This document shows, in pieces, positions 1 to 64,000 of a stretch of DNA of 64,000 nt. The notes below the pieces were generated by a model. It was not told the DNA's origin and ran no database searches. It worked only from the letters and a program-made list of their open reading frames with translations. A program made the translations under genes and the position numbers. This DNA is from Omphalotus guepiniiformis. Lineage: Eukaryota; Basidiomycota; Agaricomycetes; Agaricales; Omphalotaceae. The DNA lies in contig JAQOOI010000061.1 of assembly GCA_028554645.1 (NCBI GenBank), positions 62,001 through 126,000 of the forward strand. The letters run 5' to 3'. Numbering within the stretch: the first letter of the stretch is position 1; each line of letters begins with the position of its first letter.

Positions 1-855
1 ATTCTACACTACAAGAAACGCCTGGACGTCTTCATTCGACCTGAACCGTACCCTGCTGTCGAAAATTGGGGTCTCCCTCACGACGGTAACACCCGTGTCC
101 AGAGTCCAGATTGGCCGTCCTCGGGTGAAGGTGGGGTGCGCTGGCAGCCTCCTGGGATACTGGAAAAGTATTCGCAAACTTTACTAGAAGCATTTTTGGA
201 CCGCCGAAGCAAGCAACTCGGTGTGAGCATCGAGCTTGTAGCTGCTAACCCGTCCGTTCCGCGGAAAACATTCCCGTTATCCTCCCCTGCAAAAGAACAT
301 AGCTCCAGTTCGACTTTGAAGATTTCGTATCTCGCACCGAGATTCTTCGAGATCATTCTGCTTTCGCCATCAGCGGGGCATGCACTTCTATTAGGTTCGA
401 ACACAGAGGGGTTGTTTGTGGTTTCGGACGAAGCACTATTTCTCCGTGTTCTGAATGCCGCCACCGGAGGAGTATCTCCATCTTCGACCTTGTCATTTCG
501 ACAACGCTTGCGATGTCTTCCTCTCCCGCCATCGTTGAACGCTCCGACCGTTGGCTTGAACTTGAGCGTGCCTTCCACTCATATATTAGATTCGACGGGA
601 AACTCCATCACGTCAACTGTTGTGATTTCGACGCTGCTAGGACTTTCTGCTTTTGAGGAGTACGTGTTTTCCTTGGTGCGAGCACGACCCGTCAAGGGTG
701 ACGAGCCATGGAAGGGATGGATTAGAGCTGGCGAGGTTCTGAGGCGTAATGGAACACCGGGAGGGGAAGACTATAATGGTATGAGGTATGTAGGCTCGAA
801 GCGAGATTTACTTGGCAGCATACGGAATTTGGGCTCTACGAGAGACTATAACTAG
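1..855 (+). CDS. 3' part of an unidentified protein, possibly DUF1365-like
   Basis: The frame is open from the first base of the window to a TAG at 853-855 (about 284 residues), so the N-terminus lies outside the window. The visible part begins with HYKKRLDVFIRPEPYP, has a Ser/Pro-rich middle, the stretch ISYLAPRFFEIILLSPSAGH, and a basic C-terminus. The opening motif and the 'sYLaPrFF' block resemble, from memory, the C-terminal half of fungal DUF1365-family proteins; this is a weak inference, not a domain match. There is no intron in this part and no in-frame ATG near the left edge. The convergent MFS gene ends 100 bp downstream. Confidence 0.5.
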   Translation: MLHYKKRLDVFIRPEPYPAVENWGLPHDGNTRVQSPDWPSSGEGGVRWQPPGILEKYSQTLLEAFLDRRSKQLGVSIELVAANPSVPRKTFPLSSPAKEHSSSSTLKISYLAPRFFEIILLSPSAGHALLLGSNTEGLFVVSDEALFLRVLNAATGGVSPSSTLSFRQRLRCLPLPPSLNAPTVGLNLSVPSTHILDSTGNSITSTVVISTLLGLSAFEEYVFSLVRARPVKGDEPWKGWIRAGEVLRRNGTPGGEDYNGMRYVGSKRDLLGSIRNLGSTRDYN

Positions 856-955
856 TAAATGTAATGGGTGCTTTCGTGTTTTTACTCGTATTTCTGCGTT
901 GCATTGGGGGTTTGTCTACCGCAAGTATATGTTTGGTACTCGAAATTTGGACGAT

Positions 956-2944
956 CTAGGACACTTGCGTTGAAAGTGATGCGCATACATCCACCTTAAT
1001 CTGAGCGCTAGGCTCTGTCATCTGTTCTTCACGACCCCGCCTTTCCCATAGCTCATCGAGCAGCCACCCAGACCAGGCGATTGAGACCACGGATCCTGCC
1101 AAAAGCCCTACGCAGACCGAGAACGATACTCGATACGTTGGTCCATAGATAGCTAAGTAGTAACCATATTAAAAGTAGCTCAAAAGTCTGATACGAACTA
1201 GAAACGCACTTGAGAATATCTGCGGCCCGAGTATGCCAGAGAACTGTGCGACTGCGTTGGTTATCCCAATTGCTAAACCAGATGCGGTTGTTCCATGAGC
1301 TGCCTTTACGCGATTTGGCCATAGAATGGCAAATACTGATCCTGCCGTGGCTGTGGACACCAAAAGCGCCAGGTAACGGACGACGACATTCTAATGATTG
1401 TGTTAGATACTTGAACACATAGATGTTTGACTCTGCGGCTGTGCGTACCTTGACAGTGAGTAACAGTATGGCACAGATGATGGCCGTACATTCCACTAGT
1501 ATTAGTTAGGTGCGTTAGTATGTCGTGCGAATAATCAACGTGTAGCACTGACATCCGATAGCTACTCGATACGGATTCCAAGCTTTCCTTTGGACAAGCC
1601 ACCCGAGTGTGTTCAGTAAAATGAACGTGGCTAAGGAGGGAGGCATGGACAAAACATTCGATAGTGCAGTGGTTGTAAACCCTGAAGCAAAAGCAGTAAG
1701 GAAACTAAGCAGAAAATAATATCAGACGATCCAAAGCACCTAGTTGGTAAATAATAGTAGGCAGAACATATGACAAACCGAACCCTCCTACGGTATGACA
1801 GAACCAGACAGCCGAAAATGTCCAGAATGATGGATCCAAGAATAAACGTCTAATTTGCGACTTGTCCCATGTCTTGCTATCCTTCGTAGGTGCATCCTTG
1901 GAAAGCCGATTAATGACAATCAATTTCTCCCGATCAGTGAGAAACTTGGCAGTTTGAGGGAAATCAGGTAGGATGAAAAGAGTCATGAAGCCCATTAGAA
2001 TCGCAGGTACACCCTCTACATTACCAAGTCAGCCTCTTTGAAATAAAAGTAGTGTAGAACAATACATGCCGACAATGAAGAGCCATCTCCACCCAGCTAG
2101 ACGCCCGTCTGCGAAGGATACTGCGAATGCTATGAAGCCGCCGATGAAGCCGCTGATTTGCCCGAAAGAATAAAACACTGCTACGCGCAAAGCCAGCTCT
2201 TCGGGCCTAAACCAGAAGGCAAGGTAATAAATTACACAAGGATAATACCCTGCTTCTGCAGCTCCAAGCACTACAACGTCGTTCCCCGTTAGAGCGCGTT
2301 AAAATAGTAGATGAATGGACGAACAAACTCTCGTCGTGATAAGACCACCGTAATTTTGAACAGCAGCTATACAGCACACAATAATCCCCCAAGTAATCAT
2401 GATTCGGCCTATCCAAAAACTAGGTCTGTTCAAGGATGATCAGTAACTTACATGCAGAAATAGTAAACTGTAATACATACGTCGTTGCCTTGATTAACAG
2501 GGTCGACATAGGCTCTAAGAATCCGTAGGGGTAGAAGAAGCAGGCAATAACCCAGTTCCAGTCTTGTGCTGAGAGATGTAGCTGTTTCTTAATGCCATGA
2601 CCTTGTTCTATATTCATGATCGCTGCATTAGCTGTGTTATTGATATCGATTCTCAGAACTAGATATGTGATGCAGAGCCACGGTAAAATACGCAAGTCTT
2701 AGAGGGAGGTGAGCAAAGAACACTCCGTGATAGAATGAGAGAACGAACCTATTCTGCGTTGGATTTTTTGCAGTGCCTCCGCAGAGATATCTTGATCTGT
2801 AAAGTCATTTTGTTCGAGGCGATCAGATGCATGGAGTGGGGGACCTAGTGTTGAATCTAGCTGATGCTGAGAGAGTTTTTCATCTGAAGAGCTTGTAGCT
2901 GCGTCCCAACGTTTAGGTGTAGTAGACCTTGCTTCTTCCGACAT
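956..2944 (-). CDS. MFS transporter, Dal5 (allantoate/anion:cation symporter) type
   Basis: Plasma-membrane major facilitator of the fungal Dal5 group, which takes up organic anions such as allantoate, nicotinate or small carboxylates; the substrate here is unknown. The start is ATG at 2942-2944 (MSEEARST...). A hydrophilic N-tail runs into the family signature RILPWLCITYLVLRIDINN (about 2.69 kb), then the AEAGYYPCVIYYLAFWF block (2.25 kb), the cytoplasmic loop FLTDREKLIVINRL (about 1.93 kb), and late membrane segments including the stretch ATAGSVFAILWPNRVK (about 1.35 kb). The last exon has GPTYRVSFSVCVGLLAGS and a TAG at 956-958. At least six short GT-AG introns are needed to join these pieces. 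One clean border joins QRRI to DLRILPW near 2700-2750. No frameshift was evident within the exons. Confidence 0.85.
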
Positions 2945-3909
2945 TGTTGGCTAGGAGCGGCCAAGGTATGGAATGAGCAGCGAGCGAGGTGAGCCCGCGT
3001 GAGATACGCCATCTTGGACCAGCAATATATATGTAAGTACAGCAATACATCTAAAAGCAAAGTAAATCACGACATTCAACTTACAGAAGGCGTCAGAGAT
3101 AGCACAAAAGGTGCGTCCGAAATGGACGGCGTGACTTCAAGTTGAGGAGCCGCGCTCTGAAGAACTTCCCACCAAACTGAATTTGTGGCGACATCGAGGA
3201 TGTCTAGGATGGAGCATCTGAGAAGTGATACGGTCTTCTATGATTTCTCGTGCAAGTATCGACATTTTTAGTTCAACAACTTAATGGTGGTAGCCAAGGA
3301 GCGGTGGAGCGGTCAGGTTGAAGTCGGAGAACAAAGAAGAGCCTGCCGAAATAACCGGCTTAGGATTGGCTCCCCTCGTCGGAGTTCAAAGTATGGTTGC
3401 CGTAATTCAGCTTGGACCGACCACACCTCAAGAAACGAGTTGTACCCCATTACCCCCATTACTGCATGGCTATCATCTCATCTCATCTCTACACACTTCA
3501 AAGTATTACTCGCTGCAATAATCAATGAACTCAAGGACTCAGAACAAAAAGTCCCTACCGTATCCCCTGCATCGTTCAAGACTAAGCAAGTCAATTGTCA
3601 TTTCCCGGCCGCCTCCTTTTGCGCAATCTGAACCTCCATGCAGAACGAGCTTCAAAGTTCAAGAGGCTCAGTAACTCATCTTGGGATGACCTCAGCTTCA
3701 TGGATATGGTGCAATTTAGTCGGAAAGACGCGGTAAACGGGCCATCTCATGCGACACATCAACATTCTCACGTGACCCGCCATGCTTACACAATCAACGG
3801 ACTCTGCAGTCGCACAAAGTAGCTCTGTACCAGCTCTGTACTGTAGTACTACATACATAAGCTTACAATATACAATGTAATCTTTTAAACAAATATATTC
3901 CCATCCCCT
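2945..3909. other. Intergenic region upstream of the MFS gene
   Basis: About 960 bp between the MFS start and the telomere-like repeats. Several open frames of 60-115 codons lie on both strands, but none has convincing splice sites, a signal peptide or a recognisable domain. It presumably holds the MFS promoter. I see no RNA gene here. Confidence 0.5.
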
Positions 3910-4076
3910 GACCTAACCACCTAACCTCCCTAACCTCCCTAACCCTAACCCTCCCTAACCTCCCTAACCTCCCTAACCGCTAACCCGACCCCTAACCGAC
4001 TTAGAGCTCGCTGCCGCGAGCTCTAAGTCTTCCTAACCGCTAACCAGTCAACCCTAACCAGTCACCCTAACCGTAA
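3910..4076. repeat. Degenerate telomere-like (CCCTAA/TTAGGG) repeat tract
   Basis: About 165 bp of irregular CCTAACC, CCCTAACCT and CCCTAACC units; on the minus strand these read TTAGGG and GGTTAGGGAGG. TTAGGG is the telomere repeat of most filamentous fungi, so this looks like an interstitial telomeric tract, though the units vary more than a real telomere. Housekeeping genes lie on both sides, so it is not a chromosome end in this assembly. A perfect hairpin interrupts the tract at 3998-4029. Confidence 0.7.
3998..4029. repeat. Perfect 14-bp inverted repeat (hairpin) inside the telomere-like tract
   Basis: The arms GACTTAGAGCTCGC and GCGAGCTCTAAGTC are exact reverse complements around a 4-nt loop (TGCC). 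The left arm carries TTAG and the right arm CTAA, so the hairpin mirrors the repeat unit on both strands. Confidence 0.75.
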
Positions 4077-4096
4077 ACATGCAAAATAAAAATATG

Positions 4097-4167
4097 TGCG
4101 GCAGCGAGGATCGAACCTTCGAGCACAACAACAAAGAAGCACAGCATTACCACTGAGCCATCAGGGC
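4097..4167 (-). ncRNA. Degenerate tRNA-like sequence (pseudo-tRNA or SINE head)
   Basis: On the minus strand there is an exact RNA polymerase III A-box, TGGCTCAGTGG (4150-4160), and a B-box-like GGTTCGATCCT (4107-4117) at tRNA-like spacing. The sequence ends CTGCCGCA, like an acceptor 3' side. The acceptor arms do not pair, only the outer pairs of the D stem are kept, the T stem has two mismatches, and no good anticodon arm forms. I therefore call it a tRNA-derived relic rather than a functional tRNA gene. Transcription from it would run straight into the telomere-like tract. Confidence 0.5.
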
Positions 4168-4636
4168 ACTGCTAGATGGGCTAGGCTGCACCTACCTAGC
4201 CTTGCGTGTACTCAGATCGAGATGACGTAGGTCACGTGCTTCTTTGATTGTGTCGCATGGGATGGTTCGATTGGCTTCTCTTTAGTCGGAACGCTCCTGC
4301 GTCGGGCCGCCTTGCGGCAACTGAAGACGAAAAAAGTTGGAAGATGATGCAACGCCCTACTGGAAATGACATCTGCGGCGAGAATTGACAATGTTTCACA
4401 TTGAAGATATGATTACCCCCCTCAACGTACTGGCTTTAGATTGCATTACTTACGACTCTCATCGGATCTCCTCTCATTAAGACCGTTGCTGTAAGATGCA
4501 TCACGACCATTTTTCTCAGAAATCGACGACTTCAAACTACCCACTCAAGCTTTATGTTACAAGCCAGGTTTTACTGTGCAGATTACACTCAAGCACAAGT
4601 GGCCATAAAATAAATCCCAACGCGGGGAAACGTCAA
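4168..4636. other. Intergenic region downstream of the deacetylase gene
   Basis: About 470 bp between the tRNA-like relic and the stop of the minus-strand deacetylase. No supported coding or RNA feature; it should contain the deacetylase 3' UTR and polyadenylation region. Confidence 0.4.
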
Positions 4637-7600
4637 TCATGTAAGTACAGTAGGCTGTTCAGGTGTTACAGCAAGTACAGACTTGATAAACTCTTGAATG
4701 TTCGGAAGTGAGCGAGTCATAAGTTTAATAGGCTGTGATTCATCTACAAAGATCAGACATTGAGAAAACAACGCAACTTTTCAAGATGGTATTTGATGTT
4801 TCACGTACCTATAGGATGAAGACTCCCGTGCCTCCTCAACTGTTTCTCTTTCACTTGCCCACTAAGTATATAGTGGGTAGAAGGCAAGACAACGTAGGAA
4901 TGCTTCCAATAACGTAAGAACAGATATACTAAGATCACTAAAGAGTATCAGTATCACCTTCCAATACCAGGCCCGCAGCTCGTCTGAACGTTTTGGGACC
5001 GCAGGTACTTTGTTGTGCCCGACAACTTGAATGACTGCTTTCACGCTACTTACGATGCTTGTATCTAGACTCCAGCATAAACAATTAGAAATACCATTTC
5101 AGAAGGAATCCACTCACATCTCTGGTCTATCAAATCTAAAAGAGGCTGACACCCTGGGCCATGTCCAATAAGAATGATTTTTTTAGCTCCTGATAGCCTG
5201 GAAGGCACTCATCATCAACTCATAAGACTAATCTGAGATCCAGTCCGGACTTACTGAACATAATTGTCCCACAAATAACGGACAGCATCTGTCCCTACTT
5301 CAGGTGAGGACTTTTTAGTCTGCAAATCAAACTCAACAAATGTACAGAGCACGAGCAGTCCAAGAGTCATTTACCTTTGGTTGCATGGAATTACCATATG
5401 GCTTTGAGAATAGATTGATATCGAGTAAAGAATAACCTTCATTTCGGACCCAGTTTATTAGGTCTCTCGAGCAATCGACCTAAACCTATATGAGAAGGCT
5501 GATCTACAAAGGAGAGTACGGTGCAGATTTACCAGATATGAACGTTCCATGCTGACGTTACAAGTTATCGAAGACTCCAATTCGGTTCGAAGGTTGCCAC
5601 TGCAGAGATCACATTTCATCACGAAAACCCTTATTCAAATCGATAACAACTTACAGCTCATGAACGAATACGACCATGGTAGAGTTTTCGAATATATCTT
5701 TCCTAAAATGCACAACGTCAGCGAAATCTTCGTTATAGAAACATGTATCGTTCTGCATACGTGCACAAGATTTGGCCTGAATACCGCTGCTCAAGCTCTT
5801 CACCCAGAAGAGGGACTTGCATCATCTCATGAGTCGTAAAGAGATAATGTTGCCGATGTGCCTTCAGAATTTCTATTTATGGCATAGCATTAGCAATAAT
5901 GAGAAGAACACTAAATAAGGAAGTCATCGCACCTGGTATAGAAAATGTGATTGATTCGACATCTATGAAACACATAAGATACTTCCAACATCCTGAATAA
6001 TAATTACTTGAGAATAACTACCTTCACGTGGCTCACACGTTTTGGGGTTGATGCACTTCCAGTATTTGCTCTGCTCTTTCGCAACGAGCCATACAGTTTC
6101 TGTCGCAGCTTCGGAAGCCACAAGAGGAGGAAGCTCCTCGGGTGATTCTCCCAAAATTACGCCTGCGACCGCCAGAGCAGAGTTTGTAGTGGCATCGAGA
6201 TCGTACCCACCCTATAAACCTGTATCAATATCACATCCGATTACTATAGGAATGTGGATGTACATACTTCAAGCGCAACAACTAGACGCCCTCCTGCAAG
6301 CCCAGACAGCATATGCGTCATATGAGCATACCCTGCAGGCGATACACGACATTCCCCAAGTGGGTCGCCTAAAGCTGCGTCGAAACCCGCAGAAACTTTT
6401 CAAAAAAGTGAGTAAACAAAATTTCGAAAGGTTTCTTGTATTCCAAAGCAGAGCACTTACTGATCACCATCTGCGGTGCAAATTCCATCGCGATTGGCAT
6501 TATTATCCTCTGGAACGCATGAATGTAATCTGCGTCGCCCATGCCCTTTTCTGGCCATGGTATGTTTACCGAACTAGATCAATAAGCCCGATGCTATTAA
6601 GTCAGTGCAAAAAAGACAGTAAACCTACTATCCTAATCCTGGGCCTTCCCCGCAGGACTGCATACCACCGAACTCTCCCCCTGGGTAGAACTGACCCGCA
6701 TCATATCGATGTAAGGAAATATAAAGTACAGAAGGGTCATCATTAAAGGCTTTCTGGGTTCCATTACCTGAAGAATTTCACATGTCGGTTTATTTAGAGC
6801 GTGAACCTCAGTAGTAGCTCACCATGGTGGACATCCCTGACAACTCCAAGTAAGATATGTACGAAACATACGGGAATTTGAAGATTTACCAGTCAAGTAT
6901 CATTATCTTTTTGATTGGAGTGAGCTTTTGAGTCACTCTCGTAGCTACAGCGACGTTATTGAAAAAGCAGAAACCCATAGCGTGATCGGGTTCAGCGTGA
7001 TGACCAGGAGGTCGAATGATTGCGAATGCCTTTCGCACATGGCCCCGTGCGACTGCAAGAAAGGCCTCAATGGCCCCTCCACAACTTAGTCGAGCGGCTC
7101 TGGTCGTTCCCTGCATTACATATAATGAAAGTTGCTCATAGTAGAGCTCGGAATTCGCGATTTGCTCTTGAGTCATATCTAATAAGTTATAGTATCAGTA
7201 TCCGTGTGGTACTATATGGGTAGTCTCGCGCGTAAACGCGTCTGAACAGTAAACAAAAAAGTCCATTCGGACAAAGCGGATCATATGAAAGAATCATACA
7301 ATCTTTATACTGTATAGTCTTCCGAGTCTTTAGTACCCTAAAAAAGTAAAACTTACACTGAAAAGTCTCCACTTGATTCCATAGATCTTCACTATGAACA
7401 AGTAAAGCTTCCGCTTTAGACACGGGACGAATTGGTATCCATTTCATTCTATCGTTGTACTTTGCCGCGAGGATAGCTTCCCAGATGCGAAGTATCCTTT
7501 GGGGTGCTTCGTCGTGTCCCCGAGGATTGAAATGAGTGCACATTTCGGCAGACCAAACGTAGCCTACTGTGAGATCGGGTTGTGGGCCCAAAGGAACTGA

Positions 7601-7705
7601 GGAAGACCGAGTCGGTGGCGCTGAAGCTACTGTCGCGGTAGCTGGCTCGTCGAGTGTTTCTGTGATAGGACGAGAAGGAGATTCTGCATCTATTTCCATC
7701 TCCAT
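4637..7705 (-). CDS. Class II histone deacetylase, HDA1/Clr3 type, with C-terminal Arb2-like region
   Basis: Zn-dependent deacetylase that removes acetyl groups from histone lysines in the nucleus and represses transcription. Start chosen at ATG 7703-7705 ([11 protein letters not shown]); an in-frame ATG at 7756 is the alternative. Motifs in order: [37 protein letters not shown] (7.0 kb), DWDVHHGNGTQ split over three exons near 6.8 kb, [20 protein letters not shown] (6.7 kb), [13 protein letters not shown] and GGYDLDA (6.2-6.4 kb). The zinc and charge-relay His/Asp residues expected of class II enzymes are present. After the catalytic domain come exons that read [23 protein letters not shown] sequence and [12 protein letters not shown], matching the alpha/beta-hydrolase-like Arb2 region of HDA1 orthologues. 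TGA at 4637-4639. Roughly ten introns, one of them bounding a 14-nt microexon. Confidence 0.9.
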
Positions 7706-8077
7706 TGTTGTACGGCCTATACCGACAGAGTGGAGGGAAAAGGTGGGGAAGAGCAAGCTTCACGGTTGAGGGATGGTGAGGGAAAAGAACACGAGTGATT
7801 GGCGCGCGTCGCGGTTGAATCCCTTCCTTATTTGGTACCGTTTCTTGTATTCGTGCAGACTCAAAGAACTAGACACGAGTTGTTTGAATTATATATCGAA
7901 TGAAACTGACAACATAGTATAGATCTATGTATCTCAAATCTTACATACTTAACTGAAGGACAGACAACCAAGCGCAAGATTGCATGGGATTTTGTGGGAA
8001 TTTAGAAACCCAGCAGTGCTCGAACTCTCCCTCGACATAAATTTCACCCGAAATGTGAGGGGGACGAGGAACACAGC

Positions 8078-8389
8078 TCATGCTACAGGAGCGGCCAAGA
8101 ATGCTCTTCCTTCCATCTCAATGTCGTGAATAAGGCCACCTTGAGCAGTCACAGCAACCACAAGACGCGAGTCTCATAGCACATAGCTGAAAAATTCTTC
8201 GAGGCCTTGGTACCGCGCGCTTACATGCGCCATGTAGTATTGCTCAACTAATCCGATGCCTGCTCCTCGTCCACTTTGAGGACCAACGAGCACCGTTTCA
8301 TCATGCTTTCTAACATCTGTATATTCCGTCTTCACAACCAGACTAAACAACACCAGAAGCAGCTGGTCTAATTGCTTCCTCGTCTCTGC
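8078..8389 (-). other. Coding-like segment overlapping the NDUFA6-like 3' end, unidentified
   Basis: On the minus strand, in a different frame from the complex I gene, an open stretch begins at an acceptor (TCTAG, exon from 8389) and reads AETRKQLDQLLLVLF, then KTEYTDVRKHDETVLVGPQ and GRGAGIGLVEQYYMA down to a possible donor GTAAGC near 8229. A second piece reads VVAVTAQGGLIHDIEM and ends in TGA at 8078-8080. The composition looks like real protein. However, I find no start codon and no donor upstream in the right phase, and I do not recognise the family. It may be an alternative last exon, an overlapping gene whose 5' exon I missed, or chance. Confidence 0.3.
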
Positions 8390-8868
8390 CTAGATGACAA
8401 TTTACCGTTACTCGCGCACACTCTACAATAAACAAACCACTCACCTTCGTAGAACTTCTCCAAAAACGTCCTCTGAGGTCTCTCCTGAGGTTTCAACAAT
8501 ATACCCGTTACATGATCGGGCAACTTCCACGCATTCAGCGTCTCCTGATAATCCTGACGGCTTTTCAAAAGCAGGACATTAATAGCGCGCAAGTCAGTCA
8601 CGTAGCGGTTTCGCTCGAAACGTTGCCGGATTTGGTGTCGCACATAGGCCGCAGAGTAGTTCAAACTGTATACAGCGATAATTTCTGGAGCCTAGATATA
8701 GGCCAAAGGAGGAGAGAGTCAGTCCGAGTTTGAGAGTGTATTGGAATGAGAACTGACTGCACGATACCACTCTCTGTAGAGTTGAATAACACGTTTCTTG
8801 GCTTCTGCGTGGCTTCCAGATACCTCAGCCGAACGCGCGAGGCGAGAGGGTATAGTGAAGGTGTTCAT
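8343..8868 (-). CDS. NADH dehydrogenase (complex I) LYR subunit, NDUFA6/B14-like
   Basis: Accessory LYR-motif subunit on the matrix arm of mitochondrial complex I, known to bind the acyl carrier protein. ATG at 8866-8868 gives MNTFTIPSRLARS, then the LYR block AKKRVIQLYREWYRA (the family tyrosine-arginine motif). A GTCAGT...TAG intron follows, then APEIIAVYSLNYSAAYVRHQ, IRQRFERNRYVTDLRAINVL, WKLPDHVTGILL and FLEKFYEG. A last intron leads to RDEEAIRPAASGVV and TAG at 8343-8345. The order and length (about 130 residues) match the family. An in-frame ATG 48 bp upstream would extend the N-terminus and is less likely. The gene is divergent from the PP28-like gene, with starts 137 bp apart. Confidence 0.88.
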
Positions 8869-9005
8869 GATGTCGATGAGAGCTTGTCCGTCGATTCTCG
8901 AGGCCGCTCTGAGCAATCCGGAAGAGTTCCCACGACCGGACCCGGCGGCAAAATCAAACGAAGCTTGTTTGACTCCACCACAACACTGAACAGTCTTCCT
9001 TCACA
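8869..9005. promoter_or_regulatory. Short bidirectional promoter between complex I subunit and PP28-like gene
   Basis: Only 137 bp separate the two divergent start codons, so core promoters and both 5' UTRs must fit here or reach into the neighbouring gene. No clear TATA box is visible. Confidence 0.6.
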
Positions 9006-9943
9006 ATGGTTCGTGGCACAGGTATGGTACAGTTATTTTTTGATCATTCTAACGCTAATGATTTATTGCGATTTCTACAGGTAAATTCAAGCAGAAGCGT
9101 GGTGGAGGACGTCAATTCAGGTTTGATCGATTGAGGATGAGATTGATTATGGGTGTTTTTTGACTGAGAATCGTTCATAGTAAACACATGGTATTAGACG
9201 AAAATGGTACAGCTGTATCCACCGACAAGAAATGGTGTGCACCTGTCTACCACTGCTCGCCATCGTTGATTCATTTCTTTTGTGTCCAATCGTCTCTAGG
9301 CAGAAGCGTGATGACGATGAGGAAGATTCTGACTCAGACGAGGAGGAGGAAGACGATGAAGAGGAAGAAGACGATGAAGAGGAAGAGGAAGGGGAAGGGG
9401 AAGGGGAAGATAAACCTGAACTCACACGAACTGAGCGTCGTGACCTGAAGAAGAAGCAAGCTGCAGAGAAGCAGAAACAAAAACAGAAACCAGCTGGTGA
9501 AGGTGGAGGCGACAACGAGGAAGACGATGATCCCGATCTGATCAACCACAATCACGTTAAGAGCAAGTTGAACATATCTGACTTGGGTGCTCCCAGGGAG
9601 TTAAGTCGAAGAGAGAGGGAACAGAAGGAGAAGCAAGAGGCGAAGGACCGATACTGGAAGGTTTGGATTTCATTGTCTTCTGGATTTCTGTTTTTACTGA
9701 CTGTATCTCAGCTTCATGTACAAGGTAAAACTGAGGAAGCCAAGTCAGATCTCGCGCGTCTCGCCAAGATTCGTGAAGAACGTGCAGCTGCTCAAGCAAA
9801 GAGGCAGGCGGAGGCTGAAGCTAAGGCTTGATTATCTTTCATCTTCGTCGTCAAATCTCTAACATAATCTACTTCCTTCCTTCTCATCAGCTAAGAAAGC
9901 AGAATTGGAAGCGAAGCAGAAGGCTGCGGCTGGCAAACGTTAA
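9006..9943 (+). CDS. PP28/PDAP1-like casein-kinase-substrate phosphoprotein
   Basis: Homologue of the 28-kDa heat- and acid-stable phosphoprotein family; its molecular role is poorly known. ATG at 9006 gives [20 protein letters not shown]. Two introns later comes a long acidic Asp/Glu run (9309-9410), then a Lys/Gln-rich linker and the family domain: [25 protein letters not shown] (intron 9661-9712), [20 protein letters not shown] and [12 protein letters not shown]. The last intron seems to be of GC-AG type (9826-9895): GCTAAG|GC...CTAAG|AAAGC joins AEAEAK to [15 protein letters not shown], ending in TAA at 9941-9943. Without that splice the protein would stop at 9829-9831, one alanine later. 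The acidic run is typical of casein kinase 2 targets. Confidence 0.85.
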
Positions 9944-10229
9944 GCTGCGAATCCGTGTATGTATAATTGTTCTCCCAGCGTAGGGCCGTTATCTATATTG
10001 TATATCAGTTCTTGAGTGCTGGCAACAACATGTATTTGATACCAGTAACATAACAAAGCTATTCAGTAGGGCTACAATTTGAATATAGGCCAGAAGGTGG
10101 CGTCATTCATGGATTGGAGTTAAACCGGTCCGCCCTAATCCGGTCACGTTGGTGCGTGACCGTGAACCTAAGCGAGCGCGGTCACGTCCTCCTTCATCGC
10201 GACACCTGCGAGCAGCGACACCTGAGCCT

Positions 10230-12868
10230 ATGAACGGCTCGAATACCACGACGACGACGACCACAACTATTTCTAGGACCACAATCACTACTCCAGCTAC
10301 TAAGCCAGCTGCACCTATCAACGTCGCTGAGAGTAGAGGCAAGCGCCTCGAACGTCAGCAAGCTCGTTTCAGAGACCGCGGAGGGTGAATAATCATTTTG
10401 GATTCCGATAATCCCAACGATAGCTCATTACTTTTCCCTCAGGATCTTTGTTCCGTTTCAGAGAGACACGCTTCTAAATATCCTACTTGGTAAAACGACT
10501 TTGGGGAAATACCATGATCGACGTTCAAGATCTCGGAGTGCGTCGTTGTCTCCGATCCGTAAAGGCAAGGAGAAGACTGCGGAACAACAAGAATCTACAG
10601 TATCCAAGGGAAGAAAACCAAGGAAATCGAGGAAGAAATCCTTTGTTGGTGAGGATGAGGATGATCAACCAGTAGCTGGTGAGAGCTTTGTTAATCATCA
10701 AGATGTCCTCATGTGAATTCTTTTCAAGGTCCATCTCGAGTTGATTCTTTATCCGAAAAGAAAGCACCGAAGACGCGTAGAACGAAGAAAGCCGTTGGCG
10801 GTATGTTACAAATTTCGCCCATGTACAGGCCATCTCATATCATGCTCCGTACAGTGAAAGCGCAACCCAAGCCCCGTGGACGAAAGCCAGCCCAGAAGAC
10901 TTCAGCAGCCGAGTCAGAAGCTGTTGATCTTTCCGACACAGACCTCCATATCGGTGCAACGAATTCTCGTCGTCGATCATCCAGAATTACCACCACTGCA
11001 TCCACTTTATCTAAACGTCCACGACCGACTACTTCCGTTTCTGATGACGAGGCAGAATCCGACTATGACTCGAGTAGGAAACCTGCGGTAAAGAAAAGAA
11101 AGGTGGGTGTGAGTTCAGCTAGAGATACGGTTCCTAAGAAAGGCGGGAGAGCACCTGCTGTTAAGCGGAAGGGACAGGCGAAGAATTCTCTTGGCGGGCT
11201 AAGCAAGGAGGATGACGCACCAGTTGTTCCATCACGCACAGCAAAGGGGAAATCTAAGGCTGCCGGTTTGTCGTTATGCTCCTTTTCCATAGGTTGTGAA
11301 GTGCTTAAATCTTCCTAGATGTTTCTACATTACCAGCGTCATCGAAAGCAAAAACCCGAGAATCAGAAAGGACAAGTCAAGCGAAAGTAACGAAAAAGCC
11401 AACCGGCACACGACGGGGGACAGCAAAAACAAAAAAGGACGAAGGTGGAGGCGCGAGCGACGATGACGATGGACTACAAATTACACCAGTGCGTCGTAAA
11501 CGTGCTGTGGCGACCAAGAAGAACTACGCTGAGCTTTCTGATGACGAAGGCGAGTCGGACGATGGTCATCATCAGAAAGAAAAGCAGCCAAAGACCACTT
11601 CTGTACCCACATTATCGACCTCCGAGGACACGAAAGGAAAGGGCAAAGCTAAGAAAGCGTTGACACCGGTCCCTGAGGAATCCGAGCCAGAGTCCGAGAA
11701 GACGTTTTTCGGTCGAAATGCTGCTCAGAAAGCTGTGGCCTCGGCTCGGAAGAAGTCTTTAACGAGACCAGGTTCATCTTCGAAACCTACTGTGGTCTCC
11801 ATTGAAGGTTGGGAGGGAATCATAGGTCAGGACAGCGAAGTCGATGGTGATAATGGGAGGGAGGATAAACAGGAGGCACCGTCGAAGTCGTCCAAGAGCG
11901 CGTCGTCCTCTACAAAGGGGAAGAAGCGCACCGGGACGAAGGTCGTTGAATCCACTGATGTCAAGGCCACAGAGGACAACTCGAAGGATGAGCGTATCCT
12001 AAGGAAAGGGAAGGCAAAGGCAGACGTGCCTGTAGCTTCTGTAAAGCCTCGCAAGCGGACAAGTGACGCCCTCTCTGACACCGTTGAAACTGCAACTGTC
12101 GGTGGTAGTAGGAAAAAGGCAAAAGTCGCTTCAGGTGTCGTAGAAGGGGGTGAACAAGTGCAGGAGGAAAGGCCCAAATTGAGAAGCAGAAGGAAGGCAG
12201 CGGAGGATGTGTCTACTTCTTTGTCTGCTGCGCCACCTGAACCGTCGACATCCAAGGTGAAGAAGCGCTCAAGGGATGAGGAGGCTGGTGCGGAGGATGA
12301 GCTGCAAATTGTCGCGGACGGCGAAGGTAGACGTGATCACGTCCATTCCTCTGGGACTTCCAATGTCGTTCGTGATCCCGACGTTCAGGAGAGACAACCC
12401 AAGCGGGCAAAAGTCGTTGAAAGTTCTGAGTCTATTCTAGATCCAAAGTCTCAATCCAAACGAAAGTGAGTGTTGCCGTTGTGTTTCTTCTCTCTCGCAC
12501 CCTTTCGAAGACTCGGAAACTCCCCGTTTTTCTTATCTTGAAATTTTTTTAAATCGTGATGTCGATGCTCACAATTATCGATAAGGCTAAAAACGTCTTC
12601 TAGGATTAAGAAAGAGAACTCGAGTCTCAAGTCAAAGGCTACTACTACTGCTTCTGCTTCTGCTTCTGCAGCTGCAAAATCACCGCCAAAAGCTTCTAGT
12701 AGTAGTAAAAGTAGTAAAACCAAGAGCAAGAAACCACGAACTCAGACGAAGGTGTCTTCGTCTTCCTCGAAGGGTCCACCGAAGAGTGTTCTTGATCGGA
12801 TTAAACGTTCTGCGGCTTTGAGTTCGAATGCTGATGAGGAACCGGATGAGATTGATTTTCTTTCGTAG
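10230..12868 (+). CDS. Large basic, low-complexity nuclear protein with AT-hook-like motif
   Basis: Not recognised as a named family. Five or six exons give about 800 residues rich in Lys, Arg, Ser and Glu/Asp. Visible elements: a poly-Thr run, RDRGGIFVPFQRDTLLNILL spanning an intron at 10.39-10.44 kb, an SR-like RRSRSRSASLSPIRKGK, an AT-hook-like KPRGRKPAQK (10.87 kb), a nuclear signal KPAVKKRKVG (11.09 kb), an FFGRNAAQKAVASARKKS block (11.7 kb), a Ser/Lys-rich tail and DRIKRSAALSSNADEEPDEI before TAG 12866-12868. The start is uncertain. ATG 10230 lies in frame but the same frame is open and Arg-rich back to 10089. A 5' exon MYLIP from ATG 10030 with a 44-nt intron (10045-10088) fits that frame. 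A chromatin or DNA-binding role is likely from composition alone. Confidence 0.7.
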
Positions 12869-13147
12869 TTTTTACTTTTACTTTGCTTGATGTCTGTTCA
12901 TTTGTATGATTTGTATCTGTAGAATGTACTTGGGCTTTGAATGTGACTCTTTGCGTGGATGTCGTGCGCGCATGTCAGATTGACAGATGTATCGATTCAT
13001 GTGGGTTTGAGGATGCCAAAGCTGTCGCTATGAAGGCGGCCTATCTCAGACAAGGTTTCAGAAGTAATTTCTGATTGGGGCTACCAAGTTGTCATGTCCA
13101 AACACTACATACAAATCTGTTTCCCATCCATCCTTCATTCATCACGC
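12869..13147. other. Intergenic: start of the duplicated segment
   Basis: The sequence from about 12,950 (TTGCGTGGATGTCGTGCG) to the gene A stop is also found in altered form from about 14,800 to the gene B stop. It therefore marks the left limit of the segmental duplication. No gene is seen. Confidence 0.6.
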
Positions 13148-13945
13148 TCAACCAAGACGTCTGCATTCCAAAGCAAGTTCATCAGCGACATCTACCGACA
13201 TGCTGAAAATACACAACATACCGCTTTCACTGCGTGCAATCTTCTTGCCGGCAGCGGGCTTGCTCACAGGCTTCGTGATAGGTTTAGAAGGAGTTGTAGA
13301 ATAAGCGCAATCATTGCCACTTGTACCCTGAGCACAGTATTCCTGTACACCGGCGTCCGTCTTGGCTTTCACAATCGCACTCCACTGATTGTAATAATTC
13401 ATAAACTTCGCCGCATCCGTCTTTGAAAGATATCCCGCAGTACCCAAGCGTCGTGCAGTCTCCGTAGCAAAACTGACGCAGTTATTGAAATCACCGTTGT
13501 TAATCTGACCTCGGGTGGCTGCCGGAACAGCTTTTGCAATAGCCTGAACAGAAGCACTAAGCTGATCGTTCGTTTTTTCGCCCCTCGATGCAACCAAAAG
13601 AGCTGACACTGCAGCGTGACTGGACTTGACAGTGGCCTTATTTGAATCGTCGTATCTCATGCACATATTATCGAGGTCAATGGTGTGCTCCAGCTTTGTT
13701 GCGGCGGCAGTTGTACCTCGAGGACGGATAACAAGAGCGAAATGCCAAGCGTCTGTGTTCTTATGAGTCTCTCGAAGGACGAGCTCTAGGTTAGTTGCTA
13801 TGTAAAGCGTCAGTCACCAAATTAGAAGTAGGGTAAATTGAAACAATGACAGACCTCGACGATCGAGAGTCGCAGGACTGGCAACGGCAATGCCAATGAA
13901 CACAGCCAGCAAGGCGAGAAGAGTGGTGGATTTCATGAAGAACAT
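13148..13945 (-). CDS. Small secreted protein, copy A of a three-copy family
   Basis: ATG 13943-13945 gives a signal peptide, MFFMKSTTLLALLAVFIGIA followed by VASPATLDRRG. After an intron at about 13,803-13,855 the mature part reads ATNLELVLRETHKN, then WHFALVIRPRGTT, LEHTIDLDNMCMRYDD, INNGDFNNCVSFATETARRL, YYNQWSAIVKAKTDAG, EYCAQGTSGNDC, a Pro/Ser/Lys linker and SESGMLCIFSMS...CRRLG before the stop at 13148. About 245 residues before cleavage. A histidine followed by FALVI, and later NNC followed by FATE, resembles the His...NC order of permuted papain-fold (LRAT/PPPDE-like) proteins. That is an inference from pattern and no such activity is shown. It is presumably released from the cell. 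Confidence 0.75.
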
Positions 13946-15041
13946 CTGTCGACGATGTCAAGGGAAGCTACACCACTAATTGATTCAATTAACTGACGAT
14001 GGAATGGATCTGGTATAAGCAGCAATAGCCATTAGCATCAGACGACACAACACGATACTGAGTATACGTACTTGTGAGGATCAAAAGTGAACAGAGTTTG
14101 CGTAGAAGTGGTGGATGACTAGACATGTCAGAGAATTGAGTATCCCAATGAAAGGAGACGAAGCGACGGAACTGACCGGCCAGCGTAAGGAATATGCTCC
14201 TTCATAGGCAGGTTTTTAAATCTCGACCAGAACCTCCGAGCGCCCAGCTGATGGCATTTCTGCTCATACCGAAGGCTGTTGACGGCCATCTCTTGCAAAT
14301 CTTGGCTATGACATCTTCCGGAGTACGTGCCTGGATCGCCCAGAGTTCAATGATTGCGGTCAGGGTTGATCTCGTTGTCCTGTTTAACGAGCAGGTGAAA
14401 TTTGAATCTCCAACTACTTCCAAATATGCCAAGGAGGTAAAAGGACTTACACGACGAACTGAGCTAAAGAGCTAGCAAGAACACTTGTTGACATCAATGT
14501 TATCTAGACTTCGAATTATCATATTAGACTTCGATGGGCTCAAGCGCCCATGCGGCAACGTAAATGAACAGCGGTCAGTGACCGAGGAAATGTAAATTGC
14601 AACGCAGCCGCCGAACCGTAAGGAGAATTTTTTGTCATTGTCCCGGAGAGCTCAGAAGGAAGAACTCGAATGCTTGCATTTACCGAGATATGAGCGAAGT
14701 GCGGAGCATAAATTGATCAGCTTACAGGTCTTCGCTATGACAGTGCCAGTCAGAACGCTCAGTATCCAGGTCGGCTTCAATCGCGGAGAAAGAACTTGTA
14801 CTCCTTGCGTGAATGTCGTGCGCATGTAAGATTGAGAGATGCATCGATTTATGTGGGAGGTGCCGGTGAGCTCACAGGAGGCCAAAGCTGTCACCATGAT
14901 CGTTTCTTTAGACGGAGAGCTGAACAAGGCGTATCTCACGACTCAAACAAGGTTTCAGAAACAATTTCTGATTGGGGCTACCAAGGAGTCGTGTCCAAGC
15001 ACTACAAACAATTCTGCTCCCCGTTCATCCTTCACTCATCA
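13946..15041. other. Upstream region of copy A and spacer to copy B
   Basis: The first 300 bp are strongly similar to the regions upstream of copies B and C, including the motif GGCCAGCGTAAGGAATATGC (14,178-14,197) and the AT-rich TTTTTAAA (14,213-14,220), which reads TTTAAAAA on the gene strand. The rest (14,230-14,800) is similar to the DNA beyond copy B, so the duplicated unit is about 1.85 kb. No other gene is supported. Confidence 0.6.
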
Positions 15042-15827
15042 TCACGCTCGACCGAGACGTCTGCATTCCAAAGCAGATTCATCAGCGACATTTGCCGACA
15101 GACTGAAAATACACAACATACCGCTTTCACTGCGAGTAATCTTCTTGCCAGAGGTCTTGCCAGAGGTCTTCGTAGGCTTAGTGGGAGTTTTGGAAGGACC
15201 GCAACCCTTGCCACTTGTACCCCGAGCACAGTGAGCCTGTGTACCAGCGTCCGTCTTGGCTTTTACAGTGGCACCCCACTGATTGTAATAATTCGTAAAT
15301 TTCGCCGCATCAGTCTGCGAGAGATATCCTGCAGTGCCCAAGCGTCGTGCAGTCTCCGTGGCAAAGTTGAAGCAGTTGTTGAAGTCACCATTGTTGATCT
15401 GAGCCTGGGTGGCTGCGGGAACAGCTTTTGCAATAGCCTCAACAGCAGCACTAAGCTGATCGTTCGTGGTTTCGCCCCTTGCTGCAATCAAAGGAGCTAT
15501 CACTGCAGCCTGATTAGCAGAAACTGTTGTCGTTCTTGAATCGTCGTAGGCCATGCACTTATTATAGATGACATGCTCCAGCGTTTTCGCGGCGGCAGTT
15601 GTGCCTTGAGGACGGATAACAAGAGCGAAATGCCAAGCCGCCGTGTTCTTCTGAGTCTCTCGAAGGACGAGCTCCATATTAGTTGCTATGTAAAGCATCA
15701 GTCACCGATTCATGAGTAGGGTAGATTGAAACAATGACAGACCTCGACGATCGAGAGGACTGGCAAGGGCAATGCCAATGAAGACAGCCAGCAAGGCGAA
15801 GAGGGTGGTGGATTTCATGAAGAACAT
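15042..15827 (-). CDS. Small secreted protein, copy B of a three-copy family
   Basis: Same architecture as copy A: ATG 15825-15827, signal peptide MFFMKSTTLFALLAVFIG followed by IALASPLDRRG, an intron, then ATNMELVLRETQKN, WHFALVIRPQGTT, LEHVIYNKCMAYDD, INNGDFNNCFNFATETARRL, YYNQWGATVKAKTDAG and HCARGTSGKGC. It ends with SESGMLCIFSLS...CRRLGRA. The signal peptide is shortened by a three-codon deletion around the cleavage site relative to copy A. Frame and cysteine positions are kept, which suggests selection on the protein. Confidence 0.75.
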
Positions 15828-18075
15828 CTGTCGACGATGTCAAGGGAAGCTACACTGCGAATCAAATCAAGTATTAACTGACGATGGAATGGATCTGGGT
15901 TAGGCAGCAATAGCCTTTAGCATCAGACCATACAACATGATGCTGAGTACACGTACTTGAAAGGATCAAAAGTGAACAGAGTTTGCGTAAAAGTGGTAGA
16001 TGACTAGACATGTTAGAGAGTTGAGCATCGCGAAGAAAGAAATCAAAGCGAATGAACTGACCGGCCAGCGTAAGGAATATGCTCCTTCATGGGCAGGTTT
16101 TTATAGCTCGACCAGAACCTACGAGCGCCCAGCTGACAATTTCTGCTGATACGAAAGGCTGTTGACTAGCGGCGGCAGTCTTTGCAAATTTTGGTCATAA
16201 CACTGAATTCCAGAACGACCATTCCGTCCAGACTCAATTCCAAAATTCAATGAGTACGGTCAGGGTTGAACTCATTGTCCTGTTTCTTGGGAACGAACAA
16301 GTGAGCTTCCACGTACCCCAAGGAAGTAAAAGGACTTACACGACGAACTGCGCTGAAGAGTGAATTGTTGTCATCGAATCTATCCCTTACAGATGTATCG
16401 TATTAGTGCCAGTGCCACGATATTCACCTCGATGAGCGCCCACAGTAGCCATGGACCTTGGTAAGTCTTATCCGTGCATGCGAGGTGACACACGAAATGC
16501 CTGAAACGACACGAGAGAAGTTGGTTTGCGAATGAACGCTAACACCGCTTGTAGCGTCGCAAAGATCATAGTGCAGTATACTTGGATCCCCGAGAAATGT
16601 ATTGAAAACGTAATTCAACTGATGATCCCAGACGATCTAAATGTAATTCGATGTCAAATTCGCATGTGATACCAATGTATATCAGTGGCACGGCGTAGGA
16701 GAATACCCTTAAAAACCGCAGAATTAGTGGTAGTATTCAGACGAAACTCACTAATAATACGATAAATACCGTCACCCGCAGTTTCAGAATACTACTGCTG
16801 TGCTTTGATCCCCAAGCATGTCAACTGGCCGCATCGTATCTCCTCTCAGTGATACAAACGGTATCTATAATCTAGGTCTATGAGTCATGGCATGTTTTGA
16901 CATAGTAATGAATATGTTTGCTCAGTGGACCTCACCGTTTCACATGTACAGCCGTGCAACCCGAGGATATTCAAACGTAGCGGTCGACCAACCACATGTA
17001 CAAGAAGAACTCTTGAAGTATTGTCATCTCCACGGCGACCCAGAGTACCACAGGAACGACATAAATGCTAATAAATTCTACCGAGATATGACATGAGCGA
17101 AGAGAGCACCGACGGAGCATGAATTCATCAACTTACAGGTCTTCGCAGCCATGAATTGCGACACCCATGGCATCTTCGAACGGTCCAATGCGGATCGCCA
17201 TAGTTTTGTAGGGGCAGTCGTACTAAATGCCGAATCACTCATTACAGTCAGCTTCCTGCCACGGCGATCACGAACACTTCATGGTGATTTTGCATGCATG
17301 AGGGTGAGTACATCATGGGAAAAGGCGGTCCAGAGCCCGAACTTCTTCAGTTGCGATTTCTCGAAAGAACCAAATTCGGGTCTTGGTACGCTCAGAATCG
17401 ATGCCATATCGAGGAGGGCCAGATGCAAGGACACCTCTCGCGGAAAAGAATTGGATACCAATGGAAGGAAACTCGCGCTTCCATATTAGTCCACTCTCGA
17501 AGTCCCGCCCATTGAAATTACCATTCCTACGTTCGTTGACTTCGGGAATGGAATTGCGCTTGTATGGGTGCATCACCGATGTCTCGCAGCGATGCGCTTG
17601 TCTGGAAATTTGACATCCTTCGTCATGCTTCATCTCTACGAAGTGGACAATGTAAGCATTTCATTTTCAGCGATTAGAACCGTGTATACCGAGCAGGCCG
17701 ATTCTCTTGGGTGAGAGTTTGGTTTTGAGCTCCTGCAAGTGCTTGCTGCCCGCTTTATGTTCTTTACATTCCTGAGTAACGCCCGAAAGAGCCATTCGAC
17801 ATTTGCGTCCGAGTGGTTCTGGGTTCGCGAGGTTGGGAAAAGCGCGGCGAAAAAGAGGCTCAGTAATGCTTTCCCCAGGAAAGGGATTCGGCCAGCGAAA
17901 GAGTGGGGCACCTGCGATAGGTACGATTATGCAACGAAATCACCACGGCAGAGCATATATGATCAGTTTTATCCTGATGCGGCAGCTGAATGTTGTTTAA
18001 TGTTTGAAAGCCTCAAAAAACAGAACCACGTACCCAAGCCCCGAGCGCAGAAACCGAACGATGCAGCAGCAGAGG
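15828..18075. other. Duplicated upstream DNA of copy B and weak coding
   Basis: 15,828-16,920 matches the DNA upstream of copies A and C, including a TATA box TATAAAA on the minus strand (16,099-16,105). The sequence at 16,790-16,905 (CAGTTTCAGAATACTACTGC onward) is similar to 20,980-21,100. From 16,920 to 18,075 several open frames of 60-120 codons overlap on both strands, but I cannot choose a convincing gene among them. Confidence 0.5.
16099..16105 (-). promoter_or_regulatory. TATA box of secreted-protein copy B
   Basis: TATAAAA on the minus strand, 272 bp before the B start codon. The block GCCGGTCAGTTC...GGCCAGCG next to it is shared with copies A and C. Copy C has the same TATAAAA at 20,219-20,225, and copy A has TTTAAAAA at the matching place. 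Confidence 0.55.
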
Positions 18076-18830
18076 CTATCCCAGGTCCGTATTCGTAGCA
18101 TATATCCATCTGACCATCTGCCACAAATAGAGAAGATTTCGGAAAGCTTCAGACTCTGCACGCTCCAAGCAAGAATTTTGAAGAATTTTCAGTGCCAGAA
18201 ATTGGCTCCCATTGCGGCTGTCTTGCGAATCTTCTACGACAATATTGTGCTCGATGAAATCATGGATTTTAGAAAGGTGAAGGTAGCTAGAAGGTTTACT
18301 GCCGCTGGACTCGATGAAGGAAGGAGGTCGAGCCAGGTCTGTATTGTGGCTGTGTGCCTCGTGCGAACTTGGAACATCATTTGGGCTACCCGGTGTGATT
18401 TCCAGCTTTGGCTTCTTAACATTAAAACAGTACATATTTTCAGCTTTGACCAAGTACTAGGCTCCGAGCTCGAGCAGATATATACTAAGATAGTTAGAGA
18501 CTGGATACCATGGTGCACACACTTTCGAGTCCCGGGTCTTGACTGACATCTGGGGATTGTGTGTATGTGCCTCCCGCATTGGGCCGCATATGGTAACATT
18601 GTCTTACTACATAGAGCTTCTCCTATCGCACATCTGACTTGATCGATGACTCGTGCATTGCTTAGGCTAGCATGACCGCTTTCGTCAGTCTTCAGGCTAC
18701 TAACGCTGGCGTAGCTGTTTGTCGTTGATTTATCTGCCAGATCTGGCGCTATGTTAAGTACTTCATTCATTAGGCTACCCGATGTGACTTCCAGCTTTGG
18801 CTTTTTGACTTCTCAGTAAGCGAACCATCC
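18076..18830 (-). pseudogene. Unidentified coding-like region with a duplicated exon start
   Basis: Two minus-strand segments begin with nearly the same peptide: VKKPKLEVTSGS from about 18,808, and VKKPKLEITPGSPNDVPS from about 18,422. Each follows an AAG that could be a splice acceptor. The first continues LNIAPDLADKSTTNSYAS and reaches a possible donor GTAAGA near 18,603. The second continues FIESSGSKPSSYLHLSKIHD to a stop at 18,076. I do not recognise the protein and see no start codon with signal or domain. It may be a fragment or a rapidly evolving gene. The underlying 36-bp direct repeat is clear; the gene model is not. Confidence 0.3.
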
Positions 18831-19213
18831 AGAGTTGAGAAGGCACGAAGAATTGATATATCTAAGTGTAGCACATAGACTGCCCAGTCGCCAGCGATGG
18901 TGGGTCGTGCCCACTCGTGCCGATGGCTCAGTTCTGGCAAATACAGACAGTGTTTGGTCAGTGAACAGCAACGCATGTGAATTCCTTCTCACTATAGGCT
19001 CAGTTCCGGACTTGGATAACACGCGTATTTCATGGCTCAGCCTCGGAAATTAAACTGGTTTTGGTGAAAATTTTCATTCAGGGCTACCAAGTAGTCGTGG
19101 CCAAGCACTACTAACAAATCTGCTCTCCATCCTTACTCATCATCATGATCAGCCATAACATCTATTTAAAGTTCTTCAGCGACGACCAACTCCAAGAACC
19201 TGAAAGAGAACGA

Positions 19214-19942
19214 CTACATACCGCTCTCACTGCGAAGAACCTTCTTGCCAGAAGTCTTAACAGAGGGTTTGACCACGGGTTTTGTAGGCTTAGTAGAAGT
19301 GTTCAAAGGAATGCAGCCCTTGCCACTCGTACCCCGAGCACAGTGAGCCTGTGTAGCAGCGTCCGTACTGGCTGCTACGGCAGCACCCCACTGATTGTAG
19401 TAATCCGCGAACCTCGCCGCATCAGCCTGCGAGAGATATCTTGCAGTGCCCAAGCGTCGTGCAGTCTCCGTGGCAAAGTTGAAGCAGTTGTTGAAGTTAC
19501 CATTGTTGATCTGAGCCTGGGTGGCTCCAGGGACACGTTGTGCAATAGTCTGAACAGCAGCACTAAGCTGATCGTTCGTAGTTTCCCCATTCGCTGCAAT
19601 CAAAGGAGCTGTCACTGCAGCCTGAGTGGAAGAAACTGTGGTCCTTCTTGAATCGTCATAGACCATGCACTTATTATCGATGACATGCTCCAGCGTTGTC
19701 GCGGCAGAAGTAGTGCCTTGAGGACGGATAACAAGAGCGAAATGCCAATGATCCGTGTTCCTATAAGTCTCTCGAAGGACGAGCTCGAGATTAGTTGCTA
19801 CATAAAGCATTATTAGTCACCTACTCGTGAGTAGGGTAAATTGAAACAATGACAGACCTCGACGATCGAGAGGACTGGCAAGGGCAATGCCAATGAATAC
19901 GGCCAGCAAGGCGAGCAGGGTGGTGGATTTTATGAAGAACAT
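19214..19942 (-). CDS. Small secreted protein, copy C (shorter C-terminus)
   Basis: Third member of the family. ATG 19940-19942 gives MFFIKSTTLLALLAVFIGIA and a predicted signal peptide. After the intron the mature part reads ATNLELVLRETYRN, WHFALVIRPQGTT, LEHVIDNKCMVYDD, INNGNFNNCFNFATETARRL, DYYNQWGAAVAASTDA and HCARGTSGKGC. It stops right after RSESGM (TAG 19214-19216), where copies A and B read on for another 19-21 residues. The lysine-rich linker is longer. The promoter block and TATA box are conserved, so the gene is probably expressed. Confidence 0.75.
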
Positions 19943-21877
19943 CTGTCGAAGACGTTAAGGGAAGCTGCAACACAAGAAAGTCCACCGTAACTGACGATTG
20001 AACGGATCTAGCTTGGGCAGCAATGGTCATTAGCATCATCAGACCGCACTACATCACACTGAGCGCACATACTTGAAGAAAAAAGAAGTGAGCGAAGTGA
20101 GCAGGTTTGTGCAAAGTGGTAGATGACTAGATGTCAGAAAAGTGAGTATTCCGATGAAAGAAGACAAAGCGAATGAACCAACCGGCCAGCGTAGGGAACA
20201 TGCTCCTTCGTCAGTAGGTTTTATAGCCCAACCACAGTACCAAAACATGGGTGTAAAGGCTCTCAGATGTACAGCCCCACGGCAGCATCAAACTTGTCAG
20301 TTCAAAGCTCTGTATAGCACCTTTTCGCCACCGGTGTTTTGCTGATGCGGACCCCACACATCTGACGATTGCCGCTGGTACGAAAGGTGTTGACCGTTAT
20401 CGGCGGGCTCTTACAAATCCCTGTCATTAACGCTGAACTCCGAAAATTTGAAGCGAGGCTCAAAACCACAATTATTCAATGAGTGCGGTCCAGGAAAGAT
20501 CTATATTATCCTGTCCCTCGCCGGGGACGAGCGGGGTGAAGTTGAATGTACGACGGTAGAGTGGTCGAGGCTATTGCTGTGCCCGGAAAGCTGCTGTAGC
20601 GCGACGAACGCGATTATTGTCATCGAATCAAAGTCTTTTGTAAAACGTTTCAAATATATTGCATTGGTATAGGTGATGACTCGAGTTGCGAGCCCAAGTC
20701 GTCTTGACATGTCCAATAAAATATGCCGACCACGATGAGTCCTGGTAAAGTTGATCTGTGCTTAGGAGTGGTATTCCTCAAGGGGACACAGACAAACTTG
20801 CGTTGCGAATAAATGCTAGCACTGGTTATAGCGTGGCGAGAATCCGGAAAGTGAATTGAAACTAAATCACGATGGACCTAAACGTCTGAATGCAGATCGA
20901 CTCGGAGGTTAATGTCGCATGCGATACTAGTAGTATTTAAAGGAAACTCACTAGTAGCACCGTTACGTTGTACCCTCCAGCAGTTTCAGAATCTATTTCT
21001 ATGCTTTGACGCGCCCCCAAGTACGCCGAGCGTCATATCTCCTCTTGTATTAAATGATACTTGTTATAGTACGATGCATCCAGATGAGTCATGGCAATAA
21101 ACGCAACGCCTTTCTCGGTTGGTACCGTCGAGAATGATAGTAATACCAGAGTAGTATGTATATCTCCAGAGGAGAGGGAGAGGTCCTGGGAGTATCGAGT
21201 CAAGTTGGCTTTGTTTGCAGCGCAAGAGTTCAACCGTGTTGCCTTCGACTTCGAAAACAACGACAGCCATTTGGATTATCTTCATACCCAATGGTTCTGA
21301 CACTGTCCAAACTTCTCGAAAGCGGCCATGCAAGTTGCAAATTGCGTATACATTTAATCTAATGTATTACGACTCATCATGACCTGGGCGCTCTATTCGC
21401 ATGTACATTTCTTTGCACTAACTCCCACTGAGAATCCAATGAATCAACCATTTTCCTGGGATGAGTTGAACCATGCAAATACTATGCGGGAGGAGTCACG
21501 ACATCACAGGTTCATCTGAAGGAGAAGCGCCTGAGAAACGCCAACATCGGTACATTGCATCGCACTCCTCGGATTTTTTGATGCTATGGACAGGCCAAGG
21601 AATGCTCAGTAGCGATCCTCGAATCGTCGTAAACATTCAGCAAGTTGCGCCAGAATATGTTTTATCGAGAATACAGACCAACTTAGTCAAAGTTTTTAAG
21701 CAAGTTCCTTCTACGTGTATTACTGTGTCGATATCGAACCTCTATAGAACAAGACGTAATCGCTCGTACCCAAATCATCTATCGGAATGACAGTCAGTCT
21801 CAAACTGTCCATCGACTGTATGCGAAAGTAAAAAGATGAACATCGTTTCGGATCATCCATCGAACGACACTGTCTTA
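19943..21877. other. Upstream DNA of copy C and unassigned sequence
   Basis: 19,943-21,100 is related to the DNA upstream of copies A and B and contains TATAAAA on the minus strand at 20,219-20,225. From 21,100 to 21,877 there are short open frames on the plus strand (21,091-21,300; 21,473-21,790) with no recognisable domain. I do not call them genes. Confidence 0.5.
20219..20225 (-). promoter_or_regulatory. TATA box of secreted-protein copy C
   Basis: TATAAAA on the minus strand, preceded on the gene strand by a GC/AT pattern shared with copy B, about 277 bp before the C start codon. Confidence 0.55.
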
Positions 21878-22973
21878 TCAATTGGCTAGTTCGCTGCTGG
21901 TAGGTGCCACCTCCCCAACCTTCGTTTCAGTGGGATAGTCCGCGATCGGAACAACCTCTGCGTCTTCGTCGTCAGAGCTAGCAAACGTGAATCGACGGAT
22001 TTCAGCATTCGCCCATGGCTAGTTCAGCAACCGTTAACTTTCAAAGGATCAAGGTGAGCAAACTGTGATTCCCCACATGTTCATTCGGTGTACCAGTAAT
22101 TTGACGTAGAATATCACCATGAGCAACGACAACGATGTCCTTTAGCAAGGAGTTGAACTTGATTGAGTAGAAGAAATTGAATCTCGTATGAGAAAGGCGT
22201 ACTTGTTCAGGCCGATCGCGTAGCCATCGACGAACCCACTTGGCGCGAGCAGATACTCTTCCAGGGTGAAAATCGCCTAAGACATATTATTAGAGAACGC
22301 CATTAACTACAGTTCGCTTATGGTCCCCACAAACACATCCATACCTTTCTTAGAGTTCCAGTCATCTTCGAGCGGCGAGAAGTCAATACCCTTGAATTCT
22401 TCTATTCCTTCCAGAACCGCGCGATCAGATCCAGTGTCGCATGGAAGATTGTTCACCTCCTGAAGTCTTGAGAGAACGATGAGTTTCTTATCATCAAAAT
22501 GCATGTAGATTAGGACTGTGCCAACGAATTGAAGAGGTGAATACGACGCCGACCTTGAGAGGTTCCTGCGATTCCAGGCGTGCCTTCAATTCTGGAAACC
22601 CAACCAAGGTCGTTTGCAGGGTTCGTTTCAATGGACTCGAGACGAGGAGATCAGCTTTTTGTTGTAGGCCGCTTGTCCGCCTGTTGAGTTCCTCCGCTTG
22701 ACGTCTGGACACATCCATCTCATAAATATCATGCCTCGCTAGAAAGTAAACTATAACATACCTTCCTAACGAAGTGAGCGGAGCATCTGGAATCCAGTAA
22801 TCCTAATTATTTGGACAGACGTTTGTTTTTGCGGGAAATGCAGGACAAGCACGATCATGATACTCACGTTTTCAACGTTATGCTCAGCCTCTACAGAGAA
22901 ATCAGCGGCGTTCACGCGGCTTGGAGTGTAGCGACTAACGAGCGTGTCGTGTAAGGTGTAGTACTTTCGGCAT
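21878..22973 (-). CDS. Histidine phosphatase (phosphoglycerate-mutase-like) family protein
   Basis: Cytosolic phosphatase of the branch-1 histidine phosphatase superfamily; the substrate is unknown. ATG 22971-22973 gives MPKVLHLTRHAQAEHNVEN, with the catalytic RHA/RHG motif built across the first intron. Further exons read DYWIPDAPLTSLGR, RQAEELNRR, KADLLVSSPLKRTLQTT (the second conserved Arg), LSRLQEVNNLPCDTGSD and FSPLEDDWNSKKG. The second catalytic His appears in DIVVVAHGDILRQITGTP (22.1 kb). The last exon WANAEIRRFTFASSDDED ends in TGA at 21878-21880. All four phosphate-pocket residues appear to be present. About six short introns. Confidence 0.85.
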
Positions 22974-23312
22974 ATCTAGCGAATCGTCTAGCTCGATGGG
23001 AGATCAGCCAAACATTATCATCACAATCAATCTTCAAACTCGCCTATAGAAACAATCTAGCGGTCTAAGAATGAGAAATGCTTGAATGATGTTGTACGAG
23101 TTCAACGTTGCAGTGCTGTGGAGCTCAGCTTACTATACTTGTGACGTGACGTACAGTACTAAGTAGCACTTTCATACTGTAATCATTACAATACTGAACC
23201 AAAAACACATCCTAAAACCAAAACATACAATACACAATAAGTATGTACTCTTGTTCTATATGAGATGTAATATACTATCTAAAGCTTCGCACCAGTCTCT
23301 TTCGCCCTATCT
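22974..23312. other. Intergenic region
   Basis: About 340 bp, AT-rich near 23,200-23,280. It holds the phosphatase promoter and the 3' end of the long minus-strand gene. No other feature seen. Confidence 0.5.
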
Positions 23313-26300
23313 TCATCTTCCAGCTTCTCGTCTCTCACCGCTCGGCACATCGTCAGCCTCCATATTACTTTCCTTATCCTTCCCATGAAAACCCTCGACA
23401 TCATTTTCCGCAATAGGACCCTCTCTCATAAGCCGAATAATATCTGTCCATCTCCATATCAATCTCGGTGTTGGCATCTCCACATTCGCGCTAACTTTGC
23501 CCTCTGCAGGAGTCCTCGACTTCAGTTCTTCAACCCACTCTACCATCCATTCCACAAGCTTAGTGTATTCCGACTTGGGGGGCTTCAAAGAAGAACGCCA
23601 ACTATCTCGTTTCTCGCTCTCGATGCCTTCTTCATGTCGAGTAGACGCGTCCTGCGTCGTTGCATCGCGTGCAGGATCAGGCGAGAGCAGCGATTTTCCA
23701 GTAGATTGAATGTCGTCGAACAACGGTGGTCTACCCGCAACCTCTGCCCATAGCACCAAAGCCGCTGCTAAGGTCTCTTGCATGGGTACGATACCCAAAG
23801 CGCGCATCCAAGCGAGAACAAGAGGAATTTCAGCTATTGCGGTATGTGCTGATCCTAGCTTATCGCTCAAATGGACAGAAGAGACTCCCAGTAGTAAAAT
23901 GTACTGGTGGAAGGTGGTCGCCTCAAGGCGAGGAAGAGGTGCAGATTTAGGATGAAAAGGATGCCAGCGATGGATCGTTTCAGCGGGAGAGTCCAAATTG
24001 GCAAGGGATTCGTTTTGTTGGCGCGTTCCAGCGCCAAAGAAAATCCTAGGTATATCAACCCATAATCTAAACGCATCAGGCTCCAACGCATTTTGCATCG
24101 CATGCGCAGGTGGCCGCACGTCTCTCAAATTCACTTTAGCAACTCCCGAAGCGTTTTCGTTTATCGACTGAGCATGTGCCCATACAAGTCGATGAAACAA
24201 CTTCCTTGCCCGCTCAAAAGGCAGTTCACCAGCCCATAGGTTTCCCGGAGTGTACGGACGCGGCTCGAGTCGCATCTGCTGTGGATTTTTGAAATCACCA
24301 TTCGCACTAGGCTCCCAGAGTAAGCCATAAATTTGATTCACTACCACCTGCCTTGTCGACCTTGAGTTGATCTTTAGCGCAGCGACAGTCGTCTTCGCCT
24401 TCGCCATTCTCAAATTCTTCCATAGTCTCCAGCCACCCCGTACAGTGTCGTCCATCCTCCCAACCATTCTTACAGCCTGTAGCATTAGGCATACACTCCT
24501 TTCGTCGGGCCATACCCCATACAATGGACCCATGGTGTCGAATAGACTCAACACGACATCCGGCCTAGCAGAGTGCATTTGACGATCAGCTTCTCGCTCA
24601 TACGTGACCAATTTCAAGGGAAAGCGCGGACTCGAAAAGGCCCGGGAGTTTCGCATAGTGGGAAATCGAATGAGAGCGAGGAAGAAATCGTTGAATTGTA
24701 TAGTATTCATCCGGATGGGTAGATGAACCTTACGGTCTTCTGGAGCTAGAGGTAGCATGACATCTCCACTGCTGGCGTACTGCTCCAATAGATTAAAAGC
24801 CGTTCCGACCTTCGCTATTCTGGTGAGAATTACCAAACCAGCACCTAGAGCGCGAGCATCGATGGAAAGCCCACTCGAAAGCAAGGCAAAGAAGTACTTC
24901 TCGGCCAAGAGATATTGACGACGGAGTAGTAGTCCTCGCAGTAGCGTGGTGTAATGTGACACTGTGAGTCGTATAGGCTGAGAAAGATTGAAGGAGCCGT
25001 ATACAGATTTATGAAGTGCGAGCAATTCCTTCGGAGGCGGTTGTACGCTTACGGTAGCCTCTGCACGCTCGAAGAAGTAGACGAGCATGCGGGATGTGAT
25101 AACTTGGGTGTCCTTAGCGGCGAGCGTGAATGCGCGGGTCCAAAGCTGCGTAGGCGTGGAATTCATCGAGACGTTGTCCTTGATAGACTCAGATAATGGT
25201 TGAGGATTCGAGTATACAGGAGGTGGCACGCCAGCTGCACCGATATGTGCCATAACTCCAACAACCCCAGGCATATCCTTTTTTGAAATGGCTTTGCCCA
25301 CTGGAAGTTTGTGTTTCGGTAAGAGTAGGTTAGAAACTGAAATTTTAGCCTCTGCATCATGGTCATTTGGGGAGTAGAAAGGATCGCTGGGTGAGACAGA
25401 TTTCAGTGCCCTTTGGCCTGGCGAGCGCACCATGTGTTGCAGGAACTCGAATGGTGATGTGGGATCTTGCACGGTTTCAGCACCTTCTGGTTCAGCGGGC
25501 CTCGCACTGTCCCCGTCAGAAGCAAGCACCAAATTACTCCAAACCTCAAGCTCCTTCCTCTTTGGCACATAGCCTTCCCTGGTTGCCTTGGCACGCAAAT
25601 GCTTCGCAAGCTCGACCACCAGCGCTACGTTTTCACGTTGGAGAAGTAGATTATAGGTGTGTCGGTGCAGACGGAGTTGGCGGGAGGATAATGTCAGGAC
25701 GAGAGGAAGGAGTACACGGGAGACCTGCGCCGACAGAGTCGCAGATGAAGGGGACAACGACGAAGGAGTTGAGATTGGACCTTCGTATCCTTGTGTGTTA
25801 ATCAAAGCTGCTTGCAGGATTAAATTAAAGCAGGCCTCGCTCCAATTGGCCTCCCGGTGAGTCCTCGTTTGCATCAACTCGGGTAAAGATAGGAAACGTT
25901 CGACAACGGTTGGCATACCCAGAGATAGGTTGAACCGTGCTAGATGAAGCATTGTCAAAATCAAGATTGGCGCACGTAGCCCGCCAAAAGCATTTAAATC
26001 GGGAGGTCCAGAAGGTCCATTGATAGTCGAGGGACCAAAGGTGTCATATTGCAGCAAGTCCAAGTGGGAGAACACCAGATTAAGCAGGGGACCCTGCGCA
26101 TGGGGTGGCGCACAGACCTTGTATGCAACCAAGTATACCAACAACCACGATGGGACTGGTGAAGGGTGGCTCCCTCTTCCGCCTGATGGAGTGAAGTATA
26201 CTCCGTCTTCATCTGGCGCGATTTTCGGGAACATAGCAGCTTCGCTAGTAATATATCCCTTCTCAGACAACTTCTTGACCACTATCGAAAGATTTTTCTC

Positions 26301-26570
26301 CTTCAGTAAAGGTTTCCATCTCGTATACTCCACCTGGGAAACGCCCGCTCGATGTAGTCTTTCAGATAGACGGTTTCGTTTGGACGGTTGGTGAATTATT
26401 TCAAGGAGTGGATATATGGGATTGCGAGAGCATCGCGAGAGAAGACCAAGAAAATATGCGGGTTTGAGAGTATGACTTGTCAGAGGCGGTTTGGAGGAAA
26501 GAAAACGGGGATTGAGATGACTAGCAGCGAAGACGCATTTGTTTCGGAGCAGATGTAAGGGTGTCTTCAT
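23313..26570 (-). CDS. 1085-residue intronless protein, probably mitochondrial, PPR-like
   Basis: ATG 26568-26570, stop at 23313, one uninterrupted frame, unusual in this intron-rich window. The N-terminus MKTPLHLLRNKCVFAASHLN is basic, hydroxylated and free of acidic residues, as in a mitochondrial presequence. The body is mainly helical in appearance with scattered stretches such as VSHYTTLLRGLLLRRQYLLA and AFNLLEQYASSGDV, and LVLAWMRALGIVPMQETLAA near the C-terminus. These resemble degenerate pentatricopeptide helical pairs. Such proteins usually bind mitochondrial RNA or the mitoribosome. No catalytic motif is visible. The function is inferred only. Confidence 0.65.
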   Translation of the reverse strand: MKTPLHLLRNKCVFAASHLNPRFLSSKPPLTSHTLKPAYFLGLLSRCSRNPIYPLLEIIHQPSKRNRLSERLHRAGVSQVEYTRWKPLLKEKNLSIVVKKLSEKGYITSEAAMFPKIAPDEDGVYFTPSGGRGSHPSPVPSWLLVYLVAYKVCAPPHAQGPLLNLVFSHLDLLQYDTFGPSTINGPSGPPDLNAFGGLRAPILILTMLHLARFNLSLGMPTVVERFLSLPELMQTRTHREANWSEACFNLILQAALINTQGYEGPISTPSSLSPSSATLSAQVSRVLLPLVLTLSSRQLRLHRHTYNLLLQRENVALVVELAKHLRAKATREGYVPKRKELEVWSNLVLASDGDSARPAEPEGAETVQDPTSPFEFLQHMVRSPGQRALKSVSPSDPFYSPNDHDAEAKISVSNLLLPKHKLPVGKAISKKDMPGVVGVMAHIGAAGVPPPVYSNPQPLSESIKDNVSMNSTPTQLWTRAFTLAAKDTQVITSRMLVYFFERAEATVSVQPPPKELLALHKSVYGSFNLSQPIRLTVSHYTTLLRGLLLRRQYLLAEKYFFALLSSGLSIDARALGAGLVILTRIAKVGTAFNLLEQYASSGDVMLPLAPEDRKVHLPIRMNTIQFNDFFLALIRFPTMRNSRAFSSPRFPLKLVTYEREADRQMHSARPDVVLSLFDTMGPLYGVWPDERSVCLMLQAVRMVGRMDDTVRGGWRLWKNLRMAKAKTTVAALKINSRSTRQVVVNQIYGLLWEPSANGDFKNPQQMRLEPRPYTPGNLWAGELPFERARKLFHRLVWAHAQSINENASGVAKVNLRDVRPPAHAMQNALEPDAFRLWVDIPRIFFGAGTRQQNESLANLDSPAETIHRWHPFHPKSAPLPRLEATTFHQYILLLGVSSVHLSDKLGSAHTAIAEIPLVLAWMRALGIVPMQETLAAALVLWAEVAGRPPLFDDIQSTGKSLLSPDPARDATTQDASTRHEEGIESEKRDSWRSSLKPPKSEYTKLVEWMVEWVEELKSRTPAEGKVSANVEMPTPRLIWRWTDIIRLMREGPIAENDVEGFHGKDKESNMEADDVPSGERREAGR

Positions 26571-26905
26571 AAGATACTAGCATCTTCAAGAAAGGTATTT
26601 TAATTACCATGACTGTGGATATGAAGTCGAACGTACCTGAATGCCTCAATAAATTTGCATCCCTAAAGGACGTGAAACTTGCAGGATATACGTGTCTCCT
26701 AGCCTTTCAAACCTATTAAGATAGAGTATGAGCTGAAGCTTTAAGTCCCGACAGAAAAGAATGAAATTACATACCGGAAAGTAGCAAGTTGGGACACCCT
26801 ACAAAATCAATGTTCGTGACAATGAAAAGGACAGGCGCATAAGTTTGTCTTTGTTGCTCAAGGACGTTGAGTGCACGGCATGAGCGGCACCAATCAATCT
26901 CATGA
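26571..26905. other. Intergenic region left of the transposon
   Basis: About 330 bp with the promoter of the 1085-residue protein. It ends with TGA (26903-26905), the left copy of the transposon's 3-bp target-site duplication. No gene seen. Confidence 0.6.
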
Positions 26906-26979
26906 CACCGGGAGCAAAGTCCGGGTCACCTGAAATGCAAGTGCCTTCGGCTCACGTTGTACCTCACGTTGTACCTCAC
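26906..26979. repeat. Left terminal inverted repeat of the transposon
   Basis: 74 bp, pairing with 37345-37418 with two differences. It starts CACCGGGAGCAAAGTC and passes into the subterminal repeat array. Confidence 0.9.
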
Positions 26980-27033
26980 GTTGAACCTCACGTTGAACCT
27001 CACGTTGAACCTCACTATATACCTCATGTAGTA
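26950..27033. repeat. Left subterminal 12-bp repeat array
   Basis: About seven units of CTCACGTTGTAC or CTCACGTTGAAC, the last ones decayed (CTCACTATATAC, CTCATGTAGTAT). Such arrays bind the transposase in CACTA elements. The same unit is inverted at the right end. Confidence 0.85.
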
Positions 27034-27235
27034 TAACAGTTTGAATAAAGCATATGACCAACACTGAATAGCATGGCCATTCACGGTCATATGTCTCAGA
27101 CGCGTCGCGACACGGTAGTAAAGACAAAGAACTTGCCACGCCATGCTGTACACACATGGTAGACCAAATCCATTGCCCAGTGCGTGTTCTCTCTCTCAAC
27201 TTTCACCATCTTGTACCTCTCATCTCTACTACACT

Positions 27236-29417
27236 ATGTCCTCTTCTCAGAATCCAGGCTCATCTGACTTGCCTACTAGTAGTGGCCGTGCTACGCCAGC
27301 AAGTCAGCGCAGAGTTGGGTCAACCTCACAGCTTCCACAAAGTTCACCAAAGACAAAGAAACCTAGAGCTTCATTGTCTGGTGCTGCTCTCGCCTCATCA
27401 TCTGGACAGACTTCGTCCTCTACGGCTCCTTCATCTTCAGCACGGTCTTCATCTTCTTTGGCTACACCAGTTACAGCTTCTGCCTCTACCTCTACATCAC
27501 GTCCAACCACTACACCATCTGGTCCTGCTCCATCACGTCCAACCACTACTCCATTAGGTCCTGCTCCATCACACCCAACTGGCACAGGTACAGGTCCTAC
27601 GGCAACTTTATTCTCCTCATCACAACCAACTGGTGCTTCATTCCCCTCACACCCTGAAGCTTCATCCTCCTCCTCACGCCCTGAAGCTTCATCTTCCTCC
27701 TCACGTCCTGAAGCTTCATCTTCCTCCTCACGTCCTGAAGCTTCATCTTCCTCCTCACGTCCTGAAGCTTCATCTTCCTCCTCACGTCCTGAAGCTTCAT
27801 CTTCTTCCTCACGTCCTGAAGCTTCATTCTCTTCAGCACGTCCTGAAGCTTCGTCTACAGGCAATACTCAGGCTGGAAGTAAACGCAAGAATCGTGATGA
27901 CTCTGATGGTAGTACACAACAACAGGAGCCTCAGGAGCAGGCAGAACAAAGTACGCCAGGGCCGAGCAAAAAGCCACGTGTGGATCCCCGTCCCAAAGCT
28001 TCATCATCCAAGCGTAAGGAAGGAAAGCAGCGGGATGTTTACCATATAAAGAAGAAGGTTTTGGGTACAGATGATGTAGGTGTTTTGCGGGTCAAGGTAT
28101 GTATCATATACATTTCTGTTTAGACATTACTCTTACGCAAGCACTATAGAATGCTATGGAAGTTCATATACGTCTTTTATGTGGCTCATATGATGCAGAT
28201 TCTGTACCTCCTTCACCAACAGCAGGCCAAATCTCCTCTTTCCAGGAGCGGTACGTGTTTAAACTATCATTGCATATCATCACTAACTCTGGCAAAGATT
28301 TGATAGACACGCTGATCCTTACAAGATTCTGAATGAGAATCTCAAGTCTGTCAATCCTAACAGTGTTACCGTCTTGGCCAAATTACGGGAAGTTCGACAA
28401 GTTTGTGCTTTACGCCGAGGTGGATCCATTGTCTCCAATATCGCACTTATCCCTGAGGACAAGCTGCGTATGATCCTCGGCAGTGTTCAGGAGATGGGTC
28501 TTGACACCTGGTGCCCTGATATCCTAGATGGTACACCAACATCCTTCTATAACACAATGCACGAGGCTATTGCTATCAAGACTTTTGAACAAGCGGTTCT
28601 GACTCACGCCTATTTGCACATGTCTCCGCCTCTCAACCTTGTTCAGGACACTCATTTCATGCAGCGGTTGTATAGGAACTACGTTTACTCCCGTATCAAG
28701 AATCTGATGATAAAGGAAACCAAACAGAAGGGAAGTGTTGCCTCTGACAATGCTCGTAACAAGATGTACAAGAGGAGAAAAGAGGTATGAACATTGTTCT
28801 CTTGTTTCAACACTTGTTTTAAAACTTGAATCTAGCGGGCTCTTCTCCGTCAAGAATATCTTCGCAAACTGGGCATGCCTCACCGTGTTCAACATCTTAT
28901 TTCTGAACCAGCATGTCACTCTGATGATGAAGAAGCACCTGACGGTACCTTTTATCGCCTCTCTATGCCTAGGCGCAATGCTCAGGCAGATCTATTTGTT
29001 CGTGAGGTTGATGGCGGAATAGAGAATGCTGCGAAAGTTGAGAAGAAGAAGAATGCGTACAAGCGCATACCTAGGGTTGAACATCCTGATGGTAAGGAGT
29101 CTGTTCTAGACAGTCTCCCTTCGCCAGAGGTTGCTCTTGATTGGCATGAACCTGAAGCATTCAACACCCTTCCTCCTCATATTCGTGCTCGTTACGTTGA
29201 CTCTCCTATTGCACTTCCTCTAGCTGCAAAACGTATAATGAATGATGATTGGAAGAAGAAGATGAGTAACAAAAAGTTTATGAAGAAGTACGGTGACGAG
29301 GTGAGAAAGCAATACCAGTTCCCAACTAAAGAAGAGATGGAGGCAATGGAGAACGGTGGCATGAGTGATGCCTTAGATGAAGAGGATGAGTCTATGGGTG
29401 AAGAAGAGACTGTGTAG
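27236..29417 (+). CDS. Transposon accessory protein with Ser-rich repeats and conserved helical region
   Basis: ATG 27236 (MSSSQNPGSSDLPTSSG). Exons end/start at 28096/28150, about 28,251/28,299 and 28,785/28,834, with the stop at 29415-29417. The N-terminal third is a disordered Ser/Thr/Pro region with about eight copies of a nine-residue repeat (PEASSSSSR). It is followed by a basic stretch, KKPRVDPRPKASSSKRKEGK. The second part is conserved-looking: VHIRLLCGSYDADSVPPSPT, LREVRQVCALRRGGSIVSNI, TFEQAVLTHAYLHMSPPLNL and KYGDEVRKQYQFPTKEEMEA, with an acidic tail. I do not recognise a catalytic domain. By position it is the companion gene often found beside the transposase in basidiomycete elements, perhaps a DNA-binding cofactor. 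That is an inference. Confidence 0.7.
27650..27855 (+). repeat. 27-bp coding tandem repeat
   Basis: About eight tandem copies of a 27-bp unit (CCTGAAGCTTCATCTTCCTC plus CTCACGT) encoding PEASSSSSR in the accessory protein. Copies are nearly identical, so copy number probably varies between insertions. Confidence 0.9.
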
Positions 29418-29540
29418 GACCATGACATAAATTTACTTCATTTTTCTTCATTTTTCTGGATTTGTATAATTCTATTCAAAGATTGTCTATCTATGTTTCT
29501 ACCATGTATATGTGTATGCGCTACATGAATATATATATAT

Positions 29541-30681
29541 CTAATCCAAACCACCTGCACGCTTTAACAAAACATGTTCAAAGAATATTGTCAATACTAC
29601 ACGTTGACCCTTGGGAGGTTCAGTGAAATGAGACAAGTGCTTGGTATTGGCAGCAAGCAACTGCCGTACGGTAGGCTTGACAGTGATGCCAACCTGAGGA
29701 AACACTGTTCTCCCACCTTCAAAGTGACCAAATGTATATATAAATGTTCTGGTATACCGGGCATCGTTGACATCTGTATGTGGAATTTCGGAACCACCCT
29801 CCTTCACAGCAATAGTTGAAGCGATACCTAAGCACTCGCTGTTAGCAAATGTTTTCATTGACAACAGCACCATACCTTCAAAGTCTGTGGCAGGACGACT
29901 GGTGTATTCACGTTGAAGGCCTTTTGCAAACACTGCGTAAGCTCTGAATTTGTTAGATAAGTCAAACACTGCATAGATACAAAGAAGAACGTACTTCTGC
30001 CGTCTAGCCCAGTCTTCCGGGAAATACTCCATCAGAATCCTTTTCATCGGCGCCAGCAGCAACAGTTTGACGGCATCCAAGAATTCATCCATGGCAGTCA
30101 AGCAAGCCTGACTGGGTTGGTGTCTTGTGTCCGCTGTCAGCATGGCTTTGGGGCTGTATAACGACCAGGTACCGAAGTGGAACGCCTGTGTACTTGATCT
30201 ATTTTTGTCGCCACAGCCGGAATGTTTAGGTTTTGTCTGATTGAAAGCCACCCATTTCTTCATGAGCAGGGACGGTGCGCGAGGTGACACAACGTTGGCG
30301 AAAAGGCCAAGCAGGAAACTCTGGTCAAGGCTTCCAGGGCCTTTGAGGATGATGTTGCTTGCTGTTTGCAGCGTTGGAAAGGTCCGGTAATCCGTGGTGT
30401 ATTTAGTCTCTGTGACTGTCCTGACGTTGGCCTGATGCTTGGAGACCCCAACAAAGTCTGGCGGAAACTCGTCCGTGGTAAGTGTTTCTACCACCAACTT
30501 CGTGAGTAGGGTCAGAGGAAGGAAGTAAAACGGACTCACTATGCTCTCTCAACCCCTGTTCGGCTCGCTGAACAGCTCTCCCGTACCCTCCGCAGGCTAA
30601 CCACTGCTGGACTTTCTTCGCGCGTTTCTCTTCGCTTGGTTTACCGCGACGGTTCCTTCGTGTACGCTGCGAGCGTGTCAT
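29541..30681 (-). CDS. TET/JBP-like 2-oxoglutarate/Fe(II) dioxygenase
   Basis: Probable DNA-base dioxygenase that oxidises 5-methylcytosine or thymine using iron and 2-oxoglutarate. ATG 30679-30681 starts a short basic exon, MTRSQRTRRNRRGKPSEEKR. An intron at about 30,434-30,583 (donor GTGAGT) leads to the main exon. The double-stranded beta-helix core has the iron motif PHTDVND (H-x-D, about residues 254 and 256 of the long frame), then FGHFEGGRTVFPQVGI, and the distal KHLSHFTEPPKGQRVVLTIF with the second iron His (about 304) and the 2-oxoglutarate Arg (about 313). Upstream are FHFGTWSLYSPKAML and FRAYAVFAKGLQREYT. The order and spacing match the TET/JBP family, which is expanded in basidiomycetes together with transposons. 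Stop at 29541. Small introns may interrupt the main frame, for example around 29,830-29,875. The catalytic residues are intact. Confidence 0.8.
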
Positions 30682-30857
30682 GGCATTGCAAGATCGAGAG
30701 GAAACTAGTTTTCGGGAGAGTGCGGATGAGCACGGACCTCGGTACGCGGCCATGTGACTTGATGAATATAAGTGGCTGATGACTGAGCTCTTTTTCTCTC
30801 AACAGCTGGCACGGCGTTCTTCGTCGCTGTCGATCATGCTTGCATAGCTGATCCAGG

Positions 30858-30881
30858 GTGCACCAGTGTACGCTGGTGCAC
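30858..30881. repeat. 9-bp inverted repeat upstream of the dioxygenase gene
   Basis: GTGCACCAG and CTGGTGCAC are perfect reverse complements around a 6-nt loop, about 180 bp before the dioxygenase start. GCTGATCCAGG occurs just left of it and again at 30,940. It may be a regulatory or transposase-binding site; function unknown. Confidence 0.5.
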
Positions 30882-31060
30882 TTGCCGCTGTTCATGATGT
30901 GGGGCACAGCGGTAACGCTGCTGTTGATCAGTCACCACTGGCTGATCCAGGATCCTTGCCCCCATCAACCAAAAATTCGAAAGGGTTCCGGGAAGGAGAA
31001 GGTGGGGCGTAAGTCTAGAGGTGCGCAAAGGTTCGTTCGTCGTTCAACGCTCGACTCTCG

Positions 31061-31105
31061 ACGTTCGACGTTCGACGTTCGTCTCCTTTGTCGCCAGAGT
31101 CTTGG
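31061..31105. repeat. Dispersed GTTCGACGTTCG repeat, copy 1
   Basis: About 45 bp (CGTTCGACGTTCGTCTCC, then TTTGTCGCCAGAGTCTTGG) nearly repeated at 31,984-32,026. The second copy breaks the kinase remnant, so this looks like a small insertion or filler sequence. Confidence 0.6.
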
Positions 31106-31682
31106 AATGTTATCTAACAACCCCTGATGAAAGAACGCGCGCACGCCTTGCTATCCTTCCTATTGCCTCCCGACCTTCATGCTGCACTCTCTCCTGACGC
31201 ATCTTCCCGTTCTGCGTTGCTAGAGTCGCTCTCATCCGGGCAGCTTCTTCGCAGACAACACCTGTCATGAAAACAATATAATTCCGCTCCTAATTTCCAT
31301 CGTCCGTACAAAGGTCATCGTGCGGATCCACCTCCACCTCCTCGTACTTCACGCCCTCAGGTTGCTCCCTCTACCGGCCCTTATCAACGTCAAGCTCCAT
31401 CAAGATCGTCGCACAACTTGAACACGCCTCCTCCTTGGACCCACCACGTCCTCCAGCCTCCTACACTCGAAGTTGATCTAGGATGAGAAGAGGGAGAGGA
31501 GGGAGAGGTTTAGGGTTATGGATTAGGATTGCTGAGGAGAGGGAGGATCAGGAGAGGGCTAGGAGGCAGAGGGAGACGATGGTTGAGAGAATGCAGGATC
31601 TTGAGTGCAGTTTCTCGTATAAAGGTACGTTGGCGTGTTTTATACACGACTGATCACTGAAGATACCTTTTTTGTTATTTAG

Positions 31683-31970
31683 ATCATACAAAACCTCGAC
31701 TCACTCCGAAATTCCGCAGAAAACACACTTGAAATCTGGATGCCTTACATCTCTCATTCGCTCTCTACTCTCCTCGCTTCCCCGCGGTTCACCCCTCAGT
31801 CAAACACTAGATTCACTCTCGCTTCGCGCTCACTTATGCTTCAAACACTACGTGCTGTAGCGTATCTCCATGAACACGGTGTCGCACACGGCGATATCAA
31901 ACCTTTGAACGTGCTTTCCACGCCCACAGGACGAGTGCAGATCGTTGATTTTGGCAACGCGGAAGGAAGT
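31683..31970 (+). pseudogene. Protein-kinase catalytic-domain remnant (CAK-like) inside the transposon
   Basis: An exon starting at an acceptor (TTATTTAG) reads LEIWMPYISHSLSTLLASPR, then LRAVAYLHEHGVAHGDIKPL, NVLSTPTGRVQIVDFGNAE. This covers the catalytic loop (HGDIKPLN for the usual HRDxKxxN) and the DFG magnesium motif. The wording is closest, from memory, to fungal CDK-activating-kinase-like proteins. After DFGNAE the frame runs into the GTTCGACGTTCG repeat. No ATP-binding loop is seen upstream, and only a doubtful RTRYNAPE near 32,360 recalls the activation segment. I read it as a captured fragment that no longer makes a kinase. Confidence 0.6.
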
Positions 31971-31983
31971 TGCGACGCTTCCT

Positions 31984-32026
31984 GTTCGACGTTCGACGTT
32001 CGTCTCCTTCGTCGCTCAGCGTCTTG
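31984..32026. repeat. Dispersed GTTCGACGTTCG repeat, copy 2
   Basis: Second copy of the 45-bp repeat, starting GTTCGACGTTCGACGTTCGT and ending CAGCGTCTTGGCA, at the point where kinase similarity is lost. Confidence 0.6.
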
Positions 32027-32424
32027 GCACTCCCTTGCACTCTTTTGTCTCGTCAATCAAACCCCTTAAATTCCGGCCTAGTTGACCAACCCTCGCCACC
32101 CCGACGCTGTTTGTGGCCTGACACTCTGTTGACTAAAGCCAGCGCTTCGGCTCCTCTCTTCTCTACATCTTTCTCACTCGTCCGAATTTCATACGAATTC
32201 TTCCTCTTCGTACTCGCTCGCGGTGACTCAGTATCGCGCTGGCGAGTCCACTGCTTTCCCTTCCAGCGACCATTCTTCTTCTTCTGATACTTTCCCGCAA
32301 ACCTCTCTCTCATGCCTTGACTCAAAATACTCCATCCGAAACTTCGATCGTTCAAGAACACGATATAACGCGCCCGAGTCACCCTCCCTCAACCACGCAT
32401 TTATCCTCATCCACGACTCTAAGA

Positions 32425-33804
32425 ACCCCCAAACCCATCTACTTATCCAGCTACTACTCACACGGCGGCGTCGGCGGCAGTACCCCTCCACAACGCCTAC
32501 AAACTCCTCCGAAAAGAACGAGACATCATATTCTCTTCTATGCGTATAGCACAAGACCAACTCCACGCAAGTGAAGTTTTAAGGAAAACTTTCCTCACTG
32601 AACTCAACTTTACTCGATCTCTCTTACTTCGATATACCGATAGTCATCGGAAGGAATTTAAACTTGGAGGTGTACGGTCCGAGGCGGACATTCAAGCACC
32701 ATCGTCGTCGTCGTCGTCGCACTCAGGTTACTGGCCTGGACAAGGAACCTCGGAAGCTCAGTACTACGTACCCAGGTTCAGGTGTACCGTGACGATGGAA
32801 TGGAGCTTCAGTACCCAACCCATGCAGCTGCCGCGCCGGATCCGGGGTCTTCTGCTGTCACGTCAAGCTCGTTGGCACAAGTAGTTACTGGCGGAAAAGT
32901 AAATCTTCATCAAGGTGAGTTTTTGTTTAACAAGTGTGGCGTGTTGATATCGACGATTCGAACTTGCAGATCCTTTCTCTCATACACACGCATATGGTCG
33001 TTCTTCGAATTCCCATGCCGTCCATCCTAAGGTAGTAGTAGCTTCGGATTACTATGCGACCCTGCATGCTACGTCAACGAACACCGTGACGTTGTACAAC
33101 GTCGAAGAGAAATTCCTCCTATCCCTGGTCATCCAAGTTCCTCAGGCTATAGTATCATCTCGATGTATGACCCCTGGGGTGAAGCGCGATTAGACTTGCA
33201 TGCGAGCAACATCAACGACGTCATCATGGCTTGGGGCCTTGAATTTAGGTCGAACCGGAGGGTAGGGTGTTCAAAACGACGACGAAGACGAAGACGATGG
33301 TTTCTTGGTGGTCCCCGTATGTCAAGAGGTGCGCCAAGGTACGTTCGACTTGTGATTTTCGACTTTTCTTTATTTGTTCATCCAACCGTTGGCCAGGTCA
33401 TAATTTACCGTCACGAACGAAACAAGGGCACACTCTAAATGAGACCGAACACGGAGCCTTCGTCGTCGTCCCTACCCCAACATCAGCTTCAGCAACCCCG
33501 ACGTTCCGGAAAGGTTTCAAAACTCGCCATCATGATCTTGACCTCGCTGCGCTCGCGAATGAATGGCTGCAATACGAAGCGTCTGGCATGCGCGACGAAA
33601 ATGAAGATCGTCCTCAACAACGTCTGTCTCGACGTCTTCTACGTCGTCAGTCGCAAAACCCGTCAAGGTGGATACACAAAAGTTGTTCCAGAATCCTCTG
33701 TCTGCACCTTCTTCGCACCCACCTTCCGATACCTCCTTGCTTGCCACATGAACATCAAGTCTTCCTCCGCAACAACCCTCACATACACCATCTCGAACGT
33801 CTAG
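32425..33804 (+). other. Host-like exon series (cargo) inside the transposon
   Basis: Unidentified coding-like exons on the plus strand with plausible acceptors and donors. A coiled-coil-like exon reads VPLHNAYKLLRKERDIIFSS and LRKTFLTELNFTRSLLLRYT, then GGVRSEADIQAPSSSSSSHS. Later come VRVYRDDGMELQYPTHAAA, HPKVVVASDYYATLHATSTN, ISMYDPWGEARLDLHASNIN, an acidic NDDEDEDDGFLVVPVCQEV and HDLDLAALANEWLQYEASGM. These are in several frames joined by short introns. No start codon or complete model is clear. The lack of transposon-type domains suggests a host gene fragment, perhaps fused to or following the kinase remnant. Confidence 0.4.
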
Positions 33805-34008
33805 GAGGTCTCAGGGCACCTCAAAATCTTCCCTGTATCTATCCCCGTCTGTTTGACGTGTTATGTTGCTTGTGTACTTCTACCTTCATCCATAGGACAT
33901 CCCTCAAGTTTTTCTCACCTCATCTTGTGTGCTTCATTGTTTTTGCTAGTGTAACTATCAAAATATATTGTTTAAGTATATTGTACAGAGTTATTGAAAA
34001 ACAAGAAA

Positions 34009-37000
34009 CTATCTTCTTCCTCTATTCAATGACCAGGTGATGGCCATTGTCTCCTGAGGAATCCCATAAGTGCCTGGAGGACGCTTGTATACAGCAAGAT
34101 GGCTAATAATATGACGAGGTTCAACAATATGCAGTATGTTAGAAAGCTCTTGTCTCACTAATTGAGACTGTAGAGCTGAGCATGGGCTATAAGAATAGGG
34201 ATTTTTAAGGCGCTGTGCTGGAGAGAGAGGCATATGTTCTCTGACAAGCAAGAAAGTCTTCATAATATTTGCAAGGGGAAGCTCCCAAATAGCCTCAATG
34301 CAACCAGTCCTGCTGGTAGATGCATGACCTTGGGGTAAATAGAAGTGAATGTGACTGCTTGCTTCTCTAGATTTCTTATGACTATAAGTCCTTCCATCAA
34401 AGTTGAAGTTCCCTGGTTGATGGGCACTAGTTGGTAGAATGAGAGTGTCTCTTGGATAAATAATAGTAGTATTGGCTGAGTGATACTGCTGGCCTGTCCT
34501 GTTCAAGTAATGCAGAAGAAAGTTGTATTCCTCTGTAGTGAAGAGTTTGCCCTTGGCAAGAAACTCTGCTACCTCCAAGTCTGTCATGACTTTTGGTGGC
34601 TGCAAAAATCCATATACATTTCTGGGCTCTAGAAGGGTGGCCAGTTCACTAGTAGCTGGATTTGAGAATTGTCTGTCATGAAGAATTGCATTAAGCTTTG
34701 CATGACGGCCTGATTGGCGAACCATTGTGTATTCCATATCGCCTATTTAAATATTGGTAAGTTAGTTGAAATATTCAAGATATTATATCAAACTGACCAA
34801 AATGATTGTTAGTTTTTATTCTTCCAAGATCACCATTCATTCGTTCACCTGGGAATTCACTGAGAAGAGATACTGGGCCCCAGAATTTTAACTGCTCAGT
34901 GTTGTGCATAGCAAAGTGATGATTTGGCATAGATCGGAAACCTGGATAAAGCTGTTGAATAGAAGAGCGATATTTGACAAAATGTGTCATATATGCATCT
35001 GCTTCCTGATTTGAGGTTGAGTATGAAGCAATGATGTTGGTAGATGCAACTAGGTCACAAAAACTCTGTAGCATCCTCCTTTCTGTTTCATTGCCATTCC
35101 ACCAAAGCTCTGGCATAACAAGTGGGAAGATAACAGTAAAGAGAACAAGGAGTTGATGTGCTTTGAGCTTTCCATGTTTAGGATCTCCAAGATTTTGAGG
35201 TGGGCGCTCAATATAAGTTGGGAGCAGGATAGCACCTATACAAGATCTAATACGTGCAAGTTGATTTGAAGTGAAGTCAAATGCATGGTCAAGATTTGCA
35301 GGCATATAGTCTTCATCCTCTTCATCACTGTCAAAGTCCAGATTTGAAAAGGGAGTGGGAGTGAGAGTAGGAGTGGGAGTTGAATCCTCCTCTGCTACAG
35401 TATCATCCTTCATTGTTACATCTCCAAAAATATCTGTAAGGCCAGAAGTACTGCCTTGCTGGCTTTCTTCATCCAGACTCTCTATATCTGATAATGCTTC
35501 TACTGTATCAGCATCAGAGTAATGTTCATCAAGAGTATTCTCTGTTATCTCCTTCAATGTCTCTTTTGAGCGTCCTATTCCCCACAGTGCCCTGAGTTGA
35601 TAAGCAAGAATACCTTCCAAAGTATTATGCATATAACCCAGAACAACATGCTGTACTGGATTCCAGTAGGGAATATCATGCATTGGAGTCCAACGAACAC
35701 CTGATTGCTTAAAGAGACGTTCTTTTTCAGCAATAGTAATAGCATGCTGCCATTGAATAGCCTGAGCATGCACAATGGCCCCATCCCGTAATTGCCAGCT
35801 TGCATAGTTCAAATCTTCAATATCACCTTTTAGAGATAGACAGAAGGAGCAGTAAAAATCTGCAGTGACTGATCCATATCCAGCCACTTTTCTACTTCCT
35901 TGGAGATCAGCAATTATTGGAATAACTCTTGCTGCAACCAAAGTACCACCTGGATAAGTATAGGTAGGCATATGCTGACCTGGAAGATTGAACTCCATGA
36001 TAGCTGCTATAAAAATTGCAAGAATATGTGGGATAGTCCATACTGTTGGACCATCAGGTGCTGGCATCATGCCAATAAGAAACACATTTTCAGGTAGAAA
36101 ACGAATTTCAAGTGGTAGATTCAAGCAATAAAGCACAATAGCACCACAGGAAACTGTTTTACCTAAAGATGATTATTAGAAATATGAATATACTTCAATA
36201 TTATTGTATACCTGCTGTTTTGTTTCCAAAAGGATTGAACCAATCAACATAGACAGAAAATACCAGATGATAATGAGAAAGTAAAAAGCTTCTCAGGCTC
36301 TCCCAGGCTGGGCTATCTTGTATATCATGCATACGTCCCTGATGTACAGGATTTGGATTGGTAAATTTTGCAAATGTTTGTGCTAAGCACTGATCAATGT
36401 GGGCACGAGAAAGAAAGTTTTGAAGCCAAGACCTAAATGTCTGTGTGGTGTATAGACATTTAGGAACTCTTTTAAAGCCTTGAGCTGTGTGCTTTGTAGT
36501 CCATAAATCTGTTCCACATGGCCTTGACCTAGGTGACTTGCGCCAGCTGCATTTTGTGATAGCTGTAGTAGCAGGGTACTGCATGAAACACTTTGGGCAG
36601 CAGAAAATGCGCACAAGGTCAGGGTCCAGACTATGTCTAGAATATACAGTGCGTATATCCAAAGGAAGATCAATCTTCACAGAGGTTGTTTGTAGATGAA
36701 AGCCAGCTCCTTGAAGTGCAAGATATATGAGTTTGAGTGAAGTGATCATGATAAGATGAAGGGATTTGAGCACAGTGCTAACAGTATTCTGACTAGCACC
36801 AGCACAGAGAGCTAACCAAGCAGCTAGCAGACAACACATGTTAAACACAGGTGCTAGGACTTGATAAAGGTTAACAGAGAATTGCTCAAATTAGATCAGA
36901 TTGTTTTCACATACCTAAGGATAGGTCAGGAATAGTAAGTTCCACAGGTTTTGGAGAAAGAGTGCTTCCTTGGGCATGATTGGCCTTGGTAGATTTTTTT

Positions 37001-37137
37001 GGAGACTTAGGTCTGGGTTCCCTCATATGTTTTCTTCTGGTCTGAGAAGAGACTAAACGCCCAGGCACCATAGTTCCGTTGTCCTCACAGACATGCTTGC
37101 TACAATTGTGGCAGATACAGATTACAGAGGGTTGCAT
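34009..37137 (-). CDS. Transposase, Tnp2/Plavaka (CACTA-like) family
   Basis: Catalyses cut-and-paste movement of the element. ATG 37135-37137. Exon 1 has a zinc-binding-like CICHNCSKHVC and the family phrase NGTMVPGRLVSSQTRRKH. Exon 2 (36.2-36.85 kb) holds the N-terminal region with CCPKCFMQYP, RDLASLLSRAH-type sequence and VFSVYVDWFNPFGNKTAG. The main exon (34.8-36.1 kb) has LNLPLEIRFLPENVFLIGMM, IADLQGSRKVAGYGSVTADF, the knuckle YCSFC, GVRWTPMHDIPYWNPVQHVV, LGYMHNTLEGILAYQLRALWG, an acidic insertion, and the C-terminal ELWWNGNETERRM and NHHFAMHNTEQLKFWGPV. The last exon stops at 34009. These blocks match the Tnp2/Plavaka transposases of agaricomycetes. No premature stop is seen within exons. 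Confidence 0.85.
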
Positions 37138-37267
37138 AGGCTTTGACTTGATGAAGCAAGATGGAAGAGTACAACAGGATCAGATAGGCCCGTAAAGATT
37201 GAGACTTATATTGATGATACGAAAGATGGATGACAAACACAAAACAGTAAAAACAAAGACAAACAGA

Positions 37268-37374
37268 CTACCGTGACCTACACCGTGAGGTACACCGTGA
37301 GGTACACCGTGAGGTACACCGTGAGGTACACCGTGAGGTACATAGTGAGGTACAACGTGAGGTATAACGTGAGC
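37268..37374. repeat. Right subterminal 12-bp repeat array
   Basis: About nine units of CCGTGAGGTACA, passing into the AACGTGAGGTATAACGTGAG variants next to the right end. It is the inverted counterpart of the left array; the inner units differ by G for A/T (ACGGTG versus ACGTTG). Confidence 0.85.
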
Positions 37375-37418
37375 CGAAGGCACTTACATTTCAGGTGACC
37401 CGGACTTTGCTCCCGGTG
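37345..37418. repeat. Right terminal inverted repeat of the transposon
   Basis: Inverted copy of 26906-26979 ending CTTTGCTCCCGGTG, followed by the TGA target duplication at 37419-37421. Confidence 0.9.
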
Positions 37419-37421
37419 TGA

Positions 37422-38089
37422 GTAGTTTCAGCCTTTGTCCTGGACAAGTCTCAATTCATACCACCTCGGTCGTTCACTTTTAGTGAACCCAATAGTATAA
37501 AAAAAACGAGAAAAATAGTAACTTCCTACAATACATGCTGTTGCAACGCTAAGATTTAAAACATATGTTCGGCATTAACCGAGTCCTCAGAGGCTTTGCC
37601 AGTGAGCGCGAGCAGATTAACATATATACCTAGAAACTGTACCAGGATGCACACAGCTCCCGCCGGGTCTCGGCGGAAATGCTAGGGATTGTGCGTAGTA
37701 CGTGCTTCTGGTGGCATCGATAAGCCTTAGAGTTTATTCAATATTGCCTCTTGTGGGTCCTACATACAGCTTCTCCAATCCCATATCACCACCATGATAA
37801 GAGCTTCGGAAACCATAAGGCTTTCACCTTCGCATTCACTGTCAGTTTACAGGGTACCAAGTCCAACGGAGGCGTAGCTGTTTGTCGTTTGCCATGGTGC
37901 CAGTGGTTTATTCTCGATTCAGAGTCCATTGTACTGCGAGTTACGTTGTCGAACTGCCACCAGCTATATATGGATTGCCATTTTCGTATCAGGGTAACGT
38001 TATACTCATCCTCATTAATTCCAGTGAATCTGACTTGCCAAACGACTCGGCCTAGGATCATGCTAAGATTAGCGCCGAATGATCAATGG
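37422..38089. other. Intergenic region right of the transposon
   Basis: About 670 bp. An open frame at 37,751-38,128 lies on the promoter side of the next gene and has no features of a protein I recognise. It presumably holds upstream control sequences of the secreted peptide gene. Confidence 0.5.
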
Positions 38090-38096
38090 TATATAA
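38090..38096 (+). promoter_or_regulatory. TATA box of the first small secreted peptide gene
   Basis: TATATAA followed by AGG, 91 bp before the ATG at 38187, at the usual distance for a short 5' UTR. Confidence 0.6.
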
Positions 38097-38186
38097 AGGC
38101 TCTACAGCATCCTGGTCAGCATCTCTAAGCCTTTCAAGCTTTCTTCCCAACCACCACCATCTCACCATCTTCATCGAAGCTCTGAA

Positions 38187-38512
38187 ATGCGTCTCACCGC
38201 CCTGCTCGCTCCAATTGTGACTGTCCTCGTCACTCTTCAAGGTGCCAATGCAGGTCCCATCGCCTATGGCATTTGCCAAACTGGTGAGTCCTTCGTCAAT
38301 GGTTCTCTGCTGCACAGCGAATATTAATCAGTATGGCCCTCACGATAGGCTGTAACGCAGTCGCGGTAGCTTGCTATGCTGGCGCTGGCTTCACCTTTGG
38401 GACTGTGATTGCGGCTCCCGCTGCTCCTGCTGTTGTACTAGCCTGTAACGCCGCTCTGGGCACCTGCTCCGCCGCGTGTGCGACTGTAGCACTCTTTGCC
38501 CCTACTCCCTGA
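38187..38512 (+). CDS. Small secreted cysteine-rich peptide 1 (zygote-specific-like family)
   Basis: ATG 38187 gives a signal peptide MRLTALLAPIVTVLVTLQGA, cleaved near NAG-PIA. A single intron splits GICQT from GCNAVAVACYAGAGFTFGT, then AAPAAPAVVLACNAALGTC, SAACATVALFAPTP and TGA 38510-38512. Mature size is about 65 residues with six cysteines in the order C..C..C..C..C..C, mixed with Ala/Gly/Val-rich stretches. This resembles short agaricomycete peptides that databases often label 'zygote-specific'. The real function is unknown. It is extracellular or bound to the cell wall. It is paired with a paralogue 350 bp downstream. Confidence 0.8.
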
Positions 38513-38858
38513 TCGTAGGGCTTTTACCTTTTCGTGTGCACATAGACTGACATACACGTGCTTTTAAGATTCACCGCTTTGATCCTGATATACCACGCTT
38601 ACCAGGGCTTTTGTGATTGTACTTCTGTGAAACTCAGTGCTGTATTCAATTCAGTGATGACTGATGGATGAAAGAACACATCGTTCACTTACCATAAGAG
38701 TTAGTCGGCATGTGCGTGAATTTGCAGCGTGAGCCGGCCGTTGAATGGCTTGAATTGAATCGTAATGTAGACGCTCAGAAACGAGCGCTAAGCGCTGGGC
38801 AGTATTCCCAGCTTCTTGACGTAAATTTTCAACGTTTCCTTTAGGACACCATCATCCA

Positions 38859-39234
38859 ATGCGTTCCGTCACAGTTCTCGCCCCCATTTTATCTGCTCTC
38901 ATAGCTCTTCAGAGTACGAGTGCAAGTCCTGCTGCTCTTCAAGGCACTAAAACCGACTCCGCTGCTGCTTATGGCAAGTGTCAAACCGGTCAGTCCATCC
39001 TTGATTCCCTATTGTTAGCATATACTCACCTGAGCTGAGAATTCATCTTTTCCGTCGACAGGCTGCAACAAAATTGCGGTAGCTTGCTACAAGACCGCCG
39101 GATACACCTTTGGGACTGTCCTTGCAGATGATGCGGCTCCACCTGTTATCCTAGCTTGCAACAAGGCCTTAGGTTCTTGCTCCTCTGCGTGTGCTTCTGC
39201 GACACTCCCAAGTCCTACATCTTCAAATCAGTGA
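38859..39234 (+). CDS. Small secreted cysteine-rich peptide 2 (paralogue)
   Basis: ATG 38859 gives MRSVTVLAPILSALIALQST followed by SASPAAL as signal peptide. The mature N-terminus is longer than in the first copy (LQGTKTDSAAAYG). Then KCQTGCNKIAVACYKTAGYT, DDAAPPVILACNKALGSCSS and ACASATLPSPTSSNQ, TGA 39232-39234. The intron lies at the same place and phase as in copy 1, after CQT, and the six cysteines align. The two genes arose by tandem duplication. Confidence 0.8.
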
Positions 39235-39501
39235 ACTGCTTCGTTTCCTGCATTTGGATATACGGTTTCCTGGGGTTGGCTGGTGATGATACTAGGGTGA
39301 GCATCGAGAATGTTTTGAAAAGCCGCAAACTCACTCACACTTGACACACGCTTCAGAAGTTGGTTCGGTTGAGTGCTGTTACCAGTATGTAGTTCCACCG
39401 AGGACCTACTTCTCAATAGAATCTTTCAACGATTCACAGATCGTACCCAAATAGAAGCGAGTGTACAATGATTACACGTGGTTAGATACAGATAGAGAGA
39501 T
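39235..39501. other. Convergent intergenic region
   Basis: About 270 bp between the converging ends of peptide 2 and eIF2 gamma; only 3' UTR sequence is expected. Confidence 0.5.
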
Positions 39502-41291
39502 CTAGTCTACTTCTAGTACAGTACCCCGTTGTACACTGCCCCAACCTACAACAATGTCCACGTCAGAAAAAGCCACGCGAAAAAGCACACAAAAGTGATA
39601 CTCACCAACAAGTCGCCAATGTTTCTCAATTCTCCGGGAAAGAGCGACCTTTTCACCAATCTCTGTGCATGCTGGCGACGTAAGCTGTATCTTCGCAAGA
39701 TCAGCCTTGACGCTGAGCACACGCCCACCGGTCGACGTAGAACCGATATTGATGAGGAGCAACTCGTTCTTGACGAGCTTGGAAACCTTTGTCTGTTTCT
39801 TATCCTCCGTCTTAACACCCAGCAGACGACGAAGAAGGAAGAGACTGATTTCGAGTTCTGAGAAAAAAAGCATTAGAAATCAGATTTTTTTGAACTAGTT
39901 TCTTTTTTTGTCGAACCTGTGTAGATCTTTGGTAGCTTCCCAACGGCACCCAACACCTGACCGACCAATCGATCCGCTCTGCAAAGCGTAGGGTCAATCC
40001 TAGTACCAACACCAATCAAACCACCAGGAACAGCAAACTGCAGAAGATTGTTCTCTGCGTGTAAAGACATGATTCGACTGAAAATAGGTTGGCATTTATT
40101 CCGTCCTTGGTTGTCTTTGGTGACGATACCAGGCCGGATCTCGACTTCCTGCCCGAGTCGGAGGACACCAGTCAGGATAGAGCCTCCAGCAACACCACCT
40201 TTGAGCTCATCGACTTCGGCACCGGGTTTGTTGACGTCAAACGAACGAATGACGATGAGTTTAGGGTCAGAGATGAAGTCGCGGACGGGGATAGGAATCC
40301 GCTTTACGATGTATTCGTTTACAGCATCGATGTTGTACTTGAGCTGCGCCGAAATGGGGACGATTGGAGAAGATTCGGCCACGGTTCCTGAAGAATCGCC
40401 AGAGATGTCAACTACGGCGAGTTTTAATACCTAAAGACACTCTTACCTTTCACAAACGCCGCGATACTTTTTTGGTGTTCTAGTGCTTGGGCCTCCTTGA
40501 TCAAATCGACCTTGTTCTGCAAAATGATGATGTTCTCCAGCTTCATGATTTCGACGGCAGCCAGATGTTCTGATGTCTGAGGTTGCGGACAGGTTTCATT
40601 TCCTGCGACTAGAAGCAAGGCGGCGTCCATGACGGCGGCACCGTTCAACATGGTGGCCATCAGAATGTCGTGTCCAGGACAATCGACAAAGGAAACGTGT
40701 CGGACAAGTTTCATACGATGACCACACCCAGGTCGTTCGCAAGGGGGATTATCTTCTTTGTCCGAACGATATGACCGGTAACATCCTGGTCTCGGGCATG
40801 CCTCGTTCTCGCATTTATAGATCTAAGAAGGGAAAAGGCATTTAAAGATATGAAAACCTAGACATCATTTTCCGTAACGCACTTTTGCGTTGGCATAACC
40901 AAGCTTGATCGTAATATTCCGCACTAACTCATTCTTAAATCGAACAGTCATAACACCAGATATGGCTTTCACTACTGTCGATTTTCCGTGTGCGACATGT
41001 CCAATCGTTCCTGATAAAACAAATCGCTTTAGATCGATACGCAATTCCTACCAAATCGCTAATCTAACGCGTACCAAGATTTATTGTAGCCTTTCAGATA
41101 ACTAGTGTCAGAGGGAAGAAATATTAACTTCTGTGTGAGATTTTATGCACCTGTTTAGATATGACTTCGGGGGAAAGAGGTGTCAGTTTTGAGGTATCGA
41201 CTTCGAATTTCGGGATGGCTTCATCTTCATCTTCATCCTCGACCTCCGAGTCGGATTCTTCTTGTTTTTGCAATGTTTCGTCTCCGGGCAT
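39502..41291 (-). CDS. GCD11: Translation initiation factor eIF2, gamma subunit
   Basis: GTPase subunit of eIF2, which carries initiator Met-tRNA to the 40S ribosome. Start at ATG 41289-41291 ([13 protein letters not shown]); an apparent longer frame begins with TTG and is rejected. Motifs: [19 protein letters not shown], the P-loop GHVAHGKST (41.0 kb), [17 protein letters not shown], zinc-knuckle cysteines in [11 protein letters not shown] and CERPGCGH, G3 DCPGHD, G4 NKVDL, then [16 protein letters not shown], the beta-barrel [20 protein letters not shown] and [20 protein letters not shown]. The last exons read [30 protein letters not shown] and [16 protein letters not shown] 39502-39504. 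All G motifs are intact. About six introns. Confidence 0.95.
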
Positions 41292-42114
41292 GTTCTGTGA
41301 TACCAGTTGGAGGGATTGTGAGCTGAGGTCCAAGATAGAATTGAAGTTCGAAAGATTTTACGCTCGAGGGGCGGATGACTCTGATTCCATGCAGGTGACA
41401 TCCACGTGGCGACACTGCCACACAAATCCTCGAACTTCACCAGAACTTCACCCCCACATTCCAACGCAAGATCAAGCACGGGAAGCTAGTTGTTGAGCTC
41501 AAAGCTATACTTATCTCTTCTCGACGTGTTAGACTACACGGACTTGCTTTGGGCCGCATTAAATAATCTGGGCTGAGTCGTGAGTGGATATTCTGCAAGG
41601 CTCAGCGGATGAAATTTCTGCTTTCGTATAAATTCTTCCCTCATGACTAGTAAACTTTTATTACCTCTCACCGGTATCTCTAGTGCAGAACATAGTCTGT
41701 CGCCCCTTCTGTACCTGCGAACTCGGAACTTTGACTAGTTTCTTGACCAAGGGTTAATTGGAGTGTTGCTGCAATCCCAATCATCAATGGTTCCGAATTG
41801 ACCGGTTTTGTGTACGCTGCCTTTTTTCACCTACTCAGTCAGCGCCGTTTCTCGGAACTCCATCGATTTCGACAAGGTGTTTTTTCAGCTGCATACAATC
41901 CATCCCGCAATACCTCCAGCCGCTGGGACAGTCATGACGACATTTTGGTCAACAAAGGCTTTCCAAACTAAGTGCGTCATCCGCAGATATTCAAGTACTT
42001 AAGTGACTGGCATTCAGACTTTCTTCATTCTAACGACTGCTATTGGCGGTAACCTTCGAACACCGAATCAACGCCTTCTAATCAAATTCACTATCAAACT
42101 TTTCTGATCACGAA
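41292..42114. other. Divergent intergenic region
   Basis: About 820 bp between eIF2 gamma and the next plus-strand gene. No RNA or coding feature is supported. A few short plus-strand frames (41,161-41,496; 41,808-42,002) look like chance. Confidence 0.4.
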
Positions 42115-42743
42115 ATGTCTATGGGAGATGGTAACTTCGTATGTTTTTGTTCCTGTAGATCAACGATTCTCACTTGTGTTCGCACGTATCGAAATGGATG
42201 GACTTCATCGTGGCAGCCGACGCAAAATTTCCTAACCAAAGCAGCGGTGCTATTCCCCCATCTCCTACGAGGGAAAACCCAGGGCAGGTACGTACCGGAA
42301 AGAGATTAATGTATTCGTCGTCTTCGCTATGCTTAGCTACCTTCGAACCAGGTATTTCCAAAGTCTGACCCAAACGCTGGTTGGTACAATTATTTCACCC
42401 CCGTCTACTTGCTTATCTCACTCATCCATTTCCATTACCCGCACTAGCTTCCGTAAATGCAATTCCCGGTGGCCGACGATCAAACAGCTCACAGGCGCTG
42501 ATTGGGAATCCTTTCCTCATGCGCGAAGCTTTCGGGAAGCTTGATCATGCACTGGGGTCAGTCGTCGATATTTTAGAAAATGAGGAGAGCGCCATGGGTG
42601 GATCGCACGAAGAGAATGAACTGCTCAGAAAATTCAGATCGTGGAGGTCTGAGCTGGATGAGGTTCGGGCAGGAACAAAGACTCCACAAAGATCTCGCTC
42701 TAGGGTGCGACCTGAACACGAAGGAGGAATGTTCGCGGATTAG
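42115..42743 (+). CDS. Unidentified small gene
   Basis: The clear coding part is the last exon (from about 42,447, after an acceptor ACTAG). It reads ASVNAIPGGRRSNSSQALIG, NPFLMREAFGKLDHALGSVV, DILENEESAMGGSHEENELL and RKFRSWRSELDEVRAGTKTP, then SRSRVRPEHEGGMFAD before TAG 42741-42743. A 15-nt microexon (ATFEP) in matching phase may precede it at about 42,341-42,355. The start may be ATG 42115 (MSMGDGN), but exon phases between 42,130 and 42,300 do not resolve by eye. The C-terminus is hydrophilic and helical. I do not recognise the family. Confidence 0.5.
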
Positions 42744-42843
42744 GTCTTTAGTCTGTGATGGCGCTATTCTTTGAGGAAACAGCAGACAAATTAATTTACC
42801 TTGTTACCTTGTTATAATCTTCATTCTCAATATGAAAATCTCA

Positions 42844-44114
42844 CTAAGGCTTTTGTGCTGAAGTTAATACTACTTTCAACGTTGCTTTGTGACCGACCAC
42901 TTGCCAATGCACTGTCTTCACACAGCTTACACGGTCGTACAAAAAAGCTGTATTATTCGTAACAGTGGCGTTACATCGTAGCAAGCAGTACACCCTCATG
43001 ACTATGGACGTTTCGGACATGATCTCGTCACGGTCAGATTCCGACCTCGGCCTAACGGCTGTAACATAGACGTCTTTCCTGTGCAAAAGATACCAAAACG
43101 CTGGCTCATCGGGCGGCGGAGGCAAGGTGACTGTGAGGGGCGATCACTCTGCATAACGTCCCATAAATCTAGCAACTTCCGCCTCGACCGACGGGGACCT
43201 AAAAGCGATTGTGAGGATATTCCCTGGGATGGAGGGAAGACGTCGGGAGCTTTTGATTAAAATACATATCGGGTAAGAAGACCTTTTTTCGTTCTTTGTG
43301 AGATTTCGTTAAAACTTACGAGGCATGGATTTACAGAGCTGTCGACTTGGAGATGCATCGCCTGCAGACTTTGATGCCTGGCCTCGTTGCTTCCTAGGTT
43401 GTGGAGGTAGGTAGAGATCATAAGCAGGATCAACCTGGATCTCAAAGTTCTTCGAGAGGCGGCAAGTGAGTTTCAACCACCGATCTTGATTTCGCATCAA
43501 TGGACCTGTCACAGAAGGAGAAGAATATAATAAAAGTAGACCAACCGCGTAAGGAGTTGTCGAGACAATTTTTGCGACCCTTGAGCTGTTCCAGGAGAAT
43601 GAAATATGCTTTCTTATGTGGTCGAAGGGACACGAAGCAGGGTGAGTGAGGCCAAAGCTCAATTCCTGCCTTTTCCAGGGTGTCTCTGGTTATCTGAGCA
43701 AGGTGTCAATATATTCCGCATACTAGAACCTCTCAAGTGCCATAAATATGAGTCACGTACTTCGAATAGCTTTATGACCTAGTCAGCGTGTTTCTTATTT
43801 CAGAAAATAGCTCTACATACAGATAAGAATAGAAAAATGCTCTCGCCGGTGCTTACCTTTGGTCCAATAAGGTGGAAATCAGGGTCGGAAATAGCAAAAA
43901 CTTCACGTAACTCTGTAAAGGCTGGAAGTAAACAATCGAAGCGTCTGAGCCGCCGAGCCAATGAGCGAAAGTCAGATGAAGAAAGGAGAAGACATGGCGA
44001 GGATGGAGGGGAACAAATATCTGGTGGCAATATTAGTGGCGACCCTTTGATAACTTCCTCGACGGCTGAGATGGAGCTAATTGAGGGAGTTATGCCTCGA
44101 GATGGAAAATTCAT
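42844..44114 (-). CDS. Unidentified conserved-looking protein
   Basis: ATG 44112-44114 (MNFPSRGITPSISSISAVEE). The first exon reads SPPSSPCLLLSSSDFRSLAR, LRRFDCLLPAFTELREVFAI and SDPDFHLIGPK. A very short exon (VIKLFE) leads to TRDTLEKAGIELWPHS, FVSLRPHKKAYFILLEQLKG, RWLKLTCRLSKNFEIQVDPA and YDLYLPPQPRKQRG. The last exon has FWYLLHRKDVYVTAVRPRSE and CVKTVHWQVVGHKATLKVVL, TAG 42844-42846. Four to five introns are needed. There is no signal peptide or membrane segment. I do not recognise a family and assign no function. Confidence 0.5.
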
Positions 44115-44619
44115 GATAGGGATGGTGGAAGTAAGTAGTCAAGCACTGAAAGAAAGGCGTGTGGCACAGCTTTGAATCGGAACGCTGCCCATTGAGTCGA
44201 TGTGTGTCTGCAAGAGGGAGGAGCGGAAATTGCCGCAGTGAATAACGGCACAAAAATCCAGATCTTTTTGTGGATATCTTTTCTCTGGTTCATTTATCTA
44301 GACCAATCATTCATTTTTCATGAAGGTGTCTTCCATGTCTTCCAGATTCCGGTATCATGAGTACTCAAAGTGTCCCAGAAGCTAGCCTAGGCACCCATCC
44401 AGGTTTTGGTCCGAAACGGCGAAAGACAACCAGATAAAGCAGGTATCGGAGCTTGAAACATTATTAATTATCTAATAGATGGCCGGCAATCCGGCATGAG
44501 ACGGCACGGACACGCGATGGCGTGACCTCATACACGCGACGCGTGACTCAATACATTAACTGCAATCAACAAGCCTTGACCTGTACTACCACTTGGACCA
44601 TCATCTCCTTTCCTTTATC
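44115..44619. other. Divergent intergenic region upstream of MCM10
   Basis: About 500 bp between divergent starts. It contains an ACGCGAC GCGTGAC stretch at 44,537-44,548 with ACGCG(T) cores, which resemble the MluI cell-cycle box that drives replication genes at G1/S in fungi. This is suggestive for MCM10 but short. Confidence 0.4.
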
Positions 44620-46985
44620 ATGGAGTCGCTCGTCGGGATTAGCAAGAAGGAGAGACAAAGACAGGCTGATATACTAAAGCAGATAGCGGCTTTGAAAGCG
44701 CAGTTACCAGACGAAATAACTGACCTCGACACACCGATTCTAACTTCGCCGAGGAGGAAACAAGAAGCGAGCGTGCTTGTGCCTGCTACACCTTCACCCA
44801 GTATGTATCGCTACTTTATCTATTGCTTAGTGGCTTTAACCGGTCCTTAGGGAAGAAGAGAAAAATCGGACCGACCGCGGGTTCTAGTCAGTCAAGTTCG
44901 ACCTCGCATTCCACGTCACATAAAGTGCTGAAAACATCGAGCGCTATAAATGGCACTCAACTATTCCAAACGAGCTCTACTTCCTCCGACCATATTGCCT
45001 CCAAACCAGCGCCGTCGAATGTGCTTAAGAAACTCGCTAGTCTGAGCTCCATGCCAGCAGAGGAGGACCAGTCTACGTTGTATACGAGGACAACGGCGTT
45101 CACGGATAAACCCCAACTACTCAACTATGCACATAGTGCTGCTGGAGGACCCATACGTGACGAACGCCTCGCATTCATCGAGGACCTGGAACCTGGACCT
45201 GTAGACCATAAACCTCCGTTTGATGATCCTCATTTCGAACAACTTGAGCCTAATTCTGGTATCAGACTTTCGTGCGTGCTATTCGATTTTAAACGCAACA
45301 ACGGCTTGATATCTTATGCTCAGTTCACGGATTTTGCCTCATGAAGATCTGCAAGATCATCTTCGTGGTCGTTATTATTTGTCCCCTTCCCGACTTTACT
45401 CTTGCATTCGTCTTCTTCCTAATAAGCAAGGGTATGATGTTCCGGTAGCTGGTGACTGGATTACGATCGCGGTAGTTGCTGAACGGGGGCCTATCAAATA
45501 TACTAATCCTCCAGTCGGTATCGGCAAGGACGATGACGATAATGAACCAAAGGGCAAGGGGAAGGACAAAGGGAAGGATAAATCCAAGGGCGATGGGGAA
45601 TCTTCAAGACGTCGTCGATATATCAACATCAAACTGATCGACTTCGGTTCGCGCTCAAGTTCTTCGTCCACGAGTGGGAAGGCTGTTATACGAGGGGACG
45701 CGTTCTTATCATTGCTCTTATTCGAGGCGGAAGGCTTTGACACCGTAACAGAGGGGGAAGGAAAGAAACCGAAGAAGGTGTACAGGGGAGGGAGCAAAGG
45801 TGCCTTTGAAGCTATGTCCAAGCTCAAGGAGGGCGACGTTATCGCCTTGCTAAATCCCAGAATCATGAAGCCATTTACGGTATTCTTTCCCTTCTATTTG
45901 ATGAAAGTTGTTTTCTAACATTACCACAATGATAGGGTTCCTCGAATACTCCTCATCCTATTAGTAACATATTGGGAGTAACGCCTGAATCAGCATCTTC
46001 TATCACACATATCGGAAGAGCTAAAGATCTCGGCATGTGCACTGTCTTGAAACGAGACGGAAAACCTTGTGGGTCGTGGTGCGACAAACGCGTTGCAACC
46101 GTATGCGATTATCATCTTCAGAACGCCGTTCAGAGGAGTAGAGCCGCACGAGCAGAGTTTTCTGCTGGGTAAGTAATGTCTTGCTTTGCAATTTCACTCT
46201 TTGTCTGACAACATGCGCTTCAGCACGTCTGGCATGACCAACTCAGCAACCTCGAAGAGGAAATTTGGCGCTAGCTCCGCCTATGACCCACTTCGGAAGA
46301 CAGGTCTTCAGCCCGCTCAAGGCCATACATATGACGCCGATGTGGGCACGACGTACTTCGTGTCTGGTCATGCCGTTAAAGGTGATGGTGTGGACTCTAT
46401 GCATGTCGCGGAGAATATGGGGCGAGAAGCGCAAGCCAAGGCCCAGAGGCTTCAAATAAGGAAAGAAACGGATAAGGTGCTAGAGAAGATGTTGAGTAGA
46501 GATAAAGAAGGTATGCAGGTTGTGATGAAGGCTAGGGAAGCTATGGAGAAGGTGAAAAAGGAGAAGAAATCAACGAAACGGAAAAGGGAGGATACAGGCG
46601 ATGATGGAGAGGCGAAACGCAGGCACAACGAGGATGATGCGGATGCGGACGCGGACGTGACGCTGGACAAGGGCAACAACTCACGGCAGAAGCAAGCTTA
46701 CTCTGCGACGATGATAAAGTGTCTGGGTTTTGACCCCTCAGGAAAAACTGGACAAAGCCAGAGCAACACGGCGACACGGAAAAAGGTTTGTGTTACCTAT
46801 GCCTAATCAGATCACTGAGCTTATGAGTTTTTCAGTTGGATGATCTAGCTCTCTTGCAAAAATCTCGAAAAGGCTTTCAACTTGGACCACGCCCAGGTCC
46901 TAAAATTCGTTCTGGCATTGTTGTGCCTGCATCTGCCGCCTCCACAGAGGGCGAAAGGATGATTAATTTAGATTCAGACGACTGA
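44620..46985 (+). CDS. MCM10: DNA replication factor MCM10
   Basis: Nuclear replication protein that activates the CMG helicase and helps load polymerase alpha. ATG 44620 gives MESLVGISKKERQRQADILK, a coiled-coil-like N-terminus, then a Ser-rich linker. The OB-fold core reads SSRILPHEDLQDHLRGRYYL, SPSRLYSCIRLLPNKQGYDV, DWITIAVVAERGPIKYT, YINIKLIDFGSRSSSSS and KEGDVIALLNPRIMKPF. Next to it is the zinc finger GMCTVLKRDGKPCGSWCDKR followed by VATVCDYHL, with the ligands in place, and the tail KRKFGASSAYDPLRKTGLQP typical of fungal MCM10. The last exon GPRPGPKIRSGIVVPASAAS ends with TGA 46983-46985. A Lys-rich insertion (about 45,530-45,610) sits within the OB fold. Five to six introns. Confidence 0.92.
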
Positions 46986-47083
46986 TACTATTACATTTAC
47001 TGGAGAGAGAGAAGTATATCCAATGTACTTATAGTTATAGGCCATAATCGACGCGCAACATTTTTACACTCCTACTGACGTGG

Positions 47084-48867
47084 TCACGGTCGAGATATTA
47101 AATCTAGACCAGCGGTGTCAACTCCAGCGAAATTACGATTTCTTATCCTTCGCGTCTCGATTTCACGCTTGATTAACCACATGTGGAGAAGATTGAGCGC
47201 ATCCTTGGCCTGCAGAGGGGCAATAATCAGAAGGCGCAACTTGAAGGGAAAAGCAATATCAATTTACCACAACGAAGATACCAAACCCGATAGTATTGCG
47301 CCACCTAAAAGATATCAATTCTAAGAAAACCCTTGGACTGACAGGAATCTCGCTCACCAGACAGGGTCAAACTGAGCCCATGTTGACCCGCCTCCCCATA
47401 ACGCACGCAGGACAATGTGCCAAGTCACTCCTTTTTCAGCGCCCCCAAAAGACCATTTACCGTCCCCGACACCAGTAGTGAAGTTATGAGACGTCAATGA
47501 GGAGGACGAAGGTGGGGTGAACCAGGATTTCACCGCCCTCCCAAAATTCGTATGTGTGGGAGACGAAGAGGATTTCACAGCAAGAAATACCCTCAACCAG
47601 CTGGAGAACCACCCGTCCTTCTTGGCCAGCCTCAGTAGGAGGTTACCCATCTGACGTGCGATAGCGGGGATGAGAAGTGCACCCCCGAGTTTTCGTCCAA
47701 GAGGAGAGGCATAGATCGTTATAGTCTGATCAGCAGCGTTGTGTTCGACTGCTGGCTGAGCGTTTCCCTCAACATTAGCAGGAGGATCATCAGGACCTGG
47801 ATCTCCTACGCCCCCTCTCAGTCTGACAACAAGAAGCGGGTCGTCCTCTACATCGGCCTTAACGGTACGAAGTTGAGGTCCCAATAACCAATTCTCTAAC
47901 CGTTTCAATGCTTTGCTGTAAAAGTAGCGCACGAGAGGATAAAGAACGAATCCAACGGTGTAGGGAGAAGGCGGATATAGTGGAAAGTCTTTGTCTTTTG
48001 CATCTGTGCTGGCATGGAGGCTGAGAAGATATGGGTCCTGGAAGTTGGGCCATTCAAGTATAGATGAGCCAATGAAGAGTGCGCTATACGTGGCATCAAA
48101 ACGGGAGGCCATGAGACCTATGGGTATGAGGGGTAGATTTAGAAAAGCTGTCCATGGCCATCGGGATTCGTCATTTGAGAGTGTTATATCGTATAATCTG
48201 TCGCAGAAGACTATCAGAATTATCAAGAGATGAAATGATAAACAAACGCACTCTTGTCCAAAGAACTCTCGAACAGCATATGCTCCGTATTTTGTTAGCG
48301 TCCAGTACGTCCCTACAGTGCTCGCGTATTCATGTTAGATGGTAGGTCCCCAAATCAAAGAATAGACTCACCGACTGCTACAACACTCAGCATTGTCGAC
48401 GGTACAAGTATCAATATTGCTTTGCCAACATAACCCACAACAACGTTTGCCTGGGTAAGAGCATGCCACAAGCCCCGCTCTGCAATTCCTGGACGAGTTC
48501 AATCAGCCCGAAAACAAAAATACTCTCAAAGCATGCGAGACATACCTAATGCCCCATTGTTACTGTGAACAATTTCGTACCGTGCACCGCACTGTGGGCA
48601 CTTCATTGCATCTCGTGAACCCGTACCAGGCTTAGTTTGTGCTGTCTTTATCCAGTCAAGCAAACAGGACTCGTGTGCAATGAGTGTACATTGACAGGGA
48701 TGCGTCCAAGCTCGTGGCGGGTCGGAAGGCTCTGATACAGTCCAATTAGACGGAACCTCCTTCAGCTCCAAGAGTGGGTCAGACGTACCATCGATGGACT
48801 CCTCCTCCCTGCAGATGTAACACATCTTCGTCCGCAAATCGTCTATAGTTGGCACGTAATCACTCAT
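47084..48867 (-). CDS. RING-CH (MARCH-type) membrane E3 ubiquitin ligase
   Basis: ATG 48865-48867 (MSDYVPTIDDLRTK); a longer frame to 48915 begins with TTG and is rejected. The RING-CH finger is at the N-terminus: MCYICREEE, then HPCQCTLIAHESCLLDWIK and MKCPQCGARYE, the C4HC3 pattern of MARCH/Doa10-type ligases. After it come hydrophobic segments: NVVVGYVGKAILILVPSTML, SVVAVGTYWTLTKYGAY and FLNLPLIPIGLMASRFDATY, then PYTVGFVLYPLVRYFYSKAL and late GALLIPAIARQMGNLLLRLA and TIGFGIFVVA. It is thus a multi-pass protein, probably in the ER or another endomembrane, that ubiquitinates membrane proteins. The last exons end in TGA 47084-47086 after LDLISRP. About six introns. Confidence 0.85.
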
Positions 48868-49867
48868 GGTGGTGCAATGAGAATCTCCAGGAAGCCTTCT
48901 TCCAAACAATTCCAAGTTACAACAAGCAGACCTGTCGAACTGTTACGAACAATCCTTGAAGGTCTGTGGCGGATACTCCGCTAGGCAGTCAATATTTGAG
49001 TCGGACTGTTTCACCGGTGACCGCAAAGCTTCACGCTATCGCAGAAGAACCTTCAGGCATAGATTAGCAGTGAATTCAAAAAGAACATAGACAGTATCGT
49101 GAAGGCCTACAAAACGTTTGTGTTGCAAGATATATGCGCACGGGCCCTCTACTTCCACACAACCGCACGTGGAAGTCAGGGTTCCGGATACCTGAAATTC
49201 CGTGCGCGCGTTGAGCTCACTTTTCGAATTTTCATAGGAGCAAAATTTCACTCTTACTAGAATTTGTAGGAAGAAATCTGACTAAATGAACAAAATTTTC
49301 CCTTTGTTTCATGCTCAAATGAAAGAAATGAAAGAAATAGTTTTTGCCTGCTTTCTACAGTACCTTGTAAAAGTGTTGAATTTTTGCTCAGGAAAAAACA
49401 AAATGCTATTATTATCTGGCAGTTATCTGGTAGATTATAAAGGCCTCTGGTGCACCGCTGTCAGTGGACGATGAGAGAGAAAGACATTGTCATTAGCGCG
49501 CGCCCAGAGGCAACAATTTTTCGAAAACTAAGTACAAATGTATGTAAGGATTGCTGTCTCCTTGGTATGTGAATATACATATGTAGATGATCACCCAAAG
49601 TGCTAGTAATTGAGTTGATACAGGTAGCAAAGAAGCAAAGCGCAGTGGGAATGAGAGGTACATATGAAACAGACTAAGGTGACTAGCAAGAGACCAGGGA
49701 TGAAGCGGCGGTGACAATCATGAGCGTCGAGAATCAGTAAAGCAGAAACAATAGCAATGCATCAAGCACATAATGAGCAAATCTTCAAAGGGTCCAGAAT
49801 CATAGAAGGCGCTTTGCACGAACTTGACACTGAGCAATGTTTTTCTCCGAAGAAGCAAAAAATGAAA
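48868..49867. other. Intergenic region
   Basis: About 1 kb with only short chance frames. AT-rich around 49,270-49,480. No RNA gene, repeat or mobile element is visible. Confidence 0.5.
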
Positions 49868-51033
49868 TCACGTTAATTGAGCGGCTTCTGGTTTTCTGTC
49901 CTCTCCATGAACTTGAGCTATTTCTCGATCACCCTCACTGTCTCTTTTGTAGCGCACAGGTGAAGGTGACCGAGCCCCGACATCTGCTCTCTTTGGAATG
50001 GGCGAACGAGGACGTTGTGAGGCGGGTTCGGGAGAACGAGTACGACGGCGTCTATCATTTCCCAGGTCCGTTTCTCTGTACCTGTCATCAAGACGCCGGT
50101 CTCTATCCCTAGCTCGGTCTCTGTCTCTGCCCCCCCGCTCCCGTCCTCTATCTCTGTCTCTATCCATCTCATGTGAGCGTCGCTCGTCATAGCCATCTCG
50201 GTCACGCTGGCGCCTACGATCTTCTGCAGGTTCGCGGCGCCTTGGGCTCCGTGAACGCGAGCGGTCACGATCGCGATTAGAATGAGATGCAGCACTAGGA
50301 GGTGGACCTCGACGATCGGGACGGGGAGGACTCTTAGCCCACTGATACAGGAAACCCCAACAAAATAAGCCCTGACTTGCTGGCAATATACATCAACCGG
50401 ACGGACATACCTGAATACTTAATTTAAACCCTTCAAAAGAACGCCCATGCCTGACAGCAACAAAAGTCAATCTCATCAGTGAATCTGTGTCTTTAGACAG
50501 AAAAGAGACGCGCGCCTACATGTCGTTATATGCGTCTTCAGCGTCGCGGGTACTACGAAACTCGACGAAGGCGTAACTGTTTGAATAGATGAATCCGTCG
50601 TTGAGCTACCAAAATCCATTCGACGAAAGCGAGTATAGCGGGAGGAGGAGGGGGAGGTGACACCACGGATACAAAAAAGGTGATTTTCCTCTCTCTTTTT
50701 TCAATTTTCCTTTCTCTCCTTTATAGGCTCGTAGAAAACAACGTGCAGCCGGTGACTTTTTCTCGAGAGGTTATCGCAAGTGCCCACGAAACGTCACTCC
50801 GCCCGATTCGATAGCGCAAAAAACCGGACACATGGGTACTCACGGAATGACGGGTGAGTTAGGATTTCGAGGAGCTGGTACATCGCAGCGAACCAAAGGA
50901 CCATATCTACGTTATCGTCAAACAAATGTGCGTTATATTTCCCTAGACTGAGAGCGTACCGTTCGAATTCGTAGGCTAGGTCTCGAGCGCGGGTGGTTGG
51001 GCGAAAGCCAGTCACGAAGAGTATACGAGGCAT
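49868..51033 (-). CDS. SR-type splicing factor (RRM plus RS domain), copy 1
   Basis: ATG 51031-51033 gives MPRILFVTGFRPTTRARDLA, with the RNP2-like ILFVTGF. Further exons carry YAFVEFRSTRDAEDAY, the RNP1 region (50.55 kb), and the end of the RRM, GFKLSIQ. The long last exon starts WAKSPPRPDRRGPPPSA and is an RS/RD domain: DRDRSRSRSPRRREPAEDRR, RGRERGGRDRDRARDRDRR, TRSPEPASQRPRSPIPKRAD and RSPSPVRYKRDSEGDRE. TGA at 49868-49870. This fits a nuclear pre-mRNA splicing or export factor regulated by SR kinases. A closely related gene follows 420 bp upstream on the same strand. Confidence 0.85.
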
Positions 51034-51452
51034 TGTACGTCTCCGTCCTATTCCTTGTTGATTTTTTTTTGTTATCAGAATCCAAAGATTAGTCTCGCAG
51101 GAGTAGCAAGAAAGCAAGCAGCAGAGAGTTTCAGAACATGAGTTCCCTGCACCGCCACGGGGTCAACCTTGAGTTTACGCCTTACGCCTTGTGGCACTCG
51201 GACCTTTTGCCTCTTCTTTCTTCTCGCGGCGCATCGAATCACAAAATGAAATCTACGAGGAATACCAAGAAAAAGAATACATTGTACTTATACGTCAAGG
51301 ATTAGAAGATTTACTTTACTACATACCGTAATATGGCCGGAACTGGTACCAGGCTACAAAGTGTGAACGTTAATTCGAAGGAAAAAAAGTGAATATACAC
51401 CAGAGAGAAGGGACCAGAAATACTATAATCGACTCTCCTCCTGCAAGCTACC
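51034..51452. other. Spacer between the tandem SR genes
   Basis: About 420 bp with the copy 1 promoter and the copy 2 3' UTR; includes AT-rich runs at 51,060 and 51,240-51,310. No gene is seen. Confidence 0.5.
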
Positions 51453-52576
51453 TCATTCAAGGTCCACCTCATTCCTTCTCCTGTCACGATTTTTGTCATC
51501 CATATGCTCTCTATCTCTGTCTCTTCGCCCATCTTCAATCCTATCAAGATCCCTATCGTCCACACTACTCATAGGCACAGCCATAGGCGGTGGAGGTGTC
51601 CTCGCTCTGTCCCTGTCCCTTCGTCTGTCCCGATCGTCATCATACCTATCTCGATCCCTGTCCCTCCTGTCATCGTACCGATCACGTTCCCTGGAGCTTC
51701 GACGACGAGGGCTGCGGGAACGTTCGCGGTCACGTTCTGAGCGAGAGGGCGCAGGAACACGCCAGGAGGCAGACGGTGGATTTTTAGCCCACTAAAAAGA
51801 ATGATCTTTTGTTTGCAACATCCAAAAATAGAAAAAGGGGTTACCAACCTGTATACTCAACCTAGAGCCATCAAAGTAACGTCCATGCCTAACGAAATAA
51901 TCAGCCTAGAGGAAACGGAAAAGCAAAACATAAACACAACACGTACATGTCATAATAAGCGTCTTCAGCATCGCGCGCACTTCGAAACTCAACAAATGCG
52001 TAACTGTTGAAGAGACGGATCGAAGAATTCGTTAAGCGTCCATTGGTATTCGGGAACGAAAGCAACGAGAATCGAGTATGATTTACGACGGAACGGCGCG
52101 TGCAACAGGCACGGGGTACGACGCCTTGTACAAAGATATCATCAAGGCCAACGCGAAAAGAAGATACGGCGCCCTCTGCATATCGTAGCCTTGAGGTCAT
52201 GCAACCGATGCATATCGATAGCGAGTGAAGCGTTTTTGAAGCGTTCGACGTGCGATAACAACTCGGTACGATTCGACTCGACTCCCCAGGCGACGAGAAC
52301 AATATAGAATAACAAAGGTCAGGAAGCACTAGCGTTTAGATACTCACGGGCTTGATTTTGCAACGTTGGCGTTGCGAGGAGCAGGAACATCGCAGCGAAT
52401 CAATGGACCGAATCTTTCAAGATAAAATTGTGAATTTTCGACACTCAATGGGGAATATACAGCAGACAGAACAAAGGAAATACAAAGAGACAAAGAACAC
52501 ACCTTTCAAACTCAAACGCCAACTCCCTAGCACGAGTGTTCGGGTGAAAGCCGCTCACAAACAGAATTCGAGGCAT
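51453..52576 (-). CDS. SR-type splicing factor (RRM plus RS domain), copy 2
   Basis: ATG 52574-52576 gives MPRILFVSGFHPNTRARELA, almost the same start as copy 1. The RRM continues as FEFERFGPLIRCDVPAPRN, then after a long intron (about 52,030-52,350) SYAFVEFRSARDAEDAYYDM and GRYFDGSRLSIQ. The last exon is WAKNPPSASWRVPAPSRSER, RDRERSRSPRRRSSRERDRY and many RD/RR pairs, ending RRNEVDLE and TGA 51453-51455. Intron positions match copy 1, so the pair is a tandem duplication. The RS domain is shorter and richer in Asp than in copy 1, so the two may have diverged in role. Confidence 0.83.
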
Positions 52577-53423
52577 TATTTAGTCAATCTATTCCTACGT
52601 CTTCAGTACTTGAGAGATTCCTTTTTCCCGTTATGAAAAAAGGAACAAAGAATGGATGGTGGTGGTACTAGATCAAAGAAAATGTCCGAATTTGCAAAAA
52701 ATGTCTAATCCCGGCTCCGACGCCGAATGCCGGCATCGGAGCCTTCCTTATTTGGCCGGGCAAAGCGTTGTGTCTTGTAGTAGTGATGTCAATTCTGATG
52801 TAACCTGTGATAGATTCACAGAAAAACTAAAATAAGTCTTTCTGAATTCAGTGATAAGTACACTATACGATACCACAGTCTCAGGTAATGCAAGCGTAAC
52901 TAGGGAAAACTGAGCAAGGACGGCAGTTTTAGTAGGCAAGCCAATTTAGCCTTGGGTATATTAGTTGTCTACTTTCATCTTCAACCAGAGTCCATGATAT
53001 TCGACTCTCTGTGACGACAAATTTTGAAATATTGGGTTGAGTGAGGCACGCACTCCTTCAATTGCTGGAAGTGAAATAACTTGAGTGTGTATCGGAGTGA
53101 GTGGGAATCGAGAATCATTGGAGATGTATACCACCGGGTGACCGTGACAAACCGCTCGTAAAAATAGTGAGGAGGTACTGGTAAGTATCGTCAATGTCAC
53201 TTGATTTTAGCGTCACCGCGCGGCTGGTCACCAGTCGTCGGAACGTGTTTCTGATACTTCACAATGCACATACCTGTATCACGCGGCATGCACGAGGGAC
53301 CTTCGTATCATCATATTTCAGCGCATTTAGACACAATTAAAATATGTTTTATGTACACAGATTCGCGCCAGTAAGCCCAGAATTAAGAATCCCTGAACCT
53401 CATAAAGTCATCGACAAGAGTCT
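52577..53423. other. Intergenic region with hairpin
   Basis: About 850 bp. It has a strong hairpin at 52,713-52,743 and the words ATGTCCGAATTTGC and ATGTCTAATCC nearby, which recall the non-autonomous element at 58.8 kb. An open frame at 52,961-53,200 (-) has no recognisable feature. Confidence 0.5.
52713..52743. repeat. 13-bp imperfect inverted repeat
   Basis: GGCTCCGACGCCG and CGGCATCGGAGCC pair with one G-T mismatch around the loop AATGC. It lies upstream of SR copy 2. It could be the end of a decayed short element. Confidence 0.6.
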
Positions 53424-54198
53424 CTAATCAGCCTTCTTGTCTGAAGCCTTCTCGCCAGTTGCCTTGTTAAATCTGTCCGCAAGCCGATCGTACTCGGCAG
53501 CTTGATTAGCGGCTTGCGACTTGAGGATATCATAATCGCGGGCTTTCTTTTTCAATTCCGTGAGCTCTTTCTCTGTGTCTAGAATACGAAATACATGAGC
53601 CATGGTACTCGAAGGGAAACAAGGACAACGTACCTGCACTGCCATCACGAGAGGAAGTGGACTTTTTCAATTTAGCGTACTCCTCCTGTGCGTGTATGAG
53701 CTCCAAGGAAATGTAGAATGTGCGAGTCAGAACGAGAGAAAGGAAGAGGGTAAAGCCAGTGAGATAGGTATTGCGTTGAGCGCTGTGAGTGAAAGTGAGT
53801 ATGATATATATCTCTAAAGAACATGCGAACATACTAGAACTTCCTTGCAGCGAGACTCGTCTCTGTCCTCACATCGTTCACGCCCTGTTGACCGCTCTTG
53901 GCCAAATCTGTCTCCGCAGTGATGCGGAACATTCGTTGCAAAGCATCAAGGAAAAGGATAGCGACAAAACTGTGAATGAAAGAAGTTCAACGTGAGATAG
54001 CATCAGCTGAACAAAGGACAGCAAGACCTACATGAAACTGATCTTCAGAGCATACGCAAACTTCGCGACAAGAGGACTTTCCGACAGGAAAACGAATAAT
54101 CTCTTGCGCACTGCATAGGGAAGAGGAGTGACTAGTGCGGTGAATGTGAACATCTCTCCAGCCAAGAGCAGGAAAGTGAGGGAGTAATATATCGTCAT
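53424..54198 (-). CDS. BAP31/Yet-type ER membrane protein
   Basis: Integral ER protein involved in membrane protein sorting and quality control. ATG 54196-54198 gives MTIYYSLTFLLLAGEMFTFT and ALVTPLPYAVRKRLFVFLSE, the family's first membrane segment and loop. Then KISFM|FVAILFLDALQRMFRI across an intron, and the third segment TYLTGFTLFLSLVLTRTFYI. The C-terminal cytoplasmic part is a coiled coil: LIHAQEEYAKLKKSTSS, then DTEKELTELKKKARDYDILK and QAANQAAEYDRLADRFNKAT, ending DKKAD and TAG 53424-53426. Three hydrophobic segments plus coiled coil and the length (about 220 residues) fit the family well. Confidence 0.9.
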
Positions 54199-54796
54199 TA
54201 TTGCTGTAGATAATAAGAACTTGAAGAATGTAAAACTCTTGAGCGAATAAGAAGGGCGTTGAAGTTGAGCGCAGCCTTCTTGCTGAGTTTTGTACCCGAG
54301 TTGTGGTGACGTCACCTGACTGAACTCCACGTACGCGACATACAGTGCACGTGGCAAAGTTCGCGGCCCGGGTGACCCACTGGCAAGTGAAAAGCCTGGA
54401 AGACACACGATACCAGCACGATACTGAGTTTGTACCCAGCCAAGCAAGTACTTCATCTGCTCGACTCTCGACTTGCTGACCGTAAAGGACTATTTCATAC
54501 GAATCTCTAGAATCTGTACGAGACTAGCAGTATCCTCTTTCTGGTGTTCGATCTCAGTTCAAATTTTCCCAAAAATAATACGTCTTCATTTCAACGACGA
54601 TGGCCTCGCCAATGAAGCCTCATACACATAACGATATATAAATACTGTATGTACACCATATCAAAAGAAGATGGAGTATATGCAATCGCATTCCTCCGTG
54701 TCCTCCGTTCATCTCTCGCGCCTATCTGAAGTATACCCATTAGCTCAAAACCATGCTAGTCAAAAGTCAAGAGGACACTCACCAATAGCCCACACC
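54199..54796. other. Intergenic region
   Basis: About 600 bp between two minus-strand genes. Minus-strand frames continue upstream of the BAP31 start (to 54,456) but without an ATG-led or spliced model that improves the protein. No other feature. Confidence 0.5.
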
Positions 54797-55464
54797 CTAA
54801 GTCTGGATTTGCAAGGTATCATCCTCGTCGCTCGATGAGCTAGTAGCGGTCGATGCGTGATGACTAGCATTCAAGTCCGAACCATCGGGCACACTGAACT
54901 GGTTTCCTTCGAAGGAACCCGACATGTCACCGGTGTTAGATGCCGGTGTCGAGGTCGCAGCTGGATGAGTAGTAACAGCTGGATGGACAGGCGCTGGAGT
55001 TGGTTTAGCCGGGGTAGGTTTCGGTGGGACGGGAGAGCCTGGATGGGTGCTCGATGTGTGAGTGTTGACGTTGTTGTGCGGCTGCTCCTTGGGATGCTGG
55101 TTGGGATGCTGTTGTTGGGGACCGTTGTGATTGTGCGCAGGCATCTTGCAGTACCTATCGTCCCAGAGTCGGGGGTGGTTGTTGTTCTCATGACCCTTGG
55201 TTCTTTGGGGTCCTGGCGCGGTGGTATGCGTGGTGGTGGTGGTATGTGAACCAGGCACAACTGACTCTGAGAAGGCCAGGCTGTGGCCACTTTCAGATCC
55301 ATTAACTTGGACATCACGTCCGGCATTGGATCATGATGAGCATGAGACTAAGTACGAGGCTGATCAATGAGGGAAGTAAACACGTACTTGGAAGGTGCAG
55401 CCAGAACGTTGGCGGCGTTCAAGGCGACGAGAGCGAAAATGAGAGCAGAGACTTTGGACATCAT
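54797..55464 (-). CDS. Secreted Thr/Pro/His-rich protein 1
   Basis: ATG 55462-55464 gives the signal peptide MMSKVSALIFALVALNAANV followed by LAAPS. A donor GTACGT ends exon 1. The main exon reads NGSESGHSLAFSESVVPGSH, a Thr/His run, NNHPRLWDDRYCKMPAHNHN, then long Pro/Thr/His-rich sequence (HPGSPVPPKPTPAKPTPAPV), NTGDMSGSFEGNQFSVPDGS and SDEDDTLQIQT, TAG 54797-54799. It is largely disordered with a single conserved WDDRYCKMP block that recurs in a paralogue at 57.1 kb. It is probably a cell-wall or extracellular protein, perhaps O-glycosylated. The exact acceptor of the first intron is uncertain. Confidence 0.7.
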
Positions 55465-57112
55465 TTTGATATAGGCAAAGTGAAGAATAGAGTTGTTGAA
55501 AGATGGCGAAGTGACGTTGATGTGAAGAGTAGAAGATTTGGGAGAGCTCAAGATGTCCGGCACCTGTAAGTCGAATGGAAGAGACCAGCTACTTGAGAAA
55601 TGTTAGTCCAACAAGCACTCCTTTTATACCCCCTCAAATTGAGTTCCCAGGCCTCGAAGCACACAACCATAGTGCTTGATGCGACTGATGCGATGAATTA
55701 CCAGATCCCGAGGGTTCGGCACTAACTGGCTGGCACTTGCTAGGACTATTTGCTGTATTGGCCAAGAGAATTGCCCTGAAAAGCGATGCGATGAAAACCG
55801 TTGATGGAGTCGTAGACAAGTGATAAGATGGTTATACTCTGTGACAAACATCCAGTTTCTAGGATTCCATGAGGTGCCCACTGCGAAACGCCGTTTCTTG
55901 CTAGTTCTCTAAACCACGTAGGCGGCCTGGACAACGTCACTCTTCACAGCTTCTCATGATTTGTAGAGCTCCACACCGGCGACCGCACACCATGATCCAT
56001 CTAAAGCTTGCAAGTCGAGAACTGTTCGAATTTCGAAATAGAGACGAATTCGCAGTGCCTCCTGGCGCTGGCTAACAACGCGTTTTCTGTTCAACCCAGT
56101 TTCGTGTCTAACAGAGTGGGTCCTCGCTGGGATAGAAATACCAGCGTCAGTCACGGTGTTTCTCCAATATATTGATGGTAATTGTGGGCGTCTTGGGTTA
56201 CGCGGAATGATTGTGCCATATTGCTCCGACAGATGATGTGGCTTGATGTGGTCGTGATTCGTCTCTAGCCCATCCAGTCCCTCTGTTACATCTTGACATT
56301 TCCCTCGAGGTCTCCAGCCGCCAGCGGTTTCACAGTTAGCCCCGGCAGCCCCTGGTAATACCATTGATCTTGATCAATTCACGTTGCCAGTATTTCATCG
56401 GAGGTTTCGCAGTTTGAGCTGTAATCCGTCGTGTTCTGAAAATTCCATTGACGATAAACTTCGTCCAAATCGTTTTCTCCATATTCTTCCGCGCCAAAAA
56501 CAAGAAAAAAACCTGGAAAGCAGAGGTAGAAGAGCAACGCAAGACCAGTTAGAGACCTCCTGGAGGCGCTGGAGACCTCGAGGTGAATTGACATCCTGCA
56601 TAGCACTCCGGCACCACTCACTGTGGGCACATGTTTCACTGTTTGCTGTGCCACTTTCCCGCGCTGAACACGCACCGCCGACGCTATACTAAAAGATTTC
56701 TTTGACACTGACAGTTCTGAATCTATATCGTACACGCAAAGAAACGAAAAAGCAAGTTCAGCAGCTCAATTCCAAACACTCACAATGGGACCCCAAACTC
56801 AGGATAGAGACACTTCGCAAACCTAATCGGATATACCGTTCAAGAGGTTTGCAATCCTTGAATCAACATCTTCAACGCGAAAGCAACTCTCAGCTCGAAG
56901 GCTACTCGCACATCAATAATGGTTTCCAATGAATACTTTCCCAGTACTCCAGGTTCATATCAACGAAAATCATACAAATGCACCGCGTACGTACAACTCA
57001 AAGGAATCAAATTCAAACACTCCTTCCCTGCCACTCTGGACTCCGACTGGCCACATTGTTATTGATATAAGCTCCTTCCAAGATGAGAAGAAATAAGAGC
57101 ACGACCAGAGCT
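55465..57112. other. Intergenic region between the two secreted-protein paralogues
   Basis: About 1.65 kb. Minus-strand frames at 56,379-56,735 and 55,954-56,364 are open but show no domain, and Gln/Ser composition is not convincing. No RNA gene or element ends found. The region right upstream of each paralogue shares CTGTAAG..GGAAGAGACCAGCT-type sequence (55,563-55,590; 57,950-57,973), so the promoters are related. Confidence 0.5.
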
Positions 57113-57855
57113 CTAGTTCTGGATATTGATTTTATCTTCCTCGGAGGATGCAGTGGACAAACTGGCATTGTTGGCTTCCTTGTGGGAGGCAGAGAGTGAT
57201 CCGCCATCAGGAATGGCGATGCCAAGAGGCGCAGGGCTGGCGGGGGTGGAAGAGGCTGGGGGAGCTGGGGGAGCTGGGGGAGGAGTGCTGCTAGGGATCG
57301 TAATGCCAATTCTTTCGTTGGGAACAATGTTATGGTGGTGAGGAGGGTAGTGAGGAAGGTGAGGAGGAGGAGGCATGTGGCAGAACCGGTCATCCCAGTG
57401 CTCAGGATGACCTCCTGCTGGATGTTCATCCCAGATCACGGCAGTTGTCGAAGGAGAGCTAGTTGTCGAGGCAGAGGCAGTCGTCGAGGGAGAGCTAGTT
57501 GCCGAGGCAGAGGCAGTCGTCGAGGGAGAGCTAGTTGCCGAGGCAGAGGCAGTCGTCGAGGGAGAGGCAGTTGTCGTAGACGTGGTGGCCGCGAGCGCGG
57601 TTCCAGCGATAGCGCTCTGAACGACGGGAATGTCATCTCGTGCATAGCTGAATTGCGGGCAAATGGTCAGTAAGATTCTATGCGAAAAGAACAGGACTTA
57701 CTGGACAGGGGCACGTCCCGATCGGCTATTAGACGTAGGCATTAAGTCAGGGCCTTGCAAGTTAGGAAAGGGACATACTGGGCTGGCGCAGCCATAACGC
57801 TGGTAACGCTCAAGGCGGCGAGAGCAAACAAGAGAGAAGAGGCTTTGGTCATCAT
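57113..57855 (-). CDS. Secreted Ser/Thr/Pro-rich protein 2 (paralogue)
   Basis: ATG 57853-57855 gives MMTKASSLLFALAALSVTSV followed by MAAPAQ, clearly related to the start of paralogue 1. One or two introns (57,640-57,780) lead to FSYARDDIPVVQSAIAGTAL, then a Ser/Thr repeat (TTASASATSSPS, about three copies). Next comes GGHPEHWDDRFCHMPPPPHL, matching the WDDRYCKMP block of paralogue 1, then Pro/Ala-rich sequence and ASSEEDKINIQN, TAG 57113-57115. The acidic, Ser-rich C-terminus with a final Ile-x-x motif is also shared. Extracellular, probably O-glycosylated; function unknown. Confidence 0.7.
57447..57570 (-). repeat. 36-bp coding tandem repeat in secreted protein 2
   Basis: About three and a half copies of a 36-bp unit (GAGAGCTAGTTGCCGAGGCA plus GAGGCAGTCGTCGAGG on the plus strand) coding for TTASASATSSPS-type peptides. 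Confidence 0.8.
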
Positions 57856-58747
57856 GTTGACGGCGGGCAAGTGTAGGATATGAAGAAGTTGTTGAATGGG
57901 ACGTGGATAAGAAGGATTAGAATTGGGAAAATCTTCAGATGTCCGGCACCTGTAAGATGGAAAGAGACCAGCTGCTTGAACATGTTCTGCTCGCAGGCTC
58001 TCCTCTTTATAAGCGCGAGGCTTGCAGCGACTGGATGAAATGATACATTGGAGGAGTCGGACTTACCAAATCGGATACTGGATGCGGTGATGGACAATAT
58101 GATGCAGGTTGTAATGGCCGAAGAGTGGTAGTTCCGCCTACCCAAGCGCATATCCGGGTCACCGAGCGATGCGAGCTAGAACCTTTACGGACAGTGTTTG
58201 CTTTCTGTCTATAGATATGTAGTCTCAGAAATTCTGCACTTCTCTACGAGTCCTCTCCTGGCCTCTCGTTTTGTGGCATGAAGCCATCGTGATGGAGTCG
58301 CCAGGCCTTTCCGTGCGTGCGCCAAAAGACCAGAAAGCGCGCTGATGACATCTATTTCTCATTAGAGAAAAAATCACGGGCATCGGGGGCGATTACAGAT
58401 CACCAAAAAATCAGTGAGATTTCCTCCAGCTCGACGTAAATTCCACCTCTTCCGAGACGCACACCGTCAAGCTTAGATCGCCGGGGCTAGACAGCACATT
58501 ATGCAGGCTGAGGATGGGCGATTGTTGTAGGTGCATACGATGAAGTTCATCGTCCAACGCATGTGTGGTCGGTCGCACCAAAGCATCCGAGCGGTGCAAT
58601 GATGCAGACAGCCATGGAGAACGACTCGGATCGCCGCACAGGGAAAGTGCCAAGACCACGCTACATTAACTTTACAGCCAAGGATTCTCGAGAACCGACA
58701 GGAACCGACCTGCTTTCCATCACTCTGAAATTCTCAGGCCTCAGCGC
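57856..58747. other. Intergenic region left of the non-autonomous element
   Basis: About 890 bp with the promoter of secreted protein 2 and short chance frames (58,411-58,811). No gene is supported. Confidence 0.5.
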
Positions 58748-58755
58748 TGAGCATC

Positions 58756-59224
58756 AGGACCCCGGAATGCTCCCCCAAAGGCCGTTTAATGGCGGAGGTC
58801 AAAATGTCTGATTAGAAATGCTCCAAATCGGGTTGAAAATGTCCGAATTTCAAGCGGCCTCCAGTGCCTAATAAAGCAACATTCCGCGCGATAGCGGCCC
58901 GAAAGGCGGGGCGGGGCGGCCAGTAAGTACCCGTAGCATTACAAATACAGCCGCATCAAAAATGCAGCTTCGACTGCGTCGAACTCACAGCTCAAAGGTT
59001 CTATCCGCCAGCGCTACCGCTTGGCTATTAAGGTGTACTTATGCAGAAGTTCTGAAGGATATCGACTACACTGCCGTATACCCAAGGCATTTGTCCGAAA
59101 TTTACATGTGACTGTTTGGCCCTCTGGTGGTCGTTTTGTCCGAATTTCAACTCATATCTTGGCAAAAATCTCAAAAAATTGTCCGAATCTTCAACTGGGA
59201 TTTGGGTGAGCATTCCGGGGTCCT
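58756..59224. mobile_element. 469-bp non-autonomous transposon (MITE-like) with 8-bp target duplication
   Basis: Ends are inverted copies: AGGACCCCGGAATGCTCCCC at the left and its complement with one change at the right, about 24 bp. The 8 bases TGAGCATC flank both sides (58,748-58,755 and 59,225-59,232), a perfect target-site duplication. Eight-base duplications point to hAT or KDZ-type transposases. There is no coding capacity. Inside, ATGTCCGAATTT-like words recur in subterminal positions on both sides. A minus-strand tRNA-like stretch (58,980-59,035) has a TAGCCAAGCGG A-box. The element needs a transposase from elsewhere. Confidence 0.85.
58965..59040 (-). ncRNA. tRNA-like relic within the non-autonomous element
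   Basis: The minus strand reads TAGCCAAGCGGTAGCGCT, a good A-box and D-arm, and some 35 nt later GTGAGTTCGACGCAG, a partial B-box in a stem CTGTG/CGCAG. Acceptor and anticodon arms are not convincing. It may be a captured tRNA fragment. Confidence 0.35.
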
Positions 59225-59232
59225 TGAGCATC

Positions 59233-61098
59233 CAAGGGTACAACTGAATCTCATCAAGCTGCCTGCGTTTACAGATGCTACAAGAGCCGAAGCCTCCTGT
59301 GATATATGATGAAACATCGCGACTCGCGAATCGCTTGAGATCTCAATCATTGAGTGGCTATAGACGAAGCTGATGGACTCGTAGCATTGTAATATAGAGG
59401 CAAACAGGAACCACCCGTTTCCCTCCGTTTCCCCGCGCTCAGTGTTGTGGAGACAATGATATCCAACCGGCCTTGCCTGTAAAGGCTTTCGGAAGTGCGG
59501 GTTGTCTCGAGGCGCTGAAGACCCCTCGGATTAAGAAACCGCAACATGTGCCTTCAAAAAGATCTTGCCTAGTCAGCTACCTGATACAGCGACGGTCGAC
59601 CTTCGAAGTTTCAAGGCAGATTCAAGGGATCACTAGAGAAGAATGTCGGAAATAGTTCCAGTCCAGCTTTCTAGTGAATGAGAAAGGAACTTGAAGGTCT
59701 GAGAATAGGGAAGAGTAGAGAAAAGGTCATCTTCAACAACCACTCATCCCAAAACAGCACTCGGTTGGTAGTCATCAGATGAGCGATCCCAGGCGGACGA
59801 ATCCATGACTCGCATAAGCAGCACTTTGCTGAGCCTTGATCGTGAAGCAAACGTATCCAGAAATCACCTCGACAGCACGCGTTAGGATTCGTCGACACGT
59901 CTCGCCCGAGATACGAAACAACTCGCCCCCGTCAACATCCTGTCGCGCAATGGCCAGCAATACTCCAGGCTAGTTTCCGGATACCATTGTGCAACGGAAA
60001 GGTGGATGCGCGGGGAAATCCGAGCCAAAGGTGTTGTAGGAACAAGATAGGCTCGATGAGCGACAATCTCTCGAGGCAAGGAGGGGGAATAGCAATGTCA
60101 CACACACGAGGCCAAGAAAAGCAAGCCAATCCAACGCGCTCGATCAGCATGCTGGCAGCGAGATGAACTCGTGGAAGGACTCGCAGTATATATTTTCGAT
60201 CGGGAGTGCATATCTCATCACAACGTAGAGCGAACCAAATGGTCAGGCTAGGCGAGACTAGAGAAGAGTATATGAGACTGAAGAATCTCCGGTGTAAAAT
60301 CAATGGGGTAGTGCCTGGGTAGGTCCAAGGCAAGCACGCTCGCCGTTCCACAATTCAAAGCCGATGAGAGAGTAAATAGCCCCTGTGATGCAATTCTCTT
60401 CCAGGACGAATTTTCCAAGAAATTTCAAAGATTTAGCAAGCGGACACCCTGAAGGTTGTCGATGTCATTTAAAGGGATCGGTCGCGACGCTCGCGCAATC
60501 GGTTGAGCCTGTGGCCAACATGTCGGATGTCTTCGTAAAGCAGGATATGTATAGCTTTGCCCAGGAATAGCAGCGTCAAGCCAATCATGGGCTTTTACAC
60601 GATTGTTCACGATATATGGGTCCACGTAGATCTTCTGGTTAGTCTTCTGAGCTCAAGTGCGAGCGTGCCGACAAAAAGTGTCGTGAGTGGGTGTAGAGAA
60701 ACCATTGGAATGCAGTAGAGACTGGTCATAGATGCCAACGCGATGAGGTACAAGGGCAGTCACGACAAAGACCAATGAACCGTACGATGTTTGAACGTTT
60801 GAATGTAAGCTGCTTTCAGATAGTATCCGTCGGGCTGCCAACCCCTCGGTCGGATCGAGCGAGCTGCGAGATCAAAGAGTTCATCGTCGTCTTAAAGTGA
60901 CCGTGATTAAATAATCAGGGATACTCACGCTTCACCTCGCTACAAGTTCACTCTAGATAAGATCATCTGGTGGCAACTCGCAAGCTAACCTGTTCAGTCC
61001 TTTTCATGTAGGCTTATGAGGTACATACATTAACATTTCAAAAGATCTGAAGACAAACCAAATACACAATAAAAAGACTAAAATATTCTACGGTATGT
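59233..61098. other. Long gene-poor stretch with possible decayed coding
   Basis: About 1.87 kb. Minus-strand text looks protein-like in places: FFSLIYSSLVSPSLTIWFAL and TPDRKYILRVLPRVHLAASM (59.9-60.35 kb), and, in another frame broken by one in-frame TGA, SLVFVVTALVPHRVGIYDQS and KIYVDPYIVNNRVKAHDWLD (60.4-60.84 kb). I cannot assemble an intact gene or name a family. A decayed gene is possible. Confidence 0.35.
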
Positions 61099-62802
61099 TC
61101 ATGTACGAACACGAACAGATACACCTACACCATCGCGCGATAATCCCTCTATGAGCTGTGCCGCGTCAGATATCGGAATGAGCTTGTCCCGTCGGGGCAC
61201 CTTCACCACCAAGGAAATCTCCTTCAAACAAACTGTCCGGCCATCTTGAACATCGAGAGAGCAAAGACATCGCCTTTCCACCAACTCTGCAGTGTCCTCA
61301 ATCATTTGACCTATGGAGTTCCACCAGGAGATCATCGACATCTCCAGATTGAAGTTAGTTAACCTTGGAGCGGCAGTGCCGGAAGCCAAGATAGACATGA
61401 TCGTATACGGGTTACACTTCGACTTGAAAGGCACTGAAACAAAGAGTTGGCTGAGGCGCAAAGTCGTTGATAGAAGTTCAAGTAGCTCGTCCGGCGTGAC
61501 GTCAATACTCTGCAGAGAGAGAGTTTGAAGAGATTCGGAGCATAAGACTACCATGGCGAGAAGCGACGCGTTGGGCCAGTCGTGCGAAGAAGGTTCATCA
61601 TTCCAGATATCCGCAGAGAGATGAAGGAAGGCTAAGGAAGGCAAGAAAAGTGCACGAAAGAGAGAGGATAGATTTGTGTAAGACATGAAGCCAAGGTTGA
61701 GAGTTGTCAGGGAAGATGAGGTGAACTTGACATCTTCAGCCAAACCCGCAGCTCCGATATATTTCTTGACAGTGAAACATTTCAAAACCGGGCAAACATT
61801 GATAAGGTCGAAGGCATCGTCGTCAAACAAAATTTCCGCAAAGGTGACAGAGACTAGTTGAGTAAAAGGCATGTAGTATAGTGTGGGGTGACGACTAGGC
61901 AACGATATCGTGTGTAGCTTTGGCGAATCCTCGAAAGCACGCAAGTTTTCAACGACCTCGATAACCTCACTAAAACTCCCGTGAACGTAATGACGAAGCT
62001 CCAAGAATTCAAGCTCGGGAAATCCAGTTTGAGGCATCAGACTTTCGGCGTATTTTGCTAGATGACGCTCGATGGTCAGAGAAACGCGATACCAGCGAGG
62101 ATATTCCTCCAGGAGCATACGGAGTACAGATTGCCTGCCCTCTTGATCGACATGAGTAGTAGTGGTTGTGATATCCTGAACAGCCAGCGTCAAAGGCGCA
62201 CTTCCGGACCTGCGGAGATAGAGACGTAGAAGGTTTGTCAGAGACCGCCGTGACGCCTCGTTTATACCAAAACCAAGATATACGTGAATAGAGGACCATA
62301 GTCGAGGCTGGGAGAGGACGAGCGTTCTCCAGAACGAGCATGTTGACGCGAGATCAAGAGCATACACCTGGCAAGGCCTGTCGCCACCAATACGAGCAGG
62401 AGAGTCGCAGACCAACGTGAAGATTTCTTGGAGTAATTCTGTTGGCAGTTTGCGAATAGCAGACTTCAACGATTGTAGATCTTCTTTGTGCTGTTGTAGG
62501 CGTTTCCGTTTATCTTGAAGAGCGTTGCGTATCTCGCTCAATTCCAGATCGTAAAAGGCCAAGTCAAGTTCGGCGAGTTCAATCTTGCGCAGTAGTTCTT
62601 TGGCTTCAGATTCAGAGGTGGCGAAATAGTCCTTGAGGCGAGGTAAACGGGGATCTTCAGGAGTGGAGTCGAACGCTATGTTGTATCGTTTGCACAAGAG
62701 CTCAGAATTGTCTGATAGTAGCCTGTAGTTAGAATCTGTTCCCGTGTAAGCACCAGAAGCTACTGGAGGCATGAAATGCATACGGGGCTCGTCGAATGCC
62801 AT
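61099..62802 (-). CDS. F-box protein (567 residues, intronless)
   Basis: Likely substrate receptor of an SCF ubiquitin ligase. ATG 62800-62802 (MAFDEPRMHFMPPVASGAYT). Residues about 65-115 form a coiled coil (LRKIELAELDLAFYDLELSE, IRNALQDKRKRLQQHKEDLQ). Next is the F-box: IRKLPTELLQEIFTLVCDSP, LDLASTCSFWRTLVLSQPRL and WSSIHVYLG, matching the common agaricomycete layout of coiled coil, then F-box, then leucine-rich sequence. The rest reads like irregular leucine-rich repeats (LTTLNLGFMSYTNLSSLFRA, LQTLSLQSIDVTPDELLELL). Such genes occur in very large families in mushrooms. Stop at 61099. Starts of this gene and Ubp6 are 234 bp apart and divergent. Confidence 0.85.
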   Translation of the reverse strand: MAFDEPRMHFMPPVASGAYTGTDSNYRLLSDNSELLCKRYNIAFDSTPEDPRLPRLKDYFATSESEAKELLRKIELAELDLAFYDLELSEIRNALQDKRKRLQQHKEDLQSLKSAIRKLPTELLQEIFTLVCDSPARIGGDRPCQVYALDLASTCSFWRTLVLSQPRLWSSIHVYLGFGINEASRRSLTNLLRLYLRRSGSAPLTLAVQDITTTTTHVDQEGRQSVLRMLLEEYPRWYRVSLTIERHLAKYAESLMPQTGFPELEFLELRHYVHGSFSEVIEVVENLRAFEDSPKLHTISLPSRHPTLYYMPFTQLVSVTFAEILFDDDAFDLINVCPVLKCFTVKKYIGAAGLAEDVKFTSSSLTTLNLGFMSYTNLSSLFRALFLPSLAFLHLSADIWNDEPSSHDWPNASLLAMVVLCSESLQTLSLQSIDVTPDELLELLSTTLRLSQLFVSVPFKSKCNPYTIMSILASGTAAPRLTNFNLEMSMISWWNSIGQMIEDTAELVERRCLCSLDVQDGRTVCLKEISLVVKVPRRDKLIPISDAAQLIEGLSRDGVGVSVRVRT

Positions 62803-63036
62803 TATTCTTCCTCGCTGTGCAGATAGATACTGTAGATTTGAGATGTGCTTGAGCGAGCCAGAGATTATGAAAGTGCTCTAGTAGTGGTGGAGAAGATGAT
62901 AGTAGTAGAACAAGATTGCAAAAGGCGATTTGCCATTGACTCAATGGCGATTAGTCACCCCTCGTACGCGTAAGTACATCACTCCTTCCTGTTCCAATCC
63001 ACCATTCCTCATTCTTTTCCTTTATCCTTCCCCATC
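62803..63036. promoter_or_regulatory. Divergent promoter of the F-box and Ubp6 genes
   Basis: 234 bp between the start codons; the Ubp6 side ends in a CT-rich stretch (TTTTCCTTTATCCTTCCCC) directly before its ATG, typical of fungal core promoters. Confidence 0.5.
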
Positions 63037-64000
63037 ATGGCGCCTCTACAAGTAAACATTAAGCACGCAGGAAAAACGCATTCCGTTCAACTAGATCCAG
63101 AGTTGCCACCAGGAGCTTTCAAAGAAGCCGTGTATCAAGTCACTGGCGTTCCCGTAGACAGAATGAAGGTCATGGTTAAAGGTGGAGTGTTGAAGGTAAC
63201 AAATTGAATGGCAATCGATGATTTTTCGTGCATTCACTAATGTTTTTTCCTCTTCTAGGATGATTCAAGCTGGGCGAAGATTGCACCAAAAGCCGTATGT
63301 CATAGCTCGATCCCCTGCGATAGCTAATCTTTGTTGACCTGGGTGGCTTCTTAAGGGTCAGAATTTTATGGTAATTGGTACCGCCGGCGAACTACCTAAG
63401 CCACCCGAAAAACCGATTGTATTCTTGGAAGGCAAGTCTGTCATTTTATTGAGCATCCGTCAGATATGAACAGGAACTTCATCCGGGACACTATAGATAT
63501 GGGCGATGAAGAGCTCGCTAGCGCTGTATGTCAAAAATCATACCCGGAAGTCAAATTTCTGACTTTTGCAATTCGTGCGGATAGCTCGAGAGGCCTGTCG
63601 GATTAGCAAAGTACGCGTGTTCACTTGAACCACAAATTCCAGATCCAAGTCTAACGATTGAAAATTTCTTCCAGTTTGGGAAATACGTGTTACATGAATT
63701 CAACGGTGCAATCTTTGCGCGCGATCCCCGAACTTCAGGTGGCTTTAGGAGTGTGAGTCGAGGTTTTGCTCGTCATTACAATACTCTGAAACGAAATCAT
63801 ATAGCCCTCAATCTGGAAGCTCTGCTACCCCTGCCTCTACCCCTGGGCCTCTGCCTTCCGCACTACGCAACCTTTACACTAACATGTCGCGCACTACGGA
63901 CCCTGTCAATCCCATGACCTTTCTAAATGTTCTGAGACAAGTGGGTGGTCCTCAAATTGTGTGCTGATTTATTGAAGGTCTTATGCGCAATACAAGTCAA
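63037..64000 (+). CDS. UBP6: Ubiquitin-specific protease Ubp6/USP14, 5' part
   Basis: Proteasome-associated deubiquitinase that trims ubiquitin chains from substrates. ATG 63037 gives the N-terminal ubiquitin-like domain MAPLQVNIKHAGKTHSVQLD, PGAFKEAVYQVTGVPVDRMK, VMVKGGVLK|DDSSWAKIAPKA. Further exons read GQNFMVIGTAGELPKPPEKP, IVFLEDMGDEELASA and ERPVGLANLGNTCYMNSTVQ, the catalytic Cys box, then SLRAIPELQVALG and an exon with ATPASTPGPLPSALRNLYTN and PVNPMTFLNVLRQ. The window ends before the catalytic His box. Seven short introns are visible; several exons are under 50 nt. Confidence 0.9.

Follow-up and report, generated by a model that had tools for sequence, protein, structure and literature searches.

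The window, i.e. the whole stretch of 64,000 nucleotides of Omphalotus guepiniiformis DNA analysed here, harbors at positions 26906-37418 a 10.5-kb CACTA/EnSpm-like element with CAC..GTG ends and a 3-bp target duplication (Table 1). Both ends of the element begin with CACCGGGAG, and the end sequence reads CACCG. Inside, an accessory gene, a TET/JBP gene and a transposase gene follow each other in this order, and a 2.8-kb stretch of genome fragments separates the last two. The sequence-only reading of this DNA had placed the TET gene between the other two genes; the order was correct, but the fragments intervene before the transposase.

Table 1. Features of the element, with positions in the window
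Feature	Position	Strand	Remark
Target-site duplication, left, TGA	26903..26905	.	C74 copy: TCG at both ends
Left terminal inverted repeat	26906..26960	+	starts CACCGGGAGCAAAGTCCGGGTCACC; inner limit approximate
Subterminal 12-bp repeats	26951..27033	+	inverted counterpart at 37279-37361
Accessory gene, spliced	27236..29417	+	exon 1 with a 27-nt (9-aa) repeat in its coding sequence
TET/JBP exon 4	29541..29827	-	HxD, downstream H and R motifs, stop codon
TET/JBP exon 3	29876..29943	-	
TET/JBP exon 2	29995..30487	-	
TET/JBP exon 1	30540..30681	-	basic N-terminus
Bay of genome fragments (mosaic)	31058..33867	.	between TET gene and transposase; different mosaic in C20
Transposase exon 4	34009..34742	-	with stop codon
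Transposase exon 3	34798..36162	-	Tnp2-related part
Transposase exon 2	36212..36859	-	
Transposase exon 1	36915..37137	-	
Right terminal inverted repeat	37364..37418	-	matching inverted end CACCGGGAGCAAAGTCCGGGTCACC; inner limit approximate
Target-site duplication, right, TGA	37419..37421	.	

The genome with the element comprises 42.5 Mb in 80 contigs, abbreviated here as C20, C74 etc. With up to three mismatches, the first 32 bases of the element were detected at five genomic sites, all of which lie within three copies located in the window, on C74 and on C20. The C20 copy possesses one end only. Both copies with two ends are flanked by 3-bp duplications (TGA in the window, TCG on C74), which agrees with the CAC-ended, 3-bp-duplicating element described before. 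Weaker terminal fragments occur on C77, C65, C14 and C31, and C79 contains a relic with pieces of the accessory gene, for which no TET match was found among the matches listed (the counts are lower bounds). No viral contig was found, NCBIfam gave zero matches and PHROGs two weak ones (best 0.016). All three clear copies carry the TET/JBP gene at the same position; its frame is open in the window copy as well as on C74, and gapped in two codons on C20. The possibility that the gene is peculiar to a single insertion was rejected, and its absence from other copies, which had been named in advance as grounds against the TET reading, did not occur. The cut end of the C20 copy (C20:2332141) is bordered by a repeat of approximately 1.2-1.5 kb (92-98% alike where aligned), which also breaks a Helitron gene on C76 (328736-330246) and adjoins a TET relative on C63.

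The spliced transposase gene has four exons and encodes 989 amino acids with no internal stop. Exons 2-4 matched no Pfam model, and a search of the genome with the PF02992 profile (Transposase_21, Tnp2) gave no hit at the element's own locus. By contrast, eight relatives of the transposase in this genome (30-37% identity) exceeded the PF02992 cut-off, the best with 5.7e-18. Among 120 listed public relatives, the best is a metagenome protein with 62% identity; PF02992 was present in ten of the 120 and in none of the best 36, and the organisms named are mushrooms including Lentinula, Rhodocollybia, Mycena and Pleurotus, in keeping with an Agaricomycete host. The Tnp2 type formerly ascribed to the transposase is thus supported through its relatives but not by a direct match. 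CAC ends, 3-bp duplications and PF02992-matching relatives assign the element to the EnSpm/CACTA lineage in Kojima's usage. Two other identities were rejected. For Plavaka, CATCA or TGT ends and PF18759 are expected, whereas the ends read CACCG and PF18759 was found neither in the transposase nor at the locus. KDZ elements generate 7- or 8-bp duplications instead of the 3-bp duplications observed here; PF18758 was not found in the transposase, and there was no KDZ hit at the locus. As to the accessory gene, exon 1 and the last exon revealed nothing above noise in Pfam. About eight tandem 27-nt repeats encoding RPEASSSSS-like units are located in this gene at 27579-27883, and the C74 copy is 27 bases longer.

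For the TET/JBP gene, a stop-free frame of 335 codons on the minus strand (29541-30548) contains the three motifs PHTDVND, GGRTVFPQVGI and SHFTEPPKGQR in the order in which the sequence-only reading had given them. The gene is best read as four exons with introns of 52, 51 and 48 nt, resulting in a protein of 329 amino acids; this exon model was drawn by eye from the sequence, not from transcripts. Intron 3 is supported by three spanning paralogue rows, since exactly those 16 codons are absent from them. The absence of this 48-nt intron (29828-29875) of the CACTA-borne gene from the three rows also suggests a recent gain or loss. The iron triad and the 2-oxoglutarate arginine (HxD...H...R) correspond to H251, D253, H301 and R310. 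Three of the four aligned family members have HTD and one has HID; the HxE of the PE type occurs in none of them. Pfam listed Tet_JBP (PF12851, E 1.7e-6) as the sole 2-oxoglutarate family, and although its score of 27.8 bits is below the curated cut-off of 34.9, this profile search supports the TET/JBP identity proposed before. When all four family members were compared with Pfam, two other families each appeared once, at chance level (E 0.04 and 0.056). A sequence search of the PDB with the protein and with a four-row profile gave no match. Likewise, no TET homologue was detected among 5.8 billion proteins, neither with the protein alone as query at E 1e-3 (1196 candidates) nor with the four-row profile at E 1 (5015 candidates); distant TETs would escape this search, which relies on exact words in common and on comparable length. 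The protein looks like an undescribed branch that also occurs in a quite different type of transposon of this genome.

A repeated unit present five times in the genome (C20:723505, C59:582300, C75, C45 and C41) carries paralogues of the TET gene, and a further paralogue is located on C76. The copies are 95-99.8% alike where they align with the first, and the C59 unit aligns to C45 over 12.9 kb with 97.6% identity. The units with these paralogues exceed 15 kb (C20:716001-732000, C59:575001-592000, C75:511001-529000, C45:1-16000, C41 and C76). A Helitron_like_N domain was detected in the units on C45 (9.6e-33) and C76 (7.3e-21), the former containing a PIF1 helicase (4.9e-15) as well. At the protein level, the C20/C59-type paralogues are 64% and that of C76 is 61% identical to the TET protein of the window. 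Two more sequences belong to the family, one on C63 (66%) and the other, a fragment, on C16; neither was placed in an element. TET exons 1 to 3 are readable and open in the units on C59 and at C20:723505; the copies on C45 and C41 are frameshifted, and that on C75 has one shift. The interpretation of stops in the 60% TET copies as a sign of pseudogenes was rejected, as some of the stops are intronic. The occurrence of one TET lineage in both the CACTA element and Helitron units indicates a superfamily-crossing transfer of the kind reported by Kojima 2025 (PMC12730594).

A PF12851 search of the genome with E values up to 10 yielded 17 places, three of which represent this element and two the Helitron units. 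Only one of the 12 others, on C46, was above the cut-off; in the control with 14 genomes, E. coli gave a match below the cut-off, too. The C46 protein is near CcTet (E 4e-13 in the PDB). Seven of the 12 places (C43 twice, C34, C53, C19, C7 and C78) have a KDZ domain at a distance of 2.8-5 kb. Profile comparisons of the TET family were weak with this KDZ-associated group (E 0.036, probability 1.4%) and modest with a CcTet-like pair (E 0.0015, probability 17%).

A structure model calculated from the family rows alone failed (pLDDT 36.5). A guided model, for which six of the 18 alignment rows were other TET/JBP-like proteins, so that its fold was partly steered by them, reached moderate confidence (pLDDT 58) and contains the strands of the double-stranded beta-helix. 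With this model, VIA-align ranked CcTet, NgTET1 and TET2 over the AlkB and prolyl hydroxylase structures, as the proposed TET/JBP identity had implied, even though the folds of PHD2 and ALKBH3 are only about 1-3 Z units below the TETs. In Foldseek, the first 20 rows belong to the TET family, with CMD1 from rank 13; ALKBH6 comes next, with the same E-value as the top-ranked TET2 row. The predicted fold is closest to TET structures, in a model that was itself partly TET-guided.

The substrate pocket was inferred from a gapless alignment around HxD through the CcTet-like protein of C46. In this register, positions +5 and +11 are Asp256 and Thr262, and both are invariant in the four aligned family members. 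According to PMC11040006, the first position is occupied in conventional enzymes by Asn1387 (TET2), Asp234 (NgTet1) or Asp350 (CMD1), and the second by Thr1393, Ser238 and Thr354, respectively. The first residue bonds N4 of 5mC and blocks 6mA. CcTet deviates by possessing Gly331 and Asp337; a change of its Asp337 to Thr abolished the 5mC activity in a pocket devoid of the first residue (PMC11040006). This effect would speak against 5mC oxidation by an enzyme with Thr at the second position; in the protein studied here, Thr262 is paired with Asp256, unlike the mutated CcTet pocket, and the signature of the AG type and CcTet, Gly (or Ser) and Asp at the equivalents of 331 and 337, was not found. 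Asp256 and Thr262 thus predict either a 5mC oxidase of the conventional kind or an enzyme similar to CMD1, rather than one with dual 5mC/6mA activity.

Between the window and C20, the TET gene differs by eight synonymous changes and one nonsynonymous change (pN/pS 0.04). This ratio, along with the same place of the gene in all three clear copies, excludes a chance frame. Under equal rates, at most one nonsynonymous change among nine has a p of 6e-5, ignoring transition bias. The transposase shows 36 synonymous and 24 nonsynonymous changes and one stop (pN/pS 0.19) in the same comparison, and the accessory gene has five synonymous and zero nonsynonymous changes in exon 3 and five of each in the last exon (pN/pS 0.27). 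Five paralogue pieces compared with the TET gene gave pS values of 0.79-0.96 and pN values of 0.19-0.28. From the synonymous excess against C20 and the paralogues, it can be concluded that the TET gene is preserved by purifying selection. Relative to C74, the TET gene has zero synonymous changes and one nonsynonymous change, and the transposase zero synonymous and eight nonsynonymous changes together with one stop and a deletion of 307 bp, which is what a copy in decay should show.

The bay next to the TET gene is a mosaic of genome fragments. Apart from the C74 copy, window positions 31000-33900 match 16 other places of the genome, one of them inside the C20 copy itself, in short blocks of 80-94% identity; the picked blocks span 2569 of 2901 bases. 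The bay of C20 (C20:2326600-2329140) is a different mosaic derived from C18, C65 and C20:2010502-2012037, in which seven blocks with 89-99% identity cover 2379 of 2541 bases. Judged by the table coordinates, adjacent blocks overlap by 0-5 bp at the six joins, and such short overlaps would fit template switching during gap repair. The mosaic in the window includes what we take, by eye, to be a protein kinase fragment. Thus, the bay differs between C20 and the other two copies, whereas the TET gene hardly does. The Pack-TYPE/Pack-CACTA elements of plants likewise contain fragments of host DNA captured between transposon ends (PMC8903248). Unlike those, the fungal element is complete, with a transposase and a TET gene, and its fragments are confined to one bay.

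A footprint of methylation was visible in the CpG content. The observed/expected ratio is near one in the flanks (0.95-0.96) and amounts to 1.16 in the bay (0.91 in that of C20), but falls to 0.77 in the TET gene, 0.58 in the accessory gene and 0.18 in the transposase; TpG and CpA are elevated wherever CpG is low. The value of the TET gene is not special to the CACTA element since three paralogous TET regions gave 0.72-1.00. Elsewhere in the genome, 13 transposase relatives, some of which are near-duplicates, range from 0.36 to 0.95, compared to 0.18 for the element's own (34009-37139). This low value could be due to long methylation or to a foreign origin or earlier host; codon selection is also possible. 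Starting from the state shared by the window and C74, transitions in C20 affected 15 of 223 CpGs in three regions, compared to 31 of 2062 C/G positions outside CpGs (odds ratio 4.7, p 1.4e-5). In the reverse direction, the window has TpG or CpA at six sites that are CpG in C20. Within the TET gene, four of 106 CpGs had decayed versus seven of 80 and four of 37 elsewhere, numbers too small to show a slower decay. A C5-methyltransferase domain is encoded at two places of the genome. The decay of CpG to TpG shows that methylation has acted on the element, be it in this host or a previous one, and the individual parts were presumably exposed for differing times.

Based on sequence and model, it is probable that this EnSpm/CACTA transposon carries a selected TET/JBP dioxygenase that oxidises 5mC and shields the element from methylation. 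Such self-protection appears to be the best explanation. In this view, a cut-and-paste EnSpm/CACTA transposon bears an iron/2-oxoglutarate dioxygenase as a selected working gene, whose product may oxidise 5-methylcytosine in double-stranded DNA; Asp256 of the pocket would bond N4 of the base, a role that Asp234 plays in NgTet1 and Asn1387 in TET2. The oxidised bases might be diluted or repaired, so that the transposase gene could continue to be expressed, or the ends to function, despite a host that presumably methylates CpG in transposons. An eraser of host methylation on the element, as suggested in the sequence-only reading, would be consistent with the selection and CpG data. Since the element is still losing CpGs despite the enzyme, protection would be partial at best. 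How the TET gene entered is a guess; it may have come via the adjoining fragment-capturing bay or from a Helitron, and selection then retained it. That it is only a passenger, one of many captured genome fragments and on its way to decay, is improbable and already disfavoured. Captured fragments directly adjoin the gene and its C20 copy is gapped, but its presence in all three clear copies and open frame in two, the purifying selection, which is at least that on the transposase, and the contrast between the changing bay and the hardly changing gene argue against this idea.

It is also conceivable, though rather unlikely, that the TET/JBP relative, like CMD1 or JBP, produces a hypermodified or oxidised base which the element uses as a mark, instead of erasing 5mC. 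No characterised TET is close to the family, as seen by the empty PDB and 5.8-billion-protein sequence searches. CMD1 is among the early Foldseek hits and shares Asp/Thr at both pocket positions (PMC11040006), and the same possibility is raised for the PU and PE types by Kojima 2025 (PMC12730594). On the other hand, no Pfam family that modifies bases further was found in the scanned pieces of the accessory gene (exon 1 and last exon) and the transposase. Service to the host, e.g. tuning of genome-wide methylation with the transposon as a vehicle, is quite improbable. The 12 further PF12851-matching places outside the family might speak for it, even though only one is over the cut-off, but every family member with assigned surroundings (i.e. 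apart from C63 and C16) sits in a mobile element, and Kojima 2025 (PMC12730594) argues likewise for the described TET+ elements. The least probable reading is another 2-oxoglutarate dioxygenase, AlkB-like or prolyl hydroxylase-like, that acts on RNA or protein. While the sub-threshold Tet_JBP score, the closeness of PHD2 and ALKBH3 and the tie of ALKBH6 with TET2 would allow it, Pfam lists no further 2-oxoglutarate family and the core aligns gapless around HxD to CcTet-like proteins. If the preferred reading, oxidation of 5mC in defence of the element, is correct, a transposon with an eraser of the host's silencing mark would illustrate an epigenetic arms race with particular clarity. The case would be a testable one, given young copies at varied stages of decay and Helitron-unit paralogues for comparison, and it offers a residue-level substrate prediction and a visible site of new cargo uptake.

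Expansions of TET genes in fungi were reportedly described earlier by Iyer et al. 2014. In Kojima 2025 (PMC12730594), TET genes are described for 11 transposon lineages including EnSpm, and an escape from methylation is proposed. TET+ EnSpm elements are known from Agaricus bisporus (PE type) and Puccinia (PU type) according to the same article, which reduces the novelty that had been attached to a TET gene in an EnSpm element with 3-bp duplications instead of a KDZ element. The element studied here shares with them the EnSpm lineage and the TET/JBP gene aboard, and with Kojima's Puccinia families the 5'-CAC..GTG-3' ends and 3-bp duplications (PMC12730594). By contrast, HxE is the hallmark of the PE type, whereas HxD is present here, and the PU type is reported from Pucciniomycetes. 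TET-carrying EnSpm elements have thus been known since 2025; new are the HxD, the lack of a relative in the 5.8-billion-protein search and the paralogues in Helitron units. The literature searched on transposon-borne TETs yielded no description of an EnSpm element from an Agaricomycete with an HxD enzyme. A serious possibility, though short of probable, is a fourth transposon-borne TET/JBP lineage beyond PU, AG and PE, which has an Asp/Thr pocket and moves between CACTA elements and Helitrons in one genome. Cargo would be gained via a bay that repeatedly takes up fragments, and CpG ratios would reflect the order of arrival, the transposase being oldest (0.18), followed by the accessory gene (0.58), the TET gene (0.77) and the newest fragments (1.16; 0.91 in C20).

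Sharing of a TET between superfamilies, here with paralogues of 61-64% identity, is reminiscent of the TET+ Helitron2 of A. bisporus (PE type), from which the system differs by HxD in both its Helitron and its CACTA version. With the TET+ Kyakuja/Zisupton (KDZ) elements of the AG type and CcTet of Coprinopsis cinerea, the protein has HxD, the downstream H and R and the TET/JBP fold in common. Gly331/Asp337 of CcTet are replaced by Asp256/Thr262, and the dual 5mC/6mA activity is not predicted. In the KDZ-adjacent second group of TET/JBP-like genes of this genome (C43:58688, C43:78789 etc.), the position of CcTet Gly331 is occupied by Asn in members of the C34/C53 type (HIDHGN).
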